Part shown: positions 1 to 64,000 of the stretch, piece after piece
Layout: each line of letters begins with the position of its first letter
Position numbering within the stretch: position 1 is the stretch's first letter
Assembly: GCF_000186245.1 (NCBI RefSeq)
Contig: NC_014935.1
Location: 434,001 to 498,000 of the forward strand
DNA length: 64,000 bases
DNA from: Nitratifractor salsuginis DSM 16511
GTDB lineage: Bacteria > Campylobacterota > Campylobacteria > Campylobacterales > Sulfurovaceae
Direction: 5' to 3'
The notes under the pieces: model-generated
Seen by the model: the letters and a program-made list of their open reading frames with translations, nothing else
Databases searched by the model: none
What the model was told of the DNA's origin: nothing
Translations under genes and position numbers: made by a program

Positions 1-514
1 GCGGCGTACTTTTCAAAAGTTCGGTGAAGCCGATAATTCCATTCATTGGTGTCCGGATTTCATGGGACATATTGGCGAGGAAAAGTGATTTGGCTTGATT
101 CTCCTCCTGGGCAGTCCGACGATCCTCTCTGGCTTGTCGGACGATCTCTTGGAGGAGTTCGAAGGCTTTTCGATATCCCCCCGGTGCCTCCAGATCGACT
201 TTGCTGAGATCACCGACTATTTCCGAGTAATGCTCATCTTCGTCTCCGAAATCTTCCACGAGATATTTCAGGGCCTTTTTAAACGTCGTATTGTAGGATC
301 TGATGGTCAGAGCGGTATGTCGCGTCAAGTAGAGGATCAAGAGGGCCAGAAGAACTAGGACCCCCAGAACCGTTCCCAAAATCGTTGGAGAATGGAGATA
401 GCGGGTAATTTGTGCCGGATCGAGCTGACTCAGCCAATAGAATCCTCCGGCAATTAGGAGAAGTGCACCTGCGGCCAAAGTTCCGATGAGCGTGAGTTTG
501 TTGGTGATTTTCAT
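1..514 (-). CDS. Sensor histidine kinase, 3' end beyond window
   Basis: The first 171 codons are present and the rest lies beyond the window edge. Residues about 7-29 and 44-64 form two hydrophobic segments, which indicates membrane anchoring with only a short loop between them. After a charged linker comes a HisKA dimerisation box ([17 protein letters not shown]) with the phospho-accepting histidine at residue 151. This makes it a two-component sensor kinase; the wording of the H-box is typical of hybrid kinases, but the ATPase and any receiver domain cannot be seen. An AAAGGAG ribosome site sits 10 bases before the ATG. It follows the Hpt gene by 15 bases on the same strand, so the two probably form a phosphorelay. 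The signal sensed is unknown, because no large periplasmic domain is present. Confidence 0.85.
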
Positions 515-529
515 GGTCTCGATGCTCCT

Positions 530-2101
530 TTATTCGTTGAGCTGTTTGAGAAAGTTGTCCAGGCTCATCAATTGACCTGCAAATTTTCTGATCCGTTCCG
601 GAGCCCGTTCAATGTCGTTGTCGAACTGGAGCTCATAAAGATTCTCAACCATCGCTTCGACACGGAGGTTGCTTGCCGCCCCTTTGAGCATATGGGCGGT
701 TTTTTGCAATTTGTCCAAATCTTTCTCTTTATAGGCTTCGATCAGGACGGGGAGATAGTCGTGCCCCTGTTGGGCAAAGTCGGTGACGAATTCCTGTACG
801 AGATCTTCAGGAAGGTTCAACTCTTCCGCTGCGACGTGAAGGCTGAAGGAAATGGGAATGGGCTCCACCCCTTCGAGAAAGGCTTCTACGGAGACTTGGG
901 GTTTCGGCGCTTCGGGGACTTTCTCCTCCGGTTTTTCGACCTCTTCTATAGGGGCCTGGGGTGTCGGAGATTCCTGTGCCGCAATCTCTGTTTGTGATTC
1001 TGATACGGTTTCAGGAGTTTCGGGTGTTACAGGGTGACTCGCCGCAAGAGAATCAAGTAGATTTTCCAGGGAATCGACAATGGCGGTGCGATCCTCGGGC
1101 TCTGCTTGCTCCAGGAGCGAAAGCATCCGATCCAGGGGGGAAAGTTGGAGCAGGAGCAGGGCATCCTTCAAAATCGAGACGGCTTCATGTCGCTGCTGGG
1201 AATCATCATTCAGTAATTGTTCACGCATCTGCTTCAGGTCCAGGGTCAGATCTCGAAGCAGACCGAGATACTCCTCACTCCCCAGATTCAATTGGGCGGC
1301 ATTAGCTTTGAGGTCGGGATGGAACTCTTTGGTGATCTTTTCCCATTCAGCCTCTTCGGGGACAGGCGGCTTGTTCCCTTCGCCCTCTTCGATAAGCGGG
1401 GTTACCTCTTGGGGGGCTGCTTTTTCAAGTTCGAGAGGGAAGCTCTCTTCTTCAATGAGTTCCAATAGAGGCTCTTCTTCCTGCTCCACTTCCAAAGGTT
1501 CCTCTTTTAAAAGCGGAGCTTGAGTCTCTTCTTCGGTGGGGAGTTCCTCTTCCAACTGTAGTTCGATTAGAGGCTCTTCTTCTGCCGTTGCCGGTTCCTC
1601 ATTCAAAAGCGTGGCAGGCTCCTGAATTTCGGGTTGGAGGACTTCCTCTTCGGTCGGAGTTTCTTCCTGCAGCGGTAAAAGTTCTTCGATTTCTGGTTCG
1701 GTACTCGTTTTCGTATTTTCCGAAGTTTTGGAAGAAGGGCTTTCTCCTTCTTCGGTAAGGAGTTCAAGCAAGGCTTCCAACTCTTCGTCCACCTCCTCGC
1801 CTGCTTCTTCGATAGGACTAGGTGTTTCAGTACTTGCAGCTTCTATTGCAGGTTCGGCTTCGAGGCTTTTTCGGATCTCTGTCCTGAAAAGCCGCCAAAT
1901 CCCCAGTGCCGAATCCAAATTCTCTTCTTCATAGGATAGAGTGCGCCCGTCTTCGAGGATAAGAGACGGCTGCTCACTGCTTAGACGGACACTGCCGTTG
2001 GCAAAAGCCCGGGCGGCTTCATAAAAGTCTGTGTACCCCCACTCTTTCAACTCTCCCTGATTCGCAGCGATGAGGTGGTTGTTCTGATCGATGATAAACA
2101 T
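530..2101 (-). CDS. Hpt (histidine phosphotransfer) protein with long acidic linker
   Basis: A 523-residue protein. The C-terminal 110 residues resemble an Hpt four-helix domain, with the motif TAHMLKGAASNL and the expected phosphorylated histidine at residue 470. The N-terminal 75 residues (starting MFIIDQNNHLIAANQGELK) look like a small PAS-like or sensor module, but this is uncertain. Between them lie about 180 residues made largely of Glu, Pro, Leu and Thr with imperfect repeats such as EEPLLELIEEE, probably disordered, then a helical segment at about 255-345. A GAGGAA ribosome site precedes the ATG. It lies directly upstream of the histidine kinase gene, so a role as phosphorelay partner is inferred from the domain and position. 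Output and signal are unknown. Confidence 0.8.
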   Translation of the reverse strand: MFIIDQNNHLIAANQGELKEWGYTDFYEAARAFANGSVRLSSEQPSLILEDGRTLSYEEENLDSALGIWRLFRTEIRKSLEAEPAIEAASTETPSPIEEAGEEVDEELEALLELLTEEGESPSSKTSENTKTSTEPEIEELLPLQEETPTEEEVLQPEIQEPATLLNEEPATAEEEPLIELQLEEELPTEEETQAPLLKEEPLEVEQEEEPLLELIEEESFPLELEKAAPQEVTPLIEEGEGNKPPVPEEAEWEKITKEFHPDLKANAAQLNLGSEEYLGLLRDLTLDLKQMREQLLNDDSQQRHEAVSILKDALLLLQLSPLDRMLSLLEQAEPEDRTAIVDSLENLLDSLAASHPVTPETPETVSESQTEIAAQESPTPQAPIEEVEKPEEKVPEAPKPQVSVEAFLEGVEPIPISFSLHVAAEELNLPEDLVQEFVTDFAQQGHDYLPVLIEAYKEKDLDKLQKTAHMLKGAASNLRVEAMVENLYELQFDNDIERAPERIRKFAGQLMSLDNFLKQLNE

Positions 2102-2104
2102 TGC

Positions 2105-2512
2105 TTAATTCCTCGCTTCCATAGTTGGTCGTTTGAATGTCAATTCTTTCGCTTTAAACTTTTCAGGGGTCAGGCGGATATCCTTCGCATTTTTGAAATT
2201 TGAGGAATGAGTAAGATATTCACTGGGATAGATATATCGATTTTCCTCACCGGAATATGCTACATTTCCTCCCACACTTTCCCCTTTTCGGTATGTTCTG
2301 CAGCCGTTACGAAATTTTTTGGAACTTCTTGGCAAAAGAAGTTTATCACAAGGTTTTCCGAACAATTCTTTTTTGCCGTATCTATTTTCAAGCACAAAAC
2401 TTTGGCTGATCTCGGGGATCATTCCTGCTTTATACATCTTGTGATGAATCATCTTCTGAGTGAAAAGAGAAGGCAATTTATTACGACAATCATTGTAATG
2501 TACCCACACCAC
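2105..2512 (-). CDS. Hypothetical protein, AT-rich orphan
   Basis: An ORF of 135 codons beginning with GTG, with an AAGGA ribosome site six bases upstream, and ending three bases before the Hpt gene starts. The product is basic and rich in Lys, Arg, Asn and Ser, with no signal peptide or membrane segment, and I recognise no family. Its base composition is clearly more AT-rich than its neighbours, which may mean it was acquired or is a decayed gene. A plus-strand ORF covers much of the same stretch but has no comparable ribosome site or neighbour context. Its position at the head of the Hpt/kinase operon is the main argument for calling it real. Confidence 0.4.
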   Translation of the reverse strand: MVWVHYNDCRNKLPSLFTQKMIHHKMYKAGMIPEISQSFVLENRYGKKELFGKPCDKLLLPRSSKKFRNGCRTYRKGESVGGNVAYSGEENRYIYPSEYLTHSSNFKNAKDIRLTPEKFKAKELTFKRPTMEARN

Positions 2513-2536
2513 TTCATCCTTTCAAGTAAAGCCTCC

Positions 2537-2548
2537 AATATGCATATT
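2537..2548. promoter_or_regulatory. Perfect 12-base palindrome in promoter region of the orphan gene
   Basis: AATATGCATATT is a perfect palindrome next to overlapping TATAAT-like sequences, about 25 bases before the GTG start at 2512. It could be an operator or simply part of an AT-rich promoter; there is no second copy to support a regulator. Confidence 0.25.
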
Positions 2549-2595
2549 GTATAATATAAACTTTAAACCTAAGTTCTAATGGGGTTCTGTTACTT

Positions 2596-4398
2596 TTAAG
2601 AGAGTGACTCGATCAATCTCTTTGCCATTGTTGGACCGACCACCTTTTGCAATGTATTGAAATCGGCCTTCTCGATTGCCTTGAAAGTTCCAAAGCAATC
2701 CAAGAGTTTTTTGAGGGTGGCGGGGCCGATCCCTTTTGTTTGAAGGAGGGCGACTTGGCGATCCTCACGGCGTTTTTTGTTGCGATGGTAAGTGATGGCG
2801 TAACGGTGGGCTTCATCTCGGAGGCGTTGGAGCCACTGGAGGCGTGGGTCTTTGGGATCGAGATGCAGAGTCCCCGCGGGGCCGTGGAGGAGATCCCGGG
2901 CCGCTCCCTTGGCCCGGTGGGCCTTGGCGTCGAGCTTCTCTTTGGCGATGGCCAGTACCGGCAGGTTGACTCCGGCTTGCCGGAGCAGATCCTCCGCCAG
3001 TCGCCGCAGGGTTTCCCCTCCGTCCAGGAGCCAGAGATCCGGCGGCGGTTCTTTATCGAAATCCCCGATACGCCGCTGGAGCATCTCCATCATCTGATGG
3101 TACTCATCCCTGGCTTCCAGGCGGTAGCGGCGGTAAGAGTTCTTTGCCCATTTTCCTTCATCCCAGGCGACCATCGCGCCCACGGGGGCTTCCCCCATCA
3201 GATGGGAATTGTCGAAGACTTCCACCCTCCAGGGGGTGCGTTCCAGACCGAAGAGCTCGGCGATGCGGTTTTCGATGGGTGTAACAGTGGGGGAAGTTTC
3301 CCGTCGGAGCAGCTCTGCGGCATTGGTGAGGGCGAGGCGGGTCAGCTGGGCTTTGGGGCCCCGCTGCGGGTGAAGAATGCGGATCTTCCGCCCCAGGCGT
3401 CGGCTGAGGACCTTTTCCAGCTCTTCGCGCTGTTCCAACGCCAGCGGAAGGAGGATCGTCGCGGCGGTCAGCGGAGCCTCTTCGCGGTAGAAATCGAGCA
3501 GGGCCTGGGCGTAAGCCTCTTCGGGCTCGTAGGCTTCGGTATGGCGGAAAAAGCTGTGGCTCGATGCGGTGATGCGTCCCCGGCGCATAAAGAGCCGGAC
3601 GACCACTCCGCGGTCTTTGCCGGGATCGATGGCGAAAATGTCGTAATCCTCTTCCCGGGCAAGATCGATTTCGGAGCGGATCTCCAGGCCGCGGATCGCT
3701 TCGATCTGATCCCGCACCTTGGCCGCCTCTTCGAAGCGCTCCTGCTCCGCCAGTTGCATCATCCGCTCTTCCAGGCGCTTGAGGATCAGGGGGAGATTGT
3801 GGATCGCCTCTTTGGCCGCTTCGACCCCTTGACGGTAGGCATCGGGGGTGATTTTGCCTTCGCAGGGGGCGGGACAGCGGCCGATCTGGTGAAAGAGGCA
3901 CGCCTTTTTACCCCGGAGGCATCCCGCCTTCTGTACCAGGGGGAAGAGGGCATAGAGGGCGTCGAGCAGCGCCCGCCCGCCGCTGGGGAAGGGGCCGTAG
4001 TAGCGGATCTTCTTCCCACGGACCACCTTGCGGGTCAGCTCGAAGCGGGGGAAGTCCTGGGATTCGTCCAGGTAAATGTAGGGGTAGGTCTTGTCGTCGC
4101 GAAGCAGAATGTTGTATTTGGGCTTGAGCTGCTTGATGAGGGAGTTTTCCAGGATCAGGGCATCGGCTTCGCTCTCGACCACCAGGTAATCCAGAGAAGC
4201 CGCTTCGTGAAGCATTTTGAGGATTCGGGGGCTCTGATCGGGATTGGGACGCAGCGTGGGGGTGAAGCGCCAGTAGCTCCGTACCCGGTTTCTCAAGTTT
4301 TTCGCTTTGCCTACATAGAGCAGCCGTCCCTGGGCATCGAAATATTGATAGACTCCCGGGTTTTTGGGGAGGGAAGAGAGGGTCTGTTCCAGGCTCAC
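2596..4398 (-). CDS. uvrC: Excinuclease ABC subunit C
   Basis: UvrC makes the dual incisions in nucleotide excision repair with UvrA and UvrB. The 600-residue product has an N-terminal GIY-YIG nuclease (NPGVYQYFD then LLYVGKAKNL), a UVR helical pair around residues 200-235, the RNase H-like second nuclease in the C-terminal half (HLMGEAPVGAMVAWDEG, LLDGG), and a closing helix-hairpin-helix (KGIGPATLKKLLDCFG). The frame is open further upstream, but GTG at 4398 is the right start: it gives the family N-terminus SLEQTLSSLPKNPGVY and overlaps the stop of the preceding gene as GTGA, suggesting coupled translation. Length matches the family. No defect is visible. Confidence 0.95.
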   Translation of the reverse strand: MSLEQTLSSLPKNPGVYQYFDAQGRLLYVGKAKNLRNRVRSYWRFTPTLRPNPDQSPRILKMLHEAASLDYLVVESEADALILENSLIKQLKPKYNILLRDDKTYPYIYLDESQDFPRFELTRKVVRGKKIRYYGPFPSGGRALLDALYALFPLVQKAGCLRGKKACLFHQIGRCPAPCEGKITPDAYRQGVEAAKEAIHNLPLILKRLEERMMQLAEQERFEEAAKVRDQIEAIRGLEIRSEIDLAREEDYDIFAIDPGKDRGVVVRLFMRRGRITASSHSFFRHTEAYEPEEAYAQALLDFYREEAPLTAATILLPLALEQREELEKVLSRRLGRKIRILHPQRGPKAQLTRLALTNAAELLRRETSPTVTPIENRIAELFGLERTPWRVEVFDNSHLMGEAPVGAMVAWDEGKWAKNSYRRYRLEARDEYHQMMEMLQRRIGDFDKEPPPDLWLLDGGETLRRLAEDLLRQAGVNLPVLAIAKEKLDAKAHRAKGAARDLLHGPAGTLHLDPKDPRLQWLQRLRDEAHRYAITYHRNKKRREDRQVALLQTKGIGPATLKKLLDCFGTFKAIEKADFNTLQKVVGPTMAKRLIESLS

Positions 4399-4856
4399 CC
4401 CGCCTCTCCCCGGTTGCGGAGGATATCGTGACGGATTTTGAGGAAACACTCCCGAAGGGGCTCGTCGGTCTCGGGGATACGGAATGTTCCCGTCGCCAAT
4501 TCCGAATAATGGGGAACGGTTTCTTCGTCTTCTTTGGAGGAGTTTGAACCCGTATGGAATTTGGAGGGGAAAATGACGATCCGATCCGCCTCCATGAACC
4601 GGCATTCCGGGCACGTATCGATGAGGGTGCTTAATAGGCTTTTCAACACATCTTGATTATAATTTAGCTCCATTTTGTAGCCGGGATGGGAGAGGGCGAC
4701 CATGAGCTGGCGGTTTTTGACCGTCACGAAGGCGATGGCCTGCTGGAAGCGCGGGGGCAGAAGCTCCAGGAAACGACGAGTGCAGCGATGCTGCTCCAGA
4801 GGACGAAACGCATGAGTATCACAAAGAGAGGCAAGCAGATGACGGGCGGTTTTCAT
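4395..4856 (-). CDS. DUF721 (DciA-like) family protein
   Basis: A 153-residue soluble protein. The segment LLPPRFQQAIAFVTVKNRQLMVALSHPGYKMELN follows the pattern of DUF721 proteins (a small beta-sheet domain with a loading-type phrase and a helix with paired Leu); the DciA subgroup assists loading of the replicative helicase. The match is by eye, so the family call is moderate and the DciA function is only a possibility. A tail of about 55 residues is acidic and less typical. It overlaps uvrC by four bases (GTGA), so both are probably one transcript. Its start region also overlaps, head to head, the start of the plus-strand lipoprotein gene by 18 bases, so the promoters of each lie inside the other gene. 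Confidence 0.6.
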   Translation of the reverse strand: MKTARHLLASLCDTHAFRPLEQHRCTRRFLELLPPRFQQAIAFVTVKNRQLMVALSHPGYKMELNYNQDVLKSLLSTLIDTCPECRFMEADRIVIFPSKFHTGSNSSKEDEETVPHYSELATGTFRIPETDEPLRECFLKIRHDILRNRGEAG

Positions 4857-4970
4857 GCCGGAATTATAGCATTGTTGCTGATGGGGATGGCGCTGGCCGG
4901 CTGCGGATACAAGACCGCTCCGGTCTACGTCTCCTCCCCGGATCAGAACCGAACGGTGCCGAATCCGTGA
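4839..4970 (+). CDS. Small LptM-like lipoprotein
   Basis: A 43-codon gene. The product has a hydrophobic signal sequence and a lipobox LAGC with the acylated cysteine at residue 22, followed by GYKTAPVYVSSPDQN. The mature start (Cys-Gly-aromatic-Lys-x-Pro-x-Tyr) resembles the short LptM/YifL lipoproteins that assist maturation of LptD, although YifL itself normally sits near lysA/dapF. ATG 4839 has a GAGAGG ribosome site; an in-frame ATG at 4812 would add nine residues. The stop overlaps the nadB start as GTGA. The gene overlaps the divergent DUF721-like gene by 18 bases. The LptM link is inference from this short motif. Confidence 0.6.
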   Translation: MTGGFHAGIIALLLMGMALAGCGYKTAPVYVSSPDQNRTVPNP

Positions 4971-6424
4971 AACGCTACGACGTCATTATCATCGGCGCCG
5001 GGATCGCCGGGCTCTATGCGGCGATGAACCTGCCCGAGAGCATGAAGGTGCTCGTGGTCTGCAAAGATATTCCCTGGGAGTGCAATACCTTTTACGCCCA
5101 GGGCGGGATCGTTACGGCGCTGAACGAGGCGGACATCCCCTCGCACATCGAGGATACCCTGGCTGCCGGTGCTTACCACAATATCAAAGAGGCGGTGGAG
5201 ATCCTCTCCCGGGATTCTTTGGGATTGCGTGAGGATCTGGTGGAACGGGGGATGCCTTTCGATCGGGGGGAGGATGGACGGCTCCTCTATACCAAGGAGG
5301 CAGCCCATTCTACCAGCCGTATTCTCCATGCCGGCGGGGATGCCACGGGCCGCTATATGCACTACTTTATGATGACCCGCAACCCCCATCTGCTCCAGCG
5401 CAACACCCTGGTTTATGATCTGCTGATCGAGAACGGCCGTTGCTACGGGGTGCGGGCGATGGTCAATTACCAGCCCACGACCCTCTATGCCGACCATGTA
5501 CTCATCGCCAGCGGTGGGGTCGGTTCCCTCTATGCCTACAACACCAATTCCCGAACCGTCAGCGCCGATATACACGGGATCTGCGTAGAGAAGGGAATCG
5601 CCCTGAAAGATATGGAGTTTATGCAATTCCACCCGACGGTCTTCGTCAAAACCCCCTTCGCCCGGAAACTGCTGCTGACTGAAGCGCTGCGGGGAGAAGG
5701 GGCCTATATCGTCGACGAAGACGGCAAACGGTTTCTTTTTGACTACGATCCTCGGGGTGAGCTGGCCAGCCGGGATATCGTCTCCAGGGCGATCTTCGAT
5801 TACAAACGCAAAACCGGCAAAGAGGTTTACCTCGACTTTTCGATGTTCGACGAGGAGTGGTTCCACCGGCGTTTCCCCAACATTACCAAGACCTTCGAAG
5901 CTTTGGGCTATCACCTCCCCAAAGATCGGGTCCCCATTTCCCCGGCCTTCCATTATGCCAACGGAGGGATCGAATGTGATACCTGGGGGCGGATCCCCGG
6001 AATGCAGGGCCTCTATGTAGCCGGTGAAGCGGCACGGACCGGGGTACACGGAGCCAACCGCCTGGCGTCGAACTCTCTGCTGGAGGCGGCGGTTTTCGCC
6101 CGGCGGGCGGTCGAAGCGATCCTGGGGACTCCCGTCCACGACGGTCCCATTCCCCGTTTCGAAAAGGATTACGATACCCAATTGCACAAGGAGCACGACA
6201 AATCCTACAAACATCAACTGCGACAGATTATGTGGAAAGATGCGGGGATCATTCGCACCGAAGCAGGGCTGCATGAAGCCAAGAACTTTATCTACGACAC
6301 CAAAAACAAAGAGATCGGCCGCTTGCTCGAACTACGTCTCAACACCGCCGCCGCCATCGTCGAAGCTGCCCTGGCCCGCAAGGAATCCCTGGGCAGCCAC
6401 TACATCGAAAAAGAGGAATCCTGA
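4967..6424 (+). CDS. nadB: L-aspartate oxidase
   Basis: A flavoenzyme that oxidises L-aspartate to iminoaspartate, the first step of de novo NAD synthesis. The 485-residue protein begins with an FAD-binding dinucleotide fold (IIIGAGIAGLYAAMNL), has the family segments for succinate dehydrogenase-like oxidoreductases (TFYAQGGIV, EFMQFHPT, LLTEALRGEGA, GLYVAGEAARTGVHGANRLASNSLLE) and a short C-terminal helical domain. The GTG start overlaps the lipoprotein stop, and the stop overlaps the next start as TGATG. nadA and nadC are not in the window. Cytoplasmic; no anomaly seen. Confidence 0.93.
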   Translation: MKRYDVIIIGAGIAGLYAAMNLPESMKVLVVCKDIPWECNTFYAQGGIVTALNEADIPSHIEDTLAAGAYHNIKEAVEILSRDSLGLREDLVERGMPFDRGEDGRLLYTKEAAHSTSRILHAGGDATGRYMHYFMMTRNPHLLQRNTLVYDLLIENGRCYGVRAMVNYQPTTLYADHVLIASGGVGSLYAYNTNSRTVSADIHGICVEKGIALKDMEFMQFHPTVFVKTPFARKLLLTEALRGEGAYIVDEDGKRFLFDYDPRGELASRDIVSRAIFDYKRKTGKEVYLDFSMFDEEWFHRRFPNITKTFEALGYHLPKDRVPISPAFHYANGGIECDTWGRIPGMQGLYVAGEAARTGVHGANRLASNSLLEAAVFARRAVEAILGTPVHDGPIPRFEKDYDTQLHKEHDKSYKHQLRQIMWKDAGIIRTEAGLHEAKNFIYDTKNKEIGRLLELRLNTAAAIVEAALARKESLGSHYIEKEES

Positions 6425-7728
6425 TGCACGGAATGGACCTGACCACTACATGGGTGGGCTGGCTGGACCTGGTGGTCTTCATTGTCGCCTATCTCCTGGT
6501 TGCCACCGAAGAGAAATATGAAATAAACAAGGCCAAACCGGCCCTCTTCGCCGGAACCTTTATGTTTATGATGATCGGGGTCTACTACGCCCTCAATCAT
6601 CTCGACCCGGCGCCGCTGCATGAGGAGATGACCAAGCTCATCGAAGAGATCGCCGAGATCTACTTCTTCCTCTTCGTGGCGATGACCTACATCGAGACCC
6701 TCATTGAGCGGGGGGTTTTCGACGCACTCAAGTTTAAGCTGGTTTCCAAGGGCTACAGTTATAAAAAACTCTTCTGGCTGACGGGGTTGCTGGCCTTTTT
6801 CATTTCCCCGGTCGCCGACAACCTGACGACGGCTCTGATTCTTTCGACGGTGCTCTTTACTATCGACAAGACTAACCGCCCCTTTCTCGTCGCCGGGGCG
6901 ATCAATATCGTCGTCGCCGCCAATGCCGGGGGAGCCTGGAGCCCCTTTGGTGACATTACGACGCTGATGGCCTGGACCGCCGGCAAGGGGGAGTTCGTCG
7001 ATTTCCTCTACCTCTTCGTCCCCTCCATCGCCGGTTGGCTTTTGACCGCCTGGTTGCTGAGCTTCTACGTCCCCAAAGGGGAACCCCACTTCGATGCAAA
7101 GACAGAGTTCAAACCGGTCATCAAGGATGGCGGTATGGCTGTGGTCTGGCTGGGGGCTTTTACAATCTTCATCGCCGTGGTGGGACACCAGTTTTTCCAT
7201 TTCCCGGCGATGTGGGGGATGATGTTCGGGCTTTCGCTGCTCAAGCTCTACTCCTACTCTTTGGCCAAGCGCAAACACCGCACCGGTTTCGATGTCTTCG
7301 TCAATATGAAAAAAGTGGAGAACGATACGCTGCTCTTCTTCTTCGGGATCCTTTCTGCTGTCGGGGCGCTGCATTACCTAGGCTATCTGCACTATATCCA
7401 TCATCTCTATGACCTTCTGGGCGCTACGACGGCCAACGTCGGTGTAGGATTCATCTCGGCGATCATCGACAATGTCCCGGTGATGAGTGCTATTTTGAAA
7501 TCGTCGCCGGCGATGGGGACCGACCAGTGGATGCTGGTGACGATGACCGCCGGTATCGGCGGCTCCCTTATCTCCTTCGGTTCCGCAGCGGGAGTGGGGG
7601 TGATGGGGCGGCTGCGGGGGATCTATACCTTCGGCAGCCATATCCGCCTGGCCTGGACTGTGCTGGCGGGATACATTCTCTCGATCGCGCTCTGGTATGT
7701 GCAGTTCGAGATCCTCGGACTCTATTGA
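6424..7728 (+). CDS. nhaD: NhaD-type Na+/H+ antiporter
   Basis: A 434-residue integral membrane protein with about 11-12 hydrophobic segments. It fits the NhaD family of the ion transporter superfamily: the conserved stretch ISPVADNLTTALILSTVL and the glycine-rich ANAGGAWSPFGDITTLM with conserved acidic and polar residues, and a second repeat-like motif IDNVPVMSAILKSSP. Such proteins export sodium (or lithium) in exchange for protons, which suits a marine organism. The start overlaps the nadB stop by one base, so it is likely co-transcribed. The stop lies beside heptad repeats of the GTAACTA type. Confidence 0.88.
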   Translation: MHGMDLTTTWVGWLDLVVFIVAYLLVATEEKYEINKAKPALFAGTFMFMMIGVYYALNHLDPAPLHEEMTKLIEEIAEIYFFLFVAMTYIETLIERGVFDALKFKLVSKGYSYKKLFWLTGLLAFFISPVADNLTTALILSTVLFTIDKTNRPFLVAGAINIVVAANAGGAWSPFGDITTLMAWTAGKGEFVDFLYLFVPSIAGWLLTAWLLSFYVPKGEPHFDAKTEFKPVIKDGGMAVVWLGAFTIFIAVVGHQFFHFPAMWGMMFGLSLLKLYSYSLAKRKHRTGFDVFVNMKKVENDTLLFFFGILSAVGALHYLGYLHYIHHLYDLLGATTANVGVGFISAIIDNVPVMSAILKSSPAMGTDQWMLVTMTAGIGGSLISFGSAAGVGVMGRLRGIYTFGSHIRLAWTVLAGYILSIALWYVQFEILGLY

Positions 7729-7731
7729 TGA

Positions 7732-7866
7732 GAGTAACTAGTAATGGGGAGGATTGGTGCCCTGTTGAGTTGTCGATATAATTTGCTCTGTGAATACCGG
7801 AGAGCCGGTGGAATTTTACAAAAAGGAGAATTTCTAGTTACTAGTTACTAGTCTCTTTCTAGTTAT
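7732..7866. repeat. GTAACTA heptads, inverted on both sides of a promoter segment
   Basis: Just after the nhaD stop there is GTAACTAGTAA (7734-7744), and at 7834-7866 its reverse complement appears as repeated CTAGTTA units. Between them lie a TATAAT hexamer (7777-7782), a small hairpin ACCGG/CCGGT and a good AAAAAGGAG sequence. The heptads on either side could pair. The same unit recurs at 18354-18413, 49788-50027 and 52852-52905. Confidence 0.7.
7777..7782 (+). promoter_or_regulatory. Possible -10 element upstream of guaA
   Basis: TATAAT lies about 100 bases before the guaA start inside the repeat-flanked interval. No convincing -35 hexamer at 16-18 bases is seen, so only the -10 is proposed. 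Confidence 0.4.
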
Positions 7867-7880
7867 TCAAAAGGATAAAT

Positions 7881-9425
7881 GTGAGAAAAGAAGTACCGAT
7901 CGTCGTTTTGGATTTTGGTTCGCAATATACGCAGTTGATCGCCCGTAAGCTTCGGGAGAGCGGTGTCTATACTGAAGTGGTCCCCTACCGGGAAGACCTG
8001 GAGGCGATCAAAGCCCGCAAACCCAAGGGAATCATTCTCTCCGGGGGGCCCGCGTCGGTCTATGCCGAAGATGCCTACCATCCCGATGAGGGGATTTGGG
8101 ATCTGGGGCTGCCGATTTTGGGGATCTGCTACGGGATGCAGCTCATCGCCCAACACTTCGGCGGAGAAGTGGTCCCGGCGGACCACCACGAATACGGCAA
8201 GGCGCGGCTGCATATCACCAAGCCCGATTCCCCGATCTTCAAAGATGTGCCCGACAACAGCATCGTCTGGATGAGCCACGGCGACCGGGTGGAGAAGCTC
8301 CCCGAGGGCTTCGAGACCATCGCCGTCAGTGACAATTCCCCCCATGCGGCGATCGCCGACGAGAACCGTCAAATCTACGCCTTTCAGTTTCACCCCGAAG
8401 TACACCACTCCGTCGAAGGGGTGAAGATGCTCAAAAACTTCGCCAAATATATCTGCGGAGCTGAAAGCACCTGGAATATGGGCTCCTTCGCCAAAGAGAA
8501 GATCGAAGAGATCCGCAAGCAGGTGGGGGATAAAAAGGTACTCTGCGGCGTCAGCGGCGGGGTGGACAGCTCCGTCGTCGCCGCACTGCTCCACGAAGCG
8601 ATCGGCGATCAGCTCATTGCGGTCTTCGTCGATACCGGCTTGCTGCGCAAGAATGAGGCGCAGCAGGTCCAGGATATGTTCAAGCAGTTGGGGATCGACC
8701 TGATTACCGTAGACGCTTCCGAGAAATTCCTCTCCCGCCTCAAAGGAGTGACCGATCCCGAGCGCAAGCGTAAGATTATCGGTGAAACTTTTATCGAAGT
8801 CTTCGACGAAGAGGCGAAAAAGCACGCCGACGAAGTGAGCTTCCTGGCCCAGGGGACCCTCTACACGGACGTCATCGAATCGGTCAGCGTCAAAGGCCCC
8901 TCCAAAACCATCAAATCCCACCACAACGTCGGCGGTCTGCCCGAGTGGATGACCTTCGAGCTGGTCGAACCCCTGCGGGAGATTTTCAAGGACGAAGTGC
9001 GCAAACTGGGCCTGGAGCTCGGCCTGCCCAAACATATGATCGGCCGCCATCCCTTCCCCGGGCCCGGTCTGGCGATCCGCGTGATGGGCGAAGTCAACGA
9101 AGAGGCACTGCGCCTGCTCCGTGACAGCGACGAGATCATGCAGGAGGAGCTCCGCGCCAGCGGTTATTACGATAAGGTTTGGCAAGCCTTTACCGTGCTG
9201 CTCAACGTCAGCAGTGTCGGCGTGATGGGGGACAACCGCACCTACGACAACACCGTTTGCGTGCGGATGGTGGAATCGGTCGACGGGATGACCGCCACTT
9301 TCGCCTATGTCCCCCACGACATTCTGGAGAACATCAGCCGCCGGATCATTAACGAGATCGACGGGATCAACCGGGTGGTGTATGATATCTCCTCCAAACC
9401 CCCCGCAACCATCGAATGGGAATAG
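7881..9425 (+). CDS. guaA: GMP synthase (glutamine-hydrolysing)
   Basis: Converts XMP to GMP using ATP and glutamine. The 514-residue protein has an N-terminal class I glutamine amidotransferase domain (nucleophile Cys83 in GICYGMQ; HPEVHHS for the catalytic His/Glu), then an ATP pyrophosphatase domain with the P-loop SGGVDSSV, and the C-terminal dimerisation domain ending PPATIEWE, as in the family. Start is GTG with AAAGGAT upstream; the nearby ATG is out of frame. Flanked upstream by GTAACTA heptads and downstream by the GAATGAG composite element, so it is probably a single-gene unit. Confidence 0.97.
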
Positions 9426-9551
9426 CCTGCCTCTTTTGGGCATCTTCGAGCGGAAGCCTCCCTCTACGCTCAGTCACTTACTTCGTGTAAGCTCCTTCGC
9501 TCCGAGGGAGCCCTCCACTCAAATCTGCTCCAAAATAGTTTGGCTATTATT
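9426..9551 (+). other. Non-coding spacer after guaA
   Basis: No gene is seen between guaA and dgkA (9426-9739). This first part has several degenerate short repeats of the type CTTCGCTC/CTTCGTG and no clear promoter; the rest is taken up by the composite heptad element described separately. Confidence 0.5.
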
Positions 9552-9722
9552 GAATGAGGAATGAGGAGTGAGGAATGAAGAATTGAGGTTTGCGTTGCTT
9601 TGCAACGCTTTTTTTGAAATTGTCGCTAAAGGCGACACCGCTCCTTAATAATCAATACCCATATAATAAAACTAATACTCTTGCGACGTGAGGGCCGGAG
9701 GTCCGTGCTTGCGACTTGCGAC
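9552..9722 (+). repeat. Composite heptad element, copy A (complete)
   Basis: In order: five seven-base units GAATGAG, GAATGAG, GAGTGAG, GAATGAA, GAATTGA (phase 9552, 9559, 9566, 9573, 9580); a perfect hairpin GCGTTGC-TTT-GCAACGC followed by seven T (9592-9615); a second hairpin TGTCGC-TAAAG-GCGACA (9621-9637); an AT-rich spacer; and a 42-base block of six heptads starting and ending with CTTGCGA (9680-9721). The dgkA ribosome site follows directly. Copy B after dgkA has the same order, which shows this is one element and not chance. Confidence 0.85.
9592..9615 (+). terminator. Hairpin plus T-run inside element A
   Basis: Seven perfect base pairs with a three-base loop followed by TTTTTTT, the form of an intrinsic terminator; it would end transcription from guaA. 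The same hairpin recurs in the other copies of the element. Confidence 0.75.
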
Positions 9723-9739
9723 TCAAAAAAGGAAAGCCT

Positions 9740-10108
9740 ATGCATAATAAACCCAAATTCCACATCATCAAAAACATCGGCTATGCCCTGGCGGGGATGC
9801 GCTATACCGTCACTCAGGAGAAGTCCTTTCGCACCCAGCTGGCGGTCATTGCGCTCATTGCCGTCGGGCTCTTCTTCGCTCCCATCTCAACGCTCTCCAA
9901 ATGGATCCTCTTCGCTTCGACCTGGCTGGTGCTGATCGCTGAAGCTTTCAACAGCGCCATCGAGCGGGTGGTGGACCTGGTGACTCAGGAGCATCACCCT
10001 CTGGCGGGGCAGGCGAAAGATATCGGAGCGTTTGGGGTCTTTTTGGCCTTCTGTCTGACGGCGATGATCTGGGGGATCGTGCTATATGGGGAGCTGGTGA
10101 AGAGTTAG
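9740..10108 (+). CDS. dgkA: Diacylglycerol kinase (DgkA family)
   Basis: A 122-residue inner-membrane enzyme that phosphorylates diacylglycerol to phosphatidate for lipid recycling. After an amphipathic start (HIIKNIGYALAGMRYTVTQEKSFR) there are three membrane segments; the second carries the family signature AEAFNSAIERVVDLV with the catalytic glutamate, and HHPLAGQAKDIGAFGVF follows. ATG 9740 has AAAGGAAAG upstream. The last residues and the TAG stop fall inside the first heptad (GAGTTAG) of the next composite element, so the repeat has become the end of the gene. Single-gene unit between two copies of the element. Confidence 0.92.
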   Translation: MHNKPKFHIIKNIGYALAGMRYTVTQEKSFRTQLAVIALIAVGLFFAPISTLSKWILFASTWLVLIAEAFNSAIERVVDLVTQEHHPLAGQAKDIGAFGVFLAFCLTAMIWGIVLYGELVKS

Positions 10109-10252
10109 GAGTTAGGAGTGAGGAGTTTCGGTAAGCGTTGCCTTGCAACGCCTTTTATCTGAAATTGTTGCCAGAGGCGACACCGTTCTCCGATAACCAC
10201 ATAATTATTTCTTGCGACGTGAGGGCCATAGGCCCGTGCTTGCGACTTGCGA
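10102..10252 (+). repeat. Composite heptad element, copy B (complete)
   Basis: Heptads GAGTTAG, GAGTTAG, GAGTGAG, GAGTTTC start at 10102 and include the dgkA stop codon. Then hairpin GCGTTGC-CTT-GCAACGC with CTTTT (10135-10155), second hairpin TGTTGC-CAGAG-GCGACA (10166-10182; one G-U pair replaces the pair in copy A), AT-rich spacer, and the CTTGCGA block at 10211-10252. The metY promoter follows. Confidence 0.85.
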
Positions 10253-10273
10253 TCCCTGATAGAACAAAACTGC

Positions 10274-10279
10274 TATAAT
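10274..10279 (+). promoter_or_regulatory. -10 element of metY
   Basis: TATAAT 42 bases before the metY start. The end of the CTTGCGA block (TTGCGA at 10247-10252) lies 21 bases upstream, too far for a normal -35. Confidence 0.5.
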
Positions 10280-10315
10280 CTTTTCCAATGAATCCTCATA
10301 ATCAAAGGACCGACG

Positions 10316-11581
10316 ATGCGAGAGAACACCCTGGCGATTCATGCCGGATACGACGGTAACGAGTTCGGAACGATGGCGGTGCCGATCTATCAGACGACTG
10401 CCTATGAGTTCCGGGATGCCGAGCATGCGGCGAATCTTTTTGAACTCAAAGAGCTGGGCAATATCTATACCCGCCTGATGAATCCCACCACCGACGTTTT
10501 CGAAAAACGTTTCGCCGCACTCGAAGGGGGAGCGGCGGCGGTGGCGACCGCCAGCGGGATGAGTGCCATCTTCTATGCCATCGCCAATGTCGCCGAAGCG
10601 GGGGACAACATCATCGTCGCCAAGCAGGTCTACGGCGGGACGACGACTCTGACGGGACACACGATCCGCCGTTTCGGGATCGAGGCACGCTATTTTGACG
10701 TGTACGAACCCGAAGAGCTCGAAGCGATGATCGACGAGCGGACCAAACTGATCCATTTCGAGAGCATCACCAATCCCAGTGTGGATGTAGCGGATATCGC
10801 GGAGATCGTCCGGATCGCCGATCGCCACGGTGTGCTTACCTGTACCGACAATACGGTGGCCACGCCGGTGATCTGCAAACCCATCGAACACGGCGTGGAT
10901 GTGGTGGTACACAGCGCCAGCAAATACACCACCGGCCAGGGATTGGCGATCGGAGGGATCGTCGTCGAACGGGAAGGGCTGGTGGAGAAGCTCAAGGGCA
11001 ATCAACGCTACTACCATTTCAACGAGCCCGATCCCAGCTATCACGGACTGGTCTATACCGATCTGCCCCTGCCTCCTTTTACCCTTCGCACACGCCTGGC
11101 GCTTCTGCGCGACCTGGGGGCGGCACCCAGCCCTTTCAATTCCTGGCTCTATATCCAGGGCCTGGAGACCCTGCCTTTGAGAATGCGACAACATTCGGAT
11201 TCGGCTCTCGCTATCGCCGAATTTCTCGAAGCCCATCCCAAGGTCAAAAAGGTCAACTATCCCGGCCTCAAAAGCGACCCCAATTACCCATTGGTTCAAA
11301 AATATTTCAAAAAAGGAATGGCCAGCGGGCTGCTGAGCTTTGAAGTGGAGAGCCGGGAAGAGGCGCAGCGGATTGCCGACAGCACGAAGCTCTTCAAGCT
11401 CGTGGTCAATATCGGCGACAGCAAATCGCTCATCACCCATCCCGCCAGCACGACCCATCAGCAGCTGAGCAAAGAAGAGCTTGAAGCCGCCGGAGTCCCC
11501 GAAGGGTTGATCCGTCTCAGTGTCGGTCTGGAAGATACGGAGGATCTGATCGAGGATCTGCGGCAGGCGCTTCAGAACTAG
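10316..11581 (+). CDS. metY: O-acetylhomoserine sulfhydrylase
   Basis: A PLP enzyme of the Cys/Met metabolism family that makes homocysteine from O-acetylhomoserine and sulfide. The 421-residue length is that of MetY rather than of the shorter cystathionine enzymes. Visible are VPIYQTTAYEFRDAEHAANLF, the PLP phosphate region (ATASGMSAIF), YGGTT, and the Schiff-base lysine in HSASKYTTGQG. Downstream metX makes its substrate and metH at 58099 uses its product, so the whole direct-sulfhydrylation route to methionine is in this window. The TAG stop lies in the heptad GAACTAG at the start of the next repeat element. Confidence 0.94.
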   Translation: MRENTLAIHAGYDGNEFGTMAVPIYQTTAYEFRDAEHAANLFELKELGNIYTRLMNPTTDVFEKRFAALEGGAAAVATASGMSAIFYAIANVAEAGDNIIVAKQVYGGTTTLTGHTIRRFGIEARYFDVYEPEELEAMIDERTKLIHFESITNPSVDVADIAEIVRIADRHGVLTCTDNTVATPVICKPIEHGVDVVVHSASKYTTGQGLAIGGIVVEREGLVEKLKGNQRYYHFNEPDPSYHGLVYTDLPLPPFTLRTRLALLRDLGAAPSPFNSWLYIQGLETLPLRMRQHSDSALAIAEFLEAHPKVKKVNYPGLKSDPNYPLVQKYFKKGMASGLLSFEVESREEAQRIADSTKLFKLVVNIGDSKSLITHPASTTHQQLSKEELEAAGVPEGLIRLSVGLEDTEDLIEDLRQALQN

Positions 11582-11660
11582 GAACGAGGAATGAGGAATG
11601 AGGAATTATGGTTGGCGTTGCGTGGCAACGCTTTTTTTGAATTGTCGCCTAAAAGCGACA
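11575..11660 (+). repeat. Composite heptad element, copy C (lacks the CTTGCGA block)
   Basis: Heptads GAACTAG (holding the metY stop), GAACGAG, GAATGAG, GAATGAG, GAATTAT; hairpin GCGTTGC-GTG-GCAACGC with seven T (11615-11638); second hairpin TGTCGC-CTAAAA-GCGACA (11643-11660). The AT-rich spacer CAATAACCAATA follows but the 42-base CTTGCGA block is absent. The T-run hairpin would end metY transcription. Confidence 0.85.
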
Positions 11661-11747
11661 TCACTCCCAATAACCAATAGACAAATACACCAATACACAA
11701 TAATCTTTTTACGATAAAATAGCGCCAAACTATCCGACAGGCTGCCG

Positions 11748-12854
11748 ATGAAGATCGAGACCCATACTACCCATTTCACTTCACCGCTTTATCTGGAGAG
11801 CGGGCGAATCCTGGAACCTTATGAAATTCGCTACGAAACTTATGGGGAACTCAACGAAGCCAAAGACAATGTGATCCTTGTCTGCCACGCCCTCAGCGGC
11901 TCCCATCACGCGGCGGGGCTTTATGAGGGGGAGCGCAAACCGGGCTGGTGGGATGCGCTGATCGGCCCCGGCAAGGGGATCGATACCGACCGCTACTTCG
12001 TCGTCTGCACCAATGTCATCGGTTCCTGTTTCGGTTCTACGGGCCCGATGAGTCCCCAATACCCTTCCGAGGAACCCTACCGCCTCAAATTTCCGGTTGT
12101 GACGATCAAAGATATGATCCGAGCCCAGCGCCAGCTTCTGAGCCATCTGGGGATCCACCATGTCAAAGCGATCGTCGGAGGCTCGATGGGTGGGATGCAG
12201 GCGTTGCAATTCGCTGTGGATTATCCCGGCTTTGCCGACCATATCATTCCGTTGGCTACGACCTACGCCACTCGCCCCTGGGTCATCGCCTTCAACAAGG
12301 TCGCGGTAGAGGCGATCCGCAGAGATCCCCGCTTCGACAACGGCAACTACGCCCCCGACGCTTTCAAAGAACACGGCTGCGACGGGCTGGCCGTGGGACG
12401 CATCGCCGGGCACATCTCCTATCTCAGTCCCCAGTCGATGGATCGGAAATTCGGGCGCAACTATGTCGCTACCGACGGCCTCTTCGAACTTTTCGGCCGT
12501 TATGAAGTGGAGCGCTATATGGAGTACAACACCGCCAACTTCTCCCGGATCTTCGATCCGCTCAGCTATCTCTACATCGTCAAGGCGATCAACACCTTCA
12601 ACCTCTCCCGGGGTTACGATTCCCTCCACGATGCTGTGAGCCGGATCCGTGCCCAGGTGCACCTGATCAGCTTCGCGGGGGATTACCTCTTCTTTCCGGA
12701 GGAGATGGAACACCTCGCTAAAATGTTGCGACGTAACGGCCAGGCCCACAGTTATCACGAGATCGAGAGTGATTACGGGCACGACGCCTTTTTGGTGGAA
12801 GTGGATAAGTTCGATTTCATTATCCGGGAAATTCTGGAAGAGGAGTGTGGATGA
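11748..12854 (+). CDS. metX: Homoserine O-acetyltransferase
   Basis: An alpha/beta hydrolase that transfers acetyl from acetyl-CoA to homoserine. The 368-residue protein has the family N-terminus (LESGRILEPYEIRYETYGELN), the HALSGSHHAAG oxyanion region, the nucleophile elbow GGSMGGMQ, and the C-terminal Asp and His (FAGDYLFFP; DYGHDAFLVE). It supplies MetY just upstream. First gene of a tight set: its stop overlaps the xseB ATG as ATGA. A TTACGATAAAAT sequence about 40 bases upstream may hold the promoter. Confidence 0.95.
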   Translation: MKIETHTTHFTSPLYLESGRILEPYEIRYETYGELNEAKDNVILVCHALSGSHHAAGLYEGERKPGWWDALIGPGKGIDTDRYFVVCTNVIGSCFGSTGPMSPQYPSEEPYRLKFPVVTIKDMIRAQRQLLSHLGIHHVKAIVGGSMGGMQALQFAVDYPGFADHIIPLATTYATRPWVIAFNKVAVEAIRRDPRFDNGNYAPDAFKEHGCDGLAVGRIAGHISYLSPQSMDRKFGRNYVATDGLFELFGRYEVERYMEYNTANFSRIFDPLSYLYIVKAINTFNLSRGYDSLHDAVSRIRAQVHLISFAGDYLFFPEEMEHLAKMLRRNGQAHSYHEIESDYGHDAFLVEVDKFDFIIREILEEECG

Positions 12855-13060
12855 AAGAGCTCGGCTTCGAAGAGCAGTTGGAACGCAGCCGGGAGATCCT
12901 GGAGCGATTGATGGATCCGGAGATCACCCTGGAAGAGAGTGTCAAACTCTACGAAGAGGGGATGGAGACGATCCACCGCGCCAGAAAGATGATCGAAGAG
13001 GCGAAACTCAAGGTGGAGCAGATCGAAGCGCAGCATAGCGACGGGGAGCCGGAAGAATGA
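12851..13060 (+). CDS. xseB: Exodeoxyribonuclease VII small subunit
   Basis: A 69-residue helical protein with the XseB pattern: FEEQLERSREILERLMDPEITLEESVKLYEEGMETI, two helices that bind the XseA large subunit. Exonuclease VII degrades single-stranded DNA. The start is ATG 12851, which overlaps the metX stop (ATGA); a GTG six bases earlier is in frame but less likely. Its own stop overlaps the next start as ATGA. xseA is not in the window, so the pairing is split in this genome. Confidence 0.85.
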   Translation: MKELGFEEQLERSREILERLMDPEITLEESVKLYEEGMETIHRARKMIEEAKLKVEQIEAQHSDGEPEE

Positions 13061-13863
13061 AAGAGCTCACCGTCGCTGCGTTGCAACTCCCGACTCTGGG
13101 GATGAACGCGACCCGTCTGGAATTTTATCTCAGCAACGCCACGGAGCGGGGAGCCCGGATCATCCTGCTCGGAGAGTATGTGCTCAACCACTTTTTTCTC
13201 GAACTCCAATCGATGCCCCGGAATATGATCAAGGAGCAGAGCCGGACCCATCTCAAGCTGCTCAAACGCCTGGCGAAGGAGTATGATGTGACCTTCGTCG
13301 CTCCCCTGGTCCGGGTCAAGAAGAAGGAGTATTTCAAAACCGTCGTTCTGGTCGGCCCGGAGAAGACCCGCTACTACACCCAGCAGATCCTCCTCCCTTA
13401 TCCCCACTGGAACGAAGAGGCCTTTTTCTCCAATCCCGTCGCGCCTCTGAAGGATCCTTTCATCTTCAAGGTCGACGGCTTCAAAGTCGCGGTGATGGCG
13501 GGATACGAACTCCATTTTGATCCCCTCTGGGAGGCGCTGGACCGTCACAAGGTCGATCTGGTGCTCCTGCCGACCGCTTCGACCTTCGGCTCGCATAACC
13601 GCTGGAGGGAGCTGATCAAATCGAGGGCCTTTTTGCACGGGGTCTATATCCTGCGGGCCAACCGTCTGGGGGAGTATGACGACGGAGAGAACAAGTGGCG
13701 TTTCTACGGAGACAGTATGCTGGTCAATCCCGACGGTGAAGTGGAGATGATGCTGGAGGACAAAGAGTCGATGCTGGTGGAGTCTGTGGAGAAGAAAGCT
13801 GTCAAAGAGCATCGCAAAGGGTGGCGTTTTCAGGAGGCTCTGCGGCGCCGGGGAGCTTTATGA
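13057..13863 (+). CDS. Nitrilase-superfamily protein, probably without amidase activity
   Basis: A 268-residue protein with the carbon-nitrogen hydrolase fold: LTVAALQLPTLG at the start, the glutamate region LLGEYVLN (Glu40), a middle Y-x-K-like segment, VAVMAGYELHFDPLW, LVLLPTAS, SRAFLHGVYILRANRLG, and FYGDSMLVNPDGEV. The usual catalytic triad is Glu-Lys-Cys. Glu40 is kept, but the lysine position reads Gln109 (YTQQILLP) and the cysteine position Gly149 (MAGYE where the family has ICYE). Activity of the normal kind is therefore unlikely; a binding or scaffold role is possible. It overlaps xseB and thiF by four bases each, so it is co-translated with them. Confidence 0.8.
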   Translation: MKELTVAALQLPTLGMNATRLEFYLSNATERGARIILLGEYVLNHFFLELQSMPRNMIKEQSRTHLKLLKRLAKEYDVTFVAPLVRVKKKEYFKTVVLVGPEKTRYYTQQILLPYPHWNEEAFFSNPVAPLKDPFIFKVDGFKVAVMAGYELHFDPLWEALDRHKVDLVLLPTASTFGSHNRWRELIKSRAFLHGVYILRANRLGEYDDGENKWRFYGDSMLVNPDGEVEMMLEDKESMLVESVEKKAVKEHRKGWRFQEALRRRGAL

Positions 13864-14546
13864 GGTCGGAGGAGTATTTCCATCGGCAGATTCAGCTCTG
13901 GGGGGAGGAAGCCCAGGAGCGGCTCGCTGCCAAGCGGATCGTCATCATCGGATGCGGAGGGCTCGGCTCGACGCTCGCTCTGGCTCTGGGGTGCAGCGGC
14001 ATCGGAGAGATTCACCTGGTGGATTTCGATGAGGTCTCTTTGCACAATATCCACCGGCAGATCGTTTTCACTCTGGAGGATCAGGGAGGAAACAAAGCGG
14101 AGGTGAGCGCCGAGCTGCTCCGAAAGAAAAATCCCTTCGTGAAGGTCCAGGCCCACCCCTGCGACTTCGATTCCTTCGCAAAGAGCAATACTCTTGCCTT
14201 CGATCTGATCCTCGACGCGACAGACAACCTCCCCGTCCGCTCCAAAATCGATGCCTGGGCCAAAAGCTGCCGCATCCCCTGGGTCTATGCCAGTGTGGAA
14301 GCCTTCAACGGGCAAGTCTGCTTTTTTGACCGGGCCGATTTCGGGGTCTTCGCCGTCAGTGACCATACCCCCGCAGGCATCGCCGCCCCGATCGTGATGC
14401 AGGTCGGCTCCTTCCAGGCCAATCTGGCACTGCGCTATCTCGCGGGACTTCCCATTCGCAAAGATCAGCTCCACTATCTCTATTATGACGAAGAGGGGGA
14501 GTTGGTGCTCAAAAAGTTCAAACTACCGGTTGTGAGTGAAGAGTGA
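13860..14546 (+). CDS. ThiF/MoeB/HesA-family adenylyltransferase
   Basis: A 228-residue E1-like enzyme. Such proteins adenylate the C-terminus of ubiquitin-like sulfur carriers (ThiS, MoaD). It has the nucleotide-binding GCGGLGS at 31-37, DFDEVSLHNIHRQ for ATP contacts, and LDATDNLPVR. It lacks CxxC pairs for zinc and has no cysteine in the region where ThiF/MoeB carry the late catalytic cysteine, so the precise partner is unclear; I do not assign thiF or moeB. Start ATG 13860 overlaps the nitrilase-like stop. The last four residues and the TGA stop lie in heptads of the next repeat element. Confidence 0.82.
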   Translation: MRSEEYFHRQIQLWGEEAQERLAAKRIVIIGCGGLGSTLALALGCSGIGEIHLVDFDEVSLHNIHRQIVFTLEDQGGNKAEVSAELLRKKNPFVKVQAHPCDFDSFAKSNTLAFDLILDATDNLPVRSKIDAWAKSCRIPWVYASVEAFNGQVCFFDRADFGVFAVSDHTPAGIAAPIVMQVGSFQANLALRYLAGLPIRKDQLHYLYYDEEGELVLKKFKLPVVSEE

Positions 14547-14612
14547 GGAATTAGAAATTAGAAATGAGTAATGAGAAATTGCGGTTGGCATTGTTTTGCA
14601 ATGCCTTTTTTT
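14534..14612 (+). repeat. Composite heptad element, copy D (5' part only)
   Basis: Seven units from 14534: GAGTGAA, GAGTGAG (with the thiF-like stop), GAATTAG, AAATTAG, AAATGAG, TAATGAG, AAATTGC; then hairpin GGCATTG-TTTTG-CAATGCC with seven T (14587-14612). Compared with copies A-C, the G-C pair at position 3 of the stem is replaced by A-U on both arms, a compensatory change. Confidence 0.8.
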
Positions 14613-14659
14613 AATTGAAGAACACTATTTTTCTTGACAAAGGCATTGAACCGTGTCAA

Positions 14660-14736
14660 ACTACCCACTACCCACTACCCACTACCCACTACCCACTACC
14701 CACTACCCACTACCCACTACCCACTACCCACTACCC
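14660..14736. repeat. Eleven perfect tandem copies of ACTACCC
   Basis: Eleven unbroken seven-base units, 77 bases in all, followed by a partial unit. The array ends 16 bases before the -10 element of the next lipoprotein gene, so the -35 region lies in or beside the repeat. Perfect short tandem repeats tend to change copy number by slippage; seven is not a multiple of three, but here the array is outside coding sequence. Confidence 0.95.
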
Positions 14737-14752
14737 ACTCTTTTCTTCGTGT

Positions 14753-14758
14753 TATAAT
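14753..14758 (+). promoter_or_regulatory. -10 element of the lipoprotein/ridA unit
   Basis: TATAAT about 30 bases before the lipoprotein start. The -35 position falls at the 3' edge of the ACTACCC array. Confidence 0.55.
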
Positions 14759-14786
14759 GACGCACTAAATTTTTGAAGGAATCTCT

Positions 14787-15143
14787 ATGAAATTCAAAAA
14801 AGAGATCGGCATTGCAGCTGCACTTGCCCTGATGGCGGGATTGGCAGGCTGTACCCAGGAGGCTCAGAACTCCATCAGCCGTTCCATCCAGAACTGGACC
14901 GGAACCGACGGGGTTTTGGATGTCTATGCCGGGGAGAAACTGGTCAAACGCTTTATCAAGATCGACAAGCTCTCCACCGCCTACGGCACCAATGACGGTA
15001 AGCCGCGCCCCTACCGCTACGGATACGGCTACGACGACAAGAACTTCAATTACAAGGTCGACAAAGGGGAGAAGAAGGTCTATTTCGAATTTTCCGACTA
15101 CTCGACCAACTATATCTTCTACGAAAACGACGAAGCACGCTAA
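14787..15143 (+). CDS. Hypothetical lipoprotein
   Basis: A 118-residue protein with a lipoprotein signal ([22 protein letters not shown]; lipid-bearing Cys22). The mature part is small and rich in Tyr, Lys, Asp and Gly ([20 protein letters not shown]), probably beta-rich, with no recognised domain. GAAGGA precedes the ATG. It is 11 bases ahead of ridA and probably shares its transcript. Expression may depend on the ACTACCC array in its promoter region. Confidence 0.75.
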
Positions 15144-15154
15144 AAGGAGTAACT

Positions 15155-15538
15155 ATGGAAATCATCGCGACCGACAAGGCACCCCAGGCGATCGGCCCCT
15201 ATTCACAGGCGATCCTGGTCGACGGCATCCTCTATACCTCCGGGCAGATCGCCCTGACACCGGAAGGTGAATTGATCGAAGGGGGTGTGGCGGAGCAGAC
15301 CCGTCAGGTTCTGAGCAATCTCAGCGCAGTGCTGGAAGCGGCCGGCGGGAGTCTGGAGGATGTGATCAAGACCACCATCTTCCTGGCCGATATGGGAGAT
15401 TTTGCCACGGTCAACGAAGTCTATGCGGAGTTTTTCGGTGAGCACAAACCGGCCCGAAGTACCGTCGCCGTCAAGACTCTCCCCAAAGAGGTCCTGGTGG
15501 AGATCGACTGTATCGCGAAGCCGGGAGAGTCACTTTAA
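15155..15538 (+). CDS. ridA: RidA family reactive imine/enamine deaminase
   Basis: A 127-residue trimeric protein that hydrolyses reactive 2-aminoacrylate-type intermediates released by PLP enzymes such as threonine deaminase (ilvA at 50511). Family signatures: [39 protein letters not shown] with the conserved arginine, and EIDCIA. AAAGGAG precedes the start. Full length. Confidence 0.93.
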
Positions 15539-15591
15539 GGGCTCCTCACTCTTTTTCGGAAAAATTCAAAATCTCTTAAACTTTCTTTGGG

Positions 15592-15597
15592 TATAAT
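15592..15597 (+). promoter_or_regulatory. -10 element of rplU-rpmA
   Basis: TATAAT about 63 bases before the rplU start, leaving a leader of some 55 bases. No clear -35 hexamer. Confidence 0.5.
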
Positions 15598-15659
15598 CCC
15601 GAACTTAAATTGCCGCACCCCGGCGATCGACGAGTGATTAATCAAATAAAGGGTTAGCA

Positions 15660-15965
15660 ATGTACGCGATTATCAAAGCAAGCGGACAGCAGTTCAAGGT
15701 GCAGGAAGGCGACGTGATCTGCTTCGACAAGATGGGTCTGGAGCCCAAAGCCGAAGTGGAGTTCACCGAAGTCCTGGCATTGGATGACGGTGAGCTGAAG
15801 ATCGGCACCCCCTATGTCGAGGGCGCTGTCGTCAAAGGCGAAGTGATCAACGAGGGCCGTGACCGCAAAGTGGTCATCTTCAAGAAGCGTCGGAGAAAAG
15901 ACTCCAAGCTCAAGCGCGGATTCCGCCGGGATTTCACCCGCGTCCGCATCACCAAAATTGCATAA
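15660..15965 (+). CDS. rplU: Ribosomal protein bL21
   Basis: A 101-residue large-subunit protein that binds 23S rRNA. Family features: [20 protein letters not shown] at the start and the basic [23 protein letters not shown] end. AAAGGG lies upstream of the ATG. It is followed by rpmA nine bases later and then obgE, the standard bacterial rplU-rpmA-obg order. Confidence 0.98.
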
Positions 15966-15974
15966 GGAGCGTTT

Positions 15975-16229
15975 ATGGCACATAAGAAAGGACAGGGTTC
16001 AACCCAGAACAACCGTGACTCAGCGGGCCGCCGTCTCGGTGTGAAAAAGTTCGGTGGAGAGCACGTCATTCCCGGCAACATCATCATCCGCCAGCGTGGG
16101 ACCAAAGTTCATCCTGGCAAAGGTGTCGGTATGGGCAAAGACCATACCATCTATGCCCTCATCGAGGGTGTAGTCAAGTTCGAGAACAAGACTTCTACCA
16201 AGAAGAAAGTCTCCGTCGTTCCCGCCTGA
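15975..16229 (+). CDS. rpmA: Ribosomal protein bL27
   Basis: An 84-residue large-subunit protein at the peptidyl-transferase centre. Signature [27 protein letters not shown] near the start. The N-terminus has no Firmicutes-type cleaved extension. AAGGAG lies upstream of the ATG. A hairpin with a T-run follows, and obgE has its own -10 element. Confidence 0.98.
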
Positions 16230-16237
16230 CTCTTATG

Positions 16238-16271
16238 AACCGGGCGGCTTCGCCTGCCGGTTCCTCTTTTT
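16238..16271 (+). terminator. Likely terminator after rpmA
   Basis: Imperfect hairpin: outer GAAC/GTTC and inner GGCG-GCTT-CGCC, followed by CCTCTTTTTC. Strength is moderate because the stem is interrupted. Confidence 0.55.
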
Positions 16272-16354
16272 CAATATTCCTCTCAACTCTTTTCTACTTT
16301 TATTCCATAGTTGACAATCTTTTAATTCCGGAATGGAACTCTCTGCCCCTATGT

Positions 16355-16360
16355 TATAAT
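16355..16360 (+). promoter_or_regulatory. -10 element of obgE
   Basis: TATAAT about 50 bases before the obgE start. A TTGACA at 16311-16316 is too distant (38 bases between) to be its -35. Confidence 0.5.
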
Positions 16361-16410
16361 AAAGAAAAACAGATTAATAAAATTCGATAGACAATAAGAA
16401 GGTAAAAACT

Positions 16411-17568
16411 ATGTTTGTAGATAATGTGGAGCTGACACTCAGCTCCGGCAAAGGAGGCGCGGGCTGCGTCTCTTTCCATACGGAAAAGTTCGTGATTAAA
16501 GGCGGTCCTGACGGCGGAGACGGGGGACGGGGCGGGGCGGTCTGGTTTCAGGTCGACGGCAATACCGATACCCTTTCCCATCTGCGGGGCAAGCGCCACA
16601 TCAAGGCGGAGAACGGCCGGCCGGGTGAAGGGCGCAAGCGTTTCGGACGCAGCGGGAAGGATACCACGGTCGTGGTCCCTCCCGGCACCCAGGTGATCGA
16701 TGCCGAAACGGGTGAGCTTCTGCTCGATCTCACGACTCCGGGGGAAAAAGTCAAATTCCTCGAAGGGGGCAAGGGGGGCCTCGGAAATGTCCACTTCAAA
16801 AGCTCCACCAACCAGCGTCCTACCTACGCTCAGCCCGGTCTGCCGGGACAGACACGCCGCGTCCGCCTGGAGATGAAATTGATCGCCGATGTGGGACTGG
16901 TCGGTTTCCCCAACGTCGGGAAATCGACCCTGATCTCCAAACTCTCCAATGCCCGACCCGAGATCGCCAACTATGAGTTTACGACCCTGACCCCCAAGCT
17001 GGGCGTTGTCGCTCTGGGGGAATTCGACTCTTTTATGATGGCGGACATCCCCGGCATCATCGAAGGAGCCAGTGACGGTCGGGGACTGGGGTTGGAGTTT
17101 CTCCGTCATATCGAGCGGACCAAGACACTGCTTTTGATGATCGATGCGACCAATTATCGGGAGATGAAGTATCAGTACGACATCCTCAAAGAGGAGCTGA
17201 AGAATTACTCCCGGGAGCTTGCCGGCCGCCCCTTCGCCGTAGCCATCACCAAGATCGACGCACTGAGCGACAACGAGATCGATCAAAAGACCGAAGAGTT
17301 GCTCGAAACTCTGGGGTTGGAGCCCAACGAGATTCTCGAAGAGCGTTTCGATGCGGATCGCAAACTCCTCAGCTATGCCGATCCGCACGAGAGTTGGGAA
17401 CAGATGCCCACGGACCGTCCGGTCTTTATTCTCCCCGTCTCTTCCGTCAGCGGGCGGAACATCGAGCCTCTGCGATTTGCCCTGGGCGAGATGGTCCAGG
17501 CGACCCGCAGGGAAGCGAAGCGCGAAGCCTCCCGGGAGGAGCCTTCCACGGATATCCAGGAGGCTTGA
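16411..17568 (+). CDS. obgE: Obg GTPase
   Basis: A ribosome-associated GTPase for 50S assembly and stress response. The 385 residues comprise a glycine-rich Obg fold ([26 protein letters not shown]), then the G domain with [10 protein letters not shown] (G1), FTTLTPKLG (G2), [10 protein letters not shown] (G3) and a TKID G4, plus a short C-terminal part. Its stop overlaps the proB ATG as TGATG. Confidence 0.96.
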
Positions 17569-18359
17569 TGAAGCGGATCGTCATTAAAGTGGGTTCGCAC
17601 GTCTTGACCGAAGAGGGAGAGATCGCCCTGGAACGTATGCGTGCACTGGTAGACCTTATCGCGGATCTGATCCGCGGGGGCAGGGAGGTGATCCTCGTCA
17701 GTTCGGGAGCCGTGGCGGCGGGATATACCCAGCTGAGGCTCGATCGCTCCGATGTGGCGCAGAAACAGGCCTTGGCGGCGATCGGTCAGCCCTATCTCCT
17801 GAAGCTCTATCAGAGCAAGTTCGCCCACCATGGTATTTTGAGTGCCCAGCTGCTCCTCAGCGCCGACGATTTCGACTCCCGCCGTCGAACCCGTCACGCA
17901 CGCAACGCTGTCGAGGAGCTCTTGAAGCATCGGGTCGTCCCGATCGTCAATGAAAACGATGTGGTCGCGACCGAAGAGTTGGTTTTCGGTGACAATGACC
18001 GTCTCAGTGCCCATGTGGCCCACTATTTCGATGCGGACCTTTTGGTGATCCTCTCCGACATCGACGGCTATTACGACAAAGATCCCCATCGCTACCCCGA
18101 TGCCCGGCTGCGCAAGGTGGTCTGTGCACTCGATGCGAAGGAGTTGGAAGCCGAATGCACTCCCCATAACGCCTTCGCCACCGGCGGGATCGTAACGAAG
18201 CTGCAGGCGGCGGATTTTCTTCTCAAACGGGGAGGGCGAATGTTCCTCGCCAGCGGATTCGATCTCGCTGATGTGCAAAGCCTGCTCCTGGAAGGGGTGC
18301 ACCGCGGGGGGACGCTTTTTGAAAGTTCCGACGCTCGACGGGGTGAAGAGGACGAGTAA
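17568..18359 (+). CDS. proB: Glutamate 5-kinase, short form without PUA domain
   Basis: First enzyme of proline synthesis, phosphorylating glutamate. The 263 residues form only the amino-acid kinase domain: [51 protein letters not shown]-like [15 protein letters not shown], and [12 protein letters not shown]. The C-terminal PUA domain of the E. coli enzyme (367 aa) is absent, a form found in some bacteria. Start overlaps the obgE stop. The TAA stop lies in the heptad GAGTAAC that begins the next repeat region. proA is not in the window. Confidence 0.92.
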
Positions 18360-18513
18360 CTGGAAACTAATAACTAGTAACTAGTAATTAGTAACCGAGT
18401 AATTAGTAACCGAATAATTGAGAATGGGTAAATTGATGTCGTTTTTGCGGCAATTTCCAATGACTAAAATTCTTGCGACGTGAGGGCCGAAGGCCCGTGC
18501 TTGCGACTTGCGA
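18354..18513 (+). repeat. Composite heptad element, copy with GTAACTA-type heptads
   Basis: Heptads GAGTAAC (with the proB stop), TGGAAAC, TAATAAC, TAGTAAC, TAGTAAT, TAGTAAC and degenerate units to about 18413; a hairpin TGTCG-TTTTTG-CGGCA near 18437 in the place of the second hairpin of copies A-C; then the 42-base CTTGCGA block at 18472-18513. The fmt ribosome site follows. It combines the GTAACTA and CTTGCGA types in one element. Confidence 0.75.
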
Positions 18514-18534
18514 CTATATTATGAGGAGTGAAGC

Positions 18535-19476
18535 GTGAATTCTGAAGATAGGGGAGAAGGCCAAGCCATCCGTGTTGTCTTTATGGGGACACCGGAGTAT
18601 GCCCGGCGAATACTCGAGCGCTTGCTGGAGGAGCCAGGAATCGAAGTTTCTCTGGTCTTGACCCAGCCGGACCGTCCTGTGGGGCGCAAAAAGATTCTGA
18701 CCCCTCCTCCGGTGAAAAATTTGGCCCACGAGCGGGGGATCGAAGTGCTCCAACCCTCATCGTTGCGGGAAGAGCCGGTACAGGAGCGTCTTCGGGCGGA
18801 GGCTCCCGATTTTATCGTCGTTGCCGCCTTCGGGCAGCTCCTGCCGCCGGAAGTCCTGGGGATCGCCCCCTGCATCAATCTTCATGCCTCCTTGCTTCCT
18901 GCCTACCGGGGGGCATCTCCGGTGCAGCAGGCGCTTTTGCAGGGGGATCGGTATACCGGGGTCACGGCTATGCTGATGGAAGAGGGGCTCGATACGGGGC
19001 CGGGCCTGGCTTATCGGTATGTTCTCATCGATGAGTCGACCCGTCTGCGGGAGCTTATGGAGCGATTGACCGAAGCGGCGGCGGAGCTGACCCCCCGGGT
19101 GCTCAAACGCTATGACCGCCTCCAGCCCCTACCCCAGTTCGGGGCCCTGGCCAGCCACTGCAGCAAGATCCGGCGGGCCGACGGAGAGATCACGCTGGAG
19201 GAGGCTTCAGAGATCCGGAGAAAATATCGGGCCTTTGAGGGGTGGCCGGGAGTCTTCCTCCCCAACGGCCTCAAACTTCTGGAGCTGGAGTTCCCCGCCG
19301 ACGATTCCACCCATCGTCCGGGAGAGATCCTGGAGATCGGCGAAGAGTCGATCGATGTCGGCTGTAGCAGAGGAAGAGTCCGTATCCTCCGCCTACAGCC
19401 CTCGGGGAAAAAAGAGATGAGCGGACGGGCCTACTGTGTCGGAAGGGGGCTGAAGCGTGGAGATTCTCTACTTTGA
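18535..19476 (+). CDS. fmt: Methionyl-tRNA formyltransferase
   Basis: Formylates initiator Met-tRNA. 313 residues: RVVFMGTPEYARRIL at the start, the formyl-folate site (INLHASLLPAYRGASPVQQALLQGD) with its catalytic Asn-His, GVTAMLMEEGLDTGP, and a C-terminal tRNA-binding barrel (IRRADGEITLEEA onward). The GTG start adds about ten residues ahead of the usual N-terminus, but no other start codon exists in frame; a GGAG site is well placed. The CTTGCGA block ends 21 bases upstream. Overlaps birA by 20 bases. Confidence 0.94.
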   Translation: MNSEDRGEGQAIRVVFMGTPEYARRILERLLEEPGIEVSLVLTQPDRPVGRKKILTPPPVKNLAHERGIEVLQPSSLREEPVQERLRAEAPDFIVVAAFGQLLPPEVLGIAPCINLHASLLPAYRGASPVQQALLQGDRYTGVTAMLMEEGLDTGPGLAYRYVLIDESTRLRELMERLTEAAAELTPRVLKRYDRLQPLPQFGALASHCSKIRRADGEITLEEASEIRRKYRAFEGWPGVFLPNGLKLLELEFPADDSTHRPGEILEIGEESIDVGCSRGRVRILRLQPSGKKEMSGRAYCVGRGLKRGDSLL

Positions 19477-20092
19477 TTGTCTCCCTTCGACCCAGCGTTG
19501 GTTGACCGATGCGATCCGTGAAGGGCGGCTTCAGCCCCCTGTAGCGGTTTTGACCGAGTTGCAGACCGACGGAATCGGCAGTCGGGACAATCGCTGGATC
19601 GGCCACCCCGGGAATTTCTTCGCCTCCATCGCGCTCTCGGAGGCGTCACTCCCCGACGATCTGCCGCCACCGTCGGCTTCCATCTATTTCGGTTGGTTGA
19701 TGAAGGAGCTGCTCTGTGAAATCGATCCGGCCGTATGGCTCAAGTGGCCCAACGACCTCTATCTGGGGGAAAAGAAACTGGGCGGGGTGCTGACCGCCCG
19801 TCTGCGTTCGTGCTATGTCACCGGGATCGGGGTCAATCTGAAAAAAAGTGAAAAAAACTTCACCTCCCTTGAGACGGAGCTTCCCGCGATGATATTACTT
19901 GATATGTTCCTTGGGCGCTTGAAGAACCCGCCGAAATGGAAGGACATCTTTAGTAAGTTCCGGCTAGAATTTGACAGCAACCGCCACGTGGGTGCCCACG
20001 TCGGTCGGGAATATACGAGCTTTGAAAATGCCCATCTTTTGGAGGATGGGTCAATAGAGATCAACGGAGAAAGGATCTGGGGACTACGATGA
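19457..20092 (+). CDS. birA: Biotin--[acetyl-CoA-carboxylase] ligase, no DNA-binding domain
   Basis: Attaches biotin to the carboxylase carrier protein. 211 residues covering the catalytic domain: the biotin loop GIGSRDNRW (a variant of the usual GRGRRGR), the substrate strand FASIAL, VWLKWPNDLYLGEKKLGGVL with the catalytic lysine, and GIGVNL. The N-terminal helix-turn-helix of E. coli BirA is missing, so it should not act as a repressor. GTG start within the end of fmt; stop overlaps parA as ATGA. Confidence 0.9.
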   Translation: MEILYFDCLPSTQRWLTDAIREGRLQPPVAVLTELQTDGIGSRDNRWIGHPGNFFASIALSEASLPDDLPPPSASIYFGWLMKELLCEIDPAVWLKWPNDLYLGEKKLGGVLTARLRSCYVTGIGVNLKKSEKNFTSLETELPAMILLDMFLGRLKNPPKWKDIFSKFRLEFDSNRHVGAHVGREYTSFENAHLLEDGSIEINGERIWGLR

Positions 20093-20871
20093 GTGAAGTG
20101 ATCAGTGTTGCCAATCAAAAAGGGGGAGTGGGGAAGACGACGACTGCGGTGAACCTGGCTGCCTCGCTGGCGGAAGAGGGGAAGCGGGTTCTCCTCATCG
20201 ATGTCGATCCCCAATCCAATGCCACGACCAATCTCGGCTTCAGCCGAAACGATTATGAATTCAATATCTACCATGTGCTGATCGGTAGTAAAAGGATCGA
20301 AGAGGTGATCCTCAAGACCGCCGTCAAACGCCTCCATCTGGCCCCTTCCAACATCGGTCTGGTGGGAATCGAGAAGGAGTTCTACGGCAACCGGAAGCAG
20401 AACCGGGAGACGATCCTGCGCAAAGCGATCGCCGATATCCGGGAAAAGTACGACTTCATCATCATCGACTCCCCTCCGGCACTGGGCCCCATCACCATCA
20501 ATGCACTGAGCGCCTCCGATTCGGTGATCATTCCCATCCAGTGTGAATTTTTCGCCCTGGAGGGTTTGGCGCAGCTACTCAATACCGTCTCGCTCCTACG
20601 CAAGACCATCAACCCGAATCTGAAGATCAAAGGGTTCCTGCCGACGATGTATACGAGCCAAAACAATCTCTCCAAGCAGGTCCTGGCAGATTTGGAGCAT
20701 CACTTCCGGGACAAGCTTTTCACCCACGACAAGAATGATTTCATCGTCGTTCCCCGCAATGTCAAAGTGGCGGAGAGCCCCAGCTTCGGCCAACCCGTCA
20801 TCCATTATGCCTCCGGCTCCAAGGGCTCCAAAGCCTACAAGGCCCTGGCCGAAGCGATTTTGAGGAGTTGA
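20089..20871 (+). CDS. parA: ParA/Soj chromosome-partitioning ATPase
   Basis: A 260-residue deviant Walker ATPase. Seen: ISVANQKGGVGKTTTAVNLA (Walker A with signature lysine), LLIDVDPQSNATTNLG, FIIIDSPPALGPITINAL and an ALEGLAQLLNT C-terminal region. The short N-terminus with no helix-turn-helix indicates the chromosomal Soj type. It works with ParB just downstream to move the replication origin. Start overlaps the birA stop (ATGA). Confidence 0.96.
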   Translation: MSEVISVANQKGGVGKTTTAVNLAASLAEEGKRVLLIDVDPQSNATTNLGFSRNDYEFNIYHVLIGSKRIEEVILKTAVKRLHLAPSNIGLVGIEKEFYGNRKQNRETILRKAIADIREKYDFIIIDSPPALGPITINALSASDSVIIPIQCEFFALEGLAQLLNTVSLLRKTINPNLKIKGFLPTMYTSQNNLSKQVLADLEHHFRDKLFTHDKNDFIVVPRNVKVAESPSFGQPVIHYASGSKGSKAYKALAEAILRS

Positions 20872-20873
20872 GT

Positions 20874-21752
20874 ATGGCATTGGGCAAGGGACTGGGGGCC
20901 ATCCTCGAAGAGGTCGGCCAGGCTTATGAGAGCGAATTGAGCGAAGAGAAGATCCGGGAAGAGGACCTGGGGGATGCGGTGAGGGAGTTGCCGGTCGAGG
21001 CGATCGAGCCCAACCCCTATCAGCCTCGCAAAAGCTTCGATCCCGAGCGACTGAACGAATTGGCCGAATCAATCCGGCGTCACGGCCTGCTTCAGCCGGT
21101 CGTGGTCATCCCCAACGGCGAAGGGTGGATCCTCGTCGCCGGAGAGCGCCGGCTCCGGGCCCACAAAATCATCGGGGCGGAGAAGATCCGTGCCATCATC
21201 GCCGATGTGGACCTCGACCGCCTGCGAATGCGGGAATTGGCGCTGGTGGAGAATATACAGCGGGAGAATCTCAATCCGGTCGAATTGGCCGAAGCCTATC
21301 GGGAACTGCTCGAAGTCCACGGGATCACCCACGAAGAGTTGGCTTCCATCGTGCACAAGAGCCGCTCCCAGATCACCAACACGCTCCGTTTGCTTTCCCT
21401 TTCGGATTATGCGAAGAAACAGCTGGTTGAAGGACGACTGAGCCAGGGGCATGCCAAAATCCTGCTCTCCCTTCCCGAAGAGAAGCAGCGGATCGTCGTG
21501 GATACGATTCTGGGACGGAAACTGAGTGTCCGGGAGACCGAGGAACTGGTCAAAAGCAACCGGGATAGAAAAACGGAAAAGAAGAGCCGAAAACGGGAGC
21601 AGATCGGGAAAAGAGATCCGGAACTCGAAGCCCGTCTGGCCCGGTTGCTCCCTTTCCCCCATCGTTTCACTCCCAAAGGGATCGAGATCGACCTTCCCGA
21701 TGATGCGGCCCTGGAAGCTTTGATCGATCTGTTGGAGAAAAGTCGACGATAA
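20874..21752 (+). CDS. parB: ParB/Spo0J chromosome-partitioning protein
   Basis: A 292-residue centromere-binding CTP switch. Seen: ALGKGLGAIL near the start, NPYQPRKSF, the CTP-binding GERRLRAHKIIGAEKIRAI, LVENIQRENLNPVELAEAYRELLE, and the helix-turn-helix around residues 145-190 (HEELASIVHKSRSQITNTLRL). ATG 20874 is preferred to the upstream TTG 20868 because the GAGGAG site is six bases from it. I found no consensus parS (16-base palindrome) in the window. Confidence 0.94.
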   Translation: MALGKGLGAILEEVGQAYESELSEEKIREEDLGDAVRELPVEAIEPNPYQPRKSFDPERLNELAESIRRHGLLQPVVVIPNGEGWILVAGERRLRAHKIIGAEKIRAIIADVDLDRLRMRELALVENIQRENLNPVELAEAYRELLEVHGITHEELASIVHKSRSQITNTLRLLSLSDYAKKQLVEGRLSQGHAKILLSLPEEKQRIVVDTILGRKLSVRETEELVKSNRDRKTEKKSRKREQIGKRDPELEARLARLLPFPHRFTPKGIEIDLPDDAALEALIDLLEKSRR

Positions 21753-21817
21753 GTCCAGCTTAACCGGCATTTAAAAAGCAAGATGTTAAAATGCCCCACT
21801 TTTTATGAGGAGTGCCG

Positions 21818-22240
21818 ATGCTTGAACTACATCCATGGTTGATGGGGATCGTGTTGTTGATCTTCTTTTTCCTGCTTTATCAGCTCAATGAGCGGCTGTT
21901 CGGCCCGTTGGTTCGTTTTATGGATGAACGGGAGAAGACCATCGCCAGAGACCTGGCGGAGGCCAAACAGCTCAGCAGCGGGAGCGATGAGCTCCTGGCT
22001 CAGGCTCAGGCGAAACTGGAGGAGGCCCGCAGCGAGGCGGCACGGATCCGTCAGGGTGCCGTCCAGAAGGTCAAGGAAGAGAATGCTGCCGCATTGAGTG
22101 CCAAGCAGCAGGCCCTGGAAGAGGAGTATCAGCGGTTCAAAGAGAAACTGGTCGAAGAGCGGGAGAGTCTCAAATCGGCTGTTCTCTCTCAGCTGCCGCT
22201 GATCAAAGAGAGCCTCAAAGCCAAATTCAGCCAACTCTGA
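21818..22240 (+). CDS. atpF': ATP synthase F0 subunit b'
   Basis: A 140-residue peripheral-stalk protein: one membrane helix (LMGIVLLIFFFLLYQLN) and a long charged coiled coil. Campylobacterota carry two divergent b-type genes side by side; this first one lacks a cleaved signal. ATG 21818 is chosen over GTG 21812 because the GAGGAG site fits it. First gene of the ATP synthase operon; the a subunit is not here and c is at 40936. Confidence 0.88.
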   Translation: MLELHPWLMGIVLLIFFFLLYQLNERLFGPLVRFMDEREKTIARDLAEAKQLSSGSDELLAQAQAKLEEARSEAARIRQGAVQKVKEENAAALSAKQQALEEEYQRFKEKLVEERESLKSAVLSQLPLIKESLKAKFSQL

Positions 22241-22248
22241 GGGGAGAG

Positions 22249-22803
22249 ATGATGAGAAAACAATTTCTACTGCTATTGGCGGCACTCGCCGTTCCTGCGG
22301 CACTGCTGCTCGCGGGCGAAGCGGAAGGCGCCAGCCACTACGAAGCCATTGCGGGTCGCAGCACCGATTTTGTACCCCGCGTTTTCAACTTTTTGATCTT
22401 TGCGGCATTGGTCTACTATCTGGTGGCCGATCCCATCCGCAACTTCTTCAAAGAGCGTCGTGAAAAAATTGCGGAACAGCTTTCGGAGATCGAGCGCAGA
22501 CTCCAGGAGGCGAAAGAGGCCAAAAAGTCTGCCGAGAAGGCTCTTGCCGAGAGTGAAAAGAAGGCTCAGGAGATTCTCGAAGACGGGAAAAAAGAGGCCG
22601 AGCTGCTTGTCCAGCGCTATCGTGAACTCGGTGAAAGAGAATTGGCGGCCCTGGAAGCCCAGTATGAGGAGCGGATGGAGACCGAAGAGCGTCGTATGGT
22701 CCGTGAAAGTATTGTGGCACTGCTGGATGAGAATATCAGCGTCGACGATATTCCTTTGACCGCTTCCCAGGTTGTCGATACTCTCGCGAAAAAGGTGGCC
22801 TAA
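22249..22803 (+). CDS. atpF: ATP synthase F0 subunit b
   Basis: A 184-residue second peripheral-stalk subunit. It starts with a signal-like hydrophobic stretch (FLLLLAALAVPAALLLAGEAEG), then a second membrane segment (FNFLIFAALVYYLVADPI) and a long coiled coil. ATG 22252 next to the listed ATG is equally possible. The stop TAA directly abuts the atpH ATG. Confidence 0.9.
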   Translation: MMRKQFLLLLAALAVPAALLLAGEAEGASHYEAIAGRSTDFVPRVFNFLIFAALVYYLVADPIRNFFKERREKIAEQLSEIERRLQEAKEAKKSAEKALAESEKKAQEILEDGKKEAELLVQRYRELGERELAALEAQYEERMETEERRMVRESIVALLDENISVDDIPLTASQVVDTLAKKVA

Positions 22804-23337
22804 ATGAAAGAACTGATCGCAAAAAGATACGCCAAAGCACTGAGTGAGATTGTCGGGGTCGAGAAACTTCCCGAGATTCTGGCGACACTGGAGGCCCTCG
22901 AATCTCTCTTCAGCCGGGAAGAGACCGAGGAGATTCTCCGCTCGCCCCTGGTAAGCCGTGACGAAAAGTATCGTCTCTTCATCGAGCCGCTCAAAGGTAA
23001 GATCGATGAGAATCTCTTCCGTCTCCTGGAGATAATGAACGAGAAGGGAAGGCTGGATCTTCTTCCCACACTTACCGGGATCCTTGATCGTGAAATCAAA
23101 CGGATCGAGAATCATTACAGCGGAACGGTCGAAGCGGACAAAAAGCTTCCGAAAAAGAAAATGGAGAGCCTCGAAAAGGTTCTCTCCCGTTACAGCGGAG
23201 CGAAGATCGATCTGAAACAGAGCGACAAGACGTGTGACGGTTTGAAAGTAGCGGTGGATGACCTGGGTCTGGAATTGAACGTTTCCAGAGCACGGATCAA
23301 ATCTGAACTTCTGGATTTTATCCAGAGAGCCCTCTAA
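22804..23337 (+). CDS. atpH: ATP synthase F1 subunit delta
   Basis: A 177-residue protein that joins F1 to the peripheral stalk. Seen: KELIAKRYAKALSEI at the start and the C-terminal YSGTVEADKKLPKKKMESLEKVLSR with a beta-hairpin, as in the OSCP/delta family. The start follows the atpF stop without a gap. Confidence 0.92.
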   Translation: MKELIAKRYAKALSEIVGVEKLPEILATLEALESLFSREETEEILRSPLVSRDEKYRLFIEPLKGKIDENLFRLLEIMNEKGRLDLLPTLTGILDREIKRIENHYSGTVEADKKLPKKKMESLEKVLSRYSGAKIDLKQSDKTCDGLKVAVDDLGLELNVSRARIKSELLDFIQRAL

Positions 23338-23364
23338 AGAGCAAACTTACAGAAAGGAGCAGCA

Positions 23365-24879
23365 GTGGCAGCGAAATTGCAAGCGGATGAGATCAGTTCC
23401 ATCATCAAGGAACGGATCGAGAATTTCGAACTGAATGTAGACATTAACGAGATCGGAAAGGTGACCGGAATCGGGGACGGCATCGCAACCGTTTACGGTC
23501 TGAGCAATGTTATGGCCGGTGAAATGGTCGAATTTGAAAACGGAACCAAAGGTCAGGTTCTCAACCTCGAGGAGGCCCGAGTCGGTGTCGTCGTCCTGGG
23601 TGAGTACACCGATATCCGCGAGGGAATGAGCGTCAAGCGTCTCGGAACGCTTCTCGAGATCCCCGTCGGTGACGGTCTGGTCGGACGCGTCGTCAACCCC
23701 CTCGGTGAGCCCATCGACGGCAAAGGCCCGATTGAAGCGAGCGAAAAACGCTTCGTCGAAGAGAAGGCACCCGGGATCATGGCCCGGAAATCGGTTCATG
23801 AACCTCTGCAGACCGGTATCAAAGCGATCGATGCTCTGGTTCCCGTCGGACGGGGTCAGCGGGAGCTGATCATCGGTGACCGTCAAACCGGTAAAACCAC
23901 CCTGGCGATCGATACGATCATCAACCAGAAAGGGCAGGATGTTATCTGTATCTATGTCGCCATCGGTCAGAAGCAATCGACCGTAGCCTCTCTGGTGAAA
24001 AAGCTGGAAGAGACGGGTGCGATGGAGTACACCATCGTCGTCAACGCCGGGGCTTCCGATCCTTCCGCTCTGCAATTCCTGGCTCCCTATGCCGGGGTGA
24101 CCATGGCGGAGTATTATCGTGACAATGGACGCCATGCCGTCATCTTCTATGATGACCTCTCCAAGCATGCCGTCGCTTATCGCGAAATGTCCCTGATCCT
24201 TCGCCGTCCTCCGGGCCGCGAAGCCTATCCCGGTGACGTTTTCTACCTCCACTCCCGTCTGCTGGAGCGCGCCGCCAAGCTCAACGATAAGCTGGGTGCC
24301 GGTTCGATTACCGCATTCCCCATTATCGAAACCCAGGCAGGGGATGTTTCCGCCTACATTCCCACCAACGTCATCTCGATCACCGACGGTCAGATCTTTC
24401 TGGAGACCGATCTCTTCAACGCCGGTATCCGCCCGGCGATCAACGTCGGTCTCTCCGTCTCCCGTGTCGGAGGAGCCGCACAGATCAAAGCGATCAAGAA
24501 AGTCTCCGGTACTCTGCGTCTAGACCTGGCGACTTACCGGGAACTTCAGGCTTTTGCCCAGTTTGCAAGTGACCTGGATGAGCACAGCCGCCACCAGCTC
24601 GAGCGTGGAGCACGGATGACGGAGCTGCTGAAGCAGCCTCCCTATTCTCCGATCCCCGTCGAGAAGCAGGTAGTGATTATCTATGCGGGAACCAAAGGAT
24701 ATCTCGATGATATTCCTGTTTCCGAAATCACCCGTTTTGAGCGTGAATTCTATACCTTCCTGGATGCCAAATACAGCAACATCCTCGAAGACATCCGCAC
24801 GAAAAAAGATTTGACCAAAGAGACGGAAGAGGAACTGAAAAAAGCGATCGAGGATTTCAAGTCCCAGTTCGCAGCATAA
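23365..24879 (+). CDS. atpA: ATP synthase F1 subunit alpha
   Basis: The 504-residue non-catalytic nucleotide-binding subunit. Walker A is [12 protein letters not shown], followed by the ATP synthase signature-like [10 protein letters not shown] and the alpha-typical [13 protein letters not shown] region. Start is GTG with AGAAAGGAG upstream. Sits in the usual delta-alpha-gamma-beta-epsilon order. Confidence 0.98.
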
Positions 24880-24893
24880 AGCAAGGCTGAACC

Positions 24894-27204
<2,311 letters not shown>

Positions 27205-27220
27205 GCCTTAAAGGATCTCC

Positions 27221-27610
27221 ATGAACACCATGAAACTCGAGATCGTCACCCCCAACGGACTTATCTACGAAGGGGATGTGAAGATGGTAACACTGCCAGG
27301 GAAAGAGGGTGAGTTCGGAGTTCTCCCCGGGCACGCTTCCCTGGTTTCACTGCTGGATACCGGTGTCATCACGATTGAAACAGCCGATGGCAAAGAGATT
27401 ATGGTCGCCATCAATCAGGGCTACGTCAAAGTCGACGAGAACAAAGTGAGCTGTGTGGTAGACGGTGCCGTTTTGATCAGCGATGAAGAAGGTAGTCTCA
27501 GTGAGCGCCTCTCCGAGGCCAAAGAACTTCTCCAGAAGGCTCAAACCTCCGATGTGGCAATCGCCGCAGCCGTGAGCAAAGTCGAATCGATCAAGAAGAA
27601 GTCTTACTGA
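27221..27610 (+). CDS. atpC: ATP synthase F1 subunit epsilon
   Basis: A 129-residue rotor subunit with the N-terminal beta-sandwich (LEIVTPNGLIYEGDVKMVTLPGKEGEFGVLPGHASLV) and a C-terminal helical pair that can inhibit ATP hydrolysis. AAAGGA precedes ATG 27221. Followed one base later by the tolQ-like gene, so transcription very likely continues. Confidence 0.95.
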   Translation: MNTMKLEIVTPNGLIYEGDVKMVTLPGKEGEFGVLPGHASLVSLLDTGVITIETADGKEIMVAINQGYVKVDENKVSCVVDGAVLISDEEGSLSERLSEAKELLQKAQTSDVAIAAAVSKVESIKKKSY

Positions 27611-27611
27611 C

Positions 27612-28190
27612 GTGAGTTCACTCTCCTCCTATTTTGCTCACAGCAGCCCCATCACCTGGATGGTGCTGCTGATTCTCTCTTTCTATTTTATTGCCACCTT
27701 TTGGATTTTCATCTATCGTTATCGCCTCATTCTTCAGCGCCTTGCTATAGAATCCCGTTCTCTGACCCGTCTCTATATGGGGCGAAGTGAAATGGTTTCC
27801 GATGATTCCCTCCTTGCCGGATATCTCCGTCAGATCGGACGGGTGAGTCCGGAAGTCCTCAAGGCGGCGGTCAATGATGCCGTTCGCAGTGCCACCCGGG
27901 GCTTGACCCAGCTTTCGATTATGGCTTCCACTTCTCCCTTTATCGGCCTGTTTGGAACGGTGGTGGGTATTCTCGAAGCCTTCGGCCGTCTGGGGACCCA
28001 AAAAAGTGCTTCGCTTTCGGTGGTCGCCCCGGCGATCAGCGAAGCGCTCATCGCGACGGCTGCGGGAATTTTCGTAGCGGTCTTCGCCTACGCTTTTCAC
28101 CTCCTGCTCAAACGCAAAGCGTACGAGTTGCAATCTTTGTTGGAATCCCAGTCGGAGATCGTGCTGGCTCAGACCCGCAAGGAGCGATGA
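27612..28190 (+). CDS. tolQ: TolQ/ExbB-family proton channel subunit
   Basis: A 192-residue inner-membrane protein with three hydrophobic segments (about 13-35, 110-135, 145-170) and the family core SPFIGLFGTVVGILEAF and AISEALIATAAGIFVAVFAYAF. With TolR it couples proton flow to envelope work. GTG start directly after the atpC stop. TolQ is preferred to ExbB because of the TolR- and TolA-like genes that follow; tolB and pal do not follow here. Confidence 0.82.
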   Translation: MSSLSSYFAHSSPITWMVLLILSFYFIATFWIFIYRYRLILQRLAIESRSLTRLYMGRSEMVSDDSLLAGYLRQIGRVSPEVLKAAVNDAVRSATRGLTQLSIMASTSPFIGLFGTVVGILEAFGRLGTQKSASLSVVAPAISEALIATAAGIFVAVFAYAFHLLLKRKAYELQSLLESQSEIVLAQTRKER

Positions 28191-28191
28191 A

Positions 28192-28578
28192 ATGTTTCGC
28201 TGGGATGATGATCCCGATTTGAACATCACTCCGTTCGTGGATGTGATGTTGGTGCTGATGGCGATCTTGATGGTGACGGCCCCGACCATTACGTACCAGG
28301 AGCAGATCACCCTTCCCAAGGGAACCCGAAGCAAAAAGGTCGAAAAGCTCTCCACGATTACGATCCGTATGGATAAAAACCGCCGGATCTACCTGGGCAA
28401 AGAGACGTTTACCCTGCGGGATTTCGCCGACAATTTTATGCTCAAATCATCCAAAATGAATAAAAAAAGCGATGTCTTCATCCGTGCGGACGAATCCCTC
28501 CCCTACAAAGATGTGATCTATCTGCTCAAAAGTGTCAAGGAGGCGGGGTTTACCCGGGTCTCCCTGCTGACGGAATGA
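28192..28578 (+). CDS. tolR: TolR/ExbD-family protein
   Basis: A 128-residue protein with one membrane helix near the start (DDPDLNITPFVDVMLVLMAILMVTAPT split over its motif). The conserved aspartate in PFVDVMLVL is the proton-handling residue. The periplasmic part ends KEAGFTRVSLLTE. One base after tolQ; overlaps the next gene by four bases (ATGA). Confidence 0.85.
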   Translation: MFRWDDDPDLNITPFVDVMLVLMAILMVTAPTITYQEQITLPKGTRSKKVEKLSTITIRMDKNRRIYLGKETFTLRDFADNFMLKSSKMNKKSDVFIRADESLPYKDVIYLLKSVKEAGFTRVSLLTE

Positions 28579-29267
28579 TGAGAGAGAAGATCACCGCAGG
28601 GGTGGCAGCCGTAGCCATCTATCTGGCACTCATTTTGCTCCTGCTCTACTATTTCGGATATCATCACTCTTCCAAATCGACCCATTTTGTCACCAAAAAC
28701 CGGGCGGGGATCACCGTAAGTCTGGCCGGAGTTCCCTCGCCGCAAGCCGCGCCGAAATCTCACCCGAAGACCACCCGGAAAAAGAGAGTTACCAAGCCGC
28801 GCAAAGCGGAGAAGCATCAAAAAGCTCTCAAGACCAAAAAGGCGCATAAAGCCCCCGAGGCCAAAAAGCCCGATGCCCGCAGACTCTTCAGTCATGTCAA
28901 AAAGCCTCACCCGAAAAAAAGGGTTCAAAAGCAATCGTCCGGAGCTGCGGGGAGTAAAAAAACGGGAGAGCATACCCTCAAAAAATCCCAGGGTAGTTCG
29001 GGAGTGGAAAACGCCTATCTGGCCAAGGTGGAGCGCCTGCTCAAAGGGTGGCCTGCCCAGGCCAATTTCGCCGGAGAAGAGATCGATATACGCCTGACGA
29101 TCTACCCCGACGGTCGGTTTGATTATCGGATTCTCAAACTCTCGGCCAATCCCGATTTCAATCATGAGCTGATCAATTACCTCAAACAGCTTCAAGGCAT
29201 AGGATTCGGTCCCCACTCCCACGGAAAACCCTACGACATCGAAGTGAAATTCATCGCCCACGATTAA
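28575..29267 (+). CDS. TolA/TonB-like energy-transducing protein
   Basis: A 230-residue protein: one membrane helix at about 8-28 (VAAVAIYLALILLLLYYFGY), a long Lys/Ala/Pro-rich periplasmic linker at about 55-145, and a C-terminal domain (YLAKVERLLKGWPAQANFAGEEIDIRLTIYPDGRFDYRIL) of TolA/TonB type. Position after TolQ and TolR supports TolA; TonB is the alternative, since tolB/pal are absent nearby. The start overlaps tolR; ATG 28578 is an alternative. Confidence 0.75.
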   Translation: MMREKITAGVAAVAIYLALILLLLYYFGYHHSSKSTHFVTKNRAGITVSLAGVPSPQAAPKSHPKTTRKKRVTKPRKAEKHQKALKTKKAHKAPEAKKPDARRLFSHVKKPHPKKRVQKQSSGAAGSKKTGEHTLKKSQGSSGVENAYLAKVERLLKGWPAQANFAGEEIDIRLTIYPDGRFDYRILKLSANPDFNHELINYLKQLQGIGFGPHSHGKPYDIEVKFIAHD

Positions 29268-29335
29268 TTTCCTCGGATCACGGCGACAACGTGCTGTGAT
29301 ATAATGCAGCAATTTTCTTCAAGGATGCCCGCGCT

Positions 29336-29770
29336 ATGGAAATTTTGAGACTCTTTTTGGCCGAAGAGGAGAAGGAGGGACGCACCCCCTGTGAAAAGCT
29401 GATGATTGATGAGGGGGGCGTGGTCGGGGACAAGTTTCACGGCAAGAAACCCGACCGCTCCATTCTCCTGACCGGCACGATCGCCTATGAAATGGCCAAG
29501 GAGGAGGGGATCGACCTGGAAGCCGGCGATCTGGGAGAGAATATTCTGGTGGAGTTCGATACGAGAGCATTGGAGCCCGGCGACCGGCTCAGCTGCGGCG
29601 ATGTGCTTTTGGAGGTGAGCAGGCTCTGTCCCATCTGTAACCATTTGGCGATCCACGATCCCCGCCTTCCCCAGTTGGTCAAGGAGACCCGAGGGGTCTA
29701 TCTGCGGGTGATTCGGGGAGGAGTACTGAGAACAGGCGAGCGAATTTCTCCGGAGGATCAAAAGGGCTGA
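29336..29770 (+). CDS. MOSC domain protein
   Basis: A 144-residue soluble protein with the MOSC pattern: GGVVGDKFHGKKPDRSILLTG, EAGDLGENILVEFDTRALEPGDRL and the conserved cysteine segment RLCPICNHL. MOSC domains handle sulfur for molybdenum cofactor enzymes or bind the cofactor. Probably a single gene; htpG follows with its own promoter. Confidence 0.8.
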   Translation: MEILRLFLAEEEKEGRTPCEKLMIDEGGVVGDKFHGKKPDRSILLTGTIAYEMAKEEGIDLEAGDLGENILVEFDTRALEPGDRLSCGDVLLEVSRLCPICNHLAIHDPRLPQLVKETRGVYLRVIRGGVLRTGERISPEDQKG

Positions 29771-29814
29771 CGATCGATATTTAGTCATTAACACTCAATA
29801 ATCTTTATATCCAC

Positions 29815-29843
29815 TTGAAATAATCTCTGATATCCTGTAAAAT
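29815..29843 (+). promoter_or_regulatory. htpG: Promoter of htpG
   Basis: TTGAAA (29815-29820), 17-base spacer, TAAAAT (29838-29843), 27 bases before the htpG start. This is a good vegetative sigma-70 type promoter; no CIRCE-like inverted repeat is seen. Confidence 0.65.
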
Positions 29844-29869
29844 AACTCCAAAAAAACCAGGAGTATGCC

Positions 29870-31744
29870 ATGGCCAAATACGAGTATCAGACAGAGATCG
29901 GACAATTGCTCCAACTGATGACCCACTCCCTCTATTCCCATAGAGAGATTTTCCTTAGAGAGTTGATCTCCAACGCCAACGATGCGCTGGACAAGTTCAA
30001 ATATCTCCATTTGACGGACGAGAAGTTCAAAAACGAAACGTGGGATCCGAAGATCAATATCAAGATCGACAAAGAGGACAATTCTCTTGCCGTGACCGAC
30101 AACGGGATCGGGATGAACGAAGAGGACCTGATCCACAACCTCGGGACCATCGCCAAATCGGGAACCAAAGCTTTCCTGGAGCAGCTCACCGGGGATGCGA
30201 AAAAGGACAACAACCTAATTGGCCAGTTCGGCGTCGGGTTCTATTCGGTCTTTATGGTGGCGGAACGGGTCGATGTCATCACCAAGAAGGCGGGTGAAGA
30301 TCAGGCGTGGAAATTCAGCAGCGACGGGACCGGGGAATATGAGATCACGCCCGTGATCAAAGACGAGCATGGAACCGTGGTTTACCTGAAACTCAAAGAG
30401 GATGCCAAAGAGTTTCTGGATCACTGGAGGGTCAAGGAGATCGTCAAGAAATATTCCGACCATATCCCCTATCCCATTTTCCTCCACTATGAAGAGGAGG
30501 AGAATGTGGGCGAGGGGGACAAGGTCGAGATGAAGAAGGTCAAGAAGAGCGAGCAGGTCAATGAAGCCAAGGCGCTCTGGACCCTCCCCAAAAGTGAGCT
30601 CAAAGACGAAGATTACATCGAATTCTACTCCACGCTCTGGCATGACAGCGAAGAGCCCCTGACCTGGACGCACAACCAGGTGGAGGGGAGCCTGGAGTAT
30701 ACGACCCTCTTCTATATCCCGAGGACCGCTCCGGCGGATATTTTCCGGGCCGATTTCCAACCCGGAGTGAAGCTCTATGTCAAACGGGTCTTCATCACCG
30801 ATGACGAGAAGGAGCTCCTGCCGCTCTATCTGCGCTTCGTCCGGGGGATCATCGACAGCGAAGATTTGCCGCTGAACGTCAGCCGGGAGATCCTGCAGGA
30901 GAACCGCATTCTGGCCAACATCCGCCAGGCTTCGGTCAAAAAGATCCTCGCCGCCATCAAAAAGCTCGACGAAGAGAAGTTCGATCGCTTCATCGATCAG
31001 TATAACAAACTCATCAAAGAGGGGATCTTCACCGATCATCTCAACAAAGAGAGCCTCCTGGAGATCGTCCGCTACAAGAGCAGCAAGGTCGAGGGAATGA
31101 CTTCGCTGGACTACTATATGAAACGTGCCGGTGAGCGGGAAGGGGAGACCAAAAAAGAGTTCTATTACATCGTGGGCGAAGATGAACATCTCCTGCGTAA
31201 CTCCCCCCTGCTGGAGGCTTACCGCAAGGCGGATATCGAAGTCCTGATTATGGATGACAAGGAGATCGACGAGATCGTCACTCCCGCCATCGGCGAGTAC
31301 AAAGGGTGGAAATTCGTCGATATTGCCACCGTGGACGCTCCCGAAGTGGAAGACAAGGAGAAGCTCGAGCAGTACGGCGAAACCTTCACACCTCTGGTGG
31401 AGAAGCTCAAAACGATCCTGGGTGAAGCGGTCAAAGAGGTCCGCCTGACGACTCGCCTGAGTGAGAGTCCCAGCTGTGTCGTGCCCGACAGCAGCGATCC
31501 CATGGCCCAGATGCGCCATCTCTTCCGCCAGATGGGGCAGGAGGCGCCGGAAATTCCTCTGATCCTGGAGATCAACCCCGAACACGAAATGATCAAAAAG
31601 CTCGCCGAGACCGAGGATGAGAGGATCCTCGAAGAGAGCGCCTGGGTCCTGCTCGACAGCGCCAAGCTGGCCGAGGGCCTGGAGCCCGGGGACAAGGTCG
31701 CTTTCGCCCGCCGGGTCGCCGATCTGCTCAGCCGGGCTCTGTAG
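29870..31744 (+). CDS. htpG: Chaperone HtpG (Hsp90)
   Basis: A 624-residue Hsp90 homologue. N-terminal GHKL ATPase: YSHREIFLRELISNANDALDK, VTDNGIGM, GTIAKSGTKAF and GQFGVGFYSVFMV; middle domain NVSREILQEN; C-terminal dimerisation domain ending at about 620. An AGGAG site precedes the ATG. Cytoplasmic protein folding under stress. Confidence 0.97.
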   Translation: MAKYEYQTEIGQLLQLMTHSLYSHREIFLRELISNANDALDKFKYLHLTDEKFKNETWDPKINIKIDKEDNSLAVTDNGIGMNEEDLIHNLGTIAKSGTKAFLEQLTGDAKKDNNLIGQFGVGFYSVFMVAERVDVITKKAGEDQAWKFSSDGTGEYEITPVIKDEHGTVVYLKLKEDAKEFLDHWRVKEIVKKYSDHIPYPIFLHYEEEENVGEGDKVEMKKVKKSEQVNEAKALWTLPKSELKDEDYIEFYSTLWHDSEEPLTWTHNQVEGSLEYTTLFYIPRTAPADIFRADFQPGVKLYVKRVFITDDEKELLPLYLRFVRGIIDSEDLPLNVSREILQENRILANIRQASVKKILAAIKKLDEEKFDRFIDQYNKLIKEGIFTDHLNKESLLEIVRYKSSKVEGMTSLDYYMKRAGEREGETKKEFYYIVGEDEHLLRNSPLLEAYRKADIEVLIMDDKEIDEIVTPAIGEYKGWKFVDIATVDAPEVEDKEKLEQYGETFTPLVEKLKTILGEAVKEVRLTTRLSESPSCVVPDSSDPMAQMRHLFRQMGQEAPEIPLILEINPEHEMIKKLAETEDERILEESAWVLLDSAKLAEGLEPGDKVAFARRVADLLSRAL

Positions 31745-31815
31745 GCGAGCGGCTTTTTAGGAGAGGAGCCTTGAAGCTGTGGTAAGATAGTAGACAGGTT
31801 TTCTCGAGTAAAGGA

Positions 31816-32103
31816 ATGAAAATGAAAAGAACAAGTCAAAAAATTGCCACAGCCGCCACATTGCTCCTGGCGCTCGGAGCCCTGGCCAATGCGGCCGACT
31901 GTCGGCAGGGCTTTATGCATGATCCCTGTGCACACGACGGATATTCGGTCGTCGAAACAGAAGCGTTCGTCAAGGGGCCTCACAACTGCATGGGGGTCGC
32001 CCACTATTATCCCTGGGAAGTCCCTGCAGGCTATTGTCGAGGGGCTTACGAAGGAAAAAATACCGTTCGCGCCCAGTCCCCTGTGGCCCGTATCGGTTCC
32101 TGA
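31816..32103 (+). CDS. Hypothetical secreted small protein, four cysteines
   Basis: A 95-residue protein with a Sec signal peptide (basic start, then ATLLLALGALANAA) giving a mature part of about 68 residues with four cysteines (DCRQGF, DPCAHDG, HNCMGV, GYCRGA), likely two disulfides, and several His. No family recognised. The cysteine and histidine content and the neighbouring CDF metal exporter hint at metal handling or a redox role, but this is inference only. AAAGGA precedes the start; an ATG two codons later also fits. Confidence 0.6.
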   Translation: MKMKRTSQKIATAATLLLALGALANAADCRQGFMHDPCAHDGYSVVETEAFVKGPHNCMGVAHYYPWEVPAGYCRGAYEGKNTVRAQSPVARIGS

Positions 32104-32124
32104 TCCCTTCTCTGATCCGAATTT

Positions 32125-33111
32125 ATGGCCAACCTCCAATATAAACTAGGGGAGATGTCTGCCCAACGACGGGCGACGGTCGTCTCCACCTCCGCCGCGG
32201 CTCTTCTCACCTTTGTCAAACTCTTTGTCGGAATTATGAGCGGGTCGGTAGCGGTCCTGGCTTCCGCCATCGACTCGATTCTCGATATGGGGGTCTCCCT
32301 TTTCAACTTTTTTGCCATCAAAAAGGCGGAAGAGCATCCCGACGACAAGTTTCCATACGGCAAAGGGAAGATTCAAGCCATTGCCGGGGTGATCGAGGGA
32401 ACGATCATTACCCTTTCGGGTCTTTTTATCATCTATGAAGCGATCAGCAAAATCCTTCAGGGAAAGACGACCCAATATCTGGGGACTTCCCTGGGGGTGA
32501 TGCTCTTCTCCATAGTCGTGACTTTTTTCCTGGTGCAATACCTGAAATCGGTGGCCAAAAAGACCGACAACATCGTGATCAAAGCCGATGCGCTGCACTA
32601 CCAGACCGACCTCCTGAGCAACAGCGCCGTCGTGGCGGCCCTGGTGATCGTGTGGTTGACCGGTTGGGATTGGATCGATGCCCTTTTCGGTCTGGGGATC
32701 GGACTCTATATCATCTACTCCGCTTACGAGATCATCGAGGAGGGGGTGATGATTCTTCTGGACCGCTCCCTCCCCAGCGAGATGGTGGCGAAGATCGGGG
32801 AGATCATCGGCAATCATCCCAAGGTCAACGGCTATCATTGGCTCAAGACCCGCACTGACGGCACCCATAATTTCGTCGAATTTCATCTGGTGCTCACCCC
32901 GGAAATGACCCTGGAAGAGGCCCACCGGATCGCCGAGGAGCTCGAGTGCAAGATCGCTTCCCTGGATCCCAACAAAGGGTGGGTGATCACTCCCCATTTC
33001 GATCCCTACGATGACGAACATCTCAACGAGATCTACTACGAGGGGAAGTTCCGTTTCGCCTGCGAATCGGAGGGGAATGTCGAAAAAGAGTCGGGAGGAG
33101 CAAGGGCGTGA
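32125..33111 (+). CDS. Cation diffusion facilitator (FieF-like) metal exporter
   Basis: A 328-residue CDF protein. Membrane domain of about six helices with the metal-site pairs ASAIDSILDMG (Asp-x3-Asp) and ADALHYQTDLLSN (His-x3-Asp), then a cytoplasmic domain of the CDF C-terminal type (LKTRTDGTHNFVEFHLVL). The D-x3-D and H-x3-D pattern is that of the Zn/Fe exporter FieF group. The stop overlaps hemD as GTGA. Confidence 0.88.
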   Translation: MANLQYKLGEMSAQRRATVVSTSAAALLTFVKLFVGIMSGSVAVLASAIDSILDMGVSLFNFFAIKKAEEHPDDKFPYGKGKIQAIAGVIEGTIITLSGLFIIYEAISKILQGKTTQYLGTSLGVMLFSIVVTFFLVQYLKSVAKKTDNIVIKADALHYQTDLLSNSAVVAALVIVWLTGWDWIDALFGLGIGLYIIYSAYEIIEEGVMILLDRSLPSEMVAKIGEIIGNHPKVNGYHWLKTRTDGTHNFVEFHLVLTPEMTLEEAHRIAEELECKIASLDPNKGWVITPHFDPYDDEHLNEIYYEGKFRFACESEGNVEKESGGARA

Positions 33112-33767
33112 ACCCCAGGATCTATCTCACCTCTCCCGTGGAGTATCCCGGAACAATCCCCCTGCCGATGATCCGATTCGCTCTCGTCGCCGACCGTATC
33201 GATTATCAGGGGTGCGATACGCTGATGTTCACTTCCAAGCAGGCGGTACTGAGTGCCGAAGCGATCGATCCCGATTGGAAACGCCTGCCCGCCATCGCCA
33301 TCGGTCCCGCTACCCAGCGCCAGATCGAAACGCTCGGGGGAGAGGTACTTTTTCGCCCCGACTCCTTCTACGGTGAGAGTTTGGCCCAGGAGGTCGTCAA
33401 ACGTTTTCGGGAACGGAAACTCCTCTACCTTCGTCCCAAAAAGGTCTCCTTTGACAGCCGGGGGTATCTGGAGCGTATGGGGATTACGCTCAAGGATCAG
33501 ATCCTCTATGAGACCCGCTGCCGGGACTATACGCCCGAGGAGGCCCCGGAGCCCGGATCGGTCATCGTTTTCACCTCTCCCTCGACCATCCACTGCTTCT
33601 TGGAAAACTTCGCCTGGCGGGATGATTATCACGCCGTGGTGATCGGCCGTTCGACCCTTGCTCATCTGCCCGAAGGGCCCTCTTTTTCCGTGGCCGAGGA
33701 GCCGACGATCGCCGCGTGCATCGCCCGGGCGCGCCAATGGGCGGAAATCTTGCCTGATACTAAATGA
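33108..33767 (+). CDS. hemD: Uroporphyrinogen-III synthase
   Basis: A 219-residue HemD homologue, which closes the tetrapyrrole ring in haem and cobalamin synthesis. HemD sequences diverge strongly; the supporting patterns are MFTSKQAVLSA, AIGPATQRQIETLG, LYLRPKKVSFD, YETRC and VIVFTSPSTIHCF. GTG start overlapping the CDF gene. Call by pattern, so moderate. Confidence 0.75.
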   Translation: MNPRIYLTSPVEYPGTIPLPMIRFALVADRIDYQGCDTLMFTSKQAVLSAEAIDPDWKRLPAIAIGPATQRQIETLGGEVLFRPDSFYGESLAQEVVKRFRERKLLYLRPKKVSFDSRGYLERMGITLKDQILYETRCRDYTPEEAPEPGSVIVFTSPSTIHCFLENFAWRDDYHAVVIGRSTLAHLPEGPSFSVAEEPTIAACIARARQWAEILPDTK

Positions 33768-33817
33768 TATCAACGAAGCTGCCTCTCTTTTTTATTTTCA
33801 GCTAACTCCCTATTGGT

Positions 33818-33823
33818 TATAAT
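33818..33823 (+). promoter_or_regulatory. -10 element of the 6S-type RNA
   Basis: TATAAT seven bases before the proposed RNA start at about 33830, well placed for direct transcription of the RNA. Confidence 0.6.
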
Positions 33824-33829
33824 CTATTC

Positions 33830-34025
33830 AACCCTGGGTGGTTCGCCTACTTGCTTATGGGGTCCAACACATAAAGTATTGGAGGAGCCGGTAGACGGCC
33901 GGTGTGCGGGCGACATCGTTTGAGCCCGGAAACGGGCGAGATGCCGCCCCCTGAAGGCTGTCTCACTCCTCCATCGTTGGCTTATCAGGGCCGACACATA
34001 GCAAATACGGCCACCTGGGGGGTTA
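33830..34025 (+). ncRNA. ssrS: 6S RNA (purD RNA motif)
   Basis: A roughly 196-base structured stretch between hemD and purD with no ORF. The ends pair as in 6S RNA: 5' AACCCTGGGTGG with 3' CCACCTGGGGGGTT, and internal GC-rich helices include GAGCCCGGAAACGGGCG near 33920-33940. A conserved RNA directly upstream of purD is known in Campylobacterota as the purD motif and was later recognised as that group's 6S RNA, which mimics an open promoter and binds RNA polymerase. Ends are estimated from the terminal pairing; I could not run a covariance model. Confidence 0.8.
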
Positions 34026-34102
34026 TCGATCGGTTGAGGAATAAGTGGAATGCAAATAGTTTTTGCCTTGCACTCATTTCTCAAAGTGAAGGGAAGGCTT
34101 GA

Positions 34103-35377
34103 ATGAAGGTACTGGTCATAGGAAGCGGAGGGCGAGAGTATTCGATAGGCTTGGCGCTTCAGCGCGACCCGGAGGTGGAAAAGATCTGGTTCGCCCCGGG
34201 AAACGGTGCTACCGACCAATTGGGTGAGAATCTGGCGATTGGCGACTACCGGGAGTTGGCGGCTTTTGCCAAGGAGCAGGGGATCGACCTGACGATCGTG
34301 GGTCCGGAGGCTCCTCTGGTCGACGGAGTCGTCGATATTTTCCAGGAAGAGGGCCTGACGATCTTCGGTCCCTCGGCCAAGGCCGCCCAACTGGAAGGGT
34401 CCAAGATTTTTATGAAGAATTTTCTGGCCCGGTATGGGATCCCGACCGCACGGTATATCGAAACCGACTCTTTTGAGAAAGCTTCCGAGTTCATCGATAC
34501 CCTCGAAGCTCCCATCGTGGTCAAAGCAGATGGGCTTTGTGCCGGGAAGGGAGTAATCATCGCTCCCTCACGTGATGAAGCGAGGGAGGCGGCCCGGGGG
34601 ATGCTCAGCGGCGAAGCCTTCGGTGAGGCGGGTTCCCGGATTGTCGTGGAGGAATTCCTCGACGGCTATGAACTCTCGGTCTTTGCCGTGTGTGACGGCA
34701 AAGATTATGTCGTGCTCCCGGCGGCGCAGGACCACAAGCGTCTCCTCAACGGCGACAAGGGGCCCAATACCGGCGGGATGGGTGCTTACGCGCCGACGCC
34801 CCTGGTCAACGAATCGATCTATCGCAAGCTGGATGAGCGGGTCATCCGGCCTACGCTGGCGGGGATGGAAAAGGAGGGGATGCCCTTTACCGGTGTGCTC
34901 TTTATAGGGGTGATGGTGGTGAAGGGCGAGCCCTATATCCTCGAATACAATGTCCGCTTCGGCGATCCCGAGTGCGAAGTGCTGATGCCGCTGCTCAAAT
35001 CGCCGGCGAGCGAACTTTTCTACAAAGCGGCGACCGGCCGGCTGGCAGAAGCCAAGATCGAGTTTTACGATCGCTATGCCGTCGGGGTGGTGATGGCGAG
35101 CAAGAACTATCCCTATAAATCGAGTGAACCTGCCGAGATCATTCTCGATGAGATCCACCATGATGAATTGAAACAAAACAGCCATATCTCCTTTGCGGGA
35201 GTGAGCCGGGGAGAAGACGGCAAGCTCTATGCCACCGGCGGTCGGGTTCTGGTCTGTGTCGGCCTGGGAGATTCGATCCGCGAAGCGAGGGATCGGGCCT
35301 ATATGCTGGTGGGGCAGGTGCATTTCGCCGGCAAGCAATGCCGGACAGATATCGCCTATCAGGCTCTGGAAGAGTGA
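34103..35377 (+). CDS. purD: Phosphoribosylamine--glycine ligase
   Basis: Second step of purine synthesis. 424-residue ATP-grasp enzyme: [83 protein letters not shown]. Usual family N-terminus GSGGREHA reads GSGGREYS. The 6S-type RNA lies upstream; whether purD is read from that promoter is unknown. Confidence 0.96.
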
Positions 35378-35380
35378 TCC

Positions 35381-35479
35381 ATGGTTACCGGAATGCAGCT
35401 TTTTGAGTCCCCGAAGCGGGAGGCTGCAGTCCGGGAAAAGTTCACCCAGGCCCCTGTGATGAAGGGAAAGGATCTCTGA
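35381..35479 (+). CDS. Candidate 32-residue small protein
   Basis: ATG three bases after the purD stop; 32 codons (MVTGMQLFESPKREAAVREK and on), ending with a TGA that overlaps the lptD ATG as TGATG. The spacing on both sides is operon-like and the product is charged without a signal. No clear ribosome site precedes it. It could be a true small gene that couples purD and lptD translation, or the remnant of a larger gene. Confidence 0.4.
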   Translation: MVTGMQLFESPKREAAVREKFTQAPVMKGKDL

Positions 35480-37596
35480 TGCGTACTCTCCTGCTCCTTT
35501 TTCTCTTCTGCTCGGGAGTACTCTTTGCCTCACAGGAGCTTGAGGATCAGGGACAAAAGGCGGAACTCTTCGCCGACAGCTTCGTCAGTAAGGGCCATAC
35601 GGTCTATGCCACGGGCCATGTGGTCCTGGCCTACGACGGGACCCTATTTCTCGGGGATCGGGCGCAATACGACCGGGAGGCGGATCGGATCGTCGTCGAA
35701 GGACATGTCGAAATCCTCAGCCGGCAGGGCGGCAAAGTCCTGGCGGATCGGGTCGTATTCGAAGCGGGGAAAAACCGGGTGACCTTCAGCGACTTCTATC
35801 GCAGTGACCGGGACGATATCTGGGTCTACGCCGAGAGCGCGGAGAAACAGGATGGTAATTACACCCTGAACAACAGTGTCCTCTCCAGCTGCTCCGTCGA
35901 CAATCCCGACTGGTCGGTCCACTTCGGCAAAGCAGTCTACGATTCTACAAGCAAATATATGCGTCTGAGGGATGTCAAACTCTATGCCGGCAAAGTCCCG
36001 GTGCTCTATACCCCCTATCTCGGCTTCTCTTTGGAGCGGCAGCGGCACTCCGGATTTCTGATGCCCCACCTGGGCTATGGAGCCGACGAGGGGTTCTACT
36101 ACGAACAGCCCTATTTCTGGGCAATCTCACCTAGCATGGACCTGGAACTCAATCCTTCGATCCGTACGACCCGGGGATATGGACTCTACGGCACCTTCCG
36201 TTTCGTCGACAGCCCCTGGTCTCAAGGGACGATCCGAACCGGTTATTTCAAAGACAAAAACTCTTTCGTCGATGAGCATAATCTGAAAAACGATTCCCAC
36301 TACGGCTTCGAACTTCTCTATGAGAGCAGCAATTTCCTGCGGGATTGGAAGCCCGAGGGATATCGCGACGGCCTCTATGCCAATATTGACCTCTTCAACG
36401 ATATCGATTACTCCAATCTGCAATACAGTACGCTCTCCCATCTGGAGGAGACCAGCCGTTTCAAAGAGTCCCGGCTCAACTACTTTCTTTACAACGATCA
36501 ACAGTATTTCGGTTTGAGATCCCGTTATTTCATCGATACGACGAGCCTGGAGAACAATGAGACGATTCAGGAATTACCGGCTTTGCAGTATCACAAGTTC
36601 TCATCGGAGTTGGGGACCGATTATCTTCATTACAGCATCGATGCCCAGCTCCACAACTATTGGCGTGAAGACGGCGTTCGTGCGTTGAGGGGTATGGCGA
36701 CATTCCCGGTAGAGTTTCATATGCCGCTCTTCGATGATTATTTGAACTTGACGGTCGAAGAGAAACTCATTGCCTCCGATACCAAGTTTATGGAGGGGGG
36801 GTCCCTGAATTTTTCTGAGGACCATTATGCGGCGCTGGCTCTTCACCACAATATCGAACTGAACAGTGATATGGTCCGTGGTTATGAGAGCGGGGTCCAT
36901 ACGATGCTTTTGGGGCTGGGCTATACGAAGAGCACGCTTTTGGCGGAAGGCGATCTTCATTTCGAGGATATTCCGAAAGCTCAGATCAACGATTTTGATT
37001 TGAATATGCTCTACGATAGCCGCGTAGCACTGAAAATGCATCACTACTGGGAATCTTACGATGCTCCCTTCGCTATGGATTATCTCGTGGTCGCAGATTA
37101 TTATCCCGAAAACGATTCCCGCTGGAACCTCCTGCGGCAGGAGTTTCATATGCATTACGGATCCTATACACTCAGTACCCGGTTTGACTATTCGATACGC
37201 TACCACTCTTTGAGTCAATTGGCCAATACCCTTTCCTATCATGGGGAAAAAGTGGATTGGGGAATCTCCCAAACCCGGAAAGAGTATGAGAACGATGAAC
37301 ATAAGTTGGCCCAAAACGATATGAGCCTCGATCTGCATTTTCGGCAGAGCGATCAGTGGACATGGTTTGGAAGCTACAGTTATGATTTCAAAGAGAAGAG
37401 TTCCAAAAATTGGGAAGCCGGATTTACCTTTGATCGGAAATGTTGGAACATTACTCTGGCTTTCAAACAGGATATCACCCCGGTCCTGACGAAAAGCGGC
37501 GGCGGGTCCATTCATAACAACGCCGTAATGTTCCAGTTCAACCTCGTGCCCTTTGGTGGGGTAGGAAGTCGCTCGTTCCAAAATGTAGGCGGCTGA
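35479..37596 (+). CDS. lptD: LPS-assembly outer-membrane protein
   Basis: LptD forms the beta-barrel that places lipopolysaccharide in the outer membrane. 705 residues: signal peptide (MRTLLLLFLFCSGVLFAS), an OstA-like jellyroll (ELFADSF, YATGHVVLAYDG, GDRAQYDREADRIVVEGHVEI), the barrel-entry segment TPYLGFSLERQRHSGFLMPHLGYG, and alternating beta strands to the end. Shorter than the E. coli protein (about 780) as usual for the phylum. Overlaps the J-domain gene by one base. Confidence 0.92.
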   Translation: MRTLLLLFLFCSGVLFASQELEDQGQKAELFADSFVSKGHTVYATGHVVLAYDGTLFLGDRAQYDREADRIVVEGHVEILSRQGGKVLADRVVFEAGKNRVTFSDFYRSDRDDIWVYAESAEKQDGNYTLNNSVLSSCSVDNPDWSVHFGKAVYDSTSKYMRLRDVKLYAGKVPVLYTPYLGFSLERQRHSGFLMPHLGYGADEGFYYEQPYFWAISPSMDLELNPSIRTTRGYGLYGTFRFVDSPWSQGTIRTGYFKDKNSFVDEHNLKNDSHYGFELLYESSNFLRDWKPEGYRDGLYANIDLFNDIDYSNLQYSTLSHLEETSRFKESRLNYFLYNDQQYFGLRSRYFIDTTSLENNETIQELPALQYHKFSSELGTDYLHYSIDAQLHNYWREDGVRALRGMATFPVEFHMPLFDDYLNLTVEEKLIASDTKFMEGGSLNFSEDHYAALALHHNIELNSDMVRGYESGVHTMLLGLGYTKSTLLAEGDLHFEDIPKAQINDFDLNMLYDSRVALKMHHYWESYDAPFAMDYLVVADYYPENDSRWNLLRQEFHMHYGSYTLSTRFDYSIRYHSLSQLANTLSYHGEKVDWGISQTRKEYENDEHKLAQNDMSLDLHFRQSDQWTWFGSYSYDFKEKSSKNWEAGFTFDRKCWNITLAFKQDITPVLTKSGGGSIHNNAVMFQFNLVPFGGVGSRSFQNVGG

Positions 37597-37853
37597 TGGA
37601 TATTCGTAAGGCTTTGGAAATCCTGGGCTTGCCCTCGCTCGTGACGCGTCGGGAGATCAAGGAGCGCTACCGCCAATTGGCTCGGCGCTACCATCCCGAC
37701 CGTGACGAAGGGGACGCGGCGCGCATGGGGGAGATCAACCGTGCTTATGAGACGCTGATGGAGTATGTGGAAAATTTTCGCTTTCGTTTTGACGAGGAGG
37801 AGATCAACCGCCACAATCCCCAGGCGAGTTTAAATGATAAATTCAAAATGTAA
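37596..37853 (+). CDS. Small J-domain protein
   Basis: An 85-residue protein that is almost only a J domain: IRKALEILGLPSLVTRREIKERYRQLARRYHPDRDEG with the HPD motif at about 34-36 that stimulates DnaK, and a short tail. No zinc-binding or C-terminal domains. Co-translated with lptD (TGATG), which suggests it recruits DnaK to an envelope-related client, but that is inference. Confidence 0.88.
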   Translation: MDIRKALEILGLPSLVTRREIKERYRQLARRYHPDRDEGDAARMGEINRAYETLMEYVENFRFRFDEEEINRHNPQASLNDKFKM

Positions 37854-37869
37854 AAGGAATAAAGAAAAG

Positions 37870-40059
37870 ATGCAGGAAAAAATAATCGAGATCACAAGCA
37901 ACGGATTGCAGGAGAGTTTTACCCTGGGCAAGGTGGCACGACAAACCGACGGTTCCGTTCTCTATCGCCAGGGGAAAACTATGATCCTTGCCACAGTGGT
38001 CAGCAGTGACAAAGCGGTCCATGAACCCTTTTTGCCCTTGACGGTCCAATACATAGAAAAGGCTTACGCCGCGGCGAAGATTCCGGGAGGTTTTGTCAAG
38101 CGCGAAAGCAAGCCCAGCGACTTCGAAACACTCACATCGAGGATCATCGACCGTTCTCTGCGTCCCCTTTTCCCCGAGGATTTCGCCTATCCCACGGTGA
38201 TCACCGTGTTGGTGCTCAGCGCCGATTCTGAGGTGGATCTTCAGGTGGCGGCGCTTCACGCGGCCAATGCTGCCCTTCTGGTCTCCGATCTTCCTGTGGA
38301 ACGGAGCGTAGCGGCGGTCCGACTGGGCAAGATCGACGGAGAACGCCGGCTCAACCCTCCTTTGAGCCGGATGGAAGAGAGTGCGCTGGATCTGCTGCTG
38401 GTAGGAAGCGGTGAAGAGCTGCTGATGATCGAAATGGCGGCCAAAGCCACAGAAGTCATCGAAGTCGAAGAGATTCCCGAGCCCGAGCTTTTGATGGGGC
38501 CGATGCCGGTGCTGCTTCCCCATCAGGAGAGCAACGAGTTGCCGGAGGAGGAGCTGATCGCTCTGATCGGGGAAGCCCGGGGGGAGATCGCCGAAGCGTG
38601 TCGCCGTTACGAAGAGGCCCTGCGGCCTTTCAAGGCTGAGATCCGGGAGTTCCCTCCTGTGATCGACCGGGCCGAGCTGGAGGATTTGACGGCGCTGGTG
38701 CGTGAGCAGTTCAGCGATCGGATCGCTTCAGCCCTCGCGGGTCTCTCCAAGAGTGAACGCGCCGACATTATCGACGAGGTGGTGCAGGAGGTGGAGGCTT
38801 ATCTCGTCGAGCACGGGATCCACCGGGAGCCCCTGGTCGTCTACCGCGCCATCGAAGCGGTCAAGCGGGAGATGCTCCGCCGTCAAATCCTGGAGGAGGG
38901 GGTACGTCCCGACGGACGGAAGCCGGATGAGGTGCGGCCCATCAGTATCGAGACCAATCTCCTGCCCAGTGTCCACGGCTCCTGCCTCTTTACCCGCGGG
39001 GAGACTCAGGCTTTGGCCACAGTGACCCTGGGAGAGGGCAAAGAGGGGCAGCTTTATGAGTTGCTCACGGAGCGGAGTCCGCGGACAGAGCGTTTTATGG
39101 TCCATTACAACTTCCCGCCCTTCTGTGTGGGGGAGGCCCGTCCCATCGGGGCCCCCAGCCGAAGGGAGCTGGGGCATGGCAATCTGGCCAAACGGGCGTT
39201 GGAGCCAGTCATCGACCGGGAACTCTCCCGGACCATCCGGCTGGTCTCCGAGATCCTGGAGAGCAACGGTTCCTCCTCTATGGCCACGGTCTGTGCCGGT
39301 TCTCTGGCCCTGGTCTCGGCCGAGGCGGAGATCAGCGCGCTGGTGGCCGGTGTGGCTATGGGGCTGGTCAAAGAGGGGGACCGCCATCGGGTCCTGACCG
39401 ATATTATGGGGCTGGAGGATCACGACGGAGATATGGATTTCAAAGTCGCGGGCACCCGCAAAGGGATCACGGCGATGCAGTTGGATATCAAGCTGGGCGG
39501 TTTGGATCTCGAGATTCTCAGCGAAGCGCTGACCCAGGCGAAAAAAGCGAGGTTCCATATCCTGGACCTGATGGAGGAGGCTCAAAAGAGTATCGTGCCG
39601 AGTGCCGCGCTTCCCGTCGCCGAGCACTTCCATATCGATCCTTCAAAGATCGTCCATGTCATCGGCAAGGCGGGAAGCACGATCCGGGAAATCATCGAGA
39701 AGTTCGAAGTCAAGATCGACATGGACCGCGAGAAGGGCAAAGTCAAAGTGACCGGCGCCGACAGGGAGAAGGTCAAAGCCGCCAGGGAACACATCGAGGG
39801 GATCGCGTCCCGAGAGGAGCCCAAGGTTCCCAAATACGAAGTGGGCGCGACCTATCAGGGGACCGTCAAGCGGATCGCCGATTACGGGCTTTTTGTGGAA
39901 CTGCCCGGCGCGGATACGATGCGCTGCTCCATAGCTCCAAAATGCCGGGCAAAAGCCCTGCAGATTTCCAACCGGGTGATGCGATCGAAGTCAAGGTACT
40001 CAGTCAGCAGGATCGCAAGGTGGAGTTGGCTCTTCCCGAATATAAGGGTTGAGCGCTGA
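37870..40059 (+). CDS. pnp: Polynucleotide phosphorylase, frameshifted in S1 domain
   Basis: A 3'-5' phosphorolytic exoribonuclease of RNA decay. Two RNase PH domains, KH domain ([23 protein letters not shown]) and the start of an S1 domain ([27 protein letters not shown]) are normal. At about 39916-39921 one base is missing (GATACGATG where GATACGGATG would keep the frame); the following codons in the other frame read [20 protein letters not shown] and end at TGA 40052, the typical S1 end. As written, the product ends with about 45 unrelated residues at 40059. It could be a sequencing error, a true mutation or phase variation. Start ATG 37870; an upstream in-frame ATG at 37834 overlaps the J-domain gene. 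Confidence 0.9.
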
Positions 40060-40141
40060 GCGTTGAGGGAGAAGATGAGCTTTGAACCTGAATGATCTAG
40101 ACTGCCCTAACAGCTTGTTGAATAGTTTTGCTCGAATAAAA

Positions 40142-40705
40142 CTATTTCAAATGAAAACGCAATAGGTCGGGCCGGGCGAAGGGCATATAGCTGTGGCGGG
40201 TGATGATGACGTGGGTCCTGCCCGGCTTGGCCCAGCGGAAGAGGGTGCAGATATCCCTCGGATCGATGTGGATACAACCGTGGCTCATCCAGTTGACACT
40301 CCCTTTGTGCAGGGCGTGCCCCTGGTGCGTGAAGAAGATGCTGAAATCCATATTGTTCTCCCCGGAGGGATCGGGATACTTGGTGGACATATGGTGACGC
40401 TTTTTATAGAGTACCGGGTAGATCCCTGAGGGGGTTTTGTAATCATCGGCCCCCGAGGTGACGGCTCCGGTCCACCAGACCACCCCGTCGCGGTCCACGG
40501 CGTAGAAGCGGCCGTCGCTGCCGGGTTCACGTACGGAGACGACGATAAATTCTTTCCCTTTGAGATTGACGGTGCGGCTTTGTCCATTGTCGTAGCGGAT
40601 TTCGAAGCGGGTTTTGCTCAGGGGAATCACTTCGCGAGCGGCAAGAGGCAATAAAGCGATGGAAATAAAAATCAAGAGTTTCACTATCTGTTTCATAGGC
40701 GACAT
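40142..40705 (-). CDS. L,D-transpeptidase (YkuD family), secreted
   Basis: A 187-residue periplasmic protein. Signal peptide at 4-23 (KQIVKLLIFISIALLPLAAR), then the YkuD fold with GAVTSGADDYKTPSGIYPV and the catalytic motif HKGSVNWMSHGCIHIDPRD, whose histidine and cysteine attack peptidoglycan stem peptides. Such enzymes cross-link peptidoglycan or attach proteins; in this phylum they include cell-shape factors. ATG 40705 or the in-frame ATG three codons later. Convergent with pnp. Confidence 0.88.
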   Translation of the reverse strand: MSPMKQIVKLLIFISIALLPLAAREVIPLSKTRFEIRYDNGQSRTVNLKGKEFIVVSVREPGSDGRFYAVDRDGVVWWTGAVTSGADDYKTPSGIYPVLYKKRHHMSTKYPDPSGENNMDFSIFFTHQGHALHKGSVNWMSHGCIHIDPRDICTLFRWAKPGRTHVIITRHSYMPFARPDLLRFHLK

Positions 40706-40774
40706 TCTAGCAGAAAGCTCTCCGGCCCGCGTTGAAATCCACGACGCTTCAATCGGCTCTTAATCTCTTCGATG

Positions 40775-40780
40775 TATAAT
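40775..40780 (+). promoter_or_regulatory. -10 element of atpE
   Basis: TATAAT 156 bases before the atpE start, implying a long leader. An ORF runs through the leader but has no support as protein. Confidence 0.45.
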
Positions 40781-40935
40781 ATCGGCGTCTTTATTGGAAG
40801 TGATAAGTAGGGAAACGGTGGGCATTTATGTCGCCGTTGGCAAACGGGTTTTTCCGTTTGTTTACGCAAGCCGAACGGACTTCCGAAAGATGGTCGACGG
40901 GACCGAAAACCGAAAATTATTCAAAAGGAAACTTT

Positions 40936-41244
40936 ATGAAAAAGTTTTTTGCACTTTTCCTGGCACTCGGTGCCTTTGCTCTGGCCGGTGAAGAAGGTCA
41001 ATCCATGATCCAGGCTTACTCTGTCGTCGCCGCAGGTGTCGGTCTGGGTCTGGCTGCACTCGGTGGAGCCATCGGTATGGGTCATACTGCCGCCGCTACC
41101 ATCGCCGGTACCGCACGCAACCCCGGTCTGGGCGGTAAGCTCATGACCACTATGTTCATCGCCCTGGCGATGATCGAAGCCCAGGTTATCTATACCCTGG
41201 TTATCGCTCTGATCGCTCTCTACGCCAACCCTTTCCTCGGCTAA
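40936..41244 (+). CDS. atpE: ATP synthase F0 subunit c
   Basis: The membrane ring subunit. 102 residues: a cleavable signal-like start (MKKFFALFLALGAFALAGEEG), helix 1 with the glycine pattern GVGLGLAALGGAIGMG, loop TARNPGLGGKL, and helix 2 with the ion-binding Glu81 (IALAMIEAQVIY). There is no Gln/Glu pattern in helix 1 that marks sodium-type rings, so protons are the likely ion. AAAAGGAAA precedes the ATG. It stands alone, 13.7 kb after the rest of the F1 operon. Confidence 0.95.
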   Translation: MKKFFALFLALGAFALAGEEGQSMIQAYSVVAAGVGLGLAALGGAIGMGHTAAATIAGTARNPGLGGKLMTTMFIALAMIEAQVIYTLVIALIALYANPFLG

Positions 41245-41309
41245 GAGATTCAGAGTTCTTTAAGCGTGGTGCGGTTATAATTCCGCCCACGTCAAAAGAC
41301 GTTTCCCAC

Positions 41310-41395
41310 GCGGCAGTGGTGGAACGGTAGACACGCCAGCTTGAGGGGCTGGTGGGCGCAAGCCCGTGGAGGTTCAAATCCTCTCTGCCGCACCA
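41310..41395 (+). tRNA. tRNA-Leu (anticodon GAG)
   Basis: An 86-base gene including an encoded CCA. Acceptor GCGGCAG pairs with CTGCCGC; the anticodon stem CCAGC/GCTGG holds the loop TTGAGGG, giving anticodon GAG (Leu, CUC/CUU); a long variable arm (GGTGGGCGCAAGCCCGT) marks class II tRNAs; the T-arm is GAGGTTCAAATCCTC. Confidence 0.95.
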
Positions 41396-41753
41396 TACGA
41401 ATTATCCCACACATTTCTCCACGATTATAATTCTTTAGCGTTATATCTTAATCATCACATTTTTTTGAATTTTTTTTGTGAGGTCCGAGCCCATTTATCT
41501 CATTTTTTCGCTAGAAATTTTGATTCTAAGCAAAAATTTAATATCTATGTTTTATTATCTTTTCGGCCGAATTTGTCGTGAGCCGGAATAAGACAACTGT
41601 GTGCTTCACGACAATTGGCGGAAGGTGACGGCCGGATCATATTTTCAAGCTTTTGAAAAGTGGAGGAGAGATAAAAGGCTTTTTATCTTCTCATATTCCG
41701 GTTTATGGGCTGTGGGCGGGTAGTTTTTAAACGCCTTATAAGAAAGTGATATC
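41396..41753. other. AT-rich gene-free interval before hup
   Basis: No credible ORF in about 360 bases. It is more AT-rich than the rest of the window. It holds an inverted repeat TTGTCGTGAGC (41573-41583) / GCTTCACGACAA (41603-41614) with one bulged base and a 19-base loop, and a hairpin GATAAAAGGCTTTTTATC near 41672. An unrecognised small RNA is possible. Confidence 0.5.
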
Positions 41754-41759
41754 TATAAT
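41754..41759 (+). promoter_or_regulatory. -10 element of hup
   Basis: TATAAT 35 bases before the hup start, with GAGAAAGGAT as ribosome site. Confidence 0.55.
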
Positions 41760-41794
41760 GAGTGGGTATCAATCAATTGAGAGAAAGGATTACT

Positions 41795-42073
41795 ATGACC
41801 AAAGCTGAATTTGTTGAGCTTGTACAAGAAAAAGGCGGTTATGAGAGCAAGGCTGCCGCTGAGAAAGCCATCAAGGCATTTACCGAGGCGATCGAAGAGG
41901 CGTTGAAAAGAAAAGAGACTGTTACCTTGGTCGGCTTCGGAACTTTCAGCACCGTTGAAGTTCCCGAGAAGAGCGGTAAGGTTCCCGGAACGGACAAGAC
42001 TTATACCAAGCCGGCTCACACCGCACCCAAGTTCAAATTCGGCAAGTCCATCAAGGACGCTGTCGCCAAGTAA
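41795..42073 (+). CDS. hup: HU-family DNA-binding protein
   Basis: A 92-residue nucleoid protein. Family pattern: MTKAEFVELVQEKGGYESKA start, ETVTLVGFGTFSTVE, and the DNA-clasping arm GKVPGTDKTYTKPAHTAPKFKFGKSIKDAV. The prolines at the arm tip are those of HU/IHF proteins. The frame is open upstream, but ATG 41795 has the ribosome site. A terminator follows. Confidence 0.95.
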   Translation: MTKAEFVELVQEKGGYESKAAAEKAIKAFTEAIEEALKRKETVTLVGFGTFSTVEVPEKSGKVPGTDKTYTKPAHTAPKFKFGKSIKDAVAK

Positions 42074-42078
42074 TCCCC

Positions 42079-42100
42079 GCCGGGGTTTACCGGCTTTTTA
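42079..42100 (+). terminator. Terminator of hup
   Basis: GCCGG-GGTTTA-CCGGC followed by TTTTTA; five G-C pairs and a T-run directly after the hup stop. Confidence 0.75.
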
Positions 42101-42153
42101 TTCCCCCTTACTTACCCTTACAATCCAAAACCAATTGTAAAACATAGAGTTGT

Positions 42154-43338
<1,185 letters not shown>

Positions 43339-43418
43339 TTAACAGGATAAAAGTTGTCAGAATTTTACCATAATTATTTAGGTTATAATTCGGCAAAATT
43401 GTGGGGAGGATGAAGCGC

Positions 43419-43715
43419 ATGGTTGTCCATATCGTTATGATCAAATTCGCTGAAGCGGCAGACAAAAATGAGCGGATCAGGGAAGCGAAAAGGCGTATTG
43501 ACGCTTTGATTGAGCAGGTCCCTTCGCTGCGCAGTATGGAAACGGGGATCAATTTCTCCGAGGAAGAGCGGGCTATGGACCTGGTGCTGACCACCACCTT
43601 CGATGACCGCAAGGGGCTGGAGGAATATGCGGTGCATCCCGAGCATCTGCGGGTGATCGATTACATCAAGAGCGTAGCCGAGTACAGCAAAGTCGTGGAT
43701 TATGAAACGGTATAG
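43419..43715 (+). CDS. Dabb (stress-responsive alpha/beta barrel) protein
   Basis: A 98-residue dimeric-barrel-like protein: VVHIVMIKFAEAADKNERIREAKRRID, SMETGINFSEEERAMDLVLTTTFDD, YAVHPEHLRVIDYIK. This is the Dabb family pattern; function of bacterial members is mostly unknown. ATG 43419 is preferred to ATG 43410 because the GGGGAGG site is eight bases upstream. Overlaps recR by 14 bases. Confidence 0.8.
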   Translation: MVVHIVMIKFAEAADKNERIREAKRRIDALIEQVPSLRSMETGINFSEEERAMDLVLTTTFDDRKGLEEYAVHPEHLRVIDYIKSVAEYSKVVDYETV

Positions 43716-44271
43716 AGTCGAATCTTTCGAACGGCTGGTTGAAGCCTTCAATGCTCTGCCGACCATCGGGCGCAAGACGGCGACACGCCTGGCCTATCAT
43801 CTGGTGACGGAGCAGGGCTTCAGCGGGCTCAAGCTCGCCCAGGCGATCGAGGATGCGGTGAGTAGCCTCAGAACGTGCCGGCGTTGTCACGCGATCTGCG
43901 AAGATGAGCTCTGCGGGATCTGCAGCGATCCGGGCCGGGACCGGAGCAAGCTCTGTATCGTCCAAAGCGCCAAGGATATCTTTACCATCGAAGAATCGGG
44001 GCAGTACGAGGGACTCTACTATATCCTCTCTTCCATCGAAGAGCTGGATGAGAGCCACCTGCACGAGATCGTGGAGGGGGTGGAGGAGGTGATCTTCGCC
44101 TTCCCTCCCGGGATCGCCACCGATACGATGATCCTCTATATCGAGGATCGTCTGAGTGACCGGGGCTTGGTCTTTACCAAGATCGCCCAGGGAGTTCCCA
44201 CCGGCGTGGAGTTGGACAACATCGATCTGCTCTCCCTCTCCCGGGCCCTGGAAGACCGGGTGCGCGTCTAG
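43702..44271 (+). CDS. recR: Recombination protein RecR
   Basis: A clamp of the RecFOR pathway loading RecA on gapped DNA. 189 residues: helix-hairpin-helix (LVEAFNALPTIGRKTATRLAYHL), C4 zinc finger (CRRCHAICEDELCGIC), Toprim domain (LCIVQSAKDIFTIEES, VEEVIFAFPPGIATDTMILYI) and a C-terminal Walker B-like GVPTGVELDNIDLLSLSRAL. The start lies inside the end of the Dabb gene. Confidence 0.95.
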   Translation: MKRYRVESFERLVEAFNALPTIGRKTATRLAYHLVTEQGFSGLKLAQAIEDAVSSLRTCRRCHAICEDELCGICSDPGRDRSKLCIVQSAKDIFTIEESGQYEGLYYILSSIEELDESHLHEIVEGVEEVIFAFPPGIATDTMILYIEDRLSDRGLVFTKIAQGVPTGVELDNIDLLSLSRALEDRVRV

Positions 44272-44279
44272 GAGGTTTT

Positions 44280-45038
44280 ATGCCCAAATCTCTGCTGGAT
44301 TTTATGGCGCCGCCTTCCGCTCTGCCCGAAGCGTTTCGCCCCCAAAAGAGCCTGAGCCTGTCGGAACTTCTCGATCCCCGAGAGGGTGAACGGATTCTGG
44401 TGCTGGGGTATGGGGATCTGCAGGTATTGGAAGCTTGGCAGAAAAGAGGCACGGAGCTTCTGCTCTGTGTCCAGTCCGAAGCGGAGGCGGTGAAGGCGAG
44501 AAAGGCCGGGGTAAGAGCGGTTCTGGCCCAGGCAGAGTATTTGAGTGATCGGCAGCGCTTTGACGGGATCATCCTCCTCGATCCCGGCTATCGTATGCAT
44601 CAGCCGGAACGTGCGATCCGCCATCTCGTCCGGGCGCTCAAACGGGGCGGGAGGCTGCTGATGGAGTTGCCTCTGAACGGTCACTTGGAGGCTGCCGGCG
44701 AAGTTCTGGATCGGGTGCTCGGGGATCGGGGATGCCGGGAAGAAGTGGAGCGAATCGAATATCCCCCGGCGAATGTCTGGCGCAATGCTCTGCAGCGCGC
44801 CGGGGTGAGCCTGGAAGAGGATCGGATCATTTACCGCCACCGGCGTATTTCTCGGGAGAGACTGGAGGAGTGGGGTGAAGGTCTGATTCGCCCCTCGGCA
44901 CTGCTGCTTGACCCTGCAGAGGGAAAAAAAATGATCGATCAGCTCAGGCAGGCAATGGAAGCCTGCTGTGAAAACGGCTTTTTTTTGGATGAAGAGGTGC
45001 TTCTGAGGGTCGTGGGTGCTGCCCATCAGGAGGGCTGA
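44280..45038 (+). CDS. SAM-dependent methyltransferase-like protein
   Basis: A 252-residue Rossmann-type protein: RILVLGYGDLQVLEAW in place of the usual glycine-rich SAM loop, then FDGIILLDPGYRMHQPERAIRHLVRALKRGGRLLMELP, which is the class I methyltransferase pattern. The first motif is weak (one glycine pair), so activity is not certain. Target unknown. GGAGG precedes the ATG; same operon as recR by spacing. Its end overlaps the convergent DHH gene by 13 bases. Confidence 0.6.
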   Translation: MPKSLLDFMAPPSALPEAFRPQKSLSLSELLDPREGERILVLGYGDLQVLEAWQKRGTELLLCVQSEAEAVKARKAGVRAVLAQAEYLSDRQRFDGIILLDPGYRMHQPERAIRHLVRALKRGGRLLMELPLNGHLEAAGEVLDRVLGDRGCREEVERIEYPPANVWRNALQRAGVSLEEDRIIYRHRRISRERLEEWGEGLIRPSALLLDPAEGKKMIDQLRQAMEACCENGFFLDEEVLLRVVGAAHQEG

Positions 45039-46078
45039 GCACTCTTTTCGTCGATATAGTTCTGGATGAAGTCCCTCAGGTCGCTGTAGACGAAGGAGTC
45101 TTTGTAGTTTTCGATCTTGCCGCCGCTGGCGTTGGGGTGGCCGCCGCCGTTGCCGATCTCCGCCGCCATAGCGGAGACGTCGAGCTTGTTGTTGCTCCGC
45201 AGGCTGAAATTGCCCCGGGAGTTGACATCCATATAGAAGTCGTAATCAGGGTTGGCGAGGAGAAAGGCGTTACCGATGAGGGAAGTATTGCCCACGTTGT
45301 AACCCAATAACCCTTTGTAGCCTTTATAGTTGATAGTCAACCGATCCTTTTCACGGCTCAGCAGCCGGGTGACATAGTTGGCGACCAGGTTGTCCTTGGT
45401 ATCGTTCTTCTCCAGGCGGAAGAAGGCTTTCTTGTGGCTATGCAGCGCTTCATCCAGCACGATCGGCGCCTCTTCCAGAGGCACATCTTCCAGGATCTTC
45501 GCCGCGGTGTCGATGAGGCTGAGCTTGTAGGCGCGGTCCTCATCGGGAAAGAGGATTCGGTTGACTTCCCGGGCTCCGCTGATCATCCCCAGGAGGACTT
45601 TGCCGTAGGGGAAGTAGGGGCTCTCCTCCACCCAGATGTCGATGGCATTGATCGCTTCGACGATCTTTTCATAGTGACCTTCCGGGTCGAAGCCGAAGTG
45701 CTCCCGCAGCCAGTCGTAGGTGATCTTCGTGGCGCTTCGGGAAGTGTCCAGGGTATACCAGGCAAAGCGTTCGGCAGCCGAGGCTCCCGTGCCGTGGTGA
45801 TCGAGAAGTTGCAGCTTGGCTCCCGCTTCCATCGCCCCTTTCTCCAGAGCGTTGCACTCTTTGGTACTCAGGTTGAGATCGGTGATGAGAATGAGGAACT
45901 CTTTCTCCGGATCCCGGAGTCGCTCCTCTTTGATGCGGTTGAGAATTTCCCCCAGGCGGGCCGTCACTTCCGGGCCGTAGTTGGCGTTGTAGCATTGAAT
46001 ATCGTCGAAGGCCCGGGTCGTAAGATATTGGCAACCGTAACCGTCCAGGTCGATGTGGGAGAGATGATGGATACGCAT
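45026..46078 (-). CDS. DHH-family phosphoesterase
   Basis: A 350-residue protein with the DHH fold: HLSHIDLDGYGCQYL (first metal motif, with a His-x-Asp-x-Asp pattern), ILITDLNLS, LQLLDHHGTG (the DHH motif), and the C-terminal DHHA1 signature GNGGGHPNASGG. Members cleave nanoRNA or cyclic dinucleotides; the substrate here cannot be told from sequence alone. Nine bases downstream of the Rrf2 regulator gene and probably in its operon. Confidence 0.85.
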   Translation of the reverse strand: MRIHHLSHIDLDGYGCQYLTTRAFDDIQCYNANYGPEVTARLGEILNRIKEERLRDPEKEFLILITDLNLSTKECNALEKGAMEAGAKLQLLDHHGTGASAAERFAWYTLDTSRSATKITYDWLREHFGFDPEGHYEKIVEAINAIDIWVEESPYFPYGKVLLGMISGAREVNRILFPDEDRAYKLSLIDTAAKILEDVPLEEAPIVLDEALHSHKKAFFRLEKNDTKDNLVANYVTRLLSREKDRLTINYKGYKGLLGYNVGNTSLIGNAFLLANPDYDFYMDVNSRGNFSLRSNNKLDVSAMAAEIGNGGGHPNASGGKIENYKDSFVYSDLRDFIQNYIDEKSAQPS

Positions 46079-46087
46079 CGCGGCACC

Positions 46088-46492
46088 TCAGTCGACAAAG
46101 AGCTGATCGAGGGTCAGCTCGTTGAGGAAATCGTCGATCTTGCCCTGAAAAGTCGCGAGAAAGGGGGAGATGGCGCATCCGCCGATGCTCCCGTTGGGGC
46201 AGTTCTCCGCGTATTGGGTGCAATCGAAGACGGCGGGAGATTTGCCCTCAGCCGCCAGGATTACATCGTAAACCGAGATCTGGTCCATTCCCGCTTTGAT
46301 CGTGAAGCCTCCCTGGGCCCCCCTGTGGGATTCGAGGATCTCCTGTTTGGCGAGATTGTGGAGGATCTTGGCCAGGAAGCTTTTGGGAATGCAGAGTTCG
46401 CGTGCCAACTGTTCGGAGCCGATCGGTTGCTCCGATTTCCGGATTTTGTCGAGTGAAAGTAGTGCGTATTCGCTGGCGCGGGTCAATAGCAT
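46088..46492 (-). CDS. Rrf2-family transcription regulator with three cysteines
   Basis: A 134-residue winged-helix protein: LLTRASEYALLSLDKI, IGSEQLARELCIPKSFLAKILHNLAKQEILESHRGAQGGF. Cys91, Cys98 and Cys106 match the spacing that binds an iron-sulfur cluster in IscR and NsrR, so it probably senses iron-sulfur status, oxidants or NO. An inverted repeat 46 bases upstream may be its own operator. It leads the DHH gene. Confidence 0.88.
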   Translation of the reverse strand: MLLTRASEYALLSLDKIRKSEQPIGSEQLARELCIPKSFLAKILHNLAKQEILESHRGAQGGFTIKAGMDQISVYDVILAAEGKSPAVFDCTQYAENCPNGSIGGCAISPFLATFQGKIDDFLNELTLDQLFVD

Positions 46493-46537
46493 GGATGCGT
46501 CCTCTTTTCTTTAACTGATAATGCAACTTTATAATTA

Positions 46538-46552
46538 AGAGTATTTTACTCT
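46538..46552 (-). promoter_or_regulatory. Inverted repeat upstream of rrf2 gene, possible operator
   Basis: AGAGTA-TTT-TACTCT, six-base arms with a three-base centre, in the AT-rich promoter of the Rrf2 gene. Rrf2 regulators often bind such sites and autoregulate; assignment is inference from position. Confidence 0.45.
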
Positions 46553-46658
46553 AATTTAATTAATAGGAGATTTCGGTCTCTAAAGAGGGGGACTTATCTC
46601 CTTTGAAGCTTGGGACAGTATAATTTCGGACCAAATTTATACCAATCAGGAGGTCATT

Positions 46659-46928
46659 ATGGCTTTGGATTCGGCGAAGAAACAAGAGATCATCGCTAAA
46701 TACGGACGGGGAGAGAACGATACCGGTTCTCCGGAAGTGCAGATCGCACTGCTGACAGAACGGATCAAATATTTGACCGATCACCTCAAGACAAACAAGA
46801 AAGACCACTCTTCCAGACTTGGTCTGCTGAAGCTGGTCGGCCAGCGCCGCAGACTGATGCGTTATCTGCGTAAGAAAGATTACGATCGTTTCGTTACTAT
46901 CAAAGAGGCGCTCGGTATCCGTAACTGA
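46659..46928 (+). CDS. rpsO: Ribosomal protein uS15
   Basis: An 89-residue small-subunit protein: [61 protein letters not shown] precedes the ATG, and a TATAAT at 46619-46624 lies 35 bases ahead. Single gene with a hairpin downstream; pnp, its frequent partner, is elsewhere. Confidence 0.97.
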
Positions 46929-47175
46929 TCCCTCTCCCGGGTTTTCCCGGGAACTTCAAACTCTTTTTTAATCTTTTTACATTTTTTCCAATACTTTTCA
47001 TTACCCTTCTAACATTTCCGAGTTTCCCACACACAGTTTTATTTATCGTTGCTGCACGAGGATCACATACTTTGGACTTATCATATTTCCGTTTCTTTAC
47101 CATTGTAGCCAATAACTATATACTAGTTGAGTCATTATGACTAAATAAACATATATATAATACCAATAGAGATAC
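46929..47175 (+). other. AT-rich non-coding interval between rpsO and grpE
   Basis: No gene supported. It contains the rpsO hairpin, a low-GC stretch, and a near-perfect palindrome AGTCAT-T-ATGACT at 47130-47142, 34 bases before the grpE -35 hexamer. The palindrome is a candidate binding site, but it matches neither CIRCE nor the HspR element. Confidence 0.5.
46936..46951 (+). terminator. Hairpin after rpsO
   Basis: CCCGGG-TTTT-CCCGGG seven bases after the rpsO stop; the T-run follows about ten bases later (CTCTTTTTTAATC), so termination efficiency is uncertain. Confidence 0.6.
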
Positions 47176-47204
47176 TTGACAAATCCAAGCTCAATGGATA
47201 TAAT
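47176..47204 (+). promoter_or_regulatory. Consensus sigma-70 promoter of grpE-dnaK
   Basis: TTGACA (47176-47181), a 17-base spacer and TATAAT (47199-47204): a perfect consensus, 29 bases before the grpE ATG. Confidence 0.85.
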
Positions 47205-47232
47205 GGAGAAAATTTTCCGAAAGGGGGAAGCG

Positions 47233-47799
47233 ATGAGTAAAAAGAACAAACGTCCCGAAGAGAGCGAAAAAAAGCTCTCCCGGGAAGAAGAGAAAAAGAA
47301 AAACGAGAGCCAGGAGCCTGAGGAGTTGGAGGAGTTTGGCTGTGAAGAGAAACTGGCAGACTGCCAAAAAGAGGTCGAAGAGTACAAAGATCGATACCTC
47401 CGAGCCCATGCCGATTTCGAAAATATGAAAAAACGCTTGGAGAAGGACAAATCGACGGCCGTAATGTATGCCAACGAAGCCTTTGCCACCGATCTGCTCA
47501 GTGTGATCGATACTTTTGAGAACGCTTTGGCGAGTATCGACAAGATCCAAGGAGACGAAGCGGTCGAAAAGATCAAAGAAGGGATCGCTCTGACCTATGA
47601 GCAGCTGCTGAAGGTGCTCAAGAAGCATGGGGTCGAGGAGATCGCCAATGAGGGAGTCTTCGATCCTCATGTGCATCAGGTAGTCCAGCAGGTCGAGAGT
47701 GATGCTCACGAGCAAAACGAGATCGTCCATGTCCTGCAGAAGGGATATAAGCTCAGGGATCGTGTTCTGCGTCCCTCTATGGTAAGCACCAAAAAATAA
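47233..47799 (+). CDS. grpE: Nucleotide exchange factor GrpE
   Basis: A 188-residue DnaK cofactor. A charged Glu/Lys-rich start (about 40 residues), a long coiled coil (YLRAHADFENMKKRLEKDK) and the C-terminal beta domain ending FDPHVHQVVQQVES and KLRDRVLRPSMV. ATG 47233 has AAGGGGG upstream; the frame is open earlier but crosses the promoter. hrcA, which often precedes grpE in this phylum, is absent. Confidence 0.94.
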   Translation: MSKKNKRPEESEKKLSREEEKKKNESQEPEELEEFGCEEKLADCQKEVEEYKDRYLRAHADFENMKKRLEKDKSTAVMYANEAFATDLLSVIDTFENALASIDKIQGDEAVEKIKEGIALTYEQLLKVLKKHGVEEIANEGVFDPHVHQVVQQVESDAHEQNEIVHVLQKGYKLRDRVLRPSMVSTKK

Positions 47800-47851
47800 A
47801 AAAACTTTACAGAAGGTGACTTAGGTTGCCTAGGTAAATCAAAAAAACGCT

Positions 47852-47857
47852 TATAAT
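47852..47857 (+). promoter_or_regulatory. -10 element of dnaK
   Basis: TATAAT 33 bases before the dnaK start, suggesting a second promoter inside the grpE-dnaK gap. Confidence 0.5.
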
Positions 47858-47889
47858 AGCGATAAAGAATCAGAAAAGGAGAACGAACA

Positions 47890-49773
47890 ATGAGCAAACC
47901 AATTGGAATCGACTTGGGAACGACCAACTCCGCAATGGCGGTCTATGAAAACGGGGAAGCGAAGATCATCCCCAACAAAGAGGGAAAGAACACCACCCCC
48001 TCTGTCGTAGCCTTTACCGACAAAGGTGAAGTCCTGGTGGGGGATCCCGCCAAGCGTCAGATGGTCACCAACCCGGAAAAGACCATCTACTCCATCAAGC
48101 GGATCATGGGATTGATGTGTAACGAAGAGAAGGCCAAAGAGGCCAAAGAGCGTCTGCCCTATCACGTCGTCGACAAGAACGGCGCCTGTGCCGTCGAGAT
48201 CGATGGAAAAATCTATACACCTCAGGAGATCTCAGCGAAGATCCTGATGAAACTCAAAGAGGACGCGGAAGCCTATATGGGCCAGCCGGTGACCGATGCG
48301 GTCATTACCGTCCCCGCCTACTTCAACGATGCGCAGCGTAAAGCGACCAAAGAGGCGGGAACCATTGCCGGATTAAATGTCCTGCGGATCATCAACGAGC
48401 CTACCGCCGCGGCTCTGGCCTACGGTCTGGAGAAAAAAGAGAGCGAAAACATCGCCGTCTACGACCTGGGTGGCGGTACCTTCGACGTGACCATCCTCGA
48501 AACCGGCGACGGTGTGGTCGAGGTCCTGGCGACCGGCGGGGACGCCTTCCTGGGTGGAGACGACTTCGACAACCGGATCATCGACTATGTGGTCGAAGAG
48601 TTCAAAAAAGAGCATGGCATCGATCTCAAAGCCGACATCATGGCGCTCCAGCGCCTCAAAGAGGCGGCCGAGAATGCCAAGAAAGAGCTCTCGACCGCTA
48701 CCGAGACCGAGATCAACCTGCCCTTTATTACGGCAGACCAGACCGGTCCCAAGCACCTGGTGATGAAGATCACCCGGGCGAAGTTCGAATCTTTGATCGA
48801 AGACCTGGTCGACAAGACCATCACCAAGGTCCAGGAGGTTCTCAAAGACTCCGGTCTGAGCAAGGACGAGATCAAGGCGGTCGTCCTGGTCGGTGGATCG
48901 ACCCGGATCCCCCTGGTTCAGCGGAAGGTCAAAGAATTCTTCGGCAAAGAGCCCAACAAGTCGGTCAACCCCGACGAGGTTGTGGCCATCGGTGCGGCGA
49001 TCCAGGGTGGAGTCCTCAGCGGTGAAGTCAAAGATGTGCTCCTGCTGGATGTCACCCCCCTCAGCCTTGGTATCGAGACTCTGGGCGGCGTGACCACCAA
49101 GATCATCGAGAAGGGAACCACCATCCCCGTGAAGAAGTCCCAGATCTTCTCCACGGCGGAAGACAACCAGCCTGCCGTGACGATCCATGTCGTGCAGGGT
49201 GAGCGGGAGTTTGCCAAGGACAACAAGTCCCTCGGTATGTTCGAGCTGACCGGTATCCCGCCTGCACCCCGCGGCGTGCCTCAAATTGAAGTCACCTTCG
49301 ACATCGACGCGAACGGTATCCTGACCGTTTCGGCAGTCGACAAGTCTACCGGTAAGTCCCAGGAGATCAAGATCACCGGTTCGTCGGGACTCAGCGAAGA
49401 GGAGATCCAGCAGATGATCCGCGACGCCGAGGCTCACAAAGCCGAGGATGAGGCCCGCAAGGCTCTCGTCGAGCTGAAGAACAAAGCCGACGCCCTGGTC
49501 CATCAGACCAAGAAGGTCCTCAGTGAGCTGGGCGAGAAGGTCGAAGCCGGTCTCAAAGCAGCGGCTGAGAAGAGTGTGGCCGAGCTCGAGGAGCTGCTCA
49601 AGAACGAAGCAGCGACCAAAGAGCAGATCGAAGCCAAGGTCAACGAGCTCAACGCTCACAATGAAAAGCTGGCTCAGCAGGCTGCTCAGGCCCAACAAGC
49701 CGGCGGAGCCGAGCAAGGCGGCAGCCAGCAAAAACCCTCCGATGACGATGTCATCGACGCCGAGGTGGAGTAA
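47890..49773 (+). CDS. dnaK: Chaperone DnaK (Hsp70)
   Basis: A 627-residue Hsp70. Actin-like ATPase with [47 protein letters not shown] and [11 protein letters not shown]; substrate domain with [14 protein letters not shown]; lid and a Gln/Gly-rich tail ending DDVIDAEVE, the conserved co-chaperone motif. AAAAGGAG precedes the ATG. The 5' partner is grpE; dnaJ is at 42154. Confidence 0.98.
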
Positions 49774-49787
49774 TCCACCGGGCTTTC

Positions 49788-50027
49788 AGTAACTAGTAAT
49801 TAAAATTTTTCTTTTCTAACTTTACCACTTATCCACATTTAAACTGCATTTTTTCTTCTCTGAGTCATCAAGTGATATTCAAGTAATTTAGTTTTGTTTT
49901 GGAAGAGTAGAATAATCTATGTAAGGGATAAAAGGTTTTGAAAAAGGGCTTGATGCCCTTACTTTTGTTATTTTTCAAATCATTCGCTTATTCGGTTTCT
50001 AGTTACTAGTTACTCGTTACTAGTTGC
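49788..50027. repeat. GTAACTA heptads, inverted, around a spacer with a DnaA-box match
   Basis: GTAACTAGTAA (49789-49799) after dnaK, and at 49998-50023 the reverse complement in repeated form (CTAGTTA, CTAGTTA, CTCGTTA, CTAGTT). The roughly 200-base interior is AT-rich, with one exact TTATCCACA (49829-49837) and the terminator hairpin below. Convergent genes lie on both sides. Confidence 0.65.
49944..49960. terminator. Terminator between dnaK and the convergent CoA-binding gene
   Basis: AAGGGC-TTGAT-GCCCTT with A-rich sequence on one side and TACTTTTG on the other; it could serve both strands. Confidence 0.65.
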
Positions 50028-50462
50028 TTATTCCCCGATTAGCTCCCGGTGCTCGACCATCGCGCACATATTCTGTACCACGTTGATCCCGTGCTCCCTG
50101 GCCTTTTCAGCCGCTTCGTTATTGACGATTCCCTTTTGGGTCCAGAGGACCTTTACATCGCCCCGTTCGATGCAGGCGTCGGCGATGGGGCCGACCGCTT
50201 CGGGTTTGCGAAAGACCACCACCATATCGACCGGTTCGGGGATCTCTTTGAGGCTCCGGTAGTATTTTTGGCCGAGGAACTCCTCTCCTTTGGGGTAGAT
50301 GGGATAGACGGTATAGTCATGCTCGATGAGGTATCTGGTGACCCGGTGGCTGTCCTTTTCAGGATTGGGGGAGGCTCCGACGACGGCGATGCGCCTGCAT
50401 TCGGTCAGATAACGCCTGACCTCCTCTTCATTGCTGTTGATCCGGGGAAATTCACACTCCAT
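50028..50462 (-). CDS. CoA-binding domain protein
   Basis: A 144-residue Rossmann-type protein with the CoA-binding family pattern: CRRIAVVGASPNPEKDSHRVTRYLIEHDYTVYPIYP, EPVDMVVVFRKPEAV, VLWTQKGIVNNEAAEKAREHGINVVQNMCAMVEHREL. Such stand-alone domains (YccU type) bind CoA; the physiological role is unknown. Divergent from ilvA. Confidence 0.87.
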   Translation of the reverse strand: MECEFPRINSNEEEVRRYLTECRRIAVVGASPNPEKDSHRVTRYLIEHDYTVYPIYPKGEEFLGQKYYRSLKEIPEPVDMVVVFRKPEAVGPIADACIERGDVKVLWTQKGIVNNEAAEKAREHGINVVQNMCAMVEHRELIGE

Positions 50463-50510
50463 AAAGCATCCTTTACGTATAATTTGCTCAATTTTACAGA
50501 GGAATGTGTA

Positions 50511-51722
50511 ATGTTGGACTTAAAAAAGATCGGACGGGCGAGGAAGCGGATCGCGGATGTGGTGCTCCATACTCCTATGGCCTATGCACCGATTCTCAGT
50601 GAACTGAGCGGCTATGAGATCTATCTGAAAAAAGAGAACCTCCAGCGCACGGGATCGTTTAAACTGCGTGGGGCCTTTAACAAGATCGCTTCGCTCGTGG
50701 AAGAGGGACGCCGCAACGGTGTGGTGGCCGCCAGCGCGGGCAACCACGCCCAGGGAGTCGCTTTTGCCGCCCGCTATTTCGGGATCGACGGGACGATCGT
50801 GATGCCCGAATCGACCCCCCTGACCAAGGTGATGGGGGTTCAGGAGCTCGGAGCGGAAGTGATCCTCAAAGGGAGCAACTACGACGAAGCCTATGCCTAT
50901 GCCGTGGAGTACGCGAAGGAGAAGGGAAAGGATTTCGTCCATCCCTTCGCCGACGAAGAGGTGATGGCGGGGCAGGGGACCATTATGCTGGAGATGCTGG
51001 AAGAAGAGCCGGAGCTGGATGCGGTGGTGATCCCCGTAGGCGGAGGCGGCCTGATCTCGGGCTGCGCCGTGGCGGCCAAATCCCTCTCGCCCGAGATGAA
51101 GGTGATCGGCGTCGCTTCAGCGGGTGCCCCGGCGATGAAGCTCTCCTACGATGCCGGCAAACCCATCGACACCACCGGGGTACGGACCATCGCCGACGGA
51201 ATCGCCGTGCGCGATACTTCCCCCGTGACCCTGGAGTATATCCGCAAATATGTGGATGAGATGAAACTGGTGGGAGAGGATGAGATCGCCAATGCCATCC
51301 TCTTTCTTCTCGAGCGCCAGAAACTGACGGTTGAGGGCGCCGGAGCGGTGGGGGTGGCCGCCATACTCCACAAGCATCTGGATCTGCCCAAAGGGAGCCG
51401 TATCGGTATCGTGCTCAGCGGTGGGAACATTGACGTGACGATGCTTTCATTGATCATCGAAAAGGGACTGATGAAATCTTTCCGAAAGATGAAGCTGGTG
51501 GTCACCCTCATCGACAAGCCCGGCGCTCTGGAGCGCTTCGCCGGACTGATGCGGGAAGTGCAGGCCAACATCGTCCAGATCGGTTACGACCGCACTTCCA
51601 CGGACCTGGAATTCGGCGATGCCCACGTCAGTGTGGCCCTGGAGACCAAAGGAGCCGAACATCAGGAGAAGATCCGCCAAGCTTTGAGAGAAAACGGTTT
51701 TCCCTTCAGAGAAGAACACTAG
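50511..51722 (+). CDS. ilvA: Threonine ammonia-lyase
   Basis: PLP enzyme making 2-oxobutanoate for isoleucine. 403 residues: PLP lysine in RTGSFKLRGAFNK, SAGNHAQGVAFAA, PVGGGGLISGCAVAAKSL, and a single C-terminal ACT domain (MKLVVTLIDKPGALERFAGLMREVQ). One ACT rather than two is the short type. A long upstream extension of the frame is not credible; ATG 50511 has AGAGGAA. ilvB and ilvN follow at 53786, and RidA (15155) would deal with the reactive intermediate. Confidence 0.94.
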   Translation: MLDLKKIGRARKRIADVVLHTPMAYAPILSELSGYEIYLKKENLQRTGSFKLRGAFNKIASLVEEGRRNGVVAASAGNHAQGVAFAARYFGIDGTIVMPESTPLTKVMGVQELGAEVILKGSNYDEAYAYAVEYAKEKGKDFVHPFADEEVMAGQGTIMLEMLEEEPELDAVVIPVGGGGLISGCAVAAKSLSPEMKVIGVASAGAPAMKLSYDAGKPIDTTGVRTIADGIAVRDTSPVTLEYIRKYVDEMKLVGEDEIANAILFLLERQKLTVEGAGAVGVAAILHKHLDLPKGSRIGIVLSGGNIDVTMLSLIIEKGLMKSFRKMKLVVTLIDKPGALERFAGLMREVQANIVQIGYDRTSTDLEFGDAHVSVALETKGAEHQEKIRQALRENGFPFREEH

Positions 51723-51746
51723 CGTCGTCGCTTTTTGCAACGACGA

Positions 51747-51875
51747 ATGAGGAATGAGGAATGAGGAACTACGGTAAGCGCCGTGAGACGGCGCCTTCTT
51801 CCAAAAAGAAAGACTTTGCAGAGCAAAGTCATCCTGAACTCCTCACTCCTCACTCCTCACTCCTCACTCACAAAT
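51747..51875. repeat. Composite heptad element with inverted heptad ends
   Basis: GAATGAG x3 and GAACTAC (51746-51773); hairpin GCGCCGT-GAG-ACGGCGC (51778-51794) followed by CTTCTTCC; a second hairpin GACTTTGC-AGA-GCAAAGTC (51812-51830); then TCCTCAC x4 (51838-51865), which is the reverse complement of GTGAGGA. The two heptad arrays face each other, so the element could fold back on itself. It overlaps the 5' end of the ppx/gppA reading frame. Confidence 0.8.
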
Positions 51876-52792
51876 ATACCATCGGTTTCGACCTGGGCTC
51901 CAACACCCTCCGTGCCGTCAAATATGACTGTACTTCCCGGGAGTTCGTCGCCGAGTATGAAAAGATCGTCCGCACGGCAGAGGGGCTGGTCGAAAGCGGG
52001 CGGATATCGGAAGCGGCGATTGGGCGGGTGATCGAGGCGGTCCATGAAGCCAGGGAGCGGCTCGGCTGCGACGATGCGAAGATCCGGGCGGTGGCCACCG
52101 AGGCGATGCGCCGGGCGGCTAATCGTGAGGAGGTGCTGCAAAGGATCGAGGATGAAACCGGCATCCGTTTTGAAGTGATCGACGGGGAGGAAGAGGCGCG
52201 GTTGACCCTCTTGGCGGTGCGAGAGCGTCTGAAGCGTTTGGGGATCGATGCTGAAAGTTTCGTGATGGTGGATATCGGCGGGGGATCGACGGAGCTGGTT
52301 TTCAACTATCGAGAAGAGATAGTCAGCCGGAGCTTTCCTCTGGGGATCGTGACCCTGAGCCAGGAGGCGGGGGGCTGGCGCAATGTCCCCGCCGCGCTGG
52401 AAAAGCATTTGCCGACGCTGAAAGGATTTATCGGGGATGTCTATGCCCACCAGGGTAAGCCCAGGCTCTTCAGCGCCACCGCCGGAACCCCCACGACGGT
52501 GGCGGCGCTGAAGTTGGGGATGGATTACGAAAGTTACGACAGTGCCAGAATCAACGGGACCCGGCTCTGTCGTCAGGATCTGGAGAAGACGCTCCAGATG
52601 CTTTTGGCTATGAACCCCGAAGAACGTCAAAAGGCGGTGGGCGTGGGCCGGGATGATCTCATCGCCGCGGGGATTTTGATCTTTGATGCACTCTTCGATC
52701 TGCTGGGCTTTGAGGAGTGTATTGTCATTGACGACGGGCTCAGAGAGGGAGTGGCGGTTTCGCTTTGCGAGGATGAAACGGCGAGGGACTAG
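51761..52792 (+). CDS. Exopolyphosphatase / pppGpp phosphatase
   Basis: Ppx/GppA family. Family core begins at residue 40: YTIGFDLGSNTLRAVKYD, then KIRAVATEAMRRAANREEVL, VIDGEEEARL, VMVDIGGGSTELVF, SFPLGIVTL, SATAGTPTTVAALKLGM. Members hydrolyse polyphosphate or pppGpp. Between ATG 51761 and the core there is no other ATG, GTG or TTG in frame, so the first 38 residues are encoded by the heptad element. The ATG is itself part of a GAATGAG unit, and the preceding units provide a GAGG site. Shorter than E. coli Ppx (513); the C-terminal part is missing as in GppA-like short forms. Confidence 0.85.
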   Translation: MRNYGKRRETAPSSKKKDFAEQSHPELLTPHSSLLTHKYTIGFDLGSNTLRAVKYDCTSREFVAEYEKIVRTAEGLVESGRISEAAIGRVIEAVHEARERLGCDDAKIRAVATEAMRRAANREEVLQRIEDETGIRFEVIDGEEEARLTLLAVRERLKRLGIDAESFVMVDIGGGSTELVFNYREEIVSRSFPLGIVTLSQEAGGWRNVPAALEKHLPTLKGFIGDVYAHQGKPRLFSATAGTPTTVAALKLGMDYESYDSARINGTRLCRQDLEKTLQMLLAMNPEERQKAVGVGRDDLIAAGILIFDALFDLLGFEECIVIDDGLREGVAVSLCEDETARD

Positions 52793-52797
52793 AAACC

Positions 52798-52905
52798 GGT
52801 AATCTTAGTCGCAAGAGTATTGGTCATTGGTCATTGTAGCAGTGGAGAAAAATTACTAGTTATTAGTTACTAGTTACTCGGTTACTCATTACTCCGTTAC
52901 TCTTT
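52798..52905. repeat. Mixed heptad region after ppx/gppA
   Basis: GTCGCAAGAGTATTGG (52808-52823) is the reverse complement of the start of a CTTGCGA block; then TCATTGG units (52824-52836) and TTACTAG-type units (52853-52898). It looks like pieces of several heptad types joined together. The coiled-coil lipoprotein gene ends in this region. Confidence 0.65.
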
Positions 52906-53679
52906 ATTTTTGTATTCGATCAACTTCGGATGATCTTCATCCAAAGGTCCTTGTGCCAGGAGGCGGACCAGTTCGATCTTGACCTCTTTGTCGGTGGTCT
53001 TGGCGGCGACGATTTCCAGGATCTTTTCGATCTGTTCGTGGCGTTGGCGGTTGGCCAGCATACGCATTTCGTGCTCCCGCTCCTCCTGCCGTTCCCGCAG
53101 GTGGCTCTTCCGGCGGTATAGATAAAGCAGGATACCGACGATCAGCAGGAGCACGATGAGGAAAATGGCCGCGATGAGGTAGCGGTTTTTCAGCCGGGCT
53201 TCCAGGGCGCTGATCTTTCCGGCATACTCCCCCTTGATGGTTTCGACCTTTTCCCGGCTCTGGGCTTCCAGTCGGGCGATCCGTTCCCGGGCGGCTGCCT
53301 GTGCTCGGGCGGTTTCGGCTTCCAGGGTTTTGAGCCGTTCTTCCTTTTGGGCGACGAGCCGGGCATACTTCTCTTTTTCCCGGGCGAGCTCCAAGGCTTT
53401 TTGTGCCTCTATTTCCCGGGTCCTCTCTTGCATCGCTTCACGATTTTTGGATTGTTCCAGCTCAAGGGTTTTGAGGGCTTTGGTCTTTTCGGCTTCGATC
53501 CGGGCCAGCTTCTCTTCGTGCGCCATGCGCAGCTCCTCCAGGGAAGGGGTGTGGGGCGCTTTTTTTGTCATTGCCGAAGTCATAAGGTAGGGGGAAACCT
53601 GCTTGGAAGCCTTTTGCTTTTGGCAGCCTCCCAGCAGGAAAAACCCGATCAGCAGTGTCAGCGGAAGCATTTTTGGCAT
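52897..53679 (-). CDS. Coiled-coil lipoprotein with a second membrane helix
   Basis: A 260-residue protein. Lipobox LLGGC at 15-19 (Cys19), then about 110 residues of Glu/Lys/Ala/Arg coiled coil (LEELRMAHEEKLARIEAEKTKA onward), a clear membrane segment at about 168-190 (YLIAAIFLIVLLLIVGILLYLY), and a charged 65-residue C-terminal tail (IEKILEIVAAKTTDKEVKIELVRLL). A lipid anchor plus a transmembrane helix is unusual; it would place the coil in the periplasm and the tail in the cytoplasm. No family recognised. The end overlaps heptad repeats. Confidence 0.7.
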   Translation of the reverse strand: MPKMLPLTLLIGFFLLGGCQKQKASKQVSPYLMTSAMTKKAPHTPSLEELRMAHEEKLARIEAEKTKALKTLELEQSKNREAMQERTREIEAQKALELAREKEKYARLVAQKEERLKTLEAETARAQAAARERIARLEAQSREKVETIKGEYAGKISALEARLKNRYLIAAIFLIVLLLIVGILLYLYRRKSHLRERQEEREHEMRMLANRQRHEQIEKILEIVAAKTTDKEVKIELVRLLAQGPLDEDHPKLIEYKNKE

Positions 53680-53725
53680 CGTTTCTTTACCCTCCTTGGC
53701 GCTTTGGGAAGCATTGTAACACTAA

Positions 53726-53753
53726 TTGCCTTATCGGGCTTTTTTGATATAAT
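53726..53753 (+). promoter_or_regulatory. Promoter of ilvBN
   Basis: TTGCCT (53726-53731), a 16-base spacer and TATAAT (53748-53753), 33 bases before the ilvB start. No leader peptide with Ile/Leu/Val codons is seen between them. Confidence 0.55.
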
Positions 53754-53785
53754 CAGCCCAATCTACATCCAGCGGAGTTGTCATT

Positions 53786-55480
53786 ATGAAGATGAGCGGA
53801 GCTCAGATGGTGTGCGAGGCGATTATCGCCGAAGGGGTCAAGACGGTCTTCGGCTACCCCGGCGGCGCCATCATGAACGTCTATGACGAGATTTATAAAC
53901 AGAATGCCTTCAAACACATCCTTACCCGGCACGAACAGGCGGCGGTCCACGCGGCCGACGGCTATGCACGGGCCACGGGTGAAGTCGGCGTCGCAATGGT
54001 GACCAGCGGACCGGGGTTCACCAATGCCGTGACCGGTCTGGCGACTGCCTATATGGATTCGGTTCCGCTGGTCGTCATCAGCGGGCAGGTTCCCCTGAGC
54101 CTCATCGGAACCGACGGTTTTCAGGAGGTCGATGCGGTCGGGATCTCCCGCCCCTGCACCAAACACAACTATCTGGTCCGCTCCATCGAGGATCTGCCCC
54201 GGATCCTCAAAGAGGCTTTCTACATCGCCCGCAGCGGGCGCCCCGGCCCGGTTCTGGTGGATATTCCCAAGGATATCACCGGTGAAATGGGTGAATTTAT
54301 CTATCCCGATCATGTCAACCTGCCTACCTACAAACCCCGCTACAAAGGCAACGACCGGCAGATAAAAAAAGCAGTCGAAGCGATCGTCAAAGCCAAAAAA
54401 CCTCTGCTCTATATCGGTGGCGGGACGGTCCTGAGCAATGCCTATCAGGAGGTCAGAGAGTTCGCCGAATTGACACAGATCCCCACTGTGGAGACCTTGA
54501 TGGCCCGGGGAGTCATGGGGGCGAAGAATCCGCTGCTGGTCGGCATGCTGGGAATGCACGGCAGCTACGCCGCCAATATGGCGATGAGCGAAACCGATCT
54601 GATCATCTCCCTGGGGGCGCGCTTCGACGACCGGGTGACCGGGAAGCTCTCGGAGTTCGCCCGCTATGCCGATATTATTCACGTCGATATCGACCCGGCC
54701 AACATCGGCAAACTGGTCGATGTGGATTATCCCATCGTCGGCGATGTCAAGACGGTCGTCAACAAGATGCTGGAGATGATCCGGGAGAAGGTGGACCCCG
54801 ACCGCTATCAGGTCTGGCGGGATATTCTGGCCCGCTACGACGAGCTCCATCCGCTCAGCTATACCGACAGTGACGAAGTGATCAAACCCCAGTGGGTCGT
54901 CGAGCGGGTCGGTGAGCTGGTCGGCAGCGACGCGATCATCACGTCCGATGTGGGGCAGCACCAGATGTGGACGGCTCAGTTCTACCCCTTCGACCGTCCC
55001 CGTCAATGGATCAATTCGGGCGGCCTGGGAACCATGGGATACGGCTTCCCCGCCGCCATAGGGGCCAAAGTGGGTGTTCCCGAAAAGACGGTCATCAATT
55101 TCACCGGTGACGGGTCGATCCTGATGAATGTGCAGGAGTTGGTGACGGCGGCCGAATACGGCGTGCCGGTGATCAACATCATCCTCAACAACCACTTCCT
55201 GGGGATGGTGCGGCAGTGGCAAACCTTTTTCTACGACAAACGCTACAGCGAGACCGATCTGAGTTATCAGCCCGACTGGAAAAAGCTGGCGGAAGCCTGC
55301 GGCGGTGCGGGGTATGACGTCACGACAAAGGCGGAGTTTGATGAGGCGCTTCGCTCGGCGATGGAAGGGGGTAAAGTGACCTTCATCAATGTCGCGGTGG
55401 ACCGCTTCGAGAATGTCCTGCCTATGGTCCCGGCCGGAGGGGCTCTTTATAATATGCTGCTGGAACACAAGGATCAATGA
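53786..55480 (+). CDS. ilvB: Acetolactate synthase large subunit
   Basis: Condenses pyruvate with pyruvate or 2-oxobutanoate in valine/isoleucine synthesis. 564 residues, TPP-dependent: FGYPGGAIMNVYDE, catalytic glutamate in RHEQAAVHAADGYARATG, FQEVDAVGISRPCTKHN, ARFDDRVTGKL for FAD, and the TPP site GDGSILMNVQEL with IINIILNN-like VINIILNNHFLGM. Overlap-free junction with ilvN, one base apart. Confidence 0.96.
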   Translation: MKMSGAQMVCEAIIAEGVKTVFGYPGGAIMNVYDEIYKQNAFKHILTRHEQAAVHAADGYARATGEVGVAMVTSGPGFTNAVTGLATAYMDSVPLVVISGQVPLSLIGTDGFQEVDAVGISRPCTKHNYLVRSIEDLPRILKEAFYIARSGRPGPVLVDIPKDITGEMGEFIYPDHVNLPTYKPRYKGNDRQIKKAVEAIVKAKKPLLYIGGGTVLSNAYQEVREFAELTQIPTVETLMARGVMGAKNPLLVGMLGMHGSYAANMAMSETDLIISLGARFDDRVTGKLSEFARYADIIHVDIDPANIGKLVDVDYPIVGDVKTVVNKMLEMIREKVDPDRYQVWRDILARYDELHPLSYTDSDEVIKPQWVVERVGELVGSDAIITSDVGQHQMWTAQFYPFDRPRQWINSGGLGTMGYGFPAAIGAKVGVPEKTVINFTGDGSILMNVQELVTAAEYGVPVINIILNNHFLGMVRQWQTFFYDKRYSETDLSYQPDWKKLAEACGGAGYDVTTKAEFDEALRSAMEGGKVTFINVAVDRFENVLPMVPAGGALYNMLLEHKDQ

Positions 55481-55481
55481 G

Positions 55482-55952
55482 ATGGATAAAGTAAGACGCG
55501 TTATCTCAGTTGTGGTCGCCAACGAGGCGCAGGTATTGGCCAGAGTCTCGGGGCTCTTCGCCGGGCGGGGGTACAACATCGATTCGCTCACCGTAGCGCC
55601 GATTCCCGATACGGATCTCTCTCATATGACCATCGTTACTTACGGTAATCGCCGGGTTATTGAACAGATCGTCAAGCAGCTCCATAAGTTGATTCCGACC
55701 TTCAAGGTCATTGAACATACGGAGATGGTCGAAAAGGAGATGGTGCTGGTGAAATTTCCCATCGAAGCACCGCTGGCTGATGTCCGCGCGCTTTGCGAAG
55801 CCTACAACGGCGGGATCGTGAACGCGGGAACGGAGATGTTCATTGCGATGGCGGCGGACGAATCGGCTCGGATTGAGCATTTTGTGGATGCGATCAAGCG
55901 CTATCACCCCTTGGAAGTCGTTCGCAGCGGGGTCGTTGCGATGGAGCGGTAA
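55482..55952 (+). CDS. ilvN: Acetolactate synthase regulatory (small) subunit
   Basis: A 156-residue subunit with an N-terminal ACT domain (RRVISVVVANEAQVLARVSGLFAGRGYNIDSLTVAPIPD) for valine feedback and a C-terminal ACT-like domain (VRALCEAYNGGIVNAGTEMFIAM). ATG 55482 follows the ilvB stop directly. The stop abuts GGTCATT heptads. Confidence 0.94.
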   Translation: MDKVRRVISVVVANEAQVLARVSGLFAGRGYNIDSLTVAPIPDTDLSHMTIVTYGNRRVIEQIVKQLHKLIPTFKVIEHTEMVEKEMVLVKFPIEAPLADVRALCEAYNGGIVNAGTEMFIAMAADESARIEHFVDAIKRYHPLEVVRSGVVAMER

Positions 55953-55955
55953 TTT

Positions 55956-56163
55956 GGTCATTGCTCATTGGTCATTGGTCATTGGGGAGCGATGGCGGCA
56001 CATTTTTTTTGACATTAGACGTTTGACATTAGACGTTTGTATTTTGGGTGAGAAAGTTTTGGGTCTATATCTTCCTATACTCTCGACCTCTCAGCCTCCC
56101 ATCTATAAAAAAGAAAGCGTTGCCACGCAACGCATACCACAATTTCTCATTCCATCCGCTCGC
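55956..56163. repeat. Mixed heptad region with a reversed hairpin element
   Basis: GGTCATT, GCTCATT, GGTCATT, GGTCATT (55956-55983); two copies of the 14-base unit GACATTAGACGTTT (56011-56038), itself two heptads; and, in reverse orientation, the hairpin GCGTTGC-CAC-GCAACGC (56117-56133) followed by ACCACAATTTCTCATTCC, the reverse complement of the heptad start of the GAATGAG element. The lpxD start lies 38 bases further on. Confidence 0.75.
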
Positions 56164-56201
56164 TCATTCAATGGCTCCTCACTGGAAATCAAAGGTTTGT
56201 T

Positions 56202-57164
56202 ATGTCCTATTCGTTGAAAGAGATTTGCAAAAAGATCGGGGTGGAGTATTCGGGTGAGGATCGTTCCGTCACCGGGCTCAATACCCTGGCCGATGCGACA
56301 CCGGAAGAGCTGAGCTTTCTGCATAGCGAAAAGTATCTGCGGGATCTGGAGCGGACGCGGGCGGCGGCGGTATTGGTTGAGGAGCGCTTTGCCGAGCGTT
56401 TGCCCGAAGGGGTGATCCCCCTCGTTACCGAAGAGCCCTACCTCAAACTGGCCCTGGCGACGGCGCTGTTCGCTCACAGGGTCTCTCCCGCTTCGGAGCC
56501 TCCGGTCGTAGGAGAGGGGTGTGAAATCGATCCAACGGTTCGTTTCGGGCGGAATGTAAAGATCGGTAGCAATACGGTGATCCTGGCCGGCAGCTATATC
56601 GGAGACGATGTTGTCATCGGGGAAAACTGCCTCATCCATCCCAACGTGACGATCTATCACGGATGCAGCGCGGGCAACGGCTGTATCTTCCACAGCGGGG
56701 CAGTCATCGGTAGTGACGGCTACGGCTTCGCCCATACCCGCGACGGAAGGCATGTCAAGATCCATCAGCTCGGGGCGGTCCGCATCGGGGATGAGGTAGA
56801 GATCGGCGCCAATACCACGATCGACCGGGGTGCCCTGGGAGATACCCTCATCGGCAGCGGAACCAAGATCGACAATCAGGTCCAGATCGGTCACAACTGT
56901 ATCATCGGAGAGAACTGTCTCATCGTCGCCCAGACGGGAATCGCCGGCTCGACGAGATTGGGGCGCAATGTGGTCATGGGGGGGCAGAGCGCTACGGCCG
57001 GGCATCTGGAGATCGGAGATTTCGCCACGCTGGCCGCCCGATGCGCCGCCACCAAATCCCTGGAAGGGCACAAGGTCTATGCCGGGGTCCCGGCGATGGA
57101 TATCCGGCTCTGGCGACGGCAGCAGGCGGCTTTGATGCGCCTGGCCAAAGGGAAGAGAAGTTAG
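56202..57164 (+). CDS. lpxD: UDP-3-O-acylglucosamine N-acyltransferase
   Basis: Third step of lipid A synthesis. 320 residues: an N-terminal uridine-binding domain (LKEICKKIGVEYSGEDRSVTGLNTLADATPEELSFL) and a left-handed beta-helix of hexapeptide repeats with the catalytic histidine in the family motif SGAVIGSDGYGFAHTRDGRHVKIHQLGAVRIGDEVEIGANTTIDRG read in short pieces. Ends with the helical cap. With LptD at 35479 it shows a full lipopolysaccharide envelope. Confidence 0.95.
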   Translation: MSYSLKEICKKIGVEYSGEDRSVTGLNTLADATPEELSFLHSEKYLRDLERTRAAAVLVEERFAERLPEGVIPLVTEEPYLKLALATALFAHRVSPASEPPVVGEGCEIDPTVRFGRNVKIGSNTVILAGSYIGDDVVIGENCLIHPNVTIYHGCSAGNGCIFHSGAVIGSDGYGFAHTRDGRHVKIHQLGAVRIGDEVEIGANTTIDRGALGDTLIGSGTKIDNQVQIGHNCIIGENCLIVAQTGIAGSTRLGRNVVMGGQSATAGHLEIGDFATLAARCAATKSLEGHKVYAGVPAMDIRLWRRQQAALMRLAKGKRS

Positions 57165-57265
57165 CCGCCGAGTGATCGACCGGCCGGCAATGCGACCTGG
57201 GTTCCCCATAATTGGTCAAGCATTACGCTAAGATGGCTCTATAAAATCAATTCAAGGAGTCAGAG

Positions 57266-57496
57266 ATGGCAGATAAGTTCAACGAGATCGCAACGCTTCC
57301 CCTCTCCAGCGCCGAGAAGGGGAAGATCGAAGTCGCCGTGATCGAAGAGCCCTATGGAGCCGGCAGCGAGCCGGTGGCGAGTATCGGGATTTTTCTGGAC
57401 GGTTCCAACGAAGAGCCCGATTGGAAAGTCCATATCCCCAAAGAGAATATCGACGGGGTGATCGAAGCCTTGAAAAAGGCGAAAGAGGCACTCTGA
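57266..57496 (+). CDS. Hypothetical small protein
   Basis: A 76-residue acidic protein (KGKIEVAVIEEPYGAGSEPVASIGIFLDG; ending WKVHIPKENIDGVIEALKKAKEAL). The pattern strand-turn-strand-helix is loosely like the small PC4/YdbC single-strand binding fold, but I cannot assign it. AAGGAG precedes the ATG, and codon use matches neighbours, so it is probably a real gene. Convergent with the PAS gene one base away. Confidence 0.7.
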   Translation: MADKFNEIATLPLSSAEKGKIEVAVIEEPYGAGSEPVASIGIFLDGSNEEPDWKVHIPKENIDGVIEALKKAKEAL

Positions 57497-57497
57497 T

Positions 57498-57974
57498 TCA
57501 GGAAGCGGAGAGGCCTTTGGCTTCCTCTTCGGCTTTCAGCTTTTTGTAAAGCTCGAGTGCTTCATTCATTTTCTGACGATCGGGGATCTTGCGTCCCGCG
57601 ATGTATCCGACGATTTTCCCTTCTTTGTCAAATTTGGGTTTGATCCAGACGATAACGAGATAGTAGCGTCCGTCTTTGCGCATATTTTTGACATAGCCCT
57701 CCCAATATTCCCCTCTTTTGATCGTTTCCCACATCTGACGGAAGGCTTCTTTGGGCATATCGGGATGTCGATTGATATTGTGGGGGGAGCCGATGAGTTC
57801 CTCTTTGGTGTATCCGGTCATATCCCGGAATTTTTTGTTGGCATAGGTGATGATGCCGTATCGGTCGGTCTCGGTGATCATCACGCCACCGTCGAAGGGA
57901 ACCTCTTCATCGACAGGGTCCGGCTTGGTAATCGTATGACCGGTTATGGTATTCTTGACTGTTTTGCCACTCAT
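57498..57974 (-). CDS. PAS-domain protein (Aer/CetB-like sensor)
   Basis: A 158-residue soluble protein made of one PAS domain: DGGVMITETDRYGIITYANKKFRDMTGYTKEELIGSPHNINRHPDMPKEAFRQMW then YVKNMRKDGRYYLVIVWIKPKFD, the pattern of FAD/haem-binding PAS proteins used in energy taxis (CetB type in Campylobacter). No methyl-accepting domain, so it would signal through a partner. A start at 58007 is open but falls on the TATAAT of the promoter; ATG 57974 is preferred. Confidence 0.8.
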   Translation of the reverse strand: MSGKTVKNTITGHTITKPDPVDEEVPFDGGVMITETDRYGIITYANKKFRDMTGYTKEELIGSPHNINRHPDMPKEAFRQMWETIKRGEYWEGYVKNMRKDGRYYLVIVWIKPKFDKEGKIVGYIAGRKIPDRQKMNEALELYKKLKAEEEAKGLSAS

Positions 57975-58098
57975 TGAATTTGTCACTTTGTAAAAATATA
58001 TTTGCATTATATTCTAGCTCGAAAATCTTAAGAGAGGCTCATGCCTAATTTGGTATTGACTTTGCTACAATTGCCTCAATATTCTCCAAGGAGCCTGT

Positions 58099-61000
58099 TT
58101 GAAGCCTGCCGATCGTATTCGTGAAATCATTGCCGAGCGTTATCTGGTCATCGACGGGGCGATGGGAACCCAGATCCAGGATCTCAAGGTTCCCGCCGAG
58201 GCGTGGCTGGATGAAAAAGGTGAAAGTCAGGAGGGGTGCAACGAGCTGCTCAACGCCACGGCCCCCGAGTTGATCGGGCGCATCCACAAGCGCTACGCGA
58301 TGGCGGGCGCCGATATGATCAAGACCAACACTTTCGGTGCGATGCCCTGGGTGCTGGACGAGTACGGCCTGGGGGAGCGGGCCTACGAGCTCTCCCGCAA
58401 GGGGGCGGAGCTGGTCAAGGCGGTCTGCGAGGAGTACTCCACGCCTGAGAAACCCCGCTTCGTCCTGGGCTCCATCGGCCCCGGGACCAAGCTTCCCAGC
58501 CTGGGCCATATTGACTACGAAGCGATGTACGAGGGTTATCTGGAGACGGCCCGGGGGCTCATCGACGGGGGCTGTGACGTCTTTTTGCTGGAGACCTGCC
58601 AGGACCCTCTGCAGATCAAAGCGGCCCTGCACGCCTGCGAAGCGGCCAACGCCGAAAAGTCCGCCTCGCTGCCCATTATGGTCTCGGTCACGATCGAACT
58701 TTCGGGTTCCATGCTCATCGGCACCGACGCGGCGACCATCGTGACGATCCTGGAGCCCTTCGACATTCTCTCTCTGGGCTTCAACTGCGGCACCGGGCCC
58801 GACCAGGTCAAAAAGCACCTCAAGACCCTCTCGGAGCGCTGCAAATTTCCCATCTCCGTCCACTCTAACGCCGGGCTGCCCCAGAACCGGGGCGGCCATA
58901 CCTTCTATCCGATGGGGCCCGACGAGTTCGCCAAAAAGGAGCTGGAATTCATCGACTTCGACGGCGTGGCCTTTTTGGGAGGCTGCTGCGGGACCACGCC
59001 CCAGCATATCCAGGCTCTTGCCAAAGCCATCGAGGGCAAAAAACCCAAGTCCCCCACCGGTTCGATCCCGCCCAGCATTGCTTCTCTTTTCGAGAGTGTG
59101 GAGCTCTTCCAGGACCCCGCGCCCCTGCTCATCGGGGAGCGCTCCAACGCCACCGGTTCCAAAGCCTTCCGGCAGCTGATCCTGGACGAGGATTATGAAG
59201 GGACCCTCACCGTCGCTCAGGAGCAGGTCCGCGCCGGGGCCCACGCCCTGGATGTGAATGTGGAGTTCGCCGGACGGGACGGAGCGAAGGATATGAAGGA
59301 GGTGATCAGCCTCTACAACCAGAAGATCCCCATCCCCCTGATGCCCGACGCCACCAACGTCCATACGATGGAGGTGGGGTTGCGTCGGATCGGTGGCCGC
59401 CCCATCATCAACTCCGCCAACCTCGAAGACGGGATCGAGCGTTTCGACAGGATTTGCCGCCTGGCCAAAAAGTACGGCGCGGCGTTGGTGCTGCTGACCA
59501 TCGACGAAACCGGAATGGCCAAGGAGAAAGAGCGCAAAGTCGAAGTGGCGGAGCGGATGATCGAGCGGGCGGTGAATCTTCACGGCCTGCGCAAAGAGGA
59601 ACTGATCGTCGATGTGCTCACCTTTACCGTCGGCTCCGGGGATGAAGAGTACCGCGACGCGGCGGTGCAGACCCTGGAAGCGATCCGGGAGCTGCACAAA
59701 CGCCACCCCGAACTGGGCACCACTCTGGGGTTGAGCAATATCTCCTTCGGCCTGGCCCCCCACGCCCGGGTCTATCTCAACTCCGTCTTTTTGCACCACT
59801 GCGTCGAAGCGGGACTCAGCAGCGTTATCATCAACGTCAAGCATATCGTCCCCCTCTCCCGGATGAGCGAAGAGGATATCGCCGTCTGTGAAGAGCTCCT
59901 CTTCCACGCCGACGAGAACAGCCTCTTCCGCTTCATCGAGCACTTCAGCGACAAGTCCCTGGAGACGGAGCAAACTGACGAAGAGTATGAAAAGCTCAGC
60001 ACCGAAGAGAAGATCCAAAAGCTCCTGATGGACGGAGACAAGGAGCGGCTCATTCCCCTGGTGGAAGAGGCGCGCCACGAATTGGGCGCCGACCGGATCG
60101 TCAACGAGATTCTCATCGACGGGATGAAGGTGATCGGTGAACTCTTCGGCAGTGGGCAGATGCAGCTGCCTTTTGTGCTTCAATCGGCCGAAACGATGAA
60201 GGCGACGGTGGATTACCTCAATCCCTACCTCACCAAGCAGGAAAAAGAGAGCGATACGACGCTGGTGATCGGTACCGTCAAAGGCGACGTCCACGACGTG
60301 GGCAAGAACCTGGTGGACATTATCCTCTCCAACAATGGCTTCAAGGTCAAAAACATCGGCATCAAAGTAGAGCTGGAGCAGTTCCTCGAAGCCTACGAAG
60401 AGGTCAACGCCGACGCCATCGGGATGAGCGGCCTATTGGTCAAATCGACCCAGGTGATGAAGGAGAATCTGGAGGAGTTGGCCCGTCGGGGGATCGAGAT
60501 ACCGATTATCATGGGGGGAGCGGCGCTGACCCGGGGATTCGTGGACGACTACTGCCGCCCCATCTACAAGGGCCCCATCTTCTACTGCCGCGACGCTTTC
60601 GACGGAGTGGTGGCGATGAGCCGGATCGAAGAGTGGAAAAAAGACCCCTCCAAACCCCTCGATACCCGGATGGCCGGCGATATGAACGAGCGAGTGGTCA
60701 AAGAGAAGAAGGAGGTGGTGATCCCTCCTTTTGAAGAGATCAAAATGCCCAAGCCCGTGGAGATCCCCACGCCCCCCTTCTGGGGCCGGCGGGTGATGGA
60801 TCGGGAGAACCTGGACCTGAGTATGATCTTCGACTGGGTCAACAAGCGGACCCTTTTTAAGATGCATTGGGGCTACAAGAGCAAAGGGATGAGCAAGGAG
60901 GAATATCAAAAGCTCCTGGACAAAACCGTCTATCCCGCCTGGGAACGGCTGAAGGATACCTTCCTCAAAGAGAAGCTCTTCGAGCCGACCATCCTCTACG

Positions 61001-61605
61001 GCTACTATCCCTGCCGCAGCGATGATCAGGAGCTCTTCCTCTTCTCACCCGATGAGGGGTGGTTCAGCGAGAGCGAAGTCAACCGTGAACCCCTGGAAGA
61101 GATCGTGGGACGCGCGGTCGGGGTCTTCAACTTCCCCCGCCAGCGGCGCAAACCCTATCGGGCGCTGAGCGACTTCTTCCGCCATGAGCGTCACGATGTG
61201 GTGGCGCTTACCTGCGTCAGCGCCGGGCCGAAGATCACTGAATATGAGCGGGCGCTTTATGAAAAGGGAGAGTATCTGGAGTACAACCTGGTCCACGGCC
61301 TCGGCGTGGAACTAGCCGAAGCTCTGGCGGAGGTGGCCCACAAGCAGATTCGCCTGGATCTGGGCATCGCCAGCGAGGACGAGGGGCATACCCTGCGGGA
61401 TGTGCGGATGAACCGCTACCGGGGTGCGCGCTACAGCTTCGGCTATGCCGCCTGCCCCGACCTGGAGCAGAGCCGGGTCATCTTTGACCTCCTTGAGCCC
61501 GAAGAGTTTGGCATTGAACTGAGCGAAACCTTCCAGATCCACCCCGAGCAGAGCACGACGGCGATCGTGGTGCACCATCCCGAAGCGACCTATTACGCAG
61601 TCTAA
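58099..61605 (+). CDS. metH: Cobalamin-dependent methionine synthase
   Basis: Transfers methyl from methyltetrahydrofolate to homocysteine through cobalamin. 1168 residues: homocysteine/zinc domain (LVIDGAMGTQIQ; zinc cysteines in GFNCGTGP and LGGCCGTTP), pterin domain (LIGERSNATGSKAF), cobalamin cap and binding domain (GDVHDVGKNLVDIIL), and the reactivation domain (VSAGPKITEYERALYEKGEY end part). Start is TTG with AAGGAG seven bases upstream. No cobalamin riboswitch is seen upstream. It completes the methionine route begun by metX and metY. Confidence 0.96.
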   Translation: MKPADRIREIIAERYLVIDGAMGTQIQDLKVPAEAWLDEKGESQEGCNELLNATAPELIGRIHKRYAMAGADMIKTNTFGAMPWVLDEYGLGERAYELSRKGAELVKAVCEEYSTPEKPRFVLGSIGPGTKLPSLGHIDYEAMYEGYLETARGLIDGGCDVFLLETCQDPLQIKAALHACEAANAEKSASLPIMVSVTIELSGSMLIGTDAATIVTILEPFDILSLGFNCGTGPDQVKKHLKTLSERCKFPISVHSNAGLPQNRGGHTFYPMGPDEFAKKELEFIDFDGVAFLGGCCGTTPQHIQALAKAIEGKKPKSPTGSIPPSIASLFESVELFQDPAPLLIGERSNATGSKAFRQLILDEDYEGTLTVAQEQVRAGAHALDVNVEFAGRDGAKDMKEVISLYNQKIPIPLMPDATNVHTMEVGLRRIGGRPIINSANLEDGIERFDRICRLAKKYGAALVLLTIDETGMAKEKERKVEVAERMIERAVNLHGLRKEELIVDVLTFTVGSGDEEYRDAAVQTLEAIRELHKRHPELGTTLGLSNISFGLAPHARVYLNSVFLHHCVEAGLSSVIINVKHIVPLSRMSEEDIAVCEELLFHADENSLFRFIEHFSDKSLETEQTDEEYEKLSTEEKIQKLLMDGDKERLIPLVEEARHELGADRIVNEILIDGMKVIGELFGSGQMQLPFVLQSAETMKATVDYLNPYLTKQEKESDTTLVIGTVKGDVHDVGKNLVDIILSNNGFKVKNIGIKVELEQFLEAYEEVNADAIGMSGLLVKSTQVMKENLEELARRGIEIPIIMGGAALTRGFVDDYCRPIYKGPIFYCRDAFDGVVAMSRIEEWKKDPSKPLDTRMAGDMNERVVKEKKEVVIPPFEEIKMPKPVEIPTPPFWGRRVMDRENLDLSMIFDWVNKRTLFKMHWGYKSKGMSKEEYQKLLDKTVYPAWERLKDTFLKEKLFEPTILYGYYPCRSDDQELFLFSPDEGWFSESEVNREPLEEIVGRAVGVFNFPRQRRKPYRALSDFFRHERHDVVALTCVSAGPKITEYERALYEKGEYLEYNLVHGLGVELAEALAEVAHKQIRLDLGIASEDEGHTLRDVRMNRYRGARYSFGYAACPDLEQSRVIFDLLEPEEFGIELSETFQIHPEQSTTAIVVHHPEATYYAV

Positions 61606-61698
61606 ATAATGGTGTAGTAATGCTTGATACAGCATACTACTCAATTCAGTGAAAGTTGGGAATCCTATTGATCGGTCTTTCGATCGAAAATGAAGACT

Positions 61699-62736
61699 TA
61701 AAGCGGGTTTTCGGGTTGCTATTTCATAGTTTTTTCCAGGAAATCGATGATGAGTTTTTTCTTCATAGAGTTTCCAATACCCCGATGAACTTTCAGTAAG
61801 GATTTCATCGGAGAGAAGAGCCCCCCATCCAGAGCATTGGTCGTATTGGCAATGCCAAGATGAGAATGAGTTTTATAAGTGAAAAGATAAGGAAGATTGC
61901 GTTCAAGACTTCGATAGGCTGAACGAAGTCGATCGTGGGTGTAGTGCCATCCGCGAGGAGAATCATCTTCCGTTTTCTCTTCATAGAAGTCCTTGTGTCT
62001 CTGAAGCAAAGCTTCTGGCATATAACGGAAACGACAGGGAGTGGTTTTGCCGAGATATGATGCAATACGTTTGAGATCCCTGGAGGCTTGATAGGTAGGT
62101 CTGCGTGTCAGATAACGGGTCAATATCGCCTGTTGGTAAAAGTGGCACATTTGAACCGGAAGATCAGCAAAGAGCCCGAATAATCCCCGTCGGCCATCGA
62201 CGGTCGCTGCCTGAATTACAAAGCCCTGATCGAGAAGGCTTTGCCGAATCATCGCATATTCATTGAGCGTCTCAGTCTGAATAAAACGATACGCTACAGG
62301 TCGGCCACTCAGGACATCCTTGGCCACCAGCACACCAAAGCCCTCTCCCCGTTTTCCGAAGAATGTCGCATCGATGACCAAAGTGACCGGCCTGGGACGA
62401 GGTAAAGCCTTCTGCGGTTCATAGCTATGAATCTGACGTTGAATCCACACCCGATCTCTATGATAGGTCCGAGATAAGGCTTTGCGCGTTTGGTGTTCAT
62501 AGAAGTAGGCAATAAAAAGTTGTTTCTGTATTCGGGAAGGACGTCTACTTGAAGAAAAGCCATGCCGACAGTTTAGACATAAATAGCGCTGGATCCCAGA
62601 TCTTTTCCCATTCTTTTTCGTCTGCCAGGAACCGCATACAGGGCACTTTTTTACAAGCCATCTGTAAAAAAGTCCTTTTTAGACCCTATATTACCGAAGC
62701 TATAGAGGATTTTTAGCAACCCGAAAAACCGCTTTA
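61699..62736 (-). mobile_element. Insertion sequence with 23-bp terminal inverted repeats
   Basis: TAAAGCGGGTTTTCGGGTTGCTA (61699-61721, written here as a 23-base end in two halves: TAAAGCGGGTTT, TCGGGTTGCTA) and its inverted copy at 62714-62736 with one mismatch. 1,038 bases long, holding one transposase gene whose stop lies in the left end. No clear target duplication borders it (eight flanking bases differ), so the element may be old or have rearranged. Confidence 0.85.
61719..62661 (-). CDS. Transposase, zinc-ribbon IS256-like, N-terminus out of frame
   Basis: A DDE-type transposase. From the N-terminus: a zinc ribbon (CPVCGSWQTKKNGKRSGIQ then YLCLNCRHGF), then LVIDATFFGKRGEGFG (first Asp), AATVDGRRGLF (second Asp) and NTTNALDGGLFSPMKSLLKVHRGIG. 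The zinc-ribbon part is open from about 62670 but has no ATG/GTG/TTG in frame. The natural ATG at 62661 (MACKK) is one base out of frame across six A's (62647-62652); loss of one A would give MACKKCPVCGS. Either the gene is broken or it relies on slippage. GTG 62450 is a later in-frame start that would drop the zinc ribbon. Confidence 0.8.
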
Positions 62737-62835
62737 GCTCGAAATTCCAAATAAAGGGTTTTGCGACAAGATCATTATTGAGATCTTCTCGCTCAAAGAT
62801 GGTTTGCCGATTAAAGAGGTTGAGCTGAAGAGTCC

Positions 62836-63723
62836 CTAAGATTTTCTGAGCTTAAACTCATAAGCCTCTTTATCGAAGTAGCCTTGGTGAACCTTCATCG
62901 AATCTTGGTTTACATCAAAGAGCCAGAAACACTCTCTACCTTCCATTGTAACGCTGCCGGCGCAGTACTCATCGATATTCAGCCCTTCATCGGCTAATGA
63001 AGTGCGGTAGCATCGGTGGACGTGGCCGTTGAGGATGGCTCCTTTTTGGATGAGGCGACAGACATTGAGGAATTCGTCTGCATTGCGTAATCCGTGGTTG
63101 GGTTTGTCCGGTCGGCCATTTGCAAGCCTGGCGGCATAGTGGGTCATCACGAAGATCCAGCGGTCTTTGATTCTATGATCCTGTAAGATCTTCTCCAAAG
63201 CTTCGAGTTGTGCAGGGGGGATATAGCCATCCGAGCGCCAGGGAAGGGGATTGGGTTTGGCACTGTTGACGGCGACGACGGCTATATCCTCACTGAAAAG
63301 CCGCACGATGGGCCAGGGGCCGTCTACGGCATATTGGGGCCAATCGGTATGCATATATTGGCCGAAATAGTAGTGGAAATGGTCGCCTCGTATCACGTCG
63401 GCACTGTAGACATCGTGGTTACCGGGAATGATGATGAAATGTTTGGGAGGCTGGGCCAGGGGGGCCAGAAGCTCCGCGGCATTTTCCAGCTCCGCCGTCA
63501 GTCCCAGAGCGGTCACATCGCCGGTGCAGAGGACCAGATCGACACCGTAACGTTCTTTGAAGCGAGCGAGTGCGGCGATTTTCTCTTCGGCTTCGTCAAA
63601 ATAGCGTCCCCTTCCTCCCAAAAGGTTCAGTGCCCCTATGGCACGTTTTCCGAATAGTTTTTTCCAGGGAATGCTCCTGAGTGAGAGATCAAAATGGGGG
63701 TCACTGCAGTGCAGTATTCTCAT
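62836..63723 (-). CDS. Metallophosphoesterase
   Basis: A 295-residue calcineurin-like phosphoesterase with all metal motifs: LHCSDPHFDL, LCTGDVTALG, IPGNHDVYS, VMTHYAARL and LNGHVHRCY. Substrate unknown; related proteins act on nucleotides, UDP-sugars or lipids. The start overlaps the stop of the lipid-kinase-like gene (TAATG), so the two are coupled, suggesting a lipid-related role. Confidence 0.88.
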   Translation of the reverse strand: MRILHCSDPHFDLSLRSIPWKKLFGKRAIGALNLLGGRGRYFDEAEEKIAALARFKERYGVDLVLCTGDVTALGLTAELENAAELLAPLAQPPKHFIIIPGNHDVYSADVIRGDHFHYYFGQYMHTDWPQYAVDGPWPIVRLFSEDIAVVAVNSAKPNPLPWRSDGYIPPAQLEALEKILQDHRIKDRWIFVMTHYAARLANGRPDKPNHGLRNADEFLNVCRLIQKGAILNGHVHRCYRTSLADEGLNIDEYCAGSVTMEGRECFWLFDVNQDSMKVHQGYFDKEAYEFKLRKS

Positions 63724-64000
63724 TATGCTTCCTGGAGCAGAGGGGTATTGGGGGGAAGGACGACGTTGAGTGCCTGCGGGTGGATCCTGAACTCGAAACG
63801 GTCAGCCTCGTAGGGTTCGCCGTCTAGATTGATCTGCCGCACGCCCTCTTCGGGGATGAAGGTGACCTCTTGCACGCGAAAGATCTTTTTGAAAGGAAGG
63901 ATCCAGCCAAGGACTGAGGAGGGCGGTGCGAGATCTTCCGGGATCGGTGGTGAATCGAGGGTATAGAGGACTACATCGAATTGGCCGTCATCGACATAGG
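63723..64000 (-). CDS. Diacylglycerol kinase-like (YegS/LCB5 type) protein, C-terminal part
   Basis: The last 92 codons of a gene continuing past the window edge. The C-terminus YVDDGQFDVVLYTLDS, VTFIPEEGVRQINLDGEPYEADRFEFRIHPQALNVVLPPNTPLL has the pattern of the DAGK-family lipid kinase C-terminal sandwich (DDG, DGE, final hydrophobic Pro). The catalytic part is not visible, so the call is provisional. Confidence 0.65.
   Translation of the reverse strand, partial: YVDDGQFDVVLYTLDSPPIPEDLAPPSSVLGWILPFKKIFRVQEVTFIPEEGVRQINLDGEPYEADRFEFRIHPQALNVVLPPNTPLLQEA

Follow-up and report, generated by a model that had tools for sequence, protein, structure and literature searches.

A dispersed heptad-hairpin repeat module at gene boundaries of Nitratifractor salsuginis and related genomes

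Heptamer repeats have been noted in bacterial genomes for decades, and to our knowledge they have no explanation; the current guesses are polymerase slippage and G-quadruplexes. The STRR heptamers of cyanobacteria, attributed to Mazel (1990), are reportedly tandem 7-mers dispersed between genes. One of the units found here in the vent bacterium Nitratifractor salsuginis, AATGACC, is presumably the STRR unit TTGGTCA, reverse-complemented and rotated. Like the STRR and the long simple sequence repeats (Mrazek 2007, cited in PMC4679880), the repeats of N. salsuginis are tandem 7-mers scattered between genes. Unlike them, they are parts of composites with hairpins, and their other units are unrelated. 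The TAACTGA repeats of Beggiatoaceae, Cyanobacteria and Bacteroidetes, discussed in terms of stop codons in all frames and of slippage (PMC4679880), are also intergenic 7-mers close to start or stop codons, with a patchy distribution, marine sulfur oxidisers among the hosts and no known mechanism. However, they consist of one unit, mostly read toward start codons and have no particular predicted RNA structure.

The GGGAATC repeats of Xanthomonas and the GGGGAYT repeats of Nostoc PCC 7120, as published (PMC4692102), mostly have four units and are mostly intergenic. In the 50 nt that follow a stop codon their G-rich strand is the coding one, and in the 50 nt that precede a start codon it is the non-coding one. 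The mean distances to the ORFs are 28 and 160 nt, convergent pairs occur, and few repeats lie in divergent gaps. The slots are common to species and their sequence is variable. The repeats described here share with them the 7-nt unit, the four-unit mode, the intergenic location, the outward polarity near an ORF, the convergent pairs, the smaller number of arrays in divergent gaps and the shared slots with variable sequence (PMC4692102). However, most units here have no G-triplet, many unit types coexist, and a conserved hairpin, a T-run and locus-specific boundary palindromes are attached, which the description drawn on here does not mention. Lacking a G-triplet, most units do not fit the proposed quadruplex. 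An earlier note on this DNA knew of no description of such repeats from Campylobacterota, and none was found in the literature; however, the gene-edge polarity itself is published for Xanthomonas and Nostoc (PMC4692102). The REP/BIME elements with their GTAG and CGTC palindromes (PMC3733652) are likewise high-copy short intergenic hairpins in both orientations and in mosaic arrangement. However, neither their tag nor a link to RAYT was seen here, and heptad arrays lie outside the REP/BIME definition.

The window, a stretch of 64,000 nucleotides (positions 434001-498000 of C1 in G000, the closed N. salsuginis genome of 2,101,285 bp), contains two full copies flanking dgkA, essentially as first described but with small coordinate shifts. 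In the upstream copy, on the forward strand like the downstream one, a module at 9552-9616 consists of heptads (9552-9583), a linker, a hairpin (9592-9608) and a T-run, and is matched by a covariance model at genome positions 443552-443616 (E 2.4e-17). It is followed by a TGTCGC/GCGACA hairpin (9621-9637) that folds from the sequence, and by a CTTGCGA block with an inner hairpin (9680-9721, model match 443680-443721). The downstream module (10095-10159, match 444095-444159; heptads 10102-10126, GCGTTGC hairpin 10135-10151) overlaps the stop codon of dgkA. The next elements are a TGTTGC/GCGACA hairpin (10166-10182) and a second CTTGCGA block (10211-10252, match 444211-444252). No Rfam match at E<=1 was found in the region 9300-11800.

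The partial copies listed earlier, at 11575-11660, 14534-14612, 18354-18513, 51745-51869 and, reversed, 56117-56133, all exist. On the forward strand, they comprise a module after a metY-like gene (11575-11639, match 445575-445639) with a TGTCGC/GCGACA hairpin (11643-11660), a module at 14548-14612 (match 448548-448612) with heptads from 14534, and AACTAGT heptads (18365-18394) with a CTTGCGA block (18472-18513, match 452472-452513). GGAATGA heptads on the forward strand (51745-51768) form the left edge of a gap, and GGAGTGA heptads on the reverse strand (51838-51869) form its right edge, facing the opposite way. The module hairpin at 56117-56133 is on the reverse strand. However, the earlier list missed further arrays of the window, such as (ACTACCC)11 at 14660-14739, which is C-rich on the forward strand, so that its G-rich reverse strand points outward from the following gene. 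This array is perfect, far longer than the usual four units, and absent from the orthologous gap of the congener G011. CTAGTTA heptads on the reverse strand at 7834-7852 have CTAGTTA heptads at the orthologous position in the congeners G001 and G002.

Arrays were collected from 864 kb of the N. salsuginis genome, from parts of several congeners and from one other family member, with Markov-1 shuffled sequences as controls. Intergenic DNA of the 864-kb sample contains 160 arrays of period 7 (0.6 in shuffled sequence) and 25 of period 8 (0.4 shuffled), and no more than two of any other period from 2 to 6 and from 9 to 12. When arrays were found regardless of genes, 137 of 155 fell in gaps, which make up 15% of the sample. 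Genes were called by a simple ORF and hexamer script, and therefore their boundaries carry some error. There are about ten unit types, the commonest being GGAATGA, GGATTTT, AACTAGT, GGAGTGA, AATGACC and GGAGAAT, and an 8-mer unit, CCGAGTAA, occurs beside the 7-mers. G-triplets are confined to rare unit types; most units are of the GGAATGA, GGATTTT and AACTAGT type. Four units is the mode of array length (89 of 176 arrays in N. salsuginis). Stop codons in all frames were considered as the reason for the choice of units and rejected, as GGATTTT and others carry none.

Alignment of 52 modules on their hairpin revealed a constant order: about four heptads, a linker close to AATTTTGGTAT, the hairpin GCGTTGC-NNN-GCAACGC and a T-run. 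All heptads share one register relative to the hairpin, though the units differ: GAATGAG, AAAATAG, AAACTAG, TAACTAG, TGGTGAA and GGATTTT all fit one frame. The units look like the products of a single ancestral array that drifted and was evened out within each copy. In the 7-bp hairpin stem, 99.5% of cells are paired, a proportion biased by the requirement of at least six of seven pairs for entry into the alignment, and there are 16 double changes, which are less affected by this selection. Thus the stem covaries. No GTAG or CGTC tag is conserved at the hairpin foot in the aligned modules. As the copies share a module of 65 nt, common descent is needed, not repeated origin.

The CTTGCGA block is 42 bases long, exactly six heptads. 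Its inner hairpin also covaries: one pair is GC in 17 cases and CG in 15, and 99.4% of cells are paired. The earlier note had treated heptads, hairpins and this block as one composite element. With the 171-base copy as query, BLAST found 43 places in the genome. Only three of these align over the full length, and the remaining ones cover one part alone, the heptads with the hairpin or the CTTGCGA block; thus these are two separate repeats that share a few gaps. The single element dissolves into a mosaic of repeat families, with at least 108 modules, at least 62 CTTGCGA blocks and three full 171-base loci. The genome also contains seven equally scoring copies of an IS200-like tnpA with frames of 143 amino acids (C1 positions 844811, 1109962, 1266380, 1282679, 1401350, 1586903 and 1664761), two of which lie no more than some 400 bases from a CTTGCGA block. 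At C1 positions 1619811 and 1711089, two stretches around GCTTTGCCGAAGCATCGC show no difference in the letters compared; this duplication has nothing to do with the module.

The arrays are strongly polar. In the gaps of N. salsuginis, arrays in the left half are G-rich at 82:12 and those in the right half C-rich at 68:15. The corresponding ratios in congeners are 25:1 and 29:3 (G001), 18:2 and 20:2 (G010), and 6:2 and 11:0 (G011). Divergent gaps keep this polarity (8:1 and 11:2), and thus it tracks the gene edge, not transcription. Along the G-rich strand, the ORF behind the array is the nearer one in 147 of 170 cases, so that arrays point outward whichever way the genes run; the median distance is 21 nt to the ORF behind and 109 nt to the ORF ahead. 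The mean distances to the two ORFs, 28 and 160 nt in Xanthomonas and Nostoc (PMC4692102), compare with 39 and 120 nt here. Congeners have the same outward polarity (49/53, 37/41 and 18/21), and across these genomes the median distance to the ORF is 20-30 nt.

A GC-rich hairpin followed by a T-run has the anatomy of an intrinsic terminator, and a termination cassette had been suggested. The terminator-like, covarying hairpin with its T-run agrees with this suggestion. However, in co-directional gaps the hairpin and T-run are antisense in 15 cases and sense in 10. As antisense is as frequent as sense, termination of the upstream gene cannot be the general purpose of the module.

A palindrome with a score of at least 7 lies immediately beyond the heptads in 29 of 101 modules, compared with 1.8% in shuffled sequence and 2% further into the ORF; for scores of at least 9 the count is 17 of 101, compared with 0.2% shuffled. 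The boundary palindromes are locus-specific in sequence, and one arm is often coding, reaching into the ORF. A few of the 29 palindromes are in fact the conserved hairpin of a neighbouring copy. A separate count at called gene edges next to arrays agreed, with 9/189 against 2/189 shuffled and 5/751 elsewhere in N. salsuginis, 5/32 against 0 in G010, and 0/55 in G001. Some orthologous gaps, read by eye, keep the pairing despite a changed gene start, with GAGGAGCTTC/GAAGCTCCTG in N. salsuginis and AATAAAAGGA/TCCTTTTATT in G010.

Covariance models, with 150 candidates scored, give at least 108 modules and at least 62 CTTGCGA blocks in N. salsuginis. Eight congeners (G001, G002, G005-G007, G009-G011) have 53-140 modules and 1-26 CTTGCGA blocks, and the same models found neither repeat in the congeners G003, G004, G008 and G012. 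Of 150 genomes of the family, 60 have modules, and so do 8 of 11 genera; a single genus can span the range from no modules to at least 35 per genome, the upper counts being lower bounds as up to 35 candidates were scored. Among named genomes, the composite pattern was observed in MAGs labelled Campylobacteraceae, Nitratifractor and Sulfurovum. The four hits to this pattern outside Campylobacterota (two Vibrio, Pseudovibrio, Sphingomonadales) lack heptads and were dismissed as chance. The plasmid search gave no match to the repeat. The phage search gave a single match of 30 bases, 96.7% identical to the heptads, at 2597-2626 of record MT836789, which is a phage from human faeces.

The orthologous gaps of G010 and G011, whose proteins have a median identity of 77% to those of N. 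salsuginis, either contain arrays of equal polarity but different units or have no array. In G011, 57 nt follow dgkA before the next gene, and they retain the promoter-like AAAACTGCTATAAT found downstream of the element in N. salsuginis. Between G001 and G002 (median identity 90%), retained arrays have changed units, in one case three units against four, and at two slots with conserved flanks the cassette is wholly different. Such same-slot replacement could reflect insertion or recombination, that is, homologous gap exchange. No target-site duplication is evident in the G000/G010/G011 or G001/G002 gaps, these genomes being too distant for a clean empty site. A divergent gap of 272 bases with several arrays, at about 59 kb of contig C37 in G001 (entry G001_4 18121), looks nearly identical to its G002 counterpart despite a protein difference of about 10%, which may reflect recent transfer or shared contamination. 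With more than 100 copies in the genome, four congeners without any, and orthologous gaps holding other arrays or none, the earlier description as a dispersed repeat holds. The opposite possibility, ancestral intergenic sequence limited to the copies in the window and the same in the gaps of relatives, fails on the copy number and on the differences between gaps.

The copies are homologous, polar, fixed in register and covarying, patchily present in the family, and remodelled or replaced at their slots. We read them as a high-copy, single-ended repeat module at gene boundaries, for which we propose spread and an insulator role (probability about 0.6). A mobile origin had been suggested in the form of a non-autonomous element, and the dispersal is indeed clear. 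A classical MITE, with heptads as terminal inverted repeats and a transposase encoded elsewhere, would explain the facing arrays with inward polarity, which resemble inverted ends, the gaps that carry one unit on both sides (such as at 265221 in N. salsuginis), the replacement of whole cassettes at slots and the patchy distribution. However, a unit common to both arms of a gap is no more frequent than between shuffled arms (6 against 6.4 in N. salsuginis, and likewise in four congeners). Unmatched arms in five genomes argue both against a simple MITE and against a long stem between the arms, which we rejected since the units do not match. Single-sided modules are common, and none of the transposase families tested tracks the repeat, so we consider a MITE quite improbable. 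Among the congeners compared, several of which are incomplete MAGs, neither the Y1 transposase, reverse transcriptase, IS110 nor Ku follows the distribution of the repeat; a telomerase-like or retro origin by reverse transcriptase, IS110, and end joining by Ku were rejected for this reason. Least probable of all, and by far, is a REP-like element moved by a RAYT or IS200-type tyrosine transposase. It would account for more than 100 small intergenic hairpins in alternating orientation, and N. salsuginis does have a RAYT-length Y1 gene besides its equally scoring tnpA copies. However, the hairpin lacks a conserved tag, G005 and G010 (both at least 96% complete) have 63-132 modules and no Y1 gene, and G003 and G008 have a Y1 gene and no modules. 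Mobilisation by RAYT at present is thus mostly refuted.

It is also doubtful, if somewhat less so than a MITE, that the heptads and hairpins are functional RNA elements of 3' ends and 5' leaders that slippage has produced many times over and selection has preserved. The covarying hairpins and the T-run fit such a signal, as does a stem between coding start and leader that is kept despite synonymous changes in N. salsuginis and G010, at the slot with ATGAAGCTCC. The equal architecture in Xanthomonas and Nostoc (PMC4692102) fits it too. However, the hairpin is antisense at least as often as sense, the polarity extends to divergent gaps, four congeners have no modules, and the shared 65-nt module demands common descent of the copies.

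Under the preferred reading, a single-ended boundary module, the full form would run outward from a start or stop codon: a palindrome at the ORF boundary (in roughly one module in three), some four heptads with the G-rich strand outward, the linker, the hairpin and the T-run. One gap may hold none, one or two facing modules, and further repeats, the CTTGCGA block among them, may lie there too. The modules would have spread by copying into gene edges, being tolerated only there, and the arrays would then drift by 7-nt slippage within the fixed register. The evidence supports the spread; the copying step itself is a guess, and for it and the local palindrome we prefer DNA synthesis that folds back (snap-back) at the gene edge. 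A sense module would supply a predicted intrinsic terminator, and an antisense module could halt antisense transcripts. The net effect would be a putative outward-facing insulator of gene edges, predicted because the anatomy is terminator-like.

Heptamer repeats of at least three phyla may form one class of gene-edge repeats, united by a period of 7 nt, a length of four units, the outward polarity and a boundary palindrome, and not by sequence. Such a class, made by an undescribed fold-back copying that adds 7-nt units, is a speculative and rather unlikely proposal. Campylobacterota are a third phylum with gene-edge polarity and four-unit arrays, and the units here are mostly without G-tracts, which speaks against the quadruplex reading. 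With the register fixed by the hairpin, even arrays with drifted units can be aligned, and the locus-specific palindromes hint at a process that acts where genes begin or end.

Follow-up and report, generated by a model that had tools for sequence, protein, structure and literature searches.

A dispersed heptad-repeat element as the probable source of the start codon and N-terminus of ppx/gppA in Nitratifractor salsuginis

Introduction

Heptameric simple sequence repeats with a preference for four units and an orientation rule around genes have been published for Xanthomonas and Nostoc (PMC4692102). Like those Xanthomonas and Nostoc repeats and the cyanobacterial STRR heptamers, the arrays of N. 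salsuginis described here have a 7-nt unit, comprise about four units and are dispersed in the genome, the coding strand being G-rich after stop codons and C-rich before genes. Unlike them, many unit classes coexist here and are joined with hairpins into a composite element; the arrays lie in frame within conserved enzymes and appear to provide a start codon. The GGG G-tract motif reported there is not the main class here, where sequence inspection found that the main heptad classes carry GG. The TAACTGA repeats of marine Beggiatoaceae, according to the available part of their description (PMC4679880), are likewise heptanucleotides, mostly intergenic or near starts, with some over stops or in ORFs; unlike the present arrays, they consist of a single unit, and most of their intragenic copies fall at the ends of proteins or within hypothetical ones. 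Loss of a native start is not reported in that part of the description.

Rickettsia palindromic elements, as cited in two reports (PMC3733652, PMC1950309), also lie in frame in likely functional proteins; these are palindromic and CGTC-tagged, whereas the intragenic parts found here consist of heptads in tandem rather than palindromes, and at a given site their class differs from species to species. In Haemophilus influenzae, heptanucleotide repeats place non-triplet units within coding sequences or at their 5' ends, as here; those tracts are long and strain-variable (PMC2651432), whereas the present ones are short, as seen in one genome per species. The GTAG-tagged REP/RAYT system differs in its tag, which is GGTRAGC here. 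Heptamer arrays, their length, their orientation and occasional intragenic copies are therefore already known (PMC4692102, PMC4679880), as is in-frame repeat insertion in proteins in the case of the Rickettsia elements. In a limited survey of the literature no report was found in which heptads take the place of a native start codon, in which a start is rescued across several frames, or in which the heptad class turns over at fixed loops of core enzymes.

The ppx/gppA gene and its leader

The window, that is, the whole stretch of 64,000 nucleotides that was analysed, corresponds to positions 434001-498000 of the 2,101,285-bp single-contig genome of the vent bacterium N. salsuginis, and features of its ilvA-ppx region are collected in Table 1. 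Ppx, a polyphosphate/ppGpp phosphatase, carries the invariant residues of its family, as judged from alignment columns, together with the Pfam Ppx-GppA domain, whose match covers residues 62-336; NCBIfam and PDB matches start at residues 42-44. About 37 element-encoded residues, predicted to include the peptide ELLTPHSSLLTHK, lie between the ATG at 51761 and the core. As an earlier note on this DNA had stated, they are without family similarity, and family matches begin only at residues 42-62. That note had placed the start of the conserved core at about 51880; the core begins at about 51872, and, as a small correction, the native start position corresponds to the codon at 51878-51880 (Thr40).

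Table 1. Features of the ilvA-ppx region (window coordinates)
Feature	Position	Strand	Evidence
ilvA-type threonine ammonia-lyase, 5' neighbour of ppx	50577..51722	+	PF00291 1.8e-81, PF00585
ilvA stop TAG	51720-51722	+	sequence
First small hairpin, 3' of ilvA stop, CGTCGTCGC-loop-GCAACGACG	51722..51745	+	sequence, fold
G-rich heptad array (GAATGAG)3.4 = AATGAGG array, ATGs in three frames	51745..51768	+	repeat search, sequence
ppx/gppA, 343 aa, conserved core from ~51872	51761..52792	+	PF02541 4.6e-44
Probable ppx start ATG, supplied by the array	51761..51763	+	sole start open into core; clade comparison
GGTAAGC-tagged hairpin GCGCCGTGAGACGGCGC, dispersed element, translated GKRRETA	about 51773..51795	+	sequence, dispersed copies
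Second hairpin GACTTTGC-AGA-GCAAAGTC, present too in the L002 element copy	51812..51830	+	sequence
C-rich heptad array (ACTCCTC)4.6 = (TCCTCAC)4.6, translated LLTPHSSLLTH	51838..51869	+	repeat search
ACC (Thr40), aligned with initiator Met of orthologues outside the repeat-bearing clade	51878..51880	+	alignment
Further heptad arrays (ATTGGTC, TTACTAG/TTACTCG) 3' of ppx	52819..52906	+	repeat search

The G-rich array offers three ATGs (51747, 51754 and 51761), one in each frame. The first two run into TGA/TAA after 5 and 7 codons, and only the third is open into the core (51761-52792), with an in-frame TGA just upstream (51755-51757); the next in-frame start is a GTG at residue 90, well within the conserved core. 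The ATG of a heptad unit is thus the sole usable upstream start, as had been proposed, and the composition given earlier for the leader, two hairpins and TCCTCAC heptads, was likewise borne out when these parts were located in the sequence. A known RNA family was rejected, as an Rfam search returned sub-threshold matches only, and a phage origin was rejected because there is no similar phage record.

A dispersed composite element

In an unbiased sample of genome stretches amounting to 464 kb, 65 arrays of period 7 were counted, against 12 of period 8 and 0-1 for periods from 4 to 6 and from 9 to 13, so the array of the leader is not a chance product. The length of the heptad arrays in this sample peaks at 29-35 nt, or about 4.4 units. 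In the ++ gene context the arrays near the left gene are G-rich (20/21) and those near the right gene C-rich (12/12), and the -- context mirrors this orientation. The parts follow each other in a composite order, in which G-rich heptads after a stop codon precede the GGTRAGC hairpin, sometimes a second hairpin, and then C-rich heptads. All five GGTRAGC hairpins in the 464 kb have heptads just upstream, and locus L002 shows the parts in the same order as the ppx leader, which is therefore a full copy of this dispersed element. Two pattern searches of 41 genomes found AATGAGG arrays in this genus and in one other member of the family (G018), and CCAAAAT arrays in this genus only.

Mobilisation by a RAYT/IS200 system was considered and, on the two loci inspected, not supported: Y1 transposases do exist, with nine matches in the genome, but no tagged hairpins flank the transposase genes at these two loci. 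Seven IS200-like Y1 transposase matches (L176-L182) have identical scores.

The 5' end of ppx in related genomes

The earlier note had suggested comparing the 5' end of this gene in close relatives. This was done for the leaders of the nine species of the repeat-bearing clade (N. salsuginis, or G000, included), several of which are draft MAGs, and for orthologues outside it. Outside the clade, the alignment places the ppx ATG at the position equivalent to Thr40, and the gene often starts directly at the ilvA stop, as in ...CACTGATAATGATAGCG (L025). Within the clade, the codon at the native start is ACC/ACG/TCN/GCC, and the start falls within repeat-derived sequence. In eight species (G000, G001, G002, G005, G006, G007, G009 and G011) repeat-derived sequence separates ppx from the ilvA gene ahead of it, and none of these species has ATG, GTG or TTG at the native position. 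The native start is absent from all eight repeat-bearing sister species of N. salsuginis, seven of which have the ilvA linkage. The exception is G010, where ppx is unlinked to ilvA and starts outside any clear array; the junction has been rearranged there, possibly at flanking arrays, since ppx is convergent to ilvA (L014). The leaders of G005 and G006 contain the C-rich array only, and their start is a GTG one base 3' of the ilvA stop. G012, of the same genus and without the repeat, starts ppx at a TTG a few codons 5' of the core.

Because repeat leaders linked to ilvA are common to eight species of the genus, the replacement of the start is ancestral to the repeat-bearing clade, and hence old. 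This comparison supports the proposal that the original 5' end gave way to an element which now provides the start codon, as the relatives outside the clade have an ATG at Thr40, the clade lacks it, and copies of the element occur elsewhere in the genome.

The strongest evidence for an array-supplied start comes from the sister species G001 and G002, whose ppx genes share 86.6% DNA identity. Their leaders are nearly identical save for a 28-nt block of exactly four ACTCCTC units, a frameshift, and the in-frame ATG is at leader position 41 in G001 and 48 in G002, one heptad (7 nt) apart. Provided that the MAG sequences are accurate, this pair is direct evidence for initiation inside the array. 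An array with an ATG every 7 nt, in three frames, would allow the next ATG to take over when heptads are gained or lost.

Heptad arrays inside other proteins

Heptad arrays are also placed in frame in likely functional proteins: SdhA/FrdA-like, SdhB-like, PdxA, AsnB and the PDH E2 component. A flavoprotein of the SdhA/FrdA family contains an array encoding NSSLLTPHSSL (L003:1505-1536), and its SdhB-like partner contains two, with peptides of one type (L076:910-947, 1118-1148). CCAAAAT arrays encode IIQNPKSKIQN in PdxA (L069:2188-2222) and EIQNPKSKIQN in the asparagine synthase AsnB (L096:17883-17918), and similar in-frame arrays lie in two further proteins, one of them sulfite/nitrite-reductase-like and the other without NCBIfam match (L092:14348-14380, L093:9511-9545). 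The linker of PDH E2 is built of three different heptad arrays (L051:1591-1802). Intragenic arrays are mostly of about four units, and their units are stop-free on the coding strand, except for the G-rich array of E2, which ends ahead of its stop phase. The heptad peptide is predicted in SdhA, PdxA and AsnB, as exemplified by IIQNPKSKIQNR. In the three families compared, one loop holds a different heptad class depending on the species, and distant members are without array; the variants of the PdxA loop across species are QNPKSKIQN, NSQFSILNSQF and SSSSIFHLPSSIF. The SdhA/FrdA-like and SdhB-like proteins, both with in-frame arrays, are encoded by adjacent genes and form a succinate dehydrogenase/fumarate reductase-like pair.

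Translation initiation and alternative explanations

It had been argued that GAGG in the heptad array, ahead of an ATG, can work as a ribosome site. The GAGG at 51749-51752 lies 8 nt 5' of the ATG at 51761, whereas the ATGs at 51747 and 51754 are without GAGG at that spacing. The argument thus fits N. salsuginis and a few relatives; however, the Shine-Dalgarno site is absent from the G007 and G009 leaders and weak or absent in other relatives too, and in N. salsuginis pairing with the TCCTCAC array is predicted to mask it. Translational coupling to ilvA would be no less plausible than initiation of ppx on its own, because G007 and G009 are without a site, G005 and G006 start on the ilvA stop, and the N. 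salsuginis site is predicted to be paired. The spacing between ATG and hairpin was also considered as proof of selection on the start, and was rejected: the dispersed copies L059 and L066, which encode MRSLGKRCCAT and MRNCGKRCCAT, and the copy at L050 have the same spacing as the ppx leader. Both this spacing and the likeness of the MRN-x-GKR-x-ATP peptides are properties of the element, since intergenic copies show them.

The pairing of the two arrays has a regulatory reading, in which the G-rich and C-rich arrays form an RNA switch and keep the ribosome site of ppx hidden until a signal or ilvA ribosomes open it. The predicted fold of the N. salsuginis leader is much stronger than that of shuffled sequences (z -6.4), and the GAGG/ATG region, at a mean unpaired probability of 0.19, is predicted to pair with the TCCTCAC array. 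Such a masking fold is not formed, by the same kind of prediction, in G001, G005, G006, G009 or G011; the G007 leader also folds well, but with a less paired start. A conserved fold masking the start was rejected: of the leaders with both arrays, just those of G000 and G002 form it strongly. The complementarity of the arrays is a consequence of their general orientation rule, and a switch is unlikely. An improbable explanation, too, is that ppx is phase-variable, with a 7-nt tract in its coding sequence changing copy number and thereby leaving translation on, off or weak. Seven is not a multiple of three, (TCCTCAC)4.6 lies within the coding sequence, heptanucleotide repeats are reported as potential mediators of phase variation in H. 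influenzae (PMC2651432), and in silico four units leave an ATG, two or five only GTG/TTG, and three or six no start. However, the tracts are short (about four units) and of uniform length genome-wide, so they do not look hypermutable, judged from one genome per species, and the differences between species are compensated rather than off states.

We consider it very unlikely that the leader is untranslated and that translation starts at a non-canonical codon beside the core, such as ATC at 51881-51883. The core does begin there and most relatives have an ATH codon at that position, but G001 has GTA, so the codon is not kept, and the preceding pyrimidine-rich heptads are without a Shine-Dalgarno site. 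The compensated frame shift between G001 and G002 also stands against it, as do the open frames of the clade's leaders, 9/9 in the ppx frame and 6/18 in the two control frames (Fisher p=0.001, an optimistic value because the nine species are related and not independent). That ppx is decaying and its leader junk is hardly credible: the native start is lost, but the 343-codon ORF is intact, with its invariant family residues, and orthologues are present in 13/13 genomes of the genus.

Proposed model and significance

Very probably, then, ppx has lost its native start, and the element supplies both start codon and N-terminus. The model, taken as a whole, proposes that the ancestor of the repeat-rich Nitratifractor clade came to carry a composite heptad element in the short stretch between ilvA and ppx, and that the native ATG was lost. 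Comparison of the leaders suggests that translation would now run from an ATG of the element (51761 in N. salsuginis) through the hairpins and the C-rich array, resulting in an N-terminal tail of 14-39 residues. A change of frame caused by downstream gain or loss of heptads would be rescued by a neighbouring ATG, for which there is one natural case from which generality may be expected, and initiation would probably depend both on GAGG sites within the array and on coupling to ilvA translation. Arrays of this kind have repeatedly entered stop-free, loop-like positions of other proteins in frame, ppx being the instance at a 5' end. A wider proposal, possible but doubtful, is that an undescribed mechanism copies or inserts the heptad arrays of Nitratifractor as cassettes of about four units, that these invade core-enzyme loops in frame and are swapped between classes during speciation, and that arrays of overlapping ATG/TGA heptads serve as start cassettes for several frames, either keeping ppx translated when the frame changes or switching it.

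The locus offers a concrete case in which repetitive DNA would give a gene its start codon and N-terminus, with a natural rescue of a frame shift between sister species, and it ties this case to central metabolic enzymes that such repeats have invaded in frame. Bacterial heptamers, a largely neglected class, can thereby be tested for a role in generating new protein sequence and translation starts, and caution is advisable with automatic start-site annotation in repeat-rich genomes.

Other repeats

Some arrays depart from the usual length. A perfect (ACTACCC)11.4 array at 14657-14739 of the window is far above the usual four units, and very long AATGAGG arrays of about 21 and 12 units are found elsewhere in the N. 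salsuginis genome (G000:C1 99209-99355 and 1878344-1878427). At 56008-56039 of the window there is a period-14 repeat, TTTGACATTAGACG, in 2.3 perfect copies.
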